The notes below the pieces were generated by a model. The model was not told where the DNA came from. It worked only from the letters and a program-made list of their open reading frames with translations, and searched no databases. A DNA stretch of 34,389 bases, from contig OMJT01000050.1 in assembly GCA_900299415.1 (NCBI GenBank), positions 1 through 34,389 on the forward strand, read 5' to 3'. Of this stretch, positions 1 to 34,389 are shown piece by piece; position 1 is the first letter of the stretch; each line of letters begins with the position of its first letter. The translations under genes and the position numbers were made by a program. The DNA is from Opitutales bacterium (GTDB lineage: Bacteria > Verrucomicrobiota > Verrucomicrobiia > Opitutales > Opitutaceae).

Positions 1-264
1 AACAAGGAGCAGCTCACGTCCCGCGCCCAGGCCCTCTACCCCAAGCTCAAGCGCCGCTACGCTGTCTTCTACGACGACGGCAGCAACATTGGCAAACGCT
101 ACCGCCGCCAGGACGAGATCGGTACGCCGTGGTGTGTGACGATCGACTTCGACACGATCGAGAAGCCCGGCGACACCTTTACCCTCCGTGAGCGCGACAG
201 CATGCAGCAGAAGCGCATCACCGAGGCCGAGCTACTCCAGCTGCTCGACGAGCAGGTCTACTGA
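1..264 (+). CDS. glyQS: Glycyl-tRNA synthetase (C-terminal end, partial)
   Basis: The reading frame is open from base 1 and ends at TGA 262-264; only the last 87 residues are present. The visible part is the C-terminal anticodon-binding domain of the dimeric class II glycyl-tRNA synthetase. The segment [20 protein letters not shown], followed by [11 protein letters not shown] and the [11 protein letters not shown] run, is a near-signature of this family's end. The enzyme charges tRNA-Gly with glycine in the cytosol. The catalytic core lies upstream of the window. The downstream gene is on the other strand with its stop 39 bases away, so this gene ends its transcription unit here. No clear terminator hairpin is visible in the short gap. 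Confidence 0.93.
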
Positions 265-302
265 TCTTTTCCGTCCTCCCAAGGGTTAGGGCCAAAGAGA
301 GT

Positions 303-1256
303 TTACCCGCGGCGGTTCACCAGATCCGCCGCGGCCCCCGCCCACGTAGGATGGCGGAAACGGTAACCCGCCTCGAGCAGGCGGGTGGGGACCACGCGCC
401 GGCTCTTCAGGATCAGCTCGGTCTCCGTGCGCAGGAAAAACGTGCCGATCTCCAGTGCCCAGGCCGGCACGGGGATGGCGAGGCGCCTTCCGAGCTGGCG
501 GCGCAGGATCGCGAGGAACTCGTCGTTCGGCAATGGCTCGGGTGCGCAAAGGTTGAAGGCGCCGCTGAGGTCCTCGCGGGAGATAAGGAAGCGAACGGAC
601 CCGACGAAATCCTCCTCGTGCAGCCACGAGACGTAATGGCGGCCGTCGGCAAAGCGGCCGAAACCCATCCGGCAGTGCCGGGCAAGGATGGCGAACACGC
701 CATCGGGGCTGCGTTCCATCACCATCGAGATCCGCAGGGCCACCCGGCGGGTAAGCGGGGTGGGGGCCGCGGCCAATGCGCCCTCCCAGGCCTGGATGAT
801 TTCCACGCTGCGCTGCCAGAGCCGTGGCACCCCGGGCTCAGAGCCGCCGATGAGGCCGGTGGCCTCGTCGTTGGGCGCGTCATAACGATGCGTGTAGATC
901 GTCGAGGAACTGGCCTGCAACCAGAGCGGCGGCGGCCGTTGCGCAGCGGCGATCGCCTCGCCGATCACGCGGGTCGATTCGACTCGCGAGGCCATCATCG
1001 CAGCGAGGTTCCGCTCATGGTAGCGGCAGTTTACCGAGCGGCCGGCCAGGTTGATCACTACGTCGGCCCCGTCGAGTTCGGCGCTCCACGGACCGAGGGT
1101 GCGTCCGTCCCAAGCCACGTGCCTCACCCCCGGGGTGGGCGGGACCGGCGGGGCGCCGGTCCGGCTGAGAATCACGCACTCGTCCTCCGGTTGGCGGAAG
1201 GCGCGCACGAGGAGCTGGCCGAGATGACCGTTGCCTCCGGGGATGATGATTTTCAT
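303..1256 (-). CDS. TIGR01777-type NAD(P)-dependent epimerase (SDR39U1/YfcH-like, DUF1731)
   Basis: A 317-residue protein starting at ATG 1256. The N-terminus MKIIIPGGNGHLGQLL is a Rossmann GxxGxxG nucleotide-binding loop, and the middle reads VVINLAGRSVNCRY, the form typical of the TIGR01777 extended short-chain dehydrogenase group (VNLAG followed by a basic stretch). The C-terminal roughly 50 residues (PVPAWALEIGTFF to RLLEAGYRFRHPTW) match the DUF1731 cap found only in this group. Length is normal. Substrate is unknown for the family; the fold implies NAD(P)-linked reduction or epimerisation in the cytosol. It reads alone on the minus strand, and the upstream 140 bases hold no gene. Family identity is firm, precise function is not. 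Confidence 0.9.
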   Translation of the reverse strand: MKIIIPGGNGHLGQLLVRAFRQPEDECVILSRTGAPPVPPTPGVRHVAWDGRTLGPWSAELDGADVVINLAGRSVNCRYHERNLAAMMASRVESTRVIGEAIAAAQRPPPLWLQASSSTIYTHRYDAPNDEATGLIGGSEPGVPRLWQRSVEIIQAWEGALAAAPTPLTRRVALRISMVMERSPDGVFAILARHCRMGFGRFADGRHYVSWLHEEDFVGSVRFLISREDLSGAFNLCAPEPLPNDEFLAILRRQLGRRLAIPVPAWALEIGTFFLRTETELILKSRRVVPTRLLEAGYRFRHPTWAGAAADLVNRRG

Positions 1257-1396
1257 GGCGGTAGGGCGGTCAGTTTCAGCGCGCGGCGGCCAGGGCGCTC
1301 GAGATCGGCGGGCGCATGAGATCGGCGATGACGGATTGGTTCATGGCGTGCGCTTTTGTGATTTCTGCGCTGGGAGAAACACAGAGGCAAAAAATT

Positions 1397-1759
1397 TCAC
1401 TCGCCCACCGGCCGAGGCGCTTGGCCGATGCCCGGGGCGCGTCCCGCATGGCTGGCCTTGGTCGTCCGTTCGCCGGCGCATTCCGGTGAGCCGCGGGTAA
1501 GATCGCGGCACACCTTCGGGCGGCGGTCGTAGATGGTGCAGAAGAAATCCGCGGTGCCGTCAGGACCGCGGTGCACGTCGAGGGCGGCGCAGTGGCTGTC
1601 CGACATCCGCATGTAGGCCCGGTGTCCGATGAAGTGGGCGACGCGGCCGGCGTCCGGTCCGAGACCAGCCCAGTCATCGCCGTCGACGCGCACGAAAGTC
1701 GGCGACAGCGAAAAGCAGCAGGCGCCGCACGCACGGCATTCGGCGGGGGTGGGGTTCAC
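1397..1759 (-). CDS. YkgJ-family cysteine cluster protein (CxxCxxCC)
   Basis: A protein of about 120 residues beginning at GTG 1759 (VNPTPAECRAC). A TTG at 1771 is an alternative start; the frame stays open far upstream but would run over the divergent DUF4202 gene, so the short start is preferred. The N-terminal CRACGACC is the CxxCxxCC metal-binding cluster of the YkgJ/UPF0153 family, and further cysteines follow in HCAAL, FFCTIYDRRPKVCRDL and SPEC, which is the expected pattern (CxxYxxRPxxCR). The family is predicted to bind zinc or an iron-sulphur cluster and its function is unknown. The tail after SPEC is basic and low in conservation. It is divergent from the DUF4202 gene with 54 bases between starts. 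Confidence 0.82.
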   Translation of the reverse strand: MNPTPAECRACGACCFSLSPTFVRVDGDDWAGLGPDAGRVAHFIGHRAYMRMSDSHCAALDVHRGPDGTADFFCTIYDRRPKVCRDLTRGSPECAGERTTKASHAGRAPGIGQAPRPVGE

Positions 1760-1813
1760 GGCCGGGACCAATCTGTCGCTTGCCGGGCCGGCGGCAACGG
1801 TTTCCACTGCGGC

Positions 1814-2395
1814 ATGGATCCTTATGCGCGTGCCAGGCAGATGATCGATGCCGCCCATGCCGCCGACCCGGCGCGGGCGCCGGACGGCCGCGCCGCTGAG
1901 TTGGTCTACGGCGAGCGGATCGAGGCCTGGGTGGTGCGGCTGGACCCGGCGGCCGCCCCGATCCTGCGACTGGCCGCACGCTGCCAGCACCTCGAGCGCT
2001 GGCTGGTGCCACGCGCCTCCTATCCCGAAGGGAAAACGGGTTATCTCCAATGGCGCACCGGGCTCTACAAGAAGCAGGCCGCCCGCGCCCGCGATCTGCT
2101 GCTCGCCGCCGGCGTGCCCGCCGCCGAGGCCGACCTCGCTGCCACGTGGGTCTCGAAGAGCGGGCTGAAGACCAACCCCGGCACGCAGGCCCTCGAGGAT
2201 GCGGCCTGCCTCGTCTTCCTTGAGAACGAGATCGGCGCCTTCGCCGCGCAGCACGCCGACTACACCCGCGAGAAGTTCATCGAGATCATCCGCAAGACCT
2301 GGAAGAAGATGAGTTCCGCCGCACAACAGGCGGCGCTCGGACTCGACCTTCCGCCGGCGATCGCGGAGCTGGTCCGGGCCGCAGTCGCCGGATGA
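1814..2395 (+). CDS. DUF4202 domain-containing protein
   Basis: A 193-residue protein from ATG 1814; the frame is open upstream but upstream residues are not family-like and overlap the divergent YkgJ gene. The whole length is the DUF4202 domain: an N-terminal ARQMIDAAHAAD helix, ERIEAWVVRLDPAAAP, the CQHLERWLVPRASYPEGKTG block, YLQWRTGLYKKQA, then KTNPGTQALEDAACLVFLEN and the terminal RKTWKKMSSAAQQAALGLDL. The invariant-looking H in CQHLERW and the ED in ALEDAACLVFLE resemble metal-binding positions of HD-type folds, but that is inference. Function is unknown. Length is typical. It is followed by a secreted GlcG-like protein 35 bases downstream. Confidence 0.87.
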   Translation: MDPYARARQMIDAAHAADPARAPDGRAAELVYGERIEAWVVRLDPAAAPILRLAARCQHLERWLVPRASYPEGKTGYLQWRTGLYKKQAARARDLLLAAGVPAAEADLAATWVSKSGLKTNPGTQALEDAACLVFLENEIGAFAAQHADYTREKFIEIIRKTWKKMSSAAQQAALGLDLPPAIAELVRAAVAG

Positions 2396-2430
2396 GGAAA
2401 CGGACTTTTGCCTCTTACTTGCCGTAAATC

Positions 2431-3009
2431 ATGGACCATCACCCCATCCGGACACTCCTCCTTGCCCTGGGTCTTGCGATCCTCGGTTCAATTTCCGCCT
2501 TGGCCCAGAACCCGGCTCCGGCCGCGCCCGCCCCCGGCGGCGCTGCCCCGGCAAATGCAGGCCGGGGCGGAGGTGGTGGCGGTCGCGGCGGAGCTCCCGC
2601 CCTGATCGATCTCGCCACGGCGCGCAAGATGGTCGACGCCGCTGAGGTCGCCGCCAACGCGGCGGGGCTCAAGGTGGCGATGGCGGTCGTGGACGCCAAC
2701 GGCGACCTCGTTTACTTCCGCCGCATGGACGGCGCGATCGCCGCCGGCGTTACCGCCGCGCCGGGCGAGGCCCGGGCGGCGATCCTGTTCGGCGTTCCCA
2801 CCAAGCAGGTGGCGGACGCGGCTGCGGCGGGCACGCCGCTTTCAGCCACGATTACCCCCTCGGGACTCGCGGCGGGTACGGTGACGGTCCTGCAAGGCGG
2901 ATTGCCCCTGCTCAAGGGCGGCAAGGTCGTCGCGGCCATCGGGGTCGGCGGCGGCACCTCCGCGCAGGATGAAACCGTCGCGCAGGCCGGCCTCGACGCT
3001 GTGAAATAG
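2431..3009 (+). CDS. Secreted GlcG/HbpS-like haem-binding protein (DUF336)
   Basis: A 192-residue protein from ATG 2431. Residues 1-26 form a signal peptide (hydrophobic LLLALGLAILGSISALA, cut before QNPAP). Residues 27-55 are a low-complexity Pro/Ala then Gly/Arg linker (GRGGGGGGRGG). From about residue 57 comes the GlcG/HbpS domain: LIDLATARKMVDAAEVAANA, MAVVDANGDLVYFRRMDGA, then GGLPLLKGGKVVAAIGVGGG and the QDETVAQAGLDAV end. Members of this family bind haem or act as cofactor-like partners in glycolate or diol use; no ligand can be read here. Export points to a periplasmic role. It is not clearly in an operon, although DUF2164 follows on the same strand. Its Gly/Arg linker resembles that of the beta-propeller at 3426-4799. 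Confidence 0.88.
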   Translation: MDHHPIRTLLLALGLAILGSISALAQNPAPAAPAPGGAAPANAGRGGGGGGRGGAPALIDLATARKMVDAAEVAANAAGLKVAMAVVDANGDLVYFRRMDGAIAAGVTAAPGEARAAILFGVPTKQVADAAAAGTPLSATITPSGLAAGTVTVLQGGLPLLKGGKVVAAIGVGGGTSAQDETVAQAGLDAVK

Positions 3010-3077
3010 CGCCCCCGGGCCACATCTGGATTGTGCCGGGGTTCGCGATCTGGCGCATTCGCGGCGAGCCGCCAGCC

Positions 3078-3338
3078 ATGCCCATCGAACTCAGCCCCCA
3101 GGAAACCGAGCAGGCGATCCACTCGCTGAAGAAGTACTGTGCGGAGGAACTGGACACCGATCTCAGCGACCTGCGGGCGCGGCTCCTGCTCGACTATCTT
3201 GTGAAGGAAATCGGTCCGCTGGCCTACAACTGCGGCGTGCGCGACGCGGAGAAGTTCCTGCGGCGGCGGCTCGAGGACCTGCCGGCCACGTGCTTCGAGC
3301 CGGCGCTCACCCACTGGACGGTAAAAAAGAAAAAGTAG
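3078..3338 (+). CDS. DUF2164 family protein
   Basis: An 86-residue protein. ATG 3078 (MPIELSPQETEQAI) is chosen because the family normally begins with an M-x-IELS-type motif; an earlier GTG at 3033 would add 15 unrelated residues. The sequence SLKKYCAEELDTDLSDLRARLLLDYLVKEIGPLAYNCGVRDAEKFL is the DUF2164 signature (E-L-D, L-L-L-D-Y and EIGPxxYN). The C-terminus is a Lys-rich tail. Function is unknown; the protein is predicted cytosolic and helical. It ends just before two strong hairpins that separate it from the convergent beta-propeller gene. Confidence 0.85.
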   Translation: MPIELSPQETEQAIHSLKKYCAEELDTDLSDLRARLLLDYLVKEIGPLAYNCGVRDAEKFLRRRLEDLPATCFEPALTHWTVKKKK

Positions 3339-3350
3339 AACGGAATCAAA

Positions 3351-3418
3351 CCCGGCAGAGGTCTGCCGGGGCTAGAGCCGATCTCGAGCGCTGTGGCCGG
3401 GGCGGACCTCCGCCCCGG
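3351..3418. terminator. Two GC-rich hairpins between convergent genes
   Basis: Two inverted repeats lie in the 87-base gap between the stops of DUF2164 (plus) and the beta-propeller (minus). The first is 3351-3370, CCCGGCAGAGGTCTGCCGGG (stem 8 bp, 4-base loop). The second is 3397-3418, CCGGGGCGGA facing TCCGCCCCGG with a 2-base centre. Neither has a long U-tract, so they may act as a bidirectional transcript end or belong to a dispersed palindromic element. The two share the GGTC/GACC-type centre. Confidence 0.5.
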
Positions 3419-3425
3419 GATGAGT

Positions 3426-4799
3426 TCATTTCGCCACGTACCAATCCATCCCGTCGGGGTTCTGCAGGCCGGTGATTTCCTTGATGACGGTGAAGGTCTT
3501 GAGGTCGATGACCGCGAGCTTGTTGCCGTTGCTCACGGCGTAAAAGGCCCGGGAGCCGTCGGGGTCGAGGAAGATACCCTCGCCCCCGGCGCCGACTTCG
3601 AGGCGCTTCACTTCCTGGTGGGTGACGGCATCGAGGATGACGAGCTCGGTGCCCTGGAGCTCGTTCATCAGGACGTGCTTCCCGTCCGGCGTGAACCGCA
3701 TCCTGTTGGTGAAGGTGGTCTTCAGCGGGAACGTCTCGACCAGTTTCTTCTCGGGCACGTTGATCACGGTCATCGTCATCGGCCGCACGTTCATGTTTAC
3801 GACCCACAGCTCGCGCCCGTCGGGGCTGAGCGCCATGCCCTCGAGGCGGGTGTCGCCCGGGAACGAGGTGAAACGCCAGTTCGTGCCGCCGCCGGTGGCG
3901 GTGCCGGCGGGCGGAGTGAGCGACGCGGTGGCGAGGCCCGGCACAAGGGTCGGGGTCAGGCGGGCGGGTGAGGCCTGGAGCCGGGCGAACGCGTCGGCTC
4001 GGGCCAGGGCGAGGTCGAGTTCGAGCTGCGCGAGGGCGGTGGTGCGGGTGGCGAGGGAGGCCGGCTCGGTGAGGCTGGCCCGGACGAGGTCGGTGCGCGC
4101 GGCCGCGGCGGCGATTGCCGGGGCGGCCTGGGACTGGAGCAGCACGTTCATCGCGACCTGCTGGGCCGGGCTGGCCCCGCCCGGGGAGGCGGGTGCGGCG
4201 GCGGCACCCCCGCGGCCGCCGGCGGTGGCCTCGAGGATCGTGATGAGGGTGGTGTTGCTGTTGGCGGTGAAGATCGTGCGCTCGTCGGGCGTGATGATGA
4301 GCAGGTGCGAGCCGCCGCCGGTGCCGAGGGCCCAGTCGAACTTCTGCGTTGCCGGGTCGTAGCGCGTAATCATCCGGGTGTTCTCGTGCGAGACGTAGAG
4401 CTTGCCGTTGACGACATTGAGGCCGTGGAAGGAGCCGAAGAGGCCGGTGTCGATCGACGGCGCGCGCTTTTGCCCGGCGACATCGACCACAGTGATCGCG
4501 GTGTTGGCCCCGGCGTTGCTGATGTAGGCGAACCGGCCGTCGGTCGCGACCTCGTGGGGCTGGGCCTCGACGGGGATGCGCGCGACCACCTCGAGCTTCA
4601 CGGGGTCGATGATGGCCAGGCTGCCGGCGTTCTTCTCGCCGACGAGCAGGGCGGTCCTGGGGGTCGGGCCGAGGCTTTCGACCTCGGTGCGGATCTGGCC
4701 GCGCCCGCCGCCGCGGCGGGGGGTGGGCTGGGCGGGGGCTTGGGCGAAGGCGGTGGCCGTGGCAGTGCCAAGGCTCAGGCAAAGCAGGAGCTTATTCAT
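3426..4799 (-). CDS. Secreted YncE-like beta-propeller protein with Ala-rich insertion
   Basis: A 457-residue protein from ATG 4799. Residues 1-20 are a signal peptide (LLLCLSLGTATATAFAQ), then a PTPRRGGGRG linker. From about 45 it shows YncE/40-residue beta-propeller repeats: LLVGEKNAGSLAIIDPVKLE, RFAYISNAGANTAITVVDV, KLYVSHENTRMITRYD, ERTIFTANSNTTLITILE, and after the insertion RLEGMALSPDGRELWVVNMN, GKHVLMNELQGTELVILD and RAFYAVSNGNKLAVIDLKTF. Residues about 192-305 are an Ala/Pro/Gly-rich, partly helical insert (coil-like heptads around ALAQLELDLALARADAF) that interrupts the propeller. These proteins are exported, and their ligands are mostly unknown. No enzyme residues can be assigned. 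It is convergent with DUF2164 and divergent from the Rieske operon, 174 bases away. Confidence 0.85.
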   Translation of the reverse strand: MNKLLLCLSLGTATATAFAQAPAQPTPRRGGGRGQIRTEVESLGPTPRTALLVGEKNAGSLAIIDPVKLEVVARIPVEAQPHEVATDGRFAYISNAGANTAITVVDVAGQKRAPSIDTGLFGSFHGLNVVNGKLYVSHENTRMITRYDPATQKFDWALGTGGGSHLLIITPDERTIFTANSNTTLITILEATAGGRGGAAAAPASPGGASPAQQVAMNVLLQSQAAPAIAAAAARTDLVRASLTEPASLATRTTALAQLELDLALARADAFARLQASPARLTPTLVPGLATASLTPPAGTATGGGTNWRFTSFPGDTRLEGMALSPDGRELWVVNMNVRPMTMTVINVPEKKLVETFPLKTTFTNRMRFTPDGKHVLMNELQGTELVILDAVTHQEVKRLEVGAGGEGIFLDPDGSRAFYAVSNGNKLAVIDLKTFTVIKEITGLQNPDGMDWYVAK

Positions 4800-4824
4800 G
4801 TTGAACGGAGGGTGCTAAGAGGTC

Positions 4825-4846
4825 GGCCCGCCGGTTAGGGCGGGCC
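4825..4846. repeat. Inverted repeat in the propeller/Rieske divergent spacer
   Basis: GGCCCGCC (4825-4832) faces GGCGGGCC (4839-4846) across a 6-base loop. It lies 26 bases upstream of the beta-propeller start on the minus strand, so it would fold in that gene's leader or bind a regulator. The remaining spacer to the Rieske start shows an A-tract (4891-4896) but no promoter I can assign with confidence. Confidence 0.4.
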
Positions 4847-4973
4847 GTGGAACGGGAAACCCAGCGTGGGCCGGGCGCCCGGTGCGGCCAGAAAAAACCA
4901 CGGGAGGCCAATCTCCGCGCAGGGTTCGGAATTTACAGCGGCACACACACTCATACGGTCCGCTAACCCCCTC

Positions 4974-5516
4974 ATGGATCCCAAGGACGTCCCGCCCCAG
5001 CCCGACCGGCGCGAATTCATCACCAAGGCCTGTGCGCTCACCGCCGGGGCGGTCGCGGTCGCCGTGCCGGCCGCGAGCGGACTCTTCGTGCTGCTCGACC
5101 CGCTCGGCCGCAAGGGCGGCGCCGGTGAGCCGGTGCGCGTGGCCTCGCTCGAGGCGCTGCCGGAGGATGGCGAGCCGCGGAAGTTCTCGGTGCTCGCCAC
5201 GCGCGTCGATGCCTGGAACCGCACGCCCAACGTCCCGATCGGCGCCGTTTACCTGCGGCGCCAGCCCGGCGGGAAGGTGCAGGCCTTCAACGTCGTTTGC
5301 CCGCACGCCGGCTGTTTCGTCGATTACGTGGCCGGCGCGAAGCACTATCTCTGCCCCTGCCACAATAGCTCCTTCAGTCCCGACGGCCGCATCCAGGATC
5401 CGAAGAGCCCGAGTCCGCGCGGCCTCGACGAGCTCGAGACGGAGGTGCGCGACGGCGCGGTCTTCGTGCGCTACCTCAATTTCCGCGCCGGCGAGAAGGA
5501 CAAGGTCCAGGCGTGA
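4974..5516 (+). CDS. Rieske [2Fe-2S] protein of a cytochrome bc complex
   Basis: A 180-residue protein from ATG 4974. The N-terminus carries a twin-arginine motif (DRREFITKAC) followed by one hydrophobic helix (about 20-42), the usual uncleaved Tat anchor of Rieske subunits. The cluster-binding motifs are CPHAGC at 109-114 and CPCHNS at 127-132: ligands Cys109, His111, Cys127 and His130, with Cys114 and Cys129 able to form the stabilising disulphide. Proline replaces the common Thr in CTH. The protein accepts an electron from quinol at the Qo site and passes it to the haem-c part of its partner. Its TGA shares one base with the ATG of the cytochrome b gene (TGATG), so the two are translationally coupled. 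Confidence 0.94.
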   Translation: MDPKDVPPQPDRREFITKACALTAGAVAVAVPAASGLFVLLDPLGRKGGAGEPVRVASLEALPEDGEPRKFSVLATRVDAWNRTPNVPIGAVYLRRQPGGKVQAFNVVCPHAGCFVDYVAGAKHYLCPCHNSSFSPDGRIQDPKSPSPRGLDELETEVRDGAVFVRYLNFRAGEKDKVQA

Positions 5517-7306
5517 TGAACTCTCTCCTGAACTGGATCGACCAGCGCACCGGCGCGAAGAAGCTGCTCCACGAGGCGCTCTTTGAGAACGTGCCCGGCG
5601 GCGCCCGCTGGCGCTATGTCTGGGGCAGCACGCTCGTGTTCTGCTTCACGGTGCAGGTCATCACCGGGCTCTTCCTCTGGCTCGCCTACAGCCCGGGTTC
5701 CCAGACGGCGTGGGAAAGCGTCTACTACATCCAGCACGTGATGGCCGGCGGCTGGTTCCTGCGCGGGCTGCACCACTTCACTGCCCAGGCGATGACGGTG
5801 CTCCTGCTGCTCCACCTCCTGCAGGTCGTGGTCGATGGTGCCTACAAAGCGCCGCGCGAGGTGAACTACTGGACCGGCGTGCTGCTGCTCGTGCTCGTGC
5901 TGGCGCTCTCGCTTACCGGCTACCTGCTGCCCTGGGACCAGAAGGGCTACTGGGCGACGAAGGTCGCGACCAACATCGCCGCCATCACGCCGCTCATCGG
6001 CCCGGCGCTGCAGAAGCTCGTCGTGGGCGGGGCCGACTACGGCCACCACACGCTGACGCGCTTCTTCGCCCTCCATGCCGGCGTCATCCCGGGCGCGATC
6101 ATCGCTTTCATCGGCCTGCACGTTTACCTCTTCCGCAAGCACGGCCTCACCGCCAAGGAGCCGCGTCGCCGGCGCGACGAGCCCTTCTGGCCCCGGCAGG
6201 TGCTGTGCGACGCCGTGGCCTGCCTCGCGGTGCTCGCCGTCGTGCTCACGCTGGTGGTCATGAACCATGGCGCTCCGCTCGGCGCGCCCGCTGACCCGTC
6301 GGAGCAATTCTCCGCTGCGCGCCCCGAGTGGTATTTCCTCTTCCTCTTCCAGTTCCTGAAATACTTCCCGGGCGGCACAGAAGTCTGGGGCGCGATCGTC
6401 ATTCCCACGGTGCTGTTGCTGCTCGTGGCGGCGTTGCCGGTGCTCGGCCGCTGGAACTTCGGCCACCGCTTTAACCTCGGCTTCCTCGGTGCGATGCTCG
6501 CCGGCGTGGCGCTGCTCACGTACCTGGCCGTCGCCGAGGACCGCAGCAAGCCGGAGTACGCCACCGCGCTGAAGGTCGCCGACTTCGAGGCGGAGCGCGT
6601 GCTCGCGCTGGCCGAGGCGCCCACGGGTATCCCGACTGCCGGCGCGGTGACGCTGCTGCGTGCCGATCCGCTCGTGCAGGGGCCGAAGCTCTTCGCCCGC
6701 AACTGCGCGAGCTGCCACCGCTTCGACGGTCACGACGGCCTGGGCGGCCAGCCGAAGGACAAGCAGTCGGCCTCCGACCTGAAAGGCTTCGCCTCGCGCG
6801 ATTGGCTGATGAACCTGCTTGACCCTGCGAAGGTGGATTCCGCGGCCTACTTCGGCGGCAGCGAGCACAAGGACGGCGAGATGGTGAAGTGGGTGAAGAA
6901 GAACATCCCGACCTTCAACGCCTCTAGCAAGGAGCAGCTGCGCCAGGCGCTGATGGCGCTCTCCGCCGAGGCCGGGCTGAAGGCGCAGAAGGACGCCGAC
7001 GCCCGTGATGCCGCGATTATCACTGCCGGGGCAAAGATCCTGCCCGGCGACGACCTCGGCTGCATCGAGTGCCACACCATCCAGGGCCACAGCGACGGCG
7101 GCGAAGCCCCCGACCTTACTGGCTACGGCTCGCGTAAATGGCTCACCGCCTTCATCGGCAACCCGAAGCACGAAAGCTTTTACGGCCCTCGCAACGACCG
7201 CATGCCCGCCTTCGGCGCCGACGGCCGCCTGACCGCCGAAGAGATAGGCCTGCTCGTGGACTGGCTCCGGGGAGAGTGGTACGTCGAGCCGCAGGCGCAA
7301 CGTTGA
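5516..7306 (+). CDS. Cytochrome b (b6-type) fused to a C-terminal two-haem cytochrome c region
   Basis: A 596-residue membrane protein from ATG 5516. Haem b ligands are His86/His100 and His187/His202; the 15-residue spacing of the second pair is the b6f/Gram-positive type rather than mitochondrial bc1. The Qo motif PEWY is at 270-273, followed by a subunit IV-like helix region to about 340, so cytochrome b6 and subunit IV are joined. After a linker there are two CxxCH haem-c sites, CASCH 397-401 and CIECH 516-520, with Met573 in RMPAF a likely axial ligand of the last haem. With the Rieske protein this makes a two-gene quinol:acceptor oxidoreductase. No separate cytochrome c1 gene is present, so the fused domain probably replaces it. 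A GTG three bases upstream is a less likely start. Confidence 0.93.
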   Translation: MNSLLNWIDQRTGAKKLLHEALFENVPGGARWRYVWGSTLVFCFTVQVITGLFLWLAYSPGSQTAWESVYYIQHVMAGGWFLRGLHHFTAQAMTVLLLLHLLQVVVDGAYKAPREVNYWTGVLLLVLVLALSLTGYLLPWDQKGYWATKVATNIAAITPLIGPALQKLVVGGADYGHHTLTRFFALHAGVIPGAIIAFIGLHVYLFRKHGLTAKEPRRRRDEPFWPRQVLCDAVACLAVLAVVLTLVVMNHGAPLGAPADPSEQFSAARPEWYFLFLFQFLKYFPGGTEVWGAIVIPTVLLLLVAALPVLGRWNFGHRFNLGFLGAMLAGVALLTYLAVAEDRSKPEYATALKVADFEAERVLALAEAPTGIPTAGAVTLLRADPLVQGPKLFARNCASCHRFDGHDGLGGQPKDKQSASDLKGFASRDWLMNLLDPAKVDSAAYFGGSEHKDGEMVKWVKKNIPTFNASSKEQLRQALMALSAEAGLKAQKDADARDAAIITAGAKILPGDDLGCIECHTIQGHSDGGEAPDLTGYGSRKWLTAFIGNPKHESFYGPRNDRMPAFGADGRLTAEEIGLLVDWLRGEWYVEPQAQR

Positions 7307-7345
7307 CCCCCCGGAACCAATCCGCGACAACCCCGCGGAGCACAC

Positions 7346-7418
7346 GGGCCGGTAGCTTAATGGTTAAAGCAGGGGACTCATAATCCCTTGAGTGTGGGTT
7401 CGATTCCCACCCGGCCCA
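7346..7418 (+). tRNA. tRNA with CAT anticodon, probably tRNA-Ile2 (lysidine type)
   Basis: The cloverleaf is complete: acceptor GGGCCGG (7346-7352) pairs with CCGGCCC (7411-7417), discriminator A7418. The anticodon stem is GGGGA/TCCCT with loop CTCATAA, and the T-arm is GTGGG TTCGATT CCCAC. The anticodon is CAT. Pairs 4-69 and 5-68 are C-G, the determinants that tRNA-Ile lysidine synthetase reads in E. coli Ile2 (elongator Met has U-A and A-U there), and the D-loop has the short Ile2 form. This favours Ile2 reading AUA over elongator Met. The 3' CCA is not encoded. Confidence 0.9.
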
Positions 7419-7529
7419 TTCTCGGTGGACAGGGATCCGGCGTGGATCCGTCCGTGGTATTGGGGCCGCCCTCCTTGGTGCGCTCCCCGGCTTGCGGTTG
7501 CGAGGAGATCCGCTTCTGCTCCTCCACCC

Positions 7530-8516
7530 ATGAACCCCACCTCCACACCCCGCGGGCGGTTTTTCCGCCTCCTTGCTTCCGTGTTGCTCGTGCTGCCCGC
7601 GCTGGCGTTTGCCGGCGCCGCCCCAGCGAAGACCTACACGATCGGCATGATTGGCAAGTCCCAGGGCAACCAGTTCTTCCAGGCGGCCCACGCCGGAGCG
7701 CTCGACGGTGCCAAGGAGCTGGGCGCAAAATACGGCCTGAACATCAAGATCGACTGGCGCACGCCGAATGAAGAGGATGCGCAGAAACAGGCCGAGACCA
7801 TCGAGCAGCTCGTGTTGGCCGGCGCGGACGGGATCATCGTCAGCTGTTCCGACGCCAACAAGCTCACCGACGCGATCAATCGCGCCGTCGCCCGCGGCAT
7901 TCCGGTCGTGACCTTCTCGGGCGACGCCCCGAGCAGCAAGCGGCTCGTCTCGATCGGCATCGATGACTTCCAGTGTGGCGAGCAGACATTCGAGGAGCTC
8001 GCCAAGCTGCTCAATGGCCGGGGCGTGGTGGCCGCCATCGACGGCAACCCGAACGCCTCCAATCTCCAGCAGCGGGCCGCCGGGTTCCGTGCTGCCGCCA
8101 AGAAATATCCCAATATCAAGCTGCTCGACGTCTATTACCACAAGGAGACGCCGCAGGATGCCGTCGCGAAGATCGAGCAGGTCATGCAGGCCAACCCCGA
8201 CATCACCGGCTGGGGTTTCCTCGGTGGCTGGCCGATGTACACCGACAACGCCCTGAAATGGGCCCCGGGCACGATCAAGGCCGTGTCGGTCGACGCCATG
8301 CCCCCGCAGCTGCCCTACGTCCGCAGCGGCCACGTGCAGCTGCTGCTCGGCCAGGATGTCTACGGCTACGGCTACCGCTCGGTCGAGCGGCTGATCGACA
8401 AGCTCCACTTCAAGAAGGACCCCGCGAAGGTCGACGAGGCCAGCCCGCTCGTTGCGGTCACGAAGGCCAACGTCGAGGCCTACGCGAAGAACTGGGAGAA
8501 GTGGCTGCCGAAATAG
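7530..8516 (+). CDS. Sugar ABC transporter periplasmic binding protein (RbsB-like), copy 1
   Basis: A 328-residue protein from ATG 7530; the frame is open upstream but runs over the tRNA. Residues about 9-35 are a signal peptide (FFRLLASVLLVLPALAFA). The mature part is a Peripla_BP_4 protein: TYTIGMIGKSQGNQFFQAA, LVLAGADGIIVSCSDAN, AINRAVARGIPVVTFSGDAP and TGWGFLGGWPMYTDNA. It should bind a sugar or sugar-like solute and deliver it to an ABC permease. It is a close paralogue of the protein at 10030-10989, about two-thirds identical by eye. The usual FDSDAP ligand-loop motif is FSGDAP here, and other pocket positions also differ, suggesting a changed ligand. It lies convergent to the ATPase gene with only 4 bases between stops. 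Confidence 0.9.
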   Translation: MNPTSTPRGRFFRLLASVLLVLPALAFAGAAPAKTYTIGMIGKSQGNQFFQAAHAGALDGAKELGAKYGLNIKIDWRTPNEEDAQKQAETIEQLVLAGADGIIVSCSDANKLTDAINRAVARGIPVVTFSGDAPSSKRLVSIGIDDFQCGEQTFEELAKLLNGRGVVAAIDGNPNASNLQQRAAGFRAAAKKYPNIKLLDVYYHKETPQDAVAKIEQVMQANPDITGWGFLGGWPMYTDNALKWAPGTIKAVSVDAMPPQLPYVRSGHVQLLLGQDVYGYGYRSVERLIDKLHFKKDPAKVDEASPLVAVTKANVEAYAKNWEKWLPK

Positions 8517-8520
8517 GCGG

Positions 8521-10014
8521 CTAGGCCGCCGCCACGCCGGCCATGATCTCGAGCAGGCCGTGCTCGCTGAAGTTCTCCCGGGCGACCTCGCCGGCCAGCC
8601 GGCCCTCGCGCATCACGAGGATCCGGCGGCAAAGACCGATCAGCTCAGGCAGCTCCGACGAGATCACGAGCAGGGCCTTGCCCTCGCCGGCGAGTTCATC
8701 GAGCAACTGGTAGATCTCGGCCTTGGCCCCGACGTCGATGCCGCGGGTCGGCTCGTCGACGATCAGCACGTCGCAGTCGCGCGCGAGCCACTTGGCCAGC
8801 GCCAGCTTCTGCTGGTTGCCGCCGCTCAGGCTTGAGATCGGCGCCTCGAGTGAGGCAGTGCGCACGCGCAATCGCTGGGCGTAGCGGCCGACCAGTGCAC
8901 GCTCGGCGGTGCGGTCGACCCAGCCGGCGCGCGAGAGCAGCGGTAGCGCGGCCAGAGCGGCGTTCTCGCGGCAATTCAATGGGAGCACGAGGCCTTGGCG
9001 TTTACGGTCCTCCGGCACGAGCCCAAGCCCGGCGGCCATGGCCGTATCCATCGCCCCCAGCTTCAGCTCTCGGCCCCGTACGAACACCCGTCCCGTGGCG
9101 GCGGCGTCGAGACCGAGGATCGCCTGGGCCACCTCGCTTCGGCCGGCGCCGACAAGGCCGGCGAGGCCGACGACTTCACCGGCGCGCACCGCAAAGTTGA
9201 CGGCGGAAAAGTGGCCCGGGGACGAGAGGTTCTCGACGCGCAGGAATTCGTCGCCCAGCGCCCGCGTCAAGTGTGCCGGGGTCTGCACGAGCAGTTCGCG
9301 TCCGGTCATCTGCCGGACGACCCGCGCCTGGTTGGTGGCGGCGATCGCCTCTGTGGCGACGAAACGCCCGTCGCGGAGGACGGTCACGTGGTCGCAGAGC
9401 GCGAAGAGCTCCTCCATACGGTGCGAGACGTAGATGAGAGTGATGCCGCGGGCCTTGAGCTCGCCGATGAGGCGGAATAGTTCGCGCGTCTCGCCGCTGC
9501 TCAGGGAACTGGTGGGCTCGTCCATCACGATCACCTGCGCGCCGCTGCCGACGGCGGCGGCGATCTGGACGAGTTGTTCACGACCAGTGGAGAGGGTACC
9601 GATGACGGCATCCGGGTCGATGTCGGCGCCGATCTCGGCCAGCATCCGGCGGGCACGTTCGCGGAGCGCGGCGCGGTCGACCCAGCCGAGGGTGCGGCGC
9701 GGGAGGTCGCCGAGGCAGAGGTTCTCGGCGACGGTCAGGTTGGGGCAGAAGGCGAGTTCCTGGTGGACCATCGCGATGCCCAGCTGGCGGGCGGCGAGCG
9801 GCGAAGTCGGATGGATGACCCGGCCGTCGAGGCGGATCTCGCCCGAGTCGGCCCGGTGCACGCCGGCGAGGATGCGGCCGAGCGTGCTCTTGCCGGCGCC
9901 ATTCTCCCCGATGAGCGCATGACAGCTGCCGCGCTCGACGGCGAAACTCACGCCGTCGAGCGCCAGCGCCCCAGGGAAGCGCTTGGTGATGCGGTCAAAC
10001 TCCAGGAACGCCAT
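8521..10014 (-). CDS. Sugar ABC transporter ATPase, duplicated ABC domains (RbsA/MglA-type)
   Basis: A 497-residue protein from ATG 10014 with two ABC cassettes, as in RbsA/MglA/AraG. Cassette 1: Walker A GENGAGKSTLGRILAG (about 37-52), signature LSTGREQLVQ, Walker B VIVMDEPTSSLSS. Cassette 2: degenerate Walker A GLVGAGRSEVAQAILG, signature LSGGNQQKLALAKWL, Walker B VLIVDEPTRGIDVGAKAEIY. The altered second P-loop is normal for the family. The protein hydrolyses ATP at the cytosolic face to drive import through the permease encoded two genes upstream. It is the last gene of the minus-strand operon permease, binding protein, ATPase, starting 15 bases after the binding-protein stop. Confidence 0.95.
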   Translation of the reverse strand: MAFLEFDRITKRFPGALALDGVSFAVERGSCHALIGENGAGKSTLGRILAGVHRADSGEIRLDGRVIHPTSPLAARQLGIAMVHQELAFCPNLTVAENLCLGDLPRRTLGWVDRAALRERARRMLAEIGADIDPDAVIGTLSTGREQLVQIAAAVGSGAQVIVMDEPTSSLSSGETRELFRLIGELKARGITLIYVSHRMEELFALCDHVTVLRDGRFVATEAIAATNQARVVRQMTGRELLVQTPAHLTRALGDEFLRVENLSSPGHFSAVNFAVRAGEVVGLAGLVGAGRSEVAQAILGLDAAATGRVFVRGRELKLGAMDTAMAAGLGLVPEDRKRQGLVLPLNCRENAALAALPLLSRAGWVDRTAERALVGRYAQRLRVRTASLEAPISSLSGGNQQKLALAKWLARDCDVLIVDEPTRGIDVGAKAEIYQLLDELAGEGKALLVISSELPELIGLCRRILVMREGRLAGEVARENFSEHGLLEIMAGVAAA

Positions 10015-10029
10015 GGGGCGCGCCGCCGT

Positions 10030-10989
10030 CTATTTCGGCAGCCACTTGTCCCAATTCTTCGCGAAGGCGTCGACGTTGTCCTTGGTGATCGGGACCAGCG
10101 CGGCGACTTCCCGGACGGCCGGGGGATCCTTTTTGTTCACGATCTTGTCGACCAGCAGCTCCACGGTGCGGTGACCCCATTCGTAAACCTGCTGGGCCAG
10201 CAGGACGGGAACATGGCCGCTGCGGATGTAGGCAAGCTGGGCGGGAAGGGCGTCGACCGAGACGCACTTCACGGTGCCGGGACGCCACTTGAGGGCGTTC
10301 TCGGTGAAGAGCGGCCAGCCGCCGATCATGGCCCAGCCAGTGATGTCGGGGTTGGCTTGCATGACCTGCTCGACCTTCGCGGCGGCGTCCTGCGGCGTTT
10401 CCTTGTGGTAGTAGGTGTCGCGGATCGTGATGCCGGGATATTTCTTCGCCGCTTCCTTCGCGCCCTGGACGCGCCGCTGGAGGTTCGGGGCGTTCTGGTT
10501 GCCGGCGAGGATGGCGACGACGCCGCGGCCGTTCATGAGCTTGGCGAGCTCGTCCATGGTCTGGGCGCCGCAAAGGATGTCGTCGATCCCGTAGGTGACG
10601 AACCGCTTGCTCGCCGGGGCGTCGGAATCGAAGGTCGCGACCGGCACGCCGCGGTCGACGGCGCGGTTGATGGCATCGGTGAGCTTGTTGGCGTCGGATA
10701 CGCTCACCGAGATCCCGGCAGCGCCGGCCAGCACGAGCTGCTCGATCGCGTCGGCCTGCTTCTGGGCGTCTTCCTCGTTGGGGGTGCGCCAGTCGATCTT
10801 GATTGTCAGGCCGAGCTTGGTGCCGAGTTCTTTGGCAGCGTCCTCCGCGCCGACACGGGCGGCCTGGAAGACGGGGTTGCCCTGGGACTTGGCGACGAGA
10901 CCGAGGGTGATAGTGCGCGGGGCCTGGGCGGCAGACAGCGGCACGGCGAGCGCCGCGAGGGCGGCGAGGATTTGGAGCGGACGTTTCAT
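10030..10989 (-). CDS. Sugar ABC transporter periplasmic binding protein (RbsB-like), copy 2
   Basis: A 319-residue protein. ATG 10989 (MKRPLQILAALAALAVPLSA) gives a proper signal peptide; an upstream GTG would add 11 residues before it. The mature part has the Peripla_BP_4 pattern TITLGLVAKSQGNPVFQAA, LVLAGAAGISVSVSDANKL, GVPVATFDSDAPASKR and TGWAMIGGWPLF. FDSDAP is the canonical ligand-loop motif of ribose-type binding proteins. It sits between permease and ATPase genes and is the cognate receptor of this importer. The specific sugar cannot be read from sequence. It shares long identical blocks with the plus-strand copy 1 (for example WRTPNEEDAQKQA and QVMQANPDITGW), which marks a duplication. 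Confidence 0.93.
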   Translation of the reverse strand: MKRPLQILAALAALAVPLSAAQAPRTITLGLVAKSQGNPVFQAARVGAEDAAKELGTKLGLTIKIDWRTPNEEDAQKQADAIEQLVLAGAAGISVSVSDANKLTDAINRAVDRGVPVATFDSDAPASKRFVTYGIDDILCGAQTMDELAKLMNGRGVVAILAGNQNAPNLQRRVQGAKEAAKKYPGITIRDTYYHKETPQDAAAKVEQVMQANPDITGWAMIGGWPLFTENALKWRPGTVKCVSVDALPAQLAYIRSGHVPVLLAQQVYEWGHRTVELLVDKIVNKKDPPAVREVAALVPITKDNVDAFAKNWDKWLPK

Positions 10990-11064
10990 GGGGGTGGGGT
11001 GGAATGTGGCGCGGACCGCCACTATGGCGGAGAGCGGCTTAATCCGAAGTTAATTTGGATGGGG

Positions 11065-12222
11065 TCAGGCACTGGCCGCCGGCCGACGGCGGGCGAGCCA
11101 AGTATTGAGGTTGTCGAGCACCACGGCCGCGATGACGACCGCTCCAATGATGATCTGGCTGTAGTTTTGATCAATCCCAAGGATGACAATACCACTGTTG
11201 ATCATCTGGATCACGAGGGCGCCGAGCACGGCGCCGAGGGCCGAGCCCTTGCCGCCGGTCAGGCTGGCGCCGCCGACGACGGCGGCGGCGATGACATTGA
11301 GCTCGTAGCCCTGGCCGTCGCCGGAGGTCGCGGCTCCGTAGTAGCCGAGCGCGAGCAGGGCGGCGATGCCAGCGGTGGCGCCGGAGATCAGGTAGACCCC
11401 GAGCTTCACACGCTCGACCCGGATGCCGCTGAAGCGCGCGGCGAGCTCGTTGCCGCCGATGGCGTAGACGCGGCGGCCGGCGGCGAGGCGGGAGAGGAAG
11501 ATCCCGCCCAGCACGGTCACGAGCAGCATCACGGCGAGCGGCACGAGGCTGAGGCCGTTGCCCACCTCGTACCGGATGAGTTCGCGGAAGGCCGGGGGGA
11601 AGCCGCCGATGGACTGGCCCTTGGTCGTGACGAACGCGATGCCGCGCAGGATGGCCATGGCGCCGAGCGTGATGATGAACGGGTGGACACGCAGGGCCAC
11701 GATCAGGCCGCCGTTAATCAGGCCGCAGAGCGTGGCGACGCCGATGCACACAAAGGCGCCGATCGAGACACCGACCCAGGGGGCGAGGAGGATGTGGTCG
11801 GCGCCGGGGCCGAACTCACGCAACGTCAGCGCTCCCAGCACCGACGCGAGGGCGTAGATCGCGCCCACGCTCAGGTCGATGCCACCGGCAATGATCACGA
11901 CCGACATGCCGACGGCCATGATGGCGATGAAGCTGGTGTCCTTGGCGAGCTGGGCGAGATTCTGGGCGTTGAGGAACTTGTTCTTCTCCACGGTCGCCGG
12001 CACGCTCTCGCCGGAGGCGTTGGTGGTGTAGACCCGCTGCGGCAACCCGTCCGGCCCGGGGGCGAAGACCGGGGTCTGGACGCTGCCGCTGAAGACGGTG
12101 AGGAGCACCCCAAGCAGCAGGATGACCACGACGAGCCCGCTTTCCTGCATGCGCCCGAACGCCATCTTTGGGCTGGCCGGGGTAGGCGAGCCGGTTGCCC
12201 GGGGTTCGGCAGGCGGGGACAT
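11065..12222 (-). CDS. Sugar ABC transporter permease (RbsC-like, BPD_transp_2)
   Basis: A 385-residue polytopic membrane protein from ATG 12222. It shows the BPD_transp_2 pattern: FIAIMAVGMSVVIIAGGIDL (the AGGIDLSVG motif typical of RbsC), LRVHPFIITLGAMAILRGIA (TLG motif) and VVGGASLTGGKGSALGAVLG near the C-terminus. Between the first and second membrane segments (about 45-82) is a hydrophilic stretch (TPVFAPGPDGLPQRVYTTNA and onward) longer than in E. coli RbsC, probably periplasmic. It forms the channel of the importer with the downstream binding protein and ATPase. It is the first gene of the operon; its leader extends into the 275-base spacer shared with the FMN-binding gene. The 75-base gap to the next gene holds nothing I recognise. 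Confidence 0.94.
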   Translation of the reverse strand: MSPPAEPRATGSPTPASPKMAFGRMQESGLVVVILLLGVLLTVFSGSVQTPVFAPGPDGLPQRVYTTNASGESVPATVEKNKFLNAQNLAQLAKDTSFIAIMAVGMSVVIIAGGIDLSVGAIYALASVLGALTLREFGPGADHILLAPWVGVSIGAFVCIGVATLCGLINGGLIVALRVHPFIITLGAMAILRGIAFVTTKGQSIGGFPPAFRELIRYEVGNGLSLVPLAVMLLVTVLGGIFLSRLAAGRRVYAIGGNELAARFSGIRVERVKLGVYLISGATAGIAALLALGYYGAATSGDGQGYELNVIAAAVVGGASLTGGKGSALGAVLGALVIQMINSGIVILGIDQNYSQIIIGAVVIAAVVLDNLNTWLARRRPAASA

Positions 12223-12277
12223 GGGACGACGTTGGGGGGAGCTTATCGGACGAGCAAGGCTGAGGGCGACGTAGGCA

Positions 12278-12309
12278 TGCCCCGCTGGGGCAGGAACTTG
12301 GTACCGAGT
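12278..12309. repeat. Two adjacent inverted repeats in the permease/FMN-cassette spacer
   Basis: TGCCCC-GCT-GGGGCA (12278-12292) is a perfect 6-bp hairpin with a 3-base loop. It is followed at once by ACTTGGTACCGAGT (12296-12309), a near-palindrome centred on GGTACC. The spacer 12223-12497 separates divergent genes and otherwise shows no ORF with coding character. The block could be a leader structure for the minus-strand transporter operon, an operator, or a copy of a dispersed palindromic element. Confidence 0.35.
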
Positions 12310-12497
12310 CTGTCACCGAAGGGAACATGACGCCGCCGACATGATTCAATGGAGAAACTTTGTCATGGGAGCCACGTCTTTGCCATTGAGCCTTTTCGCT
12401 GATTCAGGTTTCCCCATCCACCCCACTGTCCGTTTTACACCCTTCCGTGACCCCCCATTCTCCAACCGCGCCCAAGTCCCGTGGGCAAGCCGCGGAC

Positions 12498-13271
12498 ATG
12501 CGGACGAAGCGCAACCTCATGCTGATGGGGTCGGCCGCGGTCATCGCGATCTACACCACGGGGTTCTTCCACACCGCCGCTGCCGCCGCCAAACTGGCCG
12601 CCGACGAGCATGGCCGCACCGACCCGCGGGGCCGTGGTGGCGAGACCGAGCCCGGGCGGGCTAAAACGGTCCCCGCGCCGGTCGCCACCGCCACTCTGCC
12701 GCTCGCGACGCCGGCGACCCCGCCGCCCACCGCGACCCCGAAGCCGCTCCAGACGCCCGCTCCCGCCCCGTTGGCCACACCGGTGCCGTTGCCGGTGGCG
12801 ACCGCGCCGACCCCGGCGCCCACGCCGGCCGTGACCGCGGTCATCGCTCCGGCGGTTCCTGCCGCGACACCTGTTTCGGTTCCGAGTCCCGTCCCGACAA
12901 CGCCCGTTCAGGTGGCGGCGCTCCCCGCCGGCCCGGCCCCTGATGCGCCGACGACCTCCGCGACCTCCTCCGTCGTTCCCGCCGCGGTCTCGGCCGTGAA
13001 CAAGAAATACAAGGACGGCGCCTACTTCGGCTGGGGCCGCTGCCGTCACGGCGACCTCAAGGTCACCGTCGAGATGCTCGACGACAAGATCGTCTCCGCC
13101 GAGATCACGGAGTGCTACACGCGCTACTCCAAGAACGTGATTTCGCGTCTGCCGAAGCAGATCGTCGACCGCCAGAATCCCGACAAGCTCGACCGCATCT
13201 CCGGGGCCTCGGAAAGTTCCGACGCCTATTATTTCGCGGTGCTGGAGGCTTTGAAGGCGGCGAAATTGTGA
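12498..13271 (+). CDS. Exported FMN-binding domain protein with Pro/Ala/Thr-rich stalk
   Basis: A 257-residue protein. ATG 12498 is chosen; GTG 12447 in frame would add 17 residues. Residues about 6-32 are a hydrophobic anchor or signal (NLMLMGSAAVIAIYTTGFF then AAAAAK). Residues about 55-165 are a Pro/Ala/Thr/Val stalk resembling TonB or lipoprotein linkers. Residues 169-257 are an FMN_bind domain (KYKDGAYFGWGRCRHGDLKV, VEMLDDKIVSAEITEC) ending with DRISGAS at 232-238, the site where ApbE attaches FMN through a phosphoester. The acceptor position is Ser238 where Thr is usual. The protein would carry electrons outside the cytoplasmic membrane. Its TGA overlaps the GTG of apbE (GTGA), and an RnfD-like gene follows, so partners are clear. 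Confidence 0.85.
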   Translation: MRTKRNLMLMGSAAVIAIYTTGFFHTAAAAAKLAADEHGRTDPRGRGGETEPGRAKTVPAPVATATLPLATPATPPPTATPKPLQTPAPAPLATPVPLPVATAPTPAPTPAVTAVIAPAVPAATPVSVPSPVPTTPVQVAALPAGPAPDAPTTSATSSVVPAAVSAVNKKYKDGAYFGWGRCRHGDLKVTVEMLDDKIVSAEITECYTRYSKNVISRLPKQIVDRQNPDKLDRISGASESSDAYYFAVLEALKAAKL

Positions 13272-14194
13272 GCGCGGGCGGAGCCCAATCGGCGGCCCTG
13301 ATGGGCACGCTGGTCACGATCGAGGCCGTGGGCCCGGTCCCGGGGGGTGGGGAGGGCGAGCGTGACGCGGTCGTCCGGCGGGCGCTGGACTGGTTCCGGC
13401 GGGTGGAGGCGACCTGCAACCGTTTCGATCCCGAAAGCGAACTGCGTCGGCTTTCCGCCCGGGTCGGCGAAGCCGTGCCCGCCAGCCCGCTGCTGTTCGA
13501 GGCCGTGCGCTTTGCGCTGGCCCTGGCCGAGGAAACCGACGGGGCGTTCGACCCGACGGTGGGCGCGGCGCTGGAGGCGCGGGGCTTCAACCGCCATTAC
13601 CGCACGCAGCTGCCAGCGGGTCCTTTCCCCGGGCCCGCTGCCGCCAAAACCGCGACGTTCCGCGATGTGCGCCTCGATGAGCGCCGCAGGACGATCACCC
13701 TGCTGCAGCCGCTGGTCCTCGACCTCGGGGCGGTGGCCAAGGGCCTCGCGATCGATCTTGCGGCGCGGGAATTGCAACCGCTCCGGAACTTCCTGGTCGA
13801 TGCCGGTGGCGACCTGTATCTCGGCGGGCGCAATGCCCAGGGCCGGCCGTGGTCCATCGGCATCCACCACCCGCGGCAGCCCGGCGAGGTCCTCGAGACG
13901 ATCGAGGCCGAGGACACCGCGGTGTGCACCTCGGGCGACTATGAGCGCCGCGCGCCGCAGCCCGGGGCCGGCCACCACATCATCGACCTGCGCACCGGCG
14001 CTGCGGCCGGGGGCGCGGCGAGCGTGACCGTGCTCGCGCCTTCCGCGATGGTGGCCGACGGACTGGCCACCGCGGCCTTCGTGCTCGGGCCGCAGGCGGG
14101 AATCGAGTTGCTCGAACGTCACGGGGCGGATGGGATCATCGTGACCCCGGCTCTGGAGCGCTTCGCCACGAGCAGTTTCCCCTCCCATGAGTAA
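13268..14194 (+). CDS. apbE: FAD:protein FMN transferase (ApbE)
   Basis: A 308-residue protein. GTG 13268 overlaps the preceding stop and is the best coupled start; ATG 13301 (MGTLVTIEA) is the next choice. ApbE motifs are present: LMGTLVTIEA at the N-terminus, FDPTVG (about 94), LDLGAVAKGLAIDLAA (151-166), LVDAGGDLYLGG (186-197) and, near the end, ATAAFVLGPQAGIELLE. The enzyme splits FAD and transfers FMN to Ser or Thr of a target protein with Mg2+. Unlike many ApbE proteins it has no visible signal peptide or lipobox with this start, so it may act in the cytosol before export of the target. The gene lies between its likely substrate and a membrane partner and overlaps the latter by 8 bases. 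Confidence 0.93.
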   Translation: MSAGGAQSAALMGTLVTIEAVGPVPGGGEGERDAVVRRALDWFRRVEATCNRFDPESELRRLSARVGEAVPASPLLFEAVRFALALAEETDGAFDPTVGAALEARGFNRHYRTQLPAGPFPGPAAAKTATFRDVRLDERRRTITLLQPLVLDLGAVAKGLAIDLAARELQPLRNFLVDAGGDLYLGGRNAQGRPWSIGIHHPRQPGEVLETIEAEDTAVCTSGDYERRAPQPGAGHHIIDLRTGAAAGGAASVTVLAPSAMVADGLATAAFVLGPQAGIELLERHGADGIIVTPALERFATSSFPSHE

Positions 14195-15056
14195 CCATAC
14201 TCCCGTCCCACCCCAGTCGGCCGGCGCAGCCCTCCGGCAATTCTTCCGCAAACCCAAGGGGCTGCTGATCGTGGTGTTCGTCGCCCTCCTCGGGCTCGCG
14301 GCGGTCCTCGGTGATCGCTCCATGATGGGGCCGGGGCTCTTCGCCGCCATGCTGGCGGCGGCCGTGGTCGATGCACCGATCCTGCGTTGGCGCGATGGCC
14401 ACTGGAGTTTCCCGGATGGGGCGCTGCTCACCGGCATGATTGTGGGCATGATCATCAGCCCGATCGAGCCCTGGCACGTCTCGGCCGTCACGGCTGTGAT
14501 CGGTGTGGTCAGTAAGTACCTCCTGCGCACGCGAACGGCCAACATCTTCAACCCCGCGGCGCTCGCCTTGATCGTCTCCTACCATGTCTTTGGCTCGGCG
14601 CAGAACTGGTGGGGCGCCATGCCCGAGGTTACCCCGTGGGCGCTCGTGGCGCTCATCGTGGGCGGCGTGTTCATCACCGACCGCGTGAACAAGATGCCGC
14701 TGCTGCTCGCCTTCCTCGGCGGCTACTTCCTGCTGTTCACGATTTCCTCCTGGATCGGCGACCCAGCGCACTACGTCGAGGTCTACCGCCAGCCCGACCT
14801 GCATGCCGCGCTGTATTTCGGGTTCTTCATGGTGACGGACCCGCCGACCTCGCCGCCCCGGGCGAAGGAACAGCTGATCTTCGGCGCTATCACCGCCGTA
14901 GTCTGCTACGCCTTCTTCCAGCTCATCGGCCTCGTCTACTTCCTCTCGGCCGGCCTGATGATTGCCAACGCCTGGGAAGCCTGGCGCCGCGTGCGCGCCC
15001 ATTCCGAGCGCGAGCGGCTGAAGGTGCACGATACCCGGCATCCGCATCCGGTGTGA
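14187..15056 (+). CDS. RnfD/NqrB-like membrane protein (NQR2_RnfD_RnfE family)
   Basis: A 289-residue membrane protein from ATG 14187. Family marks are NIFNPAALALIVSY (the H/NIFNPAA motif), a GGVFITDRVN helix and FFMVTDPPTSPPRAKEQLIFG (the MxTDPxxSP motif of RnfD/NqrB). About eight hydrophobic segments are visible. RnfD and NqrB normally carry FMN on a Thr in an SGAT motif; I see none here, so this may be a shortened form without covalent flavin. It probably conducts electrons through the membrane to the FMN-binding protein encoded two genes upstream. None of the other Rnf/Nqr subunits are present nearby, which separates this cassette from the classical complexes. The C-terminal tail is basic and His-rich. 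Confidence 0.88.
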   Translation: MSNHTPVPPQSAGAALRQFFRKPKGLLIVVFVALLGLAAVLGDRSMMGPGLFAAMLAAAVVDAPILRWRDGHWSFPDGALLTGMIVGMIISPIEPWHVSAVTAVIGVVSKYLLRTRTANIFNPAALALIVSYHVFGSAQNWWGAMPEVTPWALVALIVGGVFITDRVNKMPLLLAFLGGYFLLFTISSWIGDPAHYVEVYRQPDLHAALYFGFFMVTDPPTSPPRAKEQLIFGAITAVVCYAFFQLIGLVYFLSAGLMIANAWEAWRRVRAHSERERLKVHDTRHPHPV

Positions 15057-15116
15057 AATGTGATGGCGGGATGGGACCACGGGGGGAGGGGGAGAATGGG
15101 GAATTTATCTTGGAGG

Positions 15117-15530
15117 CTACGATTTTTGCGATTTGCCGGCCCGGATGACCCAGAGCTCGGGCCGGGCTGACATGGTGACCAACTGGCCGAGGAGGCGCTC
15201 GTACCTTTGGTCGAGAGCGGAGGCGCGATCGGCCATGAGATATTGAAACCGTACGGACAACTCCAAGTGGGTCTGCGTTTCGGCCGCTTCGCCCTCGGCA
15301 TCGTTGAGTTTGGCCACGAAGGCCGGCCCATACCGACGTTTTCGCCAGGCTTCGGCAATGTTGGCCGCCACGGACCGTGCGGAGCGTCGTACCTGATCGG
15401 TCAGCGAGTATCTTTCGTTGGAGGGGAAATGGTTGCTCGCGACCTGCACTTCCACCGCGAGATCCATGGCCTGCTGCCAAACCCGGAGGTCCCGATGGCT
15501 GCGGAGCCGCTCGGAGGGACCACGAGCCAT
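15117..15530 (-). CDS. Four-helix-bundle protein (S23/IVP family)
   Basis: About 137 residues from ATG 15530, preceded by a GGGGAAAG purine run at suitable distance; ATG 15572 and GTG 15590 are alternative starts. The sequence HRDLRVWQQAMDLAVEV, then SLTDQVRRSARSVAANIAEA and FVAKLNDAEGEAAETQTHLE, is the TIGR02436/PF05635 four-helix bundle. This family is found in 23S rRNA intervening sequences and as free-standing genes; its function is unknown. Family length is usually 115-130 residues, so the short start fits. It is convergent with the RnfD-like gene and divergent from the ORF6N gene, in a stretch with lower GC than its surroundings. Confidence 0.86.
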   Translation of the reverse strand: MARGPSERLRSHRDLRVWQQAMDLAVEVQVASNHFPSNERYSLTDQVRRSARSVAANIAEAWRKRRYGPAFVAKLNDAEGEAAETQTHLELSVRFQYLMADRASALDQRYERLLGQLVTMSARPELWVIRAGKSQKS

Positions 15531-15675
15531 CGAACTTTCCCCGGCTTCGTCCGCTCGAACTCTGTTGGGCATAGAATGATTCACACCCACCAGAACGTAA
15601 GAACCGCCCCCAATCTTTCACCCAAAGTAAAAAATCTTTGCCGCCCTCACCCCCTCACCGAGTCCCCCGTTCCCG

Positions 15676-16170
15676 TTGCCGGCCTTTTTCATTCGCGGGC
15701 AGCGCGTCATCGTCGATGCCGACCTGGCCCATTTCTACGGGGTGGTTACCGGCGAACTCAATCGAGCCGTCCGACGAAACCGTGATCGGTTCCCACCAGA
15801 CTTTTCCTTTGTGCTTAGCAAAGAAGAGGTTAAAGACTTGAAATGCCAATCTGGCATTTCAAGTTTGAGCCATGGCGGACGACGAGGAATGCCCACAGTC
15901 TTCACGGAGCAGGGTGTCGCCATGGTCGCGACGGTGCTGCACAGCCCGCACGCCGCCAAGGTCTCGGTGGCCCTGATCCGCGCCTTCGTTCAGCTGCGCG
16001 AGCTGCTGTCCACCCACCGCGAGCTGGCCGCAAAGCTCGCCGAGCTGGAAAAGAAACTCGAGGGCCACGACGCGGCGATCGGCAATCTCTTCGAGGCGAT
16101 GCGCCAGCTGCTCGCGTTGCCCGAACCGGATCACGGGCGGAAGATCGGATTCAACCGGGAATCAAGCTAG
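15676..16170 (+). CDS. ORF6N-domain DNA-binding protein
   Basis: A 164-residue protein. The only in-frame start after the stop at 15628-15630 is TTG 15676. Residues 1-90 are an ORF6N domain: FFIRGQRVIVDADLAHFYGV, LNRAVRRNRDRFPPDFSFVL, GGRRGMPTVFTEQGVAMVAT. The C-terminal half is a helical coiled-coil (HRELAAKLAELEKKLEGHDA) ending in GRKIGFN, as in bacterial free-standing ORF6N proteins. The N-terminus lacks a few residues usually present before IRGQ, so it may be slightly truncated. ORF6N/KilA-N domains come from phage antirepressors, but no other phage gene is near. A perfect 13-bp inverted repeat lies inside the gene at 15836-15864. It is convergent with the hydroxylase gene, 6 bases apart. 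Confidence 0.83.
   Translation: MPAFFIRGQRVIVDADLAHFYGVVTGELNRAVRRNRDRFPPDFSFVLSKEEVKDLKCQSGISSLSHGGRRGMPTVFTEQGVAMVATVLHSPHAAKVSVALIRAFVQLRELLSTHRELAAKLAELEKKLEGHDAAIGNLFEAMRQLLALPEPDHGRKIGFNRESS
15836..15864. repeat. Perfect 13-bp inverted repeat inside the ORF6N gene
   Basis: ACTTGAAATGCCA (15836-15848) and TGGCATTTCAAGT (15852-15864) are exact reverse complements around ATC. It codes KDLKCQSGISS between the two conserved ORF6N blocks, where the family varies. It is AT-rich compared with the gene. It could form an mRNA or cruciform hairpin or be a binding site. Confidence 0.9.
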
Positions 16171-16176
16171 GCGTTG

Positions 16177-17022
16177 CTATTCCGGATCGACCTTTTTGTC
16201 AGCGCGCCGCAGCCACGCGAACGGCGCCCACATCTGGCCGAGGTAGCCGGTGGGCATGGGCTCGTGGATGCCAAAGTTCTCCGGCCAGCGGCCGCGGGGC
16301 ATGTAGTAGGTGCCGAAGAGGATGTCCCAAAAGGGGAAGAGGCCGGCGAAGTTCTTGTCCCAGGCCGCGCGGTCCTTCGAGTGGTGCCAGCGGTGGAAAA
16401 CCGGCGTGGCGATCACGGCGCGGAGCGGACCGAAGTCCCAGTTCACGTTCGCGTGCAGGAAAATCGCGTAGAGCGTGAAGACCGGCGCGGCGGTCAGCGT
16501 GACGGTCGGGTTGTAGCCGAGAAGCAGGATGGGCGTCGACTGCAGCAGCTTGTTGATCATCTCGTTCACCGGGTGGACGCGCAGGCTACCGAGCCAGTCG
16601 AGCTCCTCGGAGCTGTGATGCACGGCGTGGAACGGCCACCATTTCCCGCGGTGAAACAGCCGGTGCGTCCAGTAGCCGGCGAGGTCCGCGAGCAGGTAGA
16701 TCTGCACGGCCTGCAGCCAGACGGGCTGGCGCGCGAGCGGGCCGAAGCCCTGGTACTGGCCGAGACGCAGCACGTCGACCGTGGTGACCTTTGCCAGGAT
16801 CAGCAGGAGGAAGGGGATGACCGCCGCCACGCGCACGATGGGGCTCGTGATCAGCGCGGTCATGAACCAGTAGACGACGTCGGTGCGCCACCCTTTGCGC
16901 AGCACGGGCTGGGGGATGCCCCGCCCCTTGATCCGCCCGACGACGCGCTCGATCAGCAGGAAGAGCACCGACAGCACGAGCAGCGCCCCGAGGACGCCGA
17001 GGAAGGTGCGGTCTTTGTTCAT
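16177..17022 (-). CDS. Sterol desaturase/fatty acid hydroxylase family protein
   Basis: A 281-residue membrane protein from ATG 17022. It has the eight-histidine pattern of the di-iron hydroxylase superfamily: HRLFH (about 121-125), HAVHHS (about 133-138), a single His in FLHANVNWDFGP and HRWHHS (about 211-216). Four hydrophobic segments flank these boxes. The family oxidises C-H bonds of lipids (sterols, fatty acids, carotenoids, ether lipids) with O2 in the membrane; the substrate here is unknown. A large imperfect inverted repeat lies upstream. The SRPBCC, DUF1294 and cyclophilin genes on the same strand may be co-transcribed with it, but the 146-base gap makes this uncertain. Confidence 0.9.
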   Translation of the reverse strand: MNKDRTFLGVLGALLVLSVLFLLIERVVGRIKGRGIPQPVLRKGWRTDVVYWFMTALITSPIVRVAAVIPFLLLILAKVTTVDVLRLGQYQGFGPLARQPVWLQAVQIYLLADLAGYWTHRLFHRGKWWPFHAVHHSSEELDWLGSLRVHPVNEMINKLLQSTPILLLGYNPTVTLTAAPVFTLYAIFLHANVNWDFGPLRAVIATPVFHRWHHSKDRAAWDKNFAGLFPFWDILFGTYYMPRGRWPENFGIHEPMPTGYLGQMWAPFAWLRRADKKVDPE

Positions 17023-17082
17023 GGGGCCCCGGACGAAACCTGTCCCACCCTGGCGCCGTGGGCAATACCGCGGAGGGAGAGG

Positions 17083-17151
17083 GAGTGGGAGACAAGGCGA
17101 AGGGGAGATGGGGGAATGGATCAGGTCTCCCCTTCACCCCGTCTCCCACTC
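17083..17151. repeat. Long imperfect inverted repeat, purine/pyrimidine arms
   Basis: The arm 17083-17108 (starts GAGTGGGAGAC, ends GAAGGGGAGA) is the reverse complement of 17126-17151 at 23 of 26 positions, with a 17-base loop. It fills much of the 146-base gap between the SRPBCC and hydroxylase genes, both minus strand. The arms are almost pure purine and pyrimidine. It looks like a REP- or MITE-like intergenic element or a strong RNA hairpin upstream of the hydroxylase. Confidence 0.7.
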
Positions 17152-17168
17152 ACCCGCTCTCGCATCGC

Positions 17169-17612
17169 TCACCCGAGCCGCCGCCGCATCGTCTCCTGCC
17201 GGAACGCGAAGATCTTTTCCACGTCGCGCCGCACGAACAGGCGCTCGATCAGCGCGCCGCCGGGCACGGCATAGCGCACTTCGTCGCGGCACAGCGTGCC
17301 GCCGTCCTTCTCCACAAAGGTATGCGTGTGCTCCCAGAGGCGATAGGGGCCGCGGAGCTGGGTGTCGGCAAAGCGGACTGGCGGTTCCCAGAGCGTGATC
17401 TCAGTCCGCCAGCGGATCGGGAAACCATGCAGGCGAAGGCGGTAGTCGATGAGGGTGCCGGCCCGCATCGCGATCGGGGCGGGGGTGAGCACCTCAAATT
17501 TAAGCCAGGGCGGCGTGATGGCCTCGAGGTTCCGCGCCTCGGCGAAGAAGGCGAAGACCTCGGGGCGCGGCCGCGGCAGCCAGAGCTCGGCCTGGTAGGT
17601 GTGGACGGTCAT
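17169..17612 (-). CDS. SRPBCC-family ligand-binding protein
   Basis: A 147-residue protein from ATG 17612 (MTVHTYQAELWLPRPRPEVF). It has the START-like SRPBCC pattern: a beta strand and PEVFAFFAEARNLEAITPPW, then LIDYRLRLHGFPIRWRTEIT, FADTQLRGPYRLWEHTHTF and DEVRYAVPGGAL, ending in a long helix VEKIFAFRQETMRRRL. This subgroup often sits beside nucleotide-sugar epimerases or cyclase-like proteins and is thought to bind a hydrophobic ligand; no catalytic residue is known. The frame is open further upstream but overlaps the DUF1294 gene. Its start lies 8 bases after the DUF1294 stop, so the two are co-transcribed. Confidence 0.87.
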   Translation of the reverse strand: MTVHTYQAELWLPRPRPEVFAFFAEARNLEAITPPWLKFEVLTPAPIAMRAGTLIDYRLRLHGFPIRWRTEITLWEPPVRFADTQLRGPYRLWEHTHTFVEKDGGTLCRDEVRYAVPGGALIERLFVRRDVEKIFAFRQETMRRRLG

Positions 17613-17620
17613 GGATCGGG

Positions 17621-18052
17621 TCACCCGGCGAAGCCGCCGGTGATCATCAGCCGAATTCCCCGGCTTACGCGGCCGCCGCTCGCCAGATCGAGTGCCAGCA
17701 GCTCGTGGAACGCCACGATCAGCCAGAAAACCGCCTGGTAGGACAGCTTGGCGGTCTTGTGGCGCCAGGCCCGCTGGGCCAAGAACGCGCCAGGCCAGCC
17801 CCCCAGGAGTTCGATGGCATGGAGCCAAAATTCCGGGACGCGCCCGCCCCGGGACTGGGCCGCACGCTTGTCGAACCACTGAAGGAGCGCCCCCAGCAGG
17901 GAGCTCCCAACCGCCGCGCCCCCAATCCACGGCCGGACCGAAGGCGCGATCTGGACCAGCGCCAAAGCGGGCATCACCAGCAGCGCGCCCAACAGGAACC
18001 AGGCATTTCCCGTGACGCCCACCGCGGCGGGCCGTGCGGACCCTTCGCTCAC
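17621..18052 (-). CDS. DUF1294 membrane protein
   Basis: A 143-residue protein from GTG 18052, overlapping the cyclophilin stop (GTGA). It has about four membrane segments. The stretch AIELLGGWPGAFLAQRAWRHKTAKLSYQAVFW contains the DUF1294 signature (E-x-x-GGWPGAxxAQ, RHK, F/Y-Q). Many DUF1294 proteins carry an N-terminal cold-shock domain; this one does not. Function is unknown. It sits between a periplasmic-type prolyl isomerase gene and an SRPBCC gene in a tight minus-strand operon. Confidence 0.86.
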   Translation of the reverse strand: MSEGSARPAAVGVTGNAWFLLGALLVMPALALVQIAPSVRPWIGGAAVGSSLLGALLQWFDKRAAQSRGGRVPEFWLHAIELLGGWPGAFLAQRAWRHKTAKLSYQAVFWLIVAFHELLALDLASGGRVSRGIRLMITGGFAG

Positions 18053-18678
18053 TGCCGGATCGTGATTTTTTTAATCACGGGAGCGGTAAGCGGCTCGCTG
18101 GGGATGGGATCCGCCCCGCGGCGCACGGGCACCTCGGCGAGCGCATCAATCACCTCGATCCCCTTGGTCACCCGTCCGAAGATCGAGTAGGTCGCGGGCA
18201 AGGGGTAGTCCTTGTGCAGCACGAAGAACTGGCTGCCGTTCGTGTTCGGGCCGGAGTTGGCGAACGCCACGATGCCGCGCTTGTAGCCCATGCCTTTCGC
18301 GTAGAGCGGCGAATCCGCCTTGATCTCGTCGGGAAACGTCCCGCCCCAGGCGCTCTCGCCGCCGGAGCCGTTGCCGTTCGGGTCGCCGCCCTGGATCATG
18401 AAGCCCTTGATGATGCGGTGAAATGTGAGTCCGTTGTAGTAGCCGCGGGCCGCGAGGAGACGGAAATTCTCCGTGCCCTTCGGGGCGTCGGCCGACAGCA
18501 GCTCGAACTCAAACGTGCCCTTGTCGGTCTCGACGACCGCAAAGGTGGGGACCGCCGGCACCGCGACGGTGGCGGGCGCGTTGGATTTCGGTGCGCAGCC
18601 CGTGAGGCCAACCGCCAGCGCGCCCAAGACCACGGCAAGGCGAACGGGGGAAATCAGGGAAAAATCGGCGGGATGCAT
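18049..18678 (-). CDS. Peptidylprolyl isomerase, cyclophilin type, probable lipoprotein
   Basis: A 209-residue protein from ATG 18678. Residues about 10-28 form a lipoprotein signal ending in GLTGC, so Cys28 should be lipidated and the enzyme anchored outside the inner membrane. The cyclophilin domain from about 45 reads TFAVVETDKGTFEFELLSAD, then YNGLTFHRIIKGFMIQGGDP (catalytic Arg in FHR, plus FMIQGGD), GIVAFANSGPNTNGSQFFV and YSIFGRVTKG. It isomerises prolyl bonds of exported proteins. The sequence and length match bacterial cyclophilins with no missing key residue. It leads a three-gene operon with DUF1294 and SRPBCC. A 95-base spacer separates it from the divergent small gene. Confidence 0.93.
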   Translation of the reverse strand: MHPADFSLISPVRLAVVLGALAVGLTGCAPKSNAPATVAVPAVPTFAVVETDKGTFEFELLSADAPKGTENFRLLAARGYYNGLTFHRIIKGFMIQGGDPNGNGSGGESAWGGTFPDEIKADSPLYAKGMGYKRGIVAFANSGPNTNGSQFFVLHKDYPLPATYSIFGRVTKGIEVIDALAEVPVRRGADPIPSEPLTAPVIKKITIRQ

Positions 18679-18773
18679 GGCGCGAGTTCCTCGCGGGCGC
18701 CGGCCCGAGTCAACGCCGGGCCGCCAGTTGGTACTTCCTGCGGGCCGGGTTTCCCGCTACCCCTCACCAGTCC

Positions 18774-19025
18774 ATGACTCCGCCCGATCCCTTTCGCCGC
18801 ACGCTGGCCTGGCTTAGTGTCCATGCCCGTTTTCCCGCCAGCCGATTGCCGGCCAAGGCGGAGGCGTTGGTTTGCCTCGCCGCGCTGGCCGAGGCGGAGA
18901 ATGCCCCGGCACCGACGCGTTTCCTGGTTCAGTCGCGCGATGGCGCCCGCGACGCCGCGCTGCGCGCCCACAAGCACCGGCGGTCGTTCGCGCACGACGT
19001 GTGCGACAACCGCACCGCGGTCTGA
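18774..19025 (+). CDS. Small hypothetical protein
   Basis: An 83-residue frame from ATG 18774, MTPPDPFRRTLAWLSVHARF, followed by an Ala/Glu-rich helix (AKAEALVCLAALAEAENAPA) and a basic His/Arg-rich end. It is not antisense to a gene, has mostly G or C at third codon positions like its neighbours, and fills the gap between the cyclophilin start and the end of the broken EF-hand gene. I do not recognise a family. No clear ribosome site is visible. It may be a genuine short gene or a chance frame in high-GC DNA. Confidence 0.42.
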   Translation: MTPPDPFRRTLAWLSVHARFPASRLPAKAEALVCLAALAEAENAPAPTRFLVQSRDGARDAALRAHKHRRSFAHDVCDNRTAV

Positions 19026-19040
19026 GCGGGCGGACCGAGC

Positions 19041-21199
19041 TTATTTGGCGGCGTCCGGTGTGGGCTCGGCCTTGGCGGCCGGCCGGTTGGATTCCCAGAA
19101 ATAGTGGGCTTTCTTCGCGTCGTCGACATGCCGGAGTGCATCGCTCCGGATCCACCAGGCGGCGCCGGCGAGGAGGAGGAGCACCACGGTGGCGACCAAT
19201 AGCCGGCGCTTCTTCGCCGCTTCCTTGTCCTCGTACGGATCCTCGAGCGAGCGGTGCGAGACGGGCGGCAACACCGCCATGTCGGTCAGGGCGGTGCCAA
19301 AGGGGATGTTGATCTTCACGCGGCCGTTCACGGCCCAGCCGTTGCCTTCCAGGATGGGTCCCAGTGTGCGCTGGCGGAGCTTGAGCCAGGCGATGGCCAT
19401 CGAGGGCAGGGAGATCACCAGCATCACGCCAATGACCACGAGCGGGAGCTGCCAAATGGCGAGCTTGGCGAGGTTGGTGGCCACGGCGCCGAGGGCGCCA
19501 CCGATCGCGCCGACGGCGACGCCGAGGGTGGCCACCGTGCCGATGTCGATTTTCTTGGGTGCCACGGCGGGTCCGGCCTTGTCGACATTGGCGGTTTTCT
19601 AGGCGGCGGCGGCGCGTTTCGCCACCTGCTCCTCGATCATCCGGACGAACTTCGTGTACGGAGCCCAGAACGCCTGCCGGATCGAGATCGGGTTGTCGAC
19701 GATGCTGGTGATGATGGTGTCCCAGTCGCGGCCCTTGCGGTCGTAGAAGACGCCGTGCCGCCCGACGAAGAGGTAGTCGCTGTCGCCCTGCGTGAAGCAG
19801 GCGGCGATGGTCATCGGCGCGCAGCCCGGCCGGGTGCAGGTGCAGTAGGCGATGTAGGCCTTGCTCATCGCGGGTTGGGGCCGTCGACGCGGATGCATAG
19901 TTCGGTCGACCGGCTGTCGAGGTAGAGGGTGCCAGCCTGAAAGACGGCGAGTCGGTCGCGCGAGTAAAGGTCGGCAAAGTTGACGAAGTTGTGGAGCAGG
20001 GCGCGGAGGTCGCGGTGATAGCGCACAAGGCGCTCGACGTCGTTCACGGCTTTGAATTCCGGTTCGAGCGCCTGGTCGCGGGCGACGAGGGCGGCGAGCG
20101 CCGCTCGGCCGTTGCCGAGGAGAATCTGTTGCACGCGCTCCGCGCCCAGTTTTTCGACCTTGGCCCCGGCCTTGCCGGCGAGTCAGGTTTCGAACGGGGC
20201 GAGCTTGGCGTTGAGGGCGGTCCATTGCGCCTCCGTGAGGGTCGTGACGGTTGCACCCAGCAGCGGGGCGACGGCGTCCGCCTGCAGGCGGGCCAGCGCG
20301 CCGGCCCATGCCGGGTTCACACCCTCGGCTAGCGGGAGCGGCCGGCCGGCCTCGATCCGGGCGAGCGGGAAGCCGCTGACTTCGGCGGCGGTGATGGTCA
20401 TGTCCTTCGCGGCGATCGCGAGGTACTCGGTCTCGCTGCGGTTCAGGGCGGCCATGGCGCGCGCGTCGAAGGCCGCGAGCCGGGTGCGGGCGAAATAGTC
20501 ATCGACCTTGGCGCGCACGGCTTGGACGGCCGCACTGGCGGCGTTGGTGGCGGCGCCGAGCACGGCGATCTCGCTGTTCGTGCTCTTTGCGGTCCAGCCG
20601 GCGAACGCTTCCAATTCGGCGAAGAAGGTGTCCACCTGGGCTGCGGTTACGCCAATCGAGCCGGTGCGGTCAGGCGTGCCGCCGAGGCAGTCGACGATGT
20701 CTTTGATCAGCGCCTGCACCGCGGGGTCCTCGGTGGCCTCGGGGGGAATGACGCCGTCCCCGTTGAGCGGGCTGGCGGCGAAGATCTTTGCGGTGTCGGC
20801 GGCGCCGGCCACGTCGAGCGCGGAGGCATCCTTGCGGCCGAGGTTGGCGAGGATCTGCCGCGCGGAGGCGAGGAGGATCCGGCCCTCGGCGTTCGAATCA
20901 TTGATCGCCGCGAGCGGGAGTTCTTCGGCGCCCTGCAGCAGCACCGCGGGATCCTTCAGGTGGGCGGCGGCCCACGCCACGGCGGCGAGCAGCTCGGCCA
21001 CCCGGATGCGGCCGTCGTTGTCCGAATCGATCAAGGCGAGGGTTTTCTCGTCGAGCTCGAGACCTTTCACGGGGCAGCTCAGGGCCACCCAGAGCTTCTA
21101 GTCGAGCTCCTGCAGGGCGGTCAGGTCGGCCGCGGAACCGAGCACGACCTGGTCGAGCCCGCCGGTGCGGAAAAAATTCCAAGTATGGGTAGAGGCCAT
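19041..21199 (-). pseudogene. EF-hand-containing large membrane protein gene, broken by three stops and a frameshift
   Basis: From ATG 21199 the frame reads MASTHTWNFFRTGGLDQVVL and then stops at TAG 21100-21098, continuing at once with KLWVALSCPVKGLELDEKTL. The next stop is TGA 20185-20183 (APFET, stop, LAGKAGAKVEKLG). Near 19868 the coding frame moves by one base (GPNPR with TGA, against the other frame reading PAMSKAYIAYCTC). A TAG at 19601-19599 splits RAAAA from KTANVDKAGP. Coding quality is high on both sides of every break, and a single protein of about 719 residues is restored if Gln/Trp replace the stops and one base is added. Features include an EF-hand loop DSDNDGRIRVAE, a NPISIRQAFW block, and C-terminal membrane helices (LPLVVIGVMLVISLPSMAIAW and one further). 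I recall intact single-chain relatives in other bacteria; function is unknown. Confidence 0.82.
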
Positions 21200-21269
21200 G
21201 GGCGGGAAACGTTGCCCCGAGAATCCTGGACTCCGTCCCGGTGGCAATCCCAGAGGCGGCTCGGGCGGC

Positions 21270-22541
21270 TCAGCCCCGGCGGAGCGTGATCACGCACTCC
21301 AGGTGCCGGGTCTGCGGAAAGAGGTCAAAGGGTCGCACCGCGGTGAGGGCGTAGCCGGCGGCCGAGAACGCCTTCAGGTCGCGCATCTGTGTGGCCGGGT
21401 CGCAGGAGACGTACACGACCCGCGCCGGACCGAAGGCGAGTAGCTGCCGGAGGAAATCCTCGTCGCAACCCTTGCGCGGCGGATCGATGACCACGGCCGT
21501 CTCCGCTGGGGGGAAAGGCAGGCCCGCGAAGATCGCTGCCGCGTTGCCCGCGCGAAAGTCGGCATTGCCGATGCCGTTGGCGGCGGCGTTCTCCTTCGCG
21601 AAGCGGATGCTGCTTTCGCTGATCTCGATGCCGGCGACCTGCTCAAACGCCGGCGCGGCGCTGAGCGCTAACAGGCCGCTGCCACAGTAGGCGTCGACCA
21701 GGAAGCGGACACCGGCCGCCGCCGCCTGCTCGCGCACATAGGCGGTGAACGCCGGAAGGATGAATGGGTTGTTCTGGAAAAAGTCGCGGGCCAGGAAGCG
21801 CAGCCGGAGGTCGCCGACCTGCTCGTGGATGACCGCATCGTAGTCGGTGACGACGCCTTCTTCCGCGTGCCGCAGCAACAACGTGGCATCGCGCTTGTAC
21901 TCACCGGCGGCGAGCCGGGTCCGGGTCCGCGTGCGGACCTCGGTGAGCTTCGTGTTGATCTCCGGCGTGGCGATCGGGCAGGCGGGGACGTCCACGAGCT
22001 CGAATCGTGTGCCTTGGCGGAGGAAGCCGATGGGCGGCTCGGCCCCGGCTTCCCGCGGCGGCCGCGCGGAAAAATGCGGCGTGATCTTCGAGCGGTAGCC
22101 AAATTCGCGCGGCGACGGCACAACTGGCGCCACGGGGAACTCCAGGCCCGCGAGGTGGCGCAGCAGCTCGGCAACCTGACGCTGCTTCCACGCCCGCTGC
22201 TCGGAGTAGGCGAGGTGCTGGTACTGGCAGCCGCCGCAGCGTCCAAAGAGTCCGCAGCGCGGGGCGACCCGGTGCGGTGAGGGCGCGAGCACGGCGACCA
22301 GGTCCGCCTCCGAGAAATTCTTCTGGTTGCGGAAGACCCGCGCCCGGACCCTTTCTCCGGGGAGGGTGAAGGGGACCATCACGACCCAGCCGCCGGACTC
22401 GGTCGCTGGTTGGCCCGCCTCCTGGGATGGCGGCAGCACGATCCGGCCCAAGCCGGAACCGAGGTTGGTCAGCGTCGTGATCTCGAGTTCGATCTCCTCG
22501 TGGTAGGCGAACGGATGGTCGTTGAAGCGCTTCTTGGCCAC
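21270..22541 (-). CDS. 23S rRNA (uracil-5-)-methyltransferase, RlmD/TrmA family
   Basis: A 423-residue protein. GTG 22541 (VAKKRFNDHPFAYHEEIEL) is chosen; the frame is open further upstream but that part is not family-like and comes close to the divergent gene. Residues about 15-86 form a TRAM RNA-binding domain. Cys96, Cys102 and Cys105 (CGLFGRCGGCQYQH) with a later Cys in DVPACPI make the [4Fe-4S] site of RlmD-type enzymes. The C-terminal SAM domain has FLVDAYCGSGLLALSAA, VVIDPPRKGCDEDFL and the catalytic Cys about 380 in VYVSCDPATQ. It methylates a uracil at C5 in rRNA or tRNA using S-adenosylmethionine. The exact target base cannot be read from sequence. Confidence 0.92.
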   Translation of the reverse strand: MAKKRFNDHPFAYHEEIELEITTLTNLGSGLGRIVLPPSQEAGQPATESGGWVVMVPFTLPGERVRARVFRNQKNFSEADLVAVLAPSPHRVAPRCGLFGRCGGCQYQHLAYSEQRAWKQRQVAELLRHLAGLEFPVAPVVPSPREFGYRSKITPHFSARPPREAGAEPPIGFLRQGTRFELVDVPACPIATPEINTKLTEVRTRTRTRLAAGEYKRDATLLLRHAEEGVVTDYDAVIHEQVGDLRLRFLARDFFQNNPFILPAFTAYVREQAAAAGVRFLVDAYCGSGLLALSAAPAFEQVAGIEISESSIRFAKENAAANGIGNADFRAGNAAAIFAGLPFPPAETAVVIDPPRKGCDEDFLRQLLAFGPARVVYVSCDPATQMRDLKAFSAAGYALTAVRPFDLFPQTRHLECVITLRRG

Positions 22542-22638
22542 AGCGCCACAGAGCAGACAGAGAAATCCAGTCGGGCGAAGCAGAAATTTGGCTGCGATTC
22601 TCCGTGCCCTCGGGGTCTCGGTGGCTAAACCCGAGCCG

Positions 22639-23439
22639 ATGCCCGCCGAGAAGATCACCAGCCTGCAGAACCCCCGCGTGAAGGAGCTCGTGCGCCTGCG
22701 CGACCGCCGGCCGCGCGACGAGGCGGGCGTCTTCCTCGTCGAGGGCTACCGCGAGATCCGTCGCGCGCTGGAGAAACGGGTCGCCTTGCGGGAGCTGTAC
22801 TTCTCACCGGATTGGTTCCTCGGGGAGAACGAGCCCGCGCTGCTCGCCCAAGCCGAGGCCGCCGGGGCGAAGCTGTTCGAGCTCTCCAAGGAAGCGTTTG
22901 CCAAGGTCGCCTATCGCGAGCGGCCCGACGGCCTCCTCGCCGTGGCGCCGCAGTGGCAGCGACGTCTCGAGGACCTCGTGCTCCCGGCCGCGCCCTTCCT
23001 TCTGGTCGTCGAAGCGATCGAGAAACCCGGCAACCTCGGCACCATCCTGCGCAGCGCCGATGCCGCCGGCTGCCAGGCCGTGATCGTGTGCGATCCGGTC
23101 ACCGATATCTTTAATCCGAACGTCGTCCGCGCCTCCACGGGCGTGCTGTTCTCCGTCCCTTGCGTGGTGGACGAAAGCGCGCGGGTGCTGGCTTGGCTCA
23201 AGCAGCGCGGCATCCGCACCGTCGCCACCAGCCCCGCGGCCGAAAAGCTCTACACCGCGGCCGACCTGCGCGGCCCGCTCGCAGTCGTGATGGGCAGTGA
23301 ACAGTACGGCCTGAGCAAATTCTGGCTCGAGAACGCCGACCTGCCCGTGCGCATCCCGATGGCCGGCCAGGCCGACTCGCTCAATGTCGCGATGGCCACG
23401 ATCATCACGCTCTTCGAGGCGGTCCGTCAGCGGGGCTGA
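22639..23439 (+). CDS. SpoU/TrmH-family RNA 2'-O-methyltransferase
   Basis: A 266-residue protein from ATG 22639 (MPAEKITSLQNPRVKELVRL); GTG 22621 is a possible earlier start. The N-terminal domain is the RNA-binding part seen in RlmB/TrmH relatives (ITSLQNPRVKELxxLRxRRxR, then VEGYREI). The C-terminal SPOUT knot has motif 1 EKPGNLGTILRSAD (Asn and Arg), motif 2 VVMGSEQYGLS and motif 3 IPMAGQADSLNVAMATII. It transfers a methyl group from S-adenosylmethionine to a ribose 2'-OH of rRNA or tRNA. It is divergent from the uracil methyltransferase, 97 bases between starts, and its stop is 3 bases from the convergent oleD stop. Confidence 0.94.
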   Translation: MPAEKITSLQNPRVKELVRLRDRRPRDEAGVFLVEGYREIRRALEKRVALRELYFSPDWFLGENEPALLAQAEAAGAKLFELSKEAFAKVAYRERPDGLLAVAPQWQRRLEDLVLPAAPFLLVVEAIEKPGNLGTILRSADAAGCQAVIVCDPVTDIFNPNVVRASTGVLFSVPCVVDESARVLAWLKQRGIRTVATSPAAEKLYTAADLRGPLAVVMGSEQYGLSKFWLENADLPVRIPMAGQADSLNVAMATIITLFEAVRQRG

Positions 23440-23442
23440 ACC

Positions 23443-24432
23443 TTAGGGGACCGATTTGGCCGCCTGCAAGTGAGCGATTAGTTCCGCGGTACCCTGCGCC
23501 ATCGTGATCCGCGGCTCGTAGCCGAGATCGCGGCGGGCGGCGGGAATATCGAACCAGTGGTGCTTCGCCAGTTCGGCCGCGATGAACCGCGTCATCGGTG
23601 GCTCGCCGCGGAGCGGCAGGATCCGCCATGCCCCCTCGCAAACGGCCCCGACGGCCGAGGCGGCCCCGAGGGAGATGGTTCGTGTGACCGGGGGCTCGCC
23701 CAGGCCGCGCAGCAGGTGATTGACCCAGTCCCAGAGCACCACCGGTTCGCCGTTGGTGATGAAATAGGCGTGGCCGGCCGCGGGCCCGGCGAGCGCCCGC
23801 TCGGCGAGGAGGTGGGCGTCCACCGCGTTCACGACCTGGACCATGTCCACGCGGTTGGTGCCCGACCCGACGATGCGCAGCCGTCCGGCCCGGGCCAGGA
23901 GACGGGGCACGAGGTGCGGGTCACCGACGCCCCAAATGAGGTGCGGCCGCAGCGCGACCGTGCGCAGCCCGGCCGAATTCGCCGCGAGCACCTCGCGCTC
24001 GGCGATGGCCTTGGTCAACGGGTACGGACTTGGGCAGTCCGTGGTGAGTGGTAGCGACTCATCGGCCCCGGCGAGGTCGCGCCCGTTGTACACCACGCTC
24101 GGCGTGCTCGTGTAGACGAGCCGCGGTACCCCATGGCGCCGGCAGCCGGCCAGGATCGCCCGCGTGCCCAGCACATTGGTGCGGAAGAAATCATCGTACC
24201 GGCCCCAGACCCCGACCTTGGCCGCGGTGTGAAAGACGGTCGTCATGCCCGCGCATGCCGCCTCTACCGCCGGCGCGTCGTCGAGTGAGGCGCGCATGAA
24301 GCGAACGCCCTTGGCCTCCAGATCCGGCGCCGGCGTGCGGCCCAGCACCGCGACCGGACGACCTTCCGAAAGCAGCCGCTCCACGAGGCGTCGGCCGAGG
24401 AATCCTGTGCCGCCGGTGACGAGGGTGCTCAT
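23443..24432 (-). CDS. oleD: NAD(P)-dependent epimerase/dehydratase, OleD-like
   Basis: A 329-residue protein from ATG 24432. The Rossmann motif is VTGGTGFLGRRLVERL (about 5-20) and the catalytic pair is in SPYPLTKAIAERE (YxxxK), with the Thr/Ser strand LVYTSTPSVVYNGRDL. The pattern, including HTAAKVGVWGRYDDFFRTNV, fits the 3-beta-HSD-like group containing OleD, which reduces 2-alkyl-3-ketoacyl-CoA to the beta-hydroxy acid in long-chain olefin synthesis. The assignment gains support from the preceding oleC gene, whose TGA overlaps its ATG (ATGA). A generic sugar epimerase is less likely given that pairing. It is the last gene of the operon. Confidence 0.85.
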   Translation of the reverse strand: MSTLVTGGTGFLGRRLVERLLSEGRPVAVLGRTPAPDLEAKGVRFMRASLDDAPAVEAACAGMTTVFHTAAKVGVWGRYDDFFRTNVLGTRAILAGCRRHGVPRLVYTSTPSVVYNGRDLAGADESLPLTTDCPSPYPLTKAIAEREVLAANSAGLRTVALRPHLIWGVGDPHLVPRLLARAGRLRIVGSGTNRVDMVQVVNAVDAHLLAERALAGPAAGHAYFITNGEPVVLWDWVNHLLRGLGEPPVTRTISLGAASAVGAVCEGAWRILPLRGEPPMTRFIAAELAKHHWFDIPAARRDLGYEPRITMAQGTAELIAHLQAAKSVP

Positions 24433-26081
24433 GGTTCCCCAGGGAAGGAGGCCCGGCCGGCCGCCCAGCGCGCAAGCGTGAGCCGGTGAATCTTCGCGTT
24501 GTGCCGGACATCGACTGGGAACGCCGGATAAAAGTAGAATTTCCGAATCCCGACGGTCGTAGGTGAGGCCACGCCGAGCAGGAGCAGTTCGCGGGCGAGG
24601 GTCTCCGCCTCCTGGCCCCAGGCCTTCGATTCGACGACCAAAGCCGGCTCCTGCCGACCGCGTTCGCCGAGCCCGATCAGGGCGCAGCGCGTGACGCGGG
24701 GATGGCGGCGAAACACCCGCTCGCAGGGCTCGGTGAAGAACGTCGCTTTGGCCGTCTCCACCCGCTCGACCTTGCGGCCGCAGAACCAGAGTCGGCCGGT
24801 GCCGTCGAGCGTCCCACAATCTCCGATCCGGTGCCAGACGGTGCCATCGGTGCCGCGGATCTTTGCGCCAGCCGTCGCTTCCGGCAGCGCATCGTATTCC
24901 TTGGTGACCACGGGTCCCGCCGCGATGATCTCGCCGATCTCCCCCGCCGGCAGCTCGCGCGCCTCGGCGAGCGAGGCGATGGGGCCATCCGTCAGCGCGA
25001 TGATCTTGACCGAAATTTCCGGCACCGGCCGGCCCAGGCAAGTCCCAGGCCCCGGGGACGCATCGCTGGAAAGGCGACCTTGCTCGGCCGCGGAGATCGT
25101 GGCGACCGGGAGGGACTCGGTCGCGCCGTAAGGACTGTGGAGCTGGCCGCCGGGCAGCCAGGCGGCGGAGCTTTCCCAGAGGGAGGCGGGCACCGGTGCG
25201 CCAGCGCAGAGAACGCGGCGCAAGCTGGGGAGGGTGATTCCTTGGGCCTGGCAGTGGGTGCTGATCTTGGCCCAAAGGGTCGGGGAGCCGAAGGAGTTCG
25301 TGACCTTTTCCTGCCGGATGGCCTGCACGATCTTCGCGGGATCGACCGTCGCGGGGCGGCTGGGATCGATCTCGGGCACGACGGTGGTCATCCCGAGCGC
25401 GGGATTGAACAGCGCGAAGATCGGCAGCATCGGCAGGTCCACCTCACCGGGCTGGATGCCGTACTTTTCGTGGATCAGGCGGACCTGGGCTGCGAACATG
25501 CCGTGTTCGTAGCGCACGCCCTTGGGCGCACCCGTCGAGCCGCTGGTGAAGAGGATGGCGGCGAGGTCGGTGGCGGAGCTGGGAGAAATCTGAGATTTGA
25601 AATTGGAACTGGCGGACGGCTCGACGAGGCGGGCGGTGAGCGAGCCGCTGGCGGGAACCGTGATCCCGACGGTGTGGAACGGGCCGCGGAAAAGGAGGCG
25701 GACCAGGCGGGCCATCGGGATCCCAACGAGGGCGCGGGGGCGGGAGCGGGCGACGCAGGCGAGGAAGCTTTTCAGACCCATGCCGGGGTCGATGACGACG
25801 GGCACCGCGCCAAGCTGGAAAAGGCCAAAGACCGCGGCGATGAGGGGCAGGCCGGCGCGGACCATCACGAGGGTGCGATCGCCGCGGCGCACGCCGGCCG
25901 CCTCCAGCCGCGCGGTCCAGGCGTCGGCCTCGGCGGCGAGCTCGCGGAAGCTGAGCGCGAGGTAGTCGATATCGCCGGCGGCGGTGCGGCCGCGCGGGAC
26001 CTTGAGGGCGGGCGCGTCGGGCCGGTCCGCCGCCATGAGCCGGAGATGGCGCGCGATGTTGGCGTCTTCCGCGGCGGACAC
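24429..26081 (-). CDS. oleC: OleC-like AMP-dependent synthetase (beta-lactone synthetase)
   Basis: A 550-residue protein from GTG 26081. It is an ANL-superfamily enzyme: LFTSGSTGAPKGVRYEHGMF (A3 P-loop), GAPVPASLW, SPYGATESLPVA (A5), and the hinge and C-terminal lobe from WFCGRKVERVETAKATFF. The stretch LPMLPIFALFNPALGMTTVV followed by PEIDPSRPATVDPAKIVQAI is characteristic of OleC. OleC activates 2-alkyl-3-hydroxyacids with ATP and closes them to a beta-lactone; OleB later removes CO2 to give the olefin. The C-terminal Lys is in NAKIHRLTL. The start is 4 bases after the RNase D stop, and its stop overlaps oleD. No oleA or oleB is in the window. Confidence 0.9.
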   Translation of the reverse strand: MSAAEDANIARHLRLMAADRPDAPALKVPRGRTAAGDIDYLALSFRELAAEADAWTARLEAAGVRRGDRTLVMVRAGLPLIAAVFGLFQLGAVPVVIDPGMGLKSFLACVARSRPRALVGIPMARLVRLLFRGPFHTVGITVPASGSLTARLVEPSASSNFKSQISPSSATDLAAILFTSGSTGAPKGVRYEHGMFAAQVRLIHEKYGIQPGEVDLPMLPIFALFNPALGMTTVVPEIDPSRPATVDPAKIVQAIRQEKVTNSFGSPTLWAKISTHCQAQGITLPSLRRVLCAGAPVPASLWESSAAWLPGGQLHSPYGATESLPVATISAAEQGRLSSDASPGPGTCLGRPVPEISVKIIALTDGPIASLAEARELPAGEIGEIIAAGPVVTKEYDALPEATAGAKIRGTDGTVWHRIGDCGTLDGTGRLWFCGRKVERVETAKATFFTEPCERVFRRHPRVTRCALIGLGERGRQEPALVVESKAWGQEAETLARELLLLGVASPTTVGIRKFYFYPAFPVDVRHNAKIHRLTLARWAAGRASFPGEP

Positions 26082-26085
26082 GGGC

Positions 26086-27294
26086 TCAGCCCTGGAGTGA
26101 GGGCAGGTCGCGGAGCAGGTCGGCCTGCCAGCGCTGGAGGATGGAGTCGAGTTGGTCCGGCCCGCGGGCGATCTGGGCGAGCTGGGCGCGGTTGGCGATC
26201 AGCGTGGGGTCGAGGCCGAGTTTCTTCGCCACGCCATCGCGGTCGGCCTTGATGCGGTCGAGGAGCGCGAGCTCGGCGTTGCTCATCGGCGCAAAGCGCT
26301 GGTCGCGGCCACGGCGGCGCGGGAGGGAAGCCGGGTCCTGGGCGAAGCCCGCGCGGACGGCGGCGGCGAGCGACGGGAAAAGGCGGTTGTGGCGGCGGCC
26401 GAGGTGGATGGCCTGCAGCACGGCCTCGGGGGTTGCTTCGTCGGCCTCGGCGGACGCGGACATCTTCAGCAGCAGTTCGTTGCCACAGACCTTGAAGGGC
26501 GGCACGTCGAGCCGCTGGGCCTGGGCCTCGCGCCAGTGCCACGCGGCGTGGAGGACGGTGAGGCCGCGACCGCGGAGCCGTTCGGACTTGCCGATGCGCC
26601 AGTCGTGCTCGGTCGCCGGCGCAAAGCCGGTGCAGCCGGCGTCGATCTGGGCCTGGCACTGCGCCTCGAGCCAGGCGAGGCGGCCGAGGCCCTTGAGTTC
26701 GCGGGTGAGGATCTCGCGCAGGGCCGGCAGGTGCCAGACATCGAGCGAGGCATAGTGAAGGAGCTTGGGCGTGATGGGACGCTTGGACCAGTTGGCCTTC
26801 TGGCCGGACTTGTCGAGGGCGACGCCGAAGTGCTCCTCGAGCAGCGCGGCGAGGCCGAAGCGCGTGCGGCCGAGCAGCTGGGCGGCGAGCATGGTGTCGA
26901 AGAGGCTGTGTGCCCGGAAGCCGCAGAGATCGTGGAGCAGGCGCAGGTCGAAGTCGCTGCCGTGCATCACGAGATGCTTTTTCGCGAGGACCGGCCAGAG
27001 GGGCGTCAGGTCCATGCCGGGCGCAAGCACGTCGATGAGGAACACGCGGCCGTCGACGAGGAACTGCAGCAGGCAGACCCGGTTCCGGTAATGGAACATG
27101 TTGTCCGCCTCGGTATCGAGGGAGACCTCCGCCACCTTCCCCAGGGCGTCGAGGAAGGGCGCCAGATCCGCCGAATGCTCCACCAGCGTGAAGTCAGGGG
27201 GGCGGTGGTCCGCCTTGGGATGGGCGGCCTTGGGCTGTGGGCCCGGGGCGCCGAACAGGCGCCGCACGGAGCCGGGTATGAACCGGGAAATCAT
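26086..27294 (-). CDS. rnd: Ribonuclease D
   Basis: A 402-residue protein from ATG 27294. The DEDD exonuclease domain (about 30-215) has Exo I VSLDTEADNMFHYRNRVCLL (D-x-E), Exo II VMHGSDFDLRLL and Exo III LLHYASLDVWHLPAL (Tyr and Asp of the DEDDy class), with the NWSKRPITPKLLHYA segment of RNase D. A C-terminal HRDC-like region follows (LNVPPFKV-type start VPPFKVCGNELLLKM). The enzyme trims the 3' ends of tRNA and other stable RNA. It lies in a run HDAC-like, RNase D, OleC, OleD with gaps of 21 and 4 bases and an overlap, so it is co-transcribed with lipid-synthesis genes. The length is typical, with a slightly extended N-terminus. Confidence 0.93.
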   Translation of the reverse strand: MISRFIPGSVRRLFGAPGPQPKAAHPKADHRPPDFTLVEHSADLAPFLDALGKVAEVSLDTEADNMFHYRNRVCLLQFLVDGRVFLIDVLAPGMDLTPLWPVLAKKHLVMHGSDFDLRLLHDLCGFRAHSLFDTMLAAQLLGRTRFGLAALLEEHFGVALDKSGQKANWSKRPITPKLLHYASLDVWHLPALREILTRELKGLGRLAWLEAQCQAQIDAGCTGFAPATEHDWRIGKSERLRGRGLTVLHAAWHWREAQAQRLDVPPFKVCGNELLLKMSASAEADEATPEAVLQAIHLGRRHNRLFPSLAAAVRAGFAQDPASLPRRRGRDQRFAPMSNAELALLDRIKADRDGVAKKLGLDPTLIANRAQLAQIARGPDQLDSILQRWQADLLRDLPSLQG

Positions 27295-27315
27295 GCGCGG
27301 CGGCCGGCGGGGCGT

Positions 27316-28188
27316 TCAGGAAGGGTCATCCGGTCCATTCCAACCGCACAAAAACCCATCGATCAATTCCGGAAGATGGTCGCTGTAACCCCCCTCAAGC
27401 AGGGCCGCGGTGGGTCGCCCGCTCTCCCGGAGCCAACGACCGAGGGTGGCGAAATCTTCCCCGGCGAGATTCATCTGGGTGATCGGATCCTCCCCATCGG
27501 CATCGAAACCGGCCGAGACGAGGACGAGGTCCGGGCGGAAGGCGAGCACGCTGGCCCAGGACGCCTCCAGCGCAGCCAGGTGGGCGGCGCGGTCGACATT
27601 GAAGGGCAGGGGCCAGTTGCGGCAATTGGCGGTATCGGCCCGGCCGGTGCCGGGATAACCGGCGCCGTCGTGCACGCTCGCGAACAGGATGCCGGCCCGC
27701 CCATCCAGGATCGCCTCGGTGCCGTTGCCGTGGTGGGCGTCGAAGTCCCAGACGGCTACTCGCTCGACGCCGCGGGCGCGGGCGGCCAGGGCGGCGACGG
27801 CAATGTGGTTAAGGTAACAGAACCCCATGGCGCGGTTCCGGGTGGCATGGTGGCCGGGCGGACGCATCACGCTGAAGGCCTTCTCGCCGCGGTCGAGGGC
27901 GAGCTCCAGGGCGGCGAGCGCGGCGCCCGTGGCGAGGCGGGCATGGGCCAGGATTTCCGGGTGGAATGAGGTGTCGGCGTCAAAGTCTGGTCCCCGGCTC
28001 AGGCGCTCGAGATGGGCCGGGGCATGGGCGCGGAGCAGGTCGGCCTCGGCCGCGGGGGCGGGCGTGCGCCAGGTCCACGCGGGATGCCGCCGGAGCAACC
28101 GCTCCTCGGTGGCCGCCACGCGCTGCGGGCGTTCCGGGTGACCCGGGGTGTGGTATCCCGTGCAGCGGGGGTCGTGGACAATGACCAT
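27316..28188 (-). CDS. Histone deacetylase-like amidohydrolase
   Basis: A 290-residue protein from ATG 28188 (MVIVHDPRCTGYHTPGHPER). An earlier frame start would add 35 unrelated residues. Class II HDAC/acetoin-utilisation motifs are present: HPERPQRV, RPPGHHATRNRAMGFCYLN (catalytic His pair), VWDFDAHHGNGTE (Zn ligands Asp and His) and LVSAGFDADGEDP with the third Zn ligand Asp, then LEGGY (the Tyr region). It is a zinc hydrolase that removes acyl groups from lysine, polyamines or small amides; the substrate here is unknown. It heads the minus-strand operon with RNase D, OleC and OleD, and is divergent from queC with 103 bases between starts. Confidence 0.93.
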   Translation of the reverse strand: MVIVHDPRCTGYHTPGHPERPQRVAATEERLLRRHPAWTWRTPAPAAEADLLRAHAPAHLERLSRGPDFDADTSFHPEILAHARLATGAALAALELALDRGEKAFSVMRPPGHHATRNRAMGFCYLNHIAVAALAARARGVERVAVWDFDAHHGNGTEAILDGRAGILFASVHDGAGYPGTGRADTANCRNWPLPFNVDRAAHLAALEASWASVLAFRPDLVLVSAGFDADGEDPITQMNLAGEDFATLGRWLRESGRPTAALLEGGYSDHLPELIDGFLCGWNGPDDPS

Positions 28189-28291
28189 GGCCGTCAGGCT
28201 AGGCATTCTGCTGTGGTCCGCGAACGCGATCTGTCCGCCCCGCCCTGAAAATTGCCGTGAGTCCGATCCGGTTTCCGCGTAACTCCGCGGC

Positions 28292-28978
28292 ATGAAAGTC
28301 GTGGTGCTCTGCTCCGGCGGGATGGATTCCGTGACCGCGCTCCATTGGGCGCGGCGGCACCACGACGTGCGCGCGGCGCTGAGCTTCGACTACGGCTCGA
28401 AGCACAACAACCGCGAGGTGCCCTTCGCGGCGGAGCAGGCCCGCGCCCTCGGCGTGCCTCACGAGGTCGTGGAGCTGCCGTTTGTCGGGCGGCTGTTCAA
28501 CTCGGACCTGCTCCAGGGCGGCGGCGAAGTGCCGGACGGGCACTATGCGGACGACAACATGCGCCGGACCGTGGTCCCCTTCCGCAACGCGATCATGCTC
28601 TCGATCGCGACCGGTCTCGCGGAGAGCCGCGGTGCGGAGGGTCTCGTGATCGCGGCGCACACGGGGGACCACACGATCTACCCGGACTGCCGCGAGGACT
28701 TCATGCGGGCGATGGGCGAGACCATGCGGCTCGGCACCTATGCCGGCATCCAACTCCTGCGGCCGTTCATCGCGATGGACAAGGGTCAGATCGCCGCCGA
28801 AGGCGCCCGGCTGGGCGTCGACTTCTCCCGGACCTACTCCTGCTACAAGGGCGGCGCGATCCATTGCGGCACCTGCGGCACCTGCGTCGAGCGCCGCGAG
28901 GCGTTTCTGCAGGCGGGGCTGGCGGACCCAACTGAGTACGCGAGCCGGGCGCCTTTGCCAAAAGGGCCGAATGCATAG
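28292..28978 (+). CDS. queC: 7-cyano-7-deazaguanine synthase
   Basis: A 228-residue protein from ATG 28292. The PP-loop SGGMDS is at residues 8-13, followed by SFDYGSKHNNRE, the VPFRNAIMLSIA motif and GDHTIYPDCREDFM. Near the C-terminus SCYKGGAIHCGTCGTCVERR supplies the four zinc-binding cysteines. QueC turns 7-carboxy-7-deazaguanine into preQ0 with ATP and ammonia, a step in queuosine synthesis. queE follows on the same strand after a 42-base spacer holding a perfect palindrome. No queD or queF is visible. The length and motifs are normal. Confidence 0.96.
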   Translation: MKVVVLCSGGMDSVTALHWARRHHDVRAALSFDYGSKHNNREVPFAAEQARALGVPHEVVELPFVGRLFNSDLLQGGGEVPDGHYADDNMRRTVVPFRNAIMLSIATGLAESRGAEGLVIAAHTGDHTIYPDCREDFMRAMGETMRLGTYAGIQLLRPFIAMDKGQIAAEGARLGVDFSRTYSCYKGGAIHCGTCGTCVERREAFLQAGLADPTEYASRAPLPKGPNA

Positions 28979-28991
28979 GTCCTATAGGACC
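28978..28991. repeat. Perfect 14-bp palindrome GGTCCTATAGGACC between queC and queE
   Basis: GGTCCTATAGGACC spans 28978-28991, starting on the last base of the queC stop, and a partial copy CCATAGGA follows. It is AT-rich for the region. It may be an operator-like site, an mRNA hairpin between the two genes, or a copy of a dispersed intergenic repeat. Confidence 0.75.
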
Positions 28992-29020
28992 CATAGGATT
29001 TATTGCCGGTCATAGACCTC

Positions 29021-29716
29021 ATGCTGATCTCGGAAATCTTTTACTCCCTGCAGGGCGAGGGCAGCCTCACCGGCGTGCCCTCGGTCTTCGTCCGCACCAG
29101 CGGCTGCAACCTCCGCTGCGTGTGGTGCGACACGCCCTACGCCTCATGGAACCCCGAGGGCGAGCCGCGCACGGTGGACGCGATCGTGGCCGAGGTGCAG
29201 CGCCACCGCCAGGCGCGGCACGTGGTGCTGACCGGCGGGGAGCCGATGATCGCGAAGGAAATCGCGTCGCTCGCCTCCGAGCTCAAGATGCTGGGTTACC
29301 ACCTCACGATCGAGACGGCGGGCACGGGCGCGCCGGGGGGCATCGCGTGTGACCTGGCGTCCGTCTCGCCGAAGCTGCTGAACTCAACCCCGCATCAGGC
29401 TGAGCACGCGGCGTGGCGGAAGAAGCACGAGGCGATCCGCTGGCAGCCGGCCGTGGTGCGCGCCTGGCTCGAGGCCTATCCCTGGCAGCTTAAGTTCGTG
29501 GTAGCGGCGCCGGGCGACGTCGACGAGCTCGAGGGCATGCTTGGCTCGCTTGGGCGCGAGGTGCCGCGGCACCAGGTCTTTCTTATGCCCGAGTCGACCA
29601 CGGCCGCGCGCCAGCACGAGCGGGCCGGCTGGCTCAATGAGCTTTGCAAGGAGCGCGGGTACCGCTACGCGCACCGGCTGCACCTCGACCTCTACGGCAA
29701 TCGCCGCGGCACATGA
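29021..29716 (+). CDS. queE: 7-carboxy-7-deazaguanine synthase
   Basis: A 231-residue radical-SAM protein. ATG 29021 (MLISEIFYSLQGEGSLTGVP) matches the family start; a TTG at 29003 would add six residues. The cluster motif CNLRCVWCDTPYA (CxxxCxxC) is near residue 30, preceded by FVRTSGC, then VVLTGGEPMI (GGE SAM motif) and IETAGTGAP. The C-terminal HLDLYGNRRGT resembles the QueE end. It converts 6-carboxytetrahydropterin to 7-carboxy-7-deazaguanine, the substrate of QueC. Its TGA overlaps the ATG of the ExoD-like gene (ATGA), so the three genes form one transcript. Confidence 0.95.
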   Translation: MLISEIFYSLQGEGSLTGVPSVFVRTSGCNLRCVWCDTPYASWNPEGEPRTVDAIVAEVQRHRQARHVVLTGGEPMIAKEIASLASELKMLGYHLTIETAGTGAPGGIACDLASVSPKLLNSTPHQAEHAAWRKKHEAIRWQPAVVRAWLEAYPWQLKFVVAAPGDVDELEGMLGSLGREVPRHQVFLMPESTTAARQHERAGWLNELCKERGYRYAHRLHLDLYGNRRGT

Positions 29717-30381
29717 GCGAGCCCCTGCCGAGCGCCGCGCCGGAGGTACGGCGGAGGTTCCGTCCGCCCGCCCGCAAGCTTTCCGAGGAACTGCTCCTCC
29801 TGCAGGAGCGGGCCAAGACCGAACAGATCGCCGTGCGCACGGTGATCGTGACGCTCGGGGCGCGGGCCTACTCGCTGCTGCTGATCCTGCTCGCGCTGCC
29901 GTTCATCACGCCGATCCCGCTGCCGGGACTGTCGACGCCGTTCGGGCTGGCGATCGCGCTGATCTCGCTGCGCCTGGCCCTCGGGCAGCGGCCTTGGCTC
30001 GCGAAGAGCATCCAGCGCCGGGTGCTGCCGCCGAAATTCTTCGACCAGATGGTGCGCTTTGCCGGGAAGATCATCGCGAGCTTTGAACGGCTGCTCCGGC
30101 CGCGTCTTGCTATCCTCACCGACTACGGCTGGCTGCGGCAGATCCACGCCGGTCTGATGATGATCGCCGGGCTCGCCCTGTTGCTCCCGCTGCCGATCCC
30201 GCTGACCAACACCTTCCCCGCCTGGGTGGTGCTGCTCATGGCCGGCGGCTTGCTGGAGCGCGACGGCGCCTTTGTCCTCGCCGCCTATGTGATGTTTGCC
30301 GCCGGCGTCCTCTACGTCATGCTGCTCGGGGAGGCCGCGACCCAACTCATGGAGCGCCTCGGGCACTGGTTCACGGGCTGA
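29713..30381 (+). CDS. Exopolysaccharide synthesis ExoD-family membrane protein
   Basis: A 222-residue protein from ATG 29713, overlapping the queE stop. The N-terminal 45 residues are soluble and basic (LSEELLLLQERAKTEQIAVR). The rest has about five hydrophobic segments. ExoD marks are RAYSLLLILLALPFITPIPL, GLSTPFGLAIALISLRLALG and LLPLPIPLTNTFPAWVVLLM, the paired P-x-P-x-P/T loops typical of the family. ExoD is linked to exopolysaccharide production and alkali tolerance, but its mechanism is unknown. It is convergent with the Feo operon, its stop 6 bases from the last feo gene. Its link to queuosine genes is probably only positional. Confidence 0.88.
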   Translation: MSEPLPSAAPEVRRRFRPPARKLSEELLLLQERAKTEQIAVRTVIVTLGARAYSLLLILLALPFITPIPLPGLSTPFGLAIALISLRLALGQRPWLAKSIQRRVLPPKFFDQMVRFAGKIIASFERLLRPRLAILTDYGWLRQIHAGLMMIAGLALLLPLPIPLTNTFPAWVVLLMAGGLLERDGAFVLAAYVMFAAGVLYVMLLGEAATQLMERLGHWFTG

Positions 30382-30387
30382 GCCCGG

Positions 30388-30528
30388 TCAGCGCTTGAGT
30401 TTGGGCGCGCATCCGCAGTCGCCGCCGCAGCCAGGATTCCGGCGCTTGGCCAGCGCGCGGCGCAGCAGCCAGCCCGCGGCGACGGCCACAATGGCGAGGG
30501 CAAGGACAGTTTGGAGTTGCGCGGACAT
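30388..30528 (-). CDS. FeoB-associated Cys-rich membrane peptide
   Basis: A 46-residue protein from ATG 30528, two bases after the FeoB stop. One membrane helix (LQTVLALAIVAVAAGWLL) is followed by a basic turn and a cysteine cluster NPGCGGDCGCAPK. This is the FeoB-associated Cys-rich family, which often follows feoB and may hand or sense iron at the membrane. It plays the part of FeoC in this operon. It is the last gene of the minus-strand feo operon. Confidence 0.9.
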   Translation of the reverse strand: MSAQLQTVLALAIVAVAAGWLLRRALAKRRNPGCGGDCGCAPKLKR

Positions 30529-30530
30529 GT

Positions 30531-32663
30531 TCAGAAGCCGAGGGCGGTGCCGGCCTGATGCACAATCAACGCAAGAATCCACGCGGTGCCAGTCATGTAC
30601 GCGGTTTGGAAGAGCGGCCATTTCCAGCCGTTCGTCTCGCGCTTCACGATCGCGATGGTGCTCATGCACTGCATGGCGAAGACATAGAAGATCATCAGCC
30701 CGAGGCAGACGAGAGGGGTGAAGAGCATGCGGCCGTCGGGCCACCGGGCCTGGAGCAGGGCCTGGCGGAGCGGCGTGGTGTCGTCGCCGGCGGTCTCGGT
30801 GTTGAAGACGACGCCCATCGTGCTGACGAACACCTCGCGGGCGGCAAAGGAGCTGACCAGGCCGATGCCGATCTGCCAGTCGAAGCCGAGGGGCTTGATT
30901 ACCGGCTCGAGCGCGTGCCCGGCCATGCCGGCGAAGCTGCGGGAGAGTTGCTCGGAGGGCGGGGTGCCCTCGGGCGCCTTCGGGTAGGTCGAGAGGAACC
31001 AGAGCACGATGCTGATCCCGAGGATGACCGTGCCGGCGCGGCGCAGGAAGATCCAGGCGCGCTCGAGCATGTGCAGCGCCACATCGTTCAATCCCGGCAG
31101 GCGATAGGGCGGCAGCTCCATGATCATCATCGGCGGCACGCCCTTGAGCAGGGTGCGCTTGAAGAGCCACGCGAAGCCGAACGCGCCGGCCGTGCCGAGG
31201 AAATACATCAGGAACATGATCCCCACCTTGGTCGTCAGCGGCACCCGCTCGCCCGGCACCAGCGCTGCGATCATCAGCAGGTAGACCGGCAGGCGAGCCG
31301 AGCAGCTCATCAGCGGCGCGACCAGGATCGTCACGAGCCGGTCCTTTGCGTCCTCGATCGTGCGCGTCGCCATGATGCCGGGGATGGCGCAGGCGTAGGA
31401 GCTGAGCAGCGGGATGAACGACTTTCCATTGAGGCCCACCCGGCTCATCAGGCGGTCCATGATGAACGCCGCGCGCGCCATGTAGCCGGTGTTCTCGAGC
31501 AGGCCGATGAAGAAGAAGAGGATCAGGATCTGCGGCAGGAAAATCACCACGCCACCCACGCCCGCGATCGCCCCGTCGGTGATCAGGTCGCGCAGGTCGC
31601 CGGGCGCCATCGCGCCCTTCACCCAGTCGGACAACGCCGCCATCCGGCCGTCGATCCAGTTCATCGGGTACTCAGCGAGCGTGAAGATGCTGACGAAGAT
31701 CAGGCACATCACCGCGCCAAGGGTGACCCAGCCCCAGACCGGGTGGGTGACGACGGCGTCGATGCGGTCGCTCAGGTTCGGACCCTGGTGGGCCTCGCCG
31801 GCGTGCACCACCTCGGCCGAGATGCGGCCGATCGCGTCGTAGCGTGAGGCGACGAGCGTGCCGGCCCAGTCGGTGCCGTCGGCCGACCAACGTTTCTGCC
31901 AACCGGCGAGGATCTCGGCGGTGCGCGGACTGAGCGGCGTCGAACCGGCGACACGGACGGAATCCTGGTCGGTGAGGAGCAGGAGCGACTCCGCGCGCGC
32001 AATCAGCGGGAGCTTGGCGTCGTTCGTGACGAGCGAAGTCTGGATCTCGGCCACGGCGGGCGAGATGGCGGCGGGGACGTCCCACGCGTGTTTCGAGAGC
32101 GGCAGGTCGGGGCGGCTCATCGCGAGGCGGAGCTCGATCAGGCCCTTGCCGCGGACGGCCTCGCAGGGGATGACCGGCACGCCGAGTTCCTTGGCGAGCT
32201 TGTCGGGGAAGACCTTCATCCCGGCCTCGGCGGCGAGATCCATCATGTTGAGGACCACGATCACGGGACGGCCGAGGTCGAGCACCTGGTGGACGAGGTA
32301 GAGGTTCCGCTCGAGGTTGGTCGCATCGATGATGCAAAGCACGCGGTCGGGCTGCGGCGTGTCGGCGCGGCGGCCGAGCAGCACGTCGCGCGTCACGGCC
32401 TCGTCCGGCGAGCGGGCGGCGAGCGAGTAGGCGCCGGGCAAGTCGATGACGGTGAGCGGCTGGCCGTGCTGGGAGTAGGCGGTGCCGACCTTTTTCTCGA
32501 CGGTGACGCCGGGGTAGTTGCCGACCTTCTGCTTCAGGCCCGTGAGGGCGTTGAAGAGGGTGCTCTTGCCGCAGTTCGGATTCCCGACGAGCGCGTAGAC
32601 CGGGGCGCGCTCGGGGACGTTGCGCTTCGGGGCCGGCGGCGTGATGTGCGGAGGCAGTTGCAC
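30531..32663 (-). CDS. feoB: Ferrous iron transport protein B
   Basis: A 710-residue protein from GTG 32663. The N-terminal G domain has G1 GNPNCGKSTLFNALTG (about 27-42), G2 region NYPGVTVEK, G3 DLPGAYSL and G4 LNMMDLAAE. A helical spacer leads into the membrane domain with Gate motifs around GLLENTGYMARAAFIMDRL, followed by SCSARLPVYL and a second region LVSSFAAREVFVSTMGVVF. FeoB imports Fe2+ across the inner membrane, using its GTPase domain. The order is feoA, feoA, feoB and the Cys-rich peptide. Two feoA genes precede it, and the operon is behind a Fur-type operator. The length is in the normal range. Confidence 0.96.
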   Translation of the reverse strand: MQLPPHITPPAPKRNVPERAPVYALVGNPNCGKSTLFNALTGLKQKVGNYPGVTVEKKVGTAYSQHGQPLTVIDLPGAYSLAARSPDEAVTRDVLLGRRADTPQPDRVLCIIDATNLERNLYLVHQVLDLGRPVIVVLNMMDLAAEAGMKVFPDKLAKELGVPVIPCEAVRGKGLIELRLAMSRPDLPLSKHAWDVPAAISPAVAEIQTSLVTNDAKLPLIARAESLLLLTDQDSVRVAGSTPLSPRTAEILAGWQKRWSADGTDWAGTLVASRYDAIGRISAEVVHAGEAHQGPNLSDRIDAVVTHPVWGWVTLGAVMCLIFVSIFTLAEYPMNWIDGRMAALSDWVKGAMAPGDLRDLITDGAIAGVGGVVIFLPQILILFFFIGLLENTGYMARAAFIMDRLMSRVGLNGKSFIPLLSSYACAIPGIMATRTIEDAKDRLVTILVAPLMSCSARLPVYLLMIAALVPGERVPLTTKVGIMFLMYFLGTAGAFGFAWLFKRTLLKGVPPMMIMELPPYRLPGLNDVALHMLERAWIFLRRAGTVILGISIVLWFLSTYPKAPEGTPPSEQLSRSFAGMAGHALEPVIKPLGFDWQIGIGLVSSFAAREVFVSTMGVVFNTETAGDDTTPLRQALLQARWPDGRMLFTPLVCLGLMIFYVFAMQCMSTIAIVKRETNGWKWPLFQTAYMTGTAWILALIVHQAGTALGF

Positions 32664-32681
32664 GGCGGGAATTCCAGGTGG

Positions 32682-32930
32682 TCAGGCCGCGCCGTCGGCG
32701 AGGATCTCGACCTGGATCTGTTCCGCCTCATCGCGACGGACCGAAAGCAAATAACCACGGAGCTTGAACTCGAGCGGGTCGCCCATCGGGGCGGCGCGAA
32801 CAAAGGTGACGACGGTGCCGGTGAGCAGGCCCATCTCGCGCAGGCGGACAAAGGTGGCGCCGGTTTTCGGGAGGTCCTTCACCCGGGCGCGGACGCCGGG
32901 CGGGAGCGCGGAAAGGTTCGTCGCGGACAT
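32682..32930 (-). CDS. feoA: FeoA protein (first gene upstream of feoB)
   Basis: An 82-residue protein from ATG 32930. The SH3-like FeoA pattern is clear: FVRLREMGLLTGTVVTFVRAAPMGDPLEFKLRGYLLSVR, including the RLREMGL motif and the GDP-x-x-F/Y-x-x-x-G-Y strand. FeoA supports FeoB at the membrane in Fe2+ uptake. It is 18 bases upstream of feoB and 28 bases downstream of the second feoA. Confidence 0.93.
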   Translation of the reverse strand: MSATNLSALPPGVRARVKDLPKTGATFVRLREMGLLTGTVVTFVRAAPMGDPLEFKLRGYLLSVRRDEAEQIQVEILADGAA

Positions 32931-32958
32931 CGTCGGGAGCGCGCCGGGCCGGGCCCGC

Positions 32959-33237
32959 TCAGGCGCGACGCGGTTCGGTGATCCGGGAAGACACCGGGAG
33001 GTGCTCCACCAGGATGTTCATGGCGGCCGAGTGATTGAGCGCGATCCGGGTGCCGTTCACTTGGCACAGGCTGGTGGTCGACCCGGAGATCTTGGTGACC
33101 AAGGCCGCCTCGCCGAAGCCCATCTCGCGGAGTCTTTGACAGAAGCCTTCGTCGCCGGTCAGGGCCTGCACGCGCCCGACCGCGCCAGCGGGCAGCTGGC
33201 AAAGGGGGAGTCGGGCGATGGGAGAATTTGCAGGCAA
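32959..33237 (-). CDS. feoA: FeoA-domain protein (promoter-proximal copy)
   Basis: A 92-residue protein whose best start is TTG 33237 (MPANSPIARLPLCQLPAGAV); no ATG precedes the FeoA core. The core reads FCQRLREMGFGEAALVTKIS and ends CQVNGTRIALNHSAAMNILV, which is the FeoA domain with an extended N-terminus. It differs strongly from the other FeoA, so the pair is an old duplication or a fused-domain system split in two. It is the first gene of the feo operon and lies just downstream of a Fur-type operator. The rare TTG start could lower its expression. Confidence 0.9.
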   Translation of the reverse strand: MPANSPIARLPLCQLPAGAVGRVQALTGDEGFCQRLREMGFGEAALVTKISGSTTSLCQVNGTRIALNHSAAMNILVEHLPVSSRITEPRRA

Positions 33238-33259
33238 GGGTAAGTAAATGAGGCCTAGT

Positions 33260-33274
33260 TGAGACTAAGTTTCA
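33260..33274 (-). promoter_or_regulatory. Fur-type operator upstream of the feo operon
   Basis: TGAGACTAAGTTTCA is a 7-1-7 imperfect palindrome with six of seven arm positions paired, and it keeps the TGAnAnTnAnTnTCA skeleton of Fur boxes. It lies 23 bases upstream of the first feoA start. A TTGACA-like -35 element occurs at 33305-33300 on the minus strand, with only a weak -10 (TAATGA region, about 33283-33278) after it. This layout fits iron repression of the operon. Binding is inferred from sequence only. Confidence 0.65.
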
Positions 33275-33335
33275 ATGTCATTAAGCATTCCCAACTCCTT
33301 GTCAATGGGGCCTCCGCCAGATCGGCACAGAGAAA

Positions 33336-33365
33336 GGCCACCCGCGTGATTCTGCACGGGTGGCC
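33336..33365 (-). terminator. Rho-independent-like terminator after the crystallin-domain gene
   Basis: GGCCACCCG (33336-33344) pairs with CGGGTGGCC (33357-33365) around a 12-base loop. On the minus strand the hairpin is followed by a TTTCT run (33335-33331). It is 26 bases past the stop of the gene at 33391-34170 and just before the feo promoter, so it insulates the two transcripts. Confidence 0.75.
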
Positions 33366-33390
33366 CTTCGCCTGGAATTGGCTTCTGGCC

Positions 33391-34170
33391 TTACCGGCCT
33401 GGGTGCGAGCGCCGGTATTCCGCGCTGGCCCGCAGGGAGGCACGCACGTCCTGGCCGGTCCAGCTGAGTTGGAGGAGGCGGTTCCGGTAACTCGCCAGAC
33501 CGCTGGCATCCGGTTCGCGTCCGAGCACCTCAAGATAAGCTTGGCGCACAATCCGATCCGCGCCCTCGAGCCGGAATTCCTCCCCGCGCCGGATGTTGTC
33601 GCGCACCATTTGCTCGGTCCAACCCTGGGTCATAAGAAGATCGCGGAAAACATTCGGCCCCCGCAGGTCGGGCTCGCGGCTGAGCAGGTCGCGGAAGGCG
33701 CTCCGGATGATCTCGTCGGCCCGGGCGCGGATCATCCGGCCGTCGTTGGAGTCGTCGCGCCGGCCGCCCCCAAAATCGCGCCGGGTGTCCTCGATTCGGA
33801 GCGAGGAGATGCGATCGTTCCAGTTCGCGGCGACGCTCTCGGGGAGCAGGCGGTCCGCGAGGTTGCGCACGCTCTCCGTCACCCGCAGCACGCGCCCCCG
33901 ATAGCGGGAGTCCTCGTACAGCAATACCTCCGCGCCGCCCTCGATGCGGATCGACGAGATGCGGTCGTTGATGATGCCGCCCTCGTCGAAGCCGAGGTTC
34001 GCGAAGTTGTCCACCGCGTCCCCCGCATAGAACGTCCGCGACGCCCCGCGGAAATCGGCGTTCTGGTACACGGTGATGCGCGGCTCGCCGCGGCGGGAGT
34101 TTTCGGCGTGCGGTTCGGCGAGCACCGTGAACGGGACCAGCGCCAGCAGGGGAAGCAGGAGGGTTTTCAT
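33391..34170 (-). CDS. Secreted beta-gamma-crystallin/DUF4214-like two-module protein
   Basis: A 259-residue protein from ATG 34170. Residues 1-18 are a signal peptide (LLLPLLALVPFTVLA). Residues about 30-128 are two Greek-key motifs, ITVYQNADFRGASRTF and VLLYEDSRYRGRVLRV, each closed by the calcium-binding (N/D)(N/D)xxSS form: INDRISSIRI and WNDRISSLRI. Residues about 143-255 hold two related helical repeats (ADEIIRSAFRDLLSREPDLR and ADRIVRQAYLEVLGREPDAS, each followed by an S/GWT...R motif) like DUF4214. The crystallin part should bind Ca2+ and be stable outside the cell; the DUF4214 repeats are common in secreted or surface proteins. I cannot name a biological role. The pairing of the two modules is uncommon to my knowledge. 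Confidence 0.85.
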   Translation of the reverse strand: MKTLLLPLLALVPFTVLAEPHAENSRRGEPRITVYQNADFRGASRTFYAGDAVDNFANLGFDEGGIINDRISSIRIEGGAEVLLYEDSRYRGRVLRVTESVRNLADRLLPESVAANWNDRISSLRIEDTRRDFGGGRRDDSNDGRMIRARADEIIRSAFRDLLSREPDLRGPNVFRDLLMTQGWTEQMVRDNIRRGEEFRLEGADRIVRQAYLEVLGREPDASGLASYRNRLLQLSWTGQDVRASLRASAEYRRSHPGR

Positions 34171-34227
34171 GCCGATGAGACGAGGGTGGGGGCGGGTCTA
34201 TTCATCTTTTTGGCCGGTTCCGGTGCC

Positions 34228-34271
34228 GGGGTGGGACCACCCCTTGCTTGCGGCGGCGCCACCCCGCCGCC
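34228..34271. repeat. Two hairpin-forming inverted repeats in the final spacer
   Basis: GGGGTGG (34228-34234) faces CCACCCC (34237-34243), and GGCGGC (34252-34257) faces GCCGCC (34266-34271). They lie between the divergent crystallin-domain and Tat-protein genes. The first resembles the second hairpin at 3397-3418 (GGGGYGG with CCRCCCC). The rest of the 151-base spacer shows nothing further. Confidence 0.45.
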
Positions 34272-34321
34272 AACCTCAGCGGCCCCGTAACCCCGCCCCG
34301 GCCCTGTGCCGGGTTTCTGCC

Positions 34322-34389
34322 ATGAACTCCCCGCTTTCCCGCCGGCGTTTTCTCACGCTTACCGGCGCTGCCTTGCCCCTGACGCTCGC
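34322..34389 (+). CDS. Tat-exported protein, N-terminus only (partial)
   Basis: The frame starts at ATG 34322 and runs off the window after 22 full codons. It reads MNSPLSRRRFLTLTGAALPL followed by TL. SRRRFLTL is a twin-arginine motif followed by a hydrophobic segment, so the protein is exported folded. The identity of the mature protein cannot be told. It is divergent from the crystallin-domain gene. Confidence 0.75.
   Translation, partial: MNSPLSRRRFLTLTGAALPLTL

Follow-up and report, generated by a model that had tools for sequence, protein, structure and literature searches.

The cassette lies at positions 12498-15056 of a 34,389-nucleotide stretch of DNA from an Opitutales bacterium; this whole stretch is referred to as the window. 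The cassette consists of three plus-strand genes in the order FMN_bind, ApbE and NqrB/RnfD-like. The first gene (12498..13271), which is also the conserved first gene of related cassettes, encodes an FMN_bind protein of 257 residues (PF04205). It is followed by the gene of the 308-residue FAD:protein FMN transferase ApbE (13268..14194; PF02424) and by that of a stand-alone NqrB/RnfD-like membrane protein of 289 residues (14187..15056; PF03116). The GTG start codon of apbE runs into the stop codon of the preceding gene in a four-base overlap, and apbE overlaps the membrane protein gene by eight bases. All three proteins score above the curated Pfam cut-offs, which confirms the three overlapping genes described in the initial annotation. 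The locus is not a six-subunit Rnf or Nqr operon, since it comprises three genes only. The host genome (a MAG, 76% complete) contains a single PF04205 locus and a single PF03116 locus, both belonging to this cassette, in a genome-wide subunit search that covered these two families. Two more ApbE genes are present elsewhere in the genome.

Upstream of the cassette, the window contains divergent minus-strand genes of a sugar ABC transporter (8521-12222; ATPase, binding protein and permease). Downstream, a gene for a 23S_rRNA_IVP (PF05635) four-helix-bundle protein and an ORF6N-domain gene (15117-16170) separate the cassette from a fatty acid hydroxylase gene and sit in a dip of G+C content (0.604). 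In the sister locus L030, the hydroxylase gene directly follows the cassette with no intervening PF05635/ORF6N pair, and therefore the pair in the window looks like a recent insertion. An inverted repeat of 36 nt with a 17-nt loop and 81% complementarity is located upstream of the hydroxylase gene (17073-17161) and could be a repeated palindromic element.

The FMN_bind protein is built from an N-terminal membrane anchor, a Pro/Ala/Thr-rich tether and a C-terminal FMN domain. The initial annotation described an exported protein on a Pro/Ala/Thr stalk; the stalk is present, but the protein is held by its N-terminal helix and thus anchored rather than released. The hydrophobic anchor helix LMLMGSAAVIAIYTTGFFH (12516..12572), seen in the AlphaFold model, is conserved across the cassette family as ALGSAAVLAVYAAGYxRT. 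It is predicted from charge to be oriented N-in/C-out, and the charges flanking the anchor favour this orientation in 27 of the 31 cassette FMN proteins. The tether (residues 39-168; 12612..13001) is predicted to be disordered, with a model pLDDT of about 50-60. About 75% of its 130 residues are Pro, Ala, Thr or Val (33, 28, 21 and 16, respectively), and it contains no Phe, Trp or Tyr.

The length of the tether varies from 25 to 168 residues across the family. When the phyla are sorted by presumed envelope type, tethers measure 25-168 residues with a median of 135 in the diderm phyla, and 42-99 residues with a median of 66 in Chloroflexota and Bacillota. The shortest tether, of 25 residues, belongs to one member of the Opitutaceae. 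The p value of 1e-4 computed for the difference is overstated, because the diderm members are a single clade and the comparison amounts to one phylogenetic contrast. The pattern fits a tether that reaches across the cell envelope.

The FMN domain (residues 170-256; 13005..13265) is modelled with a pLDDT of about 95 and is conserved across the family. Its PF04205 score of 22.8 bits is barely above the cut-off of 22, and its fold matches the solved flavinylated domains 8p2a and 8p2b in Foldseek. The predicted flavinylation site, identified by alignment, is Ser238 (13209..13211) of an SGAS motif. Family match, fold and the [ST]GA[ST] acceptor together place the protein among FMN_bind proteins. 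Most family members carry SGAT, SGAS occurs in the window and its nearest relative, and three members (L040, L055 and L061) have SRAT. The serine acceptor, which had been put forward as a special feature, falls within the published flavinylation motif [S/T]GA[S/T] (PMC8238504) and is thus ordinary. Two conserved cysteines of the domain were considered as metal or disulphide ligands and rejected: the first is Cys in only part of the family, with Ser or another residue in the rest, and the second is absent from some Chloroflexota.

The ApbE protein matches PF02424 across nearly the whole profile (213.6 bits) and contains core motifs of the family (DLGAVAKG, DAGGD, TSGDY and HIIDLRTG). The best start codon is the GTG at 13268, and the ApbE core begins about 11 residues downstream of it, as in relatives. 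Neither a signal peptide nor a lipobox was recognised in the ApbE of the window, and none of the cassette ApbEs examined has a leader before the core. The ApbEs of NAD-fused relatives likewise lack signal peptides (loci L029-L063 and L135-L146, which cover both systems). Classical ApbE works in the periplasm, and cytosolic ApbEs acting on cytosolic targets exist (PMC12052999). A signal-less ApbE paired with an FMN domain predicted to be outside is an oddity. It may be explained either by attachment of the FMN ahead of export or by an FMN domain that in fact lies in the cytosol.

The membrane protein matches PF03116 with 55.6 bits against a cut-off of 27.7, and its AlphaFold model is confident (pLDDT 90.4). 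The best 15 matches in the PDB are all RnfD or NqrB, with Z scores of 19-23 (RnfD 22.9, NqrB about 20). The next-best folds are urea and ammonia channels with Z scores of about 11-12, the highest being 12.1. The [ST]GA[ST] motif, and with it the covalent FMN acceptor threonine, is not present in the protein. In the alignment, the SGAT-bearing region of RnfD and NqrB is replaced by a much shorter loop, in which WWG(A) is invariant (residues 141-144; 14607..14618). The initial annotation regarded this loss as new, but it had been reported for NAD-fused NQR/RNF-like proteins (PMC10979944).

In NqrB of V. cholerae, the reported ligands of the non-covalently bound riboflavin are T162, N200, N203, A205, F342 and D346 (PMC10643135). 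Their equivalents in the cassette protein are Thr82 (14430..14432), Asn119, Asn122 and Ala124 of the motif NIFNPA (residues 119-124; 14541..14558), and Phe214 and Asp218 of FMVTD (14826..14840), with the Vibrio numbering carried over through verrucomicrobial NqrB and RnfD sequences of matching spacing rather than through an alignment of the Vibrio chain itself. Among 34 membrane proteins, N122, A124 and D218 are invariant, T82 is found in 29 (serine in four others) and N119 in 28. Alignment and model indicate that the membrane protein has kept the non-covalent flavin pocket and lost the covalent FMN loop. The quinone contact G141 of NqrB corresponds to A59, a position at which family members carry A, M, V, G, I or C. 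This variability leaves an NqrB-like quinone site without support, and such a site was dropped as the point of electron entry. The protein stops after its last helix, without a C-terminal NAD domain.

Homologues of the membrane protein were found in 9 of 200 genomes from the family to which the window belongs. In those carriers with enough flanking sequence, the FMN gene adjoins the membrane protein gene, nearly always with apbE between them. When named genomes were scanned with the alignment of the family, 35 loci emerged in five phyla: Verrucomicrobiota (Opitutae), Gemmatimonadota, Acidobacteriota, Chloroflexota and Bacillota. The carriers include the cultured isolates Priestia koreensis and Fictibacillus enclensis. 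About a dozen genomes carry this type in a sample of 251 from the phylum of the Chloroflexota locus L047. The order FMN-ApbE-RnfD is present at 31 of 36 loci with the window counted; of the five exceptions, two are truncated at the end of a contig, and in three no apbE separates the FMN gene from the membrane protein gene. Such recurrence across five phyla, which a search for the same order in other genomes revealed, is not due to chance. Twelve other carrier genomes were searched with PF03116 and twelve with PF04205, and only cassette loci were found. The cassette is the sole PF03116 locus in 11 of the former, and the twelfth has a second cassette. One Chloroflexota genome carries two cassette copies, L119 and G663:C111. 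Homologues do not always reside in complete Rnf or Nqr operons, an outcome in favour of the initial annotation. Its view of the cassette as a stand-alone minimal module rather than a piece of Rnf or Nqr is borne out by the conserved order, a separate clade in the tree described below, and the sole PF03116 and PF04205 loci.

The genes adjoining the cassette vary by lineage and include mandelate racemase-like and glucose dehydrogenase-like genes, PFOR, a MoxR operon with a nitroreductase, a two-component pair, cytochrome c and a thioredoxin-like protein. Since the gene order is kept in five phyla despite changing neighbours, the three genes form a conserved unit. None of the neighbours recurs beyond close relatives as a candidate functional partner. 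In both Bacillales isolates, the 3' end of the cassette faces a conserved pair of convergently oriented genes (L059 6718-8662 and L060 6846-8800); the pair is a histidine kinase and a response regulator by Pfam in L059, and homologous in L060. Viral contigs gave no match to the cassette pattern. A search of the class with the whole FMN protein returned, besides the protein itself, low-complexity stalks only. A profile of the FMN domain alone, run in a sample of the phylum that differs from the 200-genome family sample, found FMN_bind in other contexts, without a cassette-type membrane protein except in the genome of the window itself. In one verrucomicrobial genome, an FMN_bind domain and a flavin reductase-like domain (PF01613) are fused (L068 1417-2436). 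The Metabacillus plasmid pB218 encodes a member of another NqrB/RnfD-like subfamily with the motif HIFNPSN (L077 5234-6621), whose gene overlaps an AhpC/TSA-type redoxin gene rather than FMN_bind. Relatives of 570 residues occur in the Chloroflexota sample (L139 and L147), and proteins of this type are possibly conduits that feed a thioredoxin-like protein.

Based on these observations, the cassette probably encodes a minimal flavinylated electron-transfer system that is all-flavin and transmembrane. ApbE would attach FMN to Ser238 of the FMN protein, and the membrane protein would bind a non-covalent flavin that takes electrons from a separate, unlinked donor in the cytosol or membrane. The tethered FMN domain may dock on the outer face of the membrane protein, standing in for the missing covalent FMN, and may then swing away to reduce an acceptor located in the periplasm or cell wall. 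The initial annotation proposed that electrons are carried outwards and that the stalk spans the periplasm. We also infer an outward direction, with which the longer tethers of diderm phyla are consistent without proving it. A single flavin path makes ion pumping unlikely. The order FMN-ApbE-RnfD, which is also found in the known NAD-fused system, argues for this reading. The cassette contains no recognisable NAD domain, haem or iron-sulphur centre, and no recognisable entry point for electrons of NAD(P)H, ferredoxin or quinol. Counting against the proposed system are the cassette ApbEs without signal peptides, the lack of a nearby NAD module, the variable counterpart of the NqrB quinone contact, the SRAT motif of three members and the three loci without an intervening apbE. 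We speculate, more tentatively, that the cassette represents a widespread class of transmembrane conduit, not yet described, that consists of just two proteins and uses flavins alone. A non-covalent flavin in the membrane protein and a covalent FMN, carried by a tether with a length suited to the cell envelope, may together pass on electrons from an unlinked donor in the cytosol or membrane. A cytosolic ApbE might flavinylate the FMN protein before its export.

Electrons could also run in the opposite direction: the tethered FMN would gather them from a donor on the outside, and the membrane protein would conduct them inwards, much like the latter half of Nqr (NqrC FMN to NqrB to quinone) or Rnf (RnfG FMN to RnfD to RnfC). 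The step from NqrC to NqrB in Nqr goes inwards (PMC10643135), the cassette encodes no outward donor, and dehydrogenase-like or cytochrome c genes adjoin some cassettes. However, these neighbours are inconsistent, the NqrB quinone contact is not conserved, and the NAD-fused relatives were proposed to run outwards (PMC8238504), and we therefore regard inward flow as rather unlikely. Slightly less likely still is a cytosolic FMN domain, flavinylated there by the signal-less ApbE and serving as the cytosolic donor to the membrane protein. It would agree with the absence of signal peptides from all cassette ApbEs examined and with the existence of cytosolic pairs of ApbE and target, whereas the charge distribution around the anchor, the correlation of tether length with envelope type, and the outside position of the FMN_bind partners of NqrB and RnfD in solved complexes speak against it.

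It is improbable that the membrane protein is a transporter of FAD, FMN or riboflavin for flavinylation instead of an electron carrier. The flavin pocket is retained and the fold also resembles the urea and ammonia channels, but the likeness to channels is probably a common property of the NqrB fold, Nqr and Rnf use this fold to carry electrons, and a signal-less ApbE has no need of exported FAD. The idea of a remnant left by a complete Rnf or Nqr operon, to which the homology to NqrB and RnfD might point, is rejected as highly improbable, since the twelve other carrier genomes searched have PF03116 in cassettes only and the membrane proteins constitute a monophyletic group of their own, which spans five phyla and preserves both motifs and gene order.

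If the all-flavin electron-transfer system works as proposed, it would be among the simplest known routes for electrons across a membrane, with two proteins and flavins only, and no haem, iron-sulphur or NAD domain. The cassette is compact enough for reconstitution and is present in cultured Bacillales. Its parts are ordinary, and the interest lies in what is missing. It raises the questions of which donor reduces an RnfD-like protein without an NAD module, and how an ApbE without an export signal flavinylates an FMN domain on the outside.

The closest described system is the NQR/RNF-like flavinylation system, whose defining feature is the fusion of a PF03116 membrane domain with an NAD-binding domain of PF00175 (Meheust 2021, PMC8238504). 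A modelled example has lost the covalent site, and its FMN domain was proposed to sample the non-covalent flavin site (Huang 2024, PMC10979944). The cassette shares with this system a PF03116 membrane domain clustered with ApbE and FMN_bind, two redox proteins plus ApbE in the order FMN-ApbE-RnfD, the NqrB/RnfD fold without a covalent FMN site, an FMN protein that spans the membrane once and has a linker, and an ApbE that lacks a signal peptide. It differs in that neither the membrane protein nor its flanks contain the C-terminal PF00175 domain. The NAD-module profile gave no match in the window or in the regions flanking the 36 loci; as a positive control, it detected the fused proteins. NAD-fused proteins of Chloroflexota appeared as a clearly weaker group in the same search that found the cassettes, and PF00175 was confirmed in two that were scanned. 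The tree unites the cassette membrane proteins in a single clade (100/100) that is distinct from the NAD-fused clade (100/99), from RnfD and from NqrB; long branches make the deepest connections between these groups unreliable, and the tree therefore does not settle whether the ancestor had the NAD module. The initial annotation did not name the real difference, the missing cytosolic NAD-binding module. No description of the NAD-less type was found in the main texts of the open-access literature, and an earlier mention elsewhere is possible. The cassette is a real and conserved variant of a described kind and, as far as could be checked, an undescribed one.

The cassette resembles Rnf (RnfD and RnfG) in its RnfD fold, FMN_bind partner and dependence on ApbE, and differs by its two-protein core, the deleted covalent FMN loop and the lack of a second PF03116 protein in the genome. 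It shares with Na+-NQR (NqrB and NqrC) the NqrB fold and the riboflavin ligand residues, but is much smaller and has neither SGAT nor a conserved counterpart of the quinone-contact Gly141. Listeria-type EET, MsrQ-like, PepSY-like and NapH-like systems also combine a flavinylated outside carrier with a transmembrane conduit. Their conduits, unlike that of the cassette, belong to other membrane-protein families, and those of the MsrQ, PepSY and NapH types are haem or iron-sulphur proteins.
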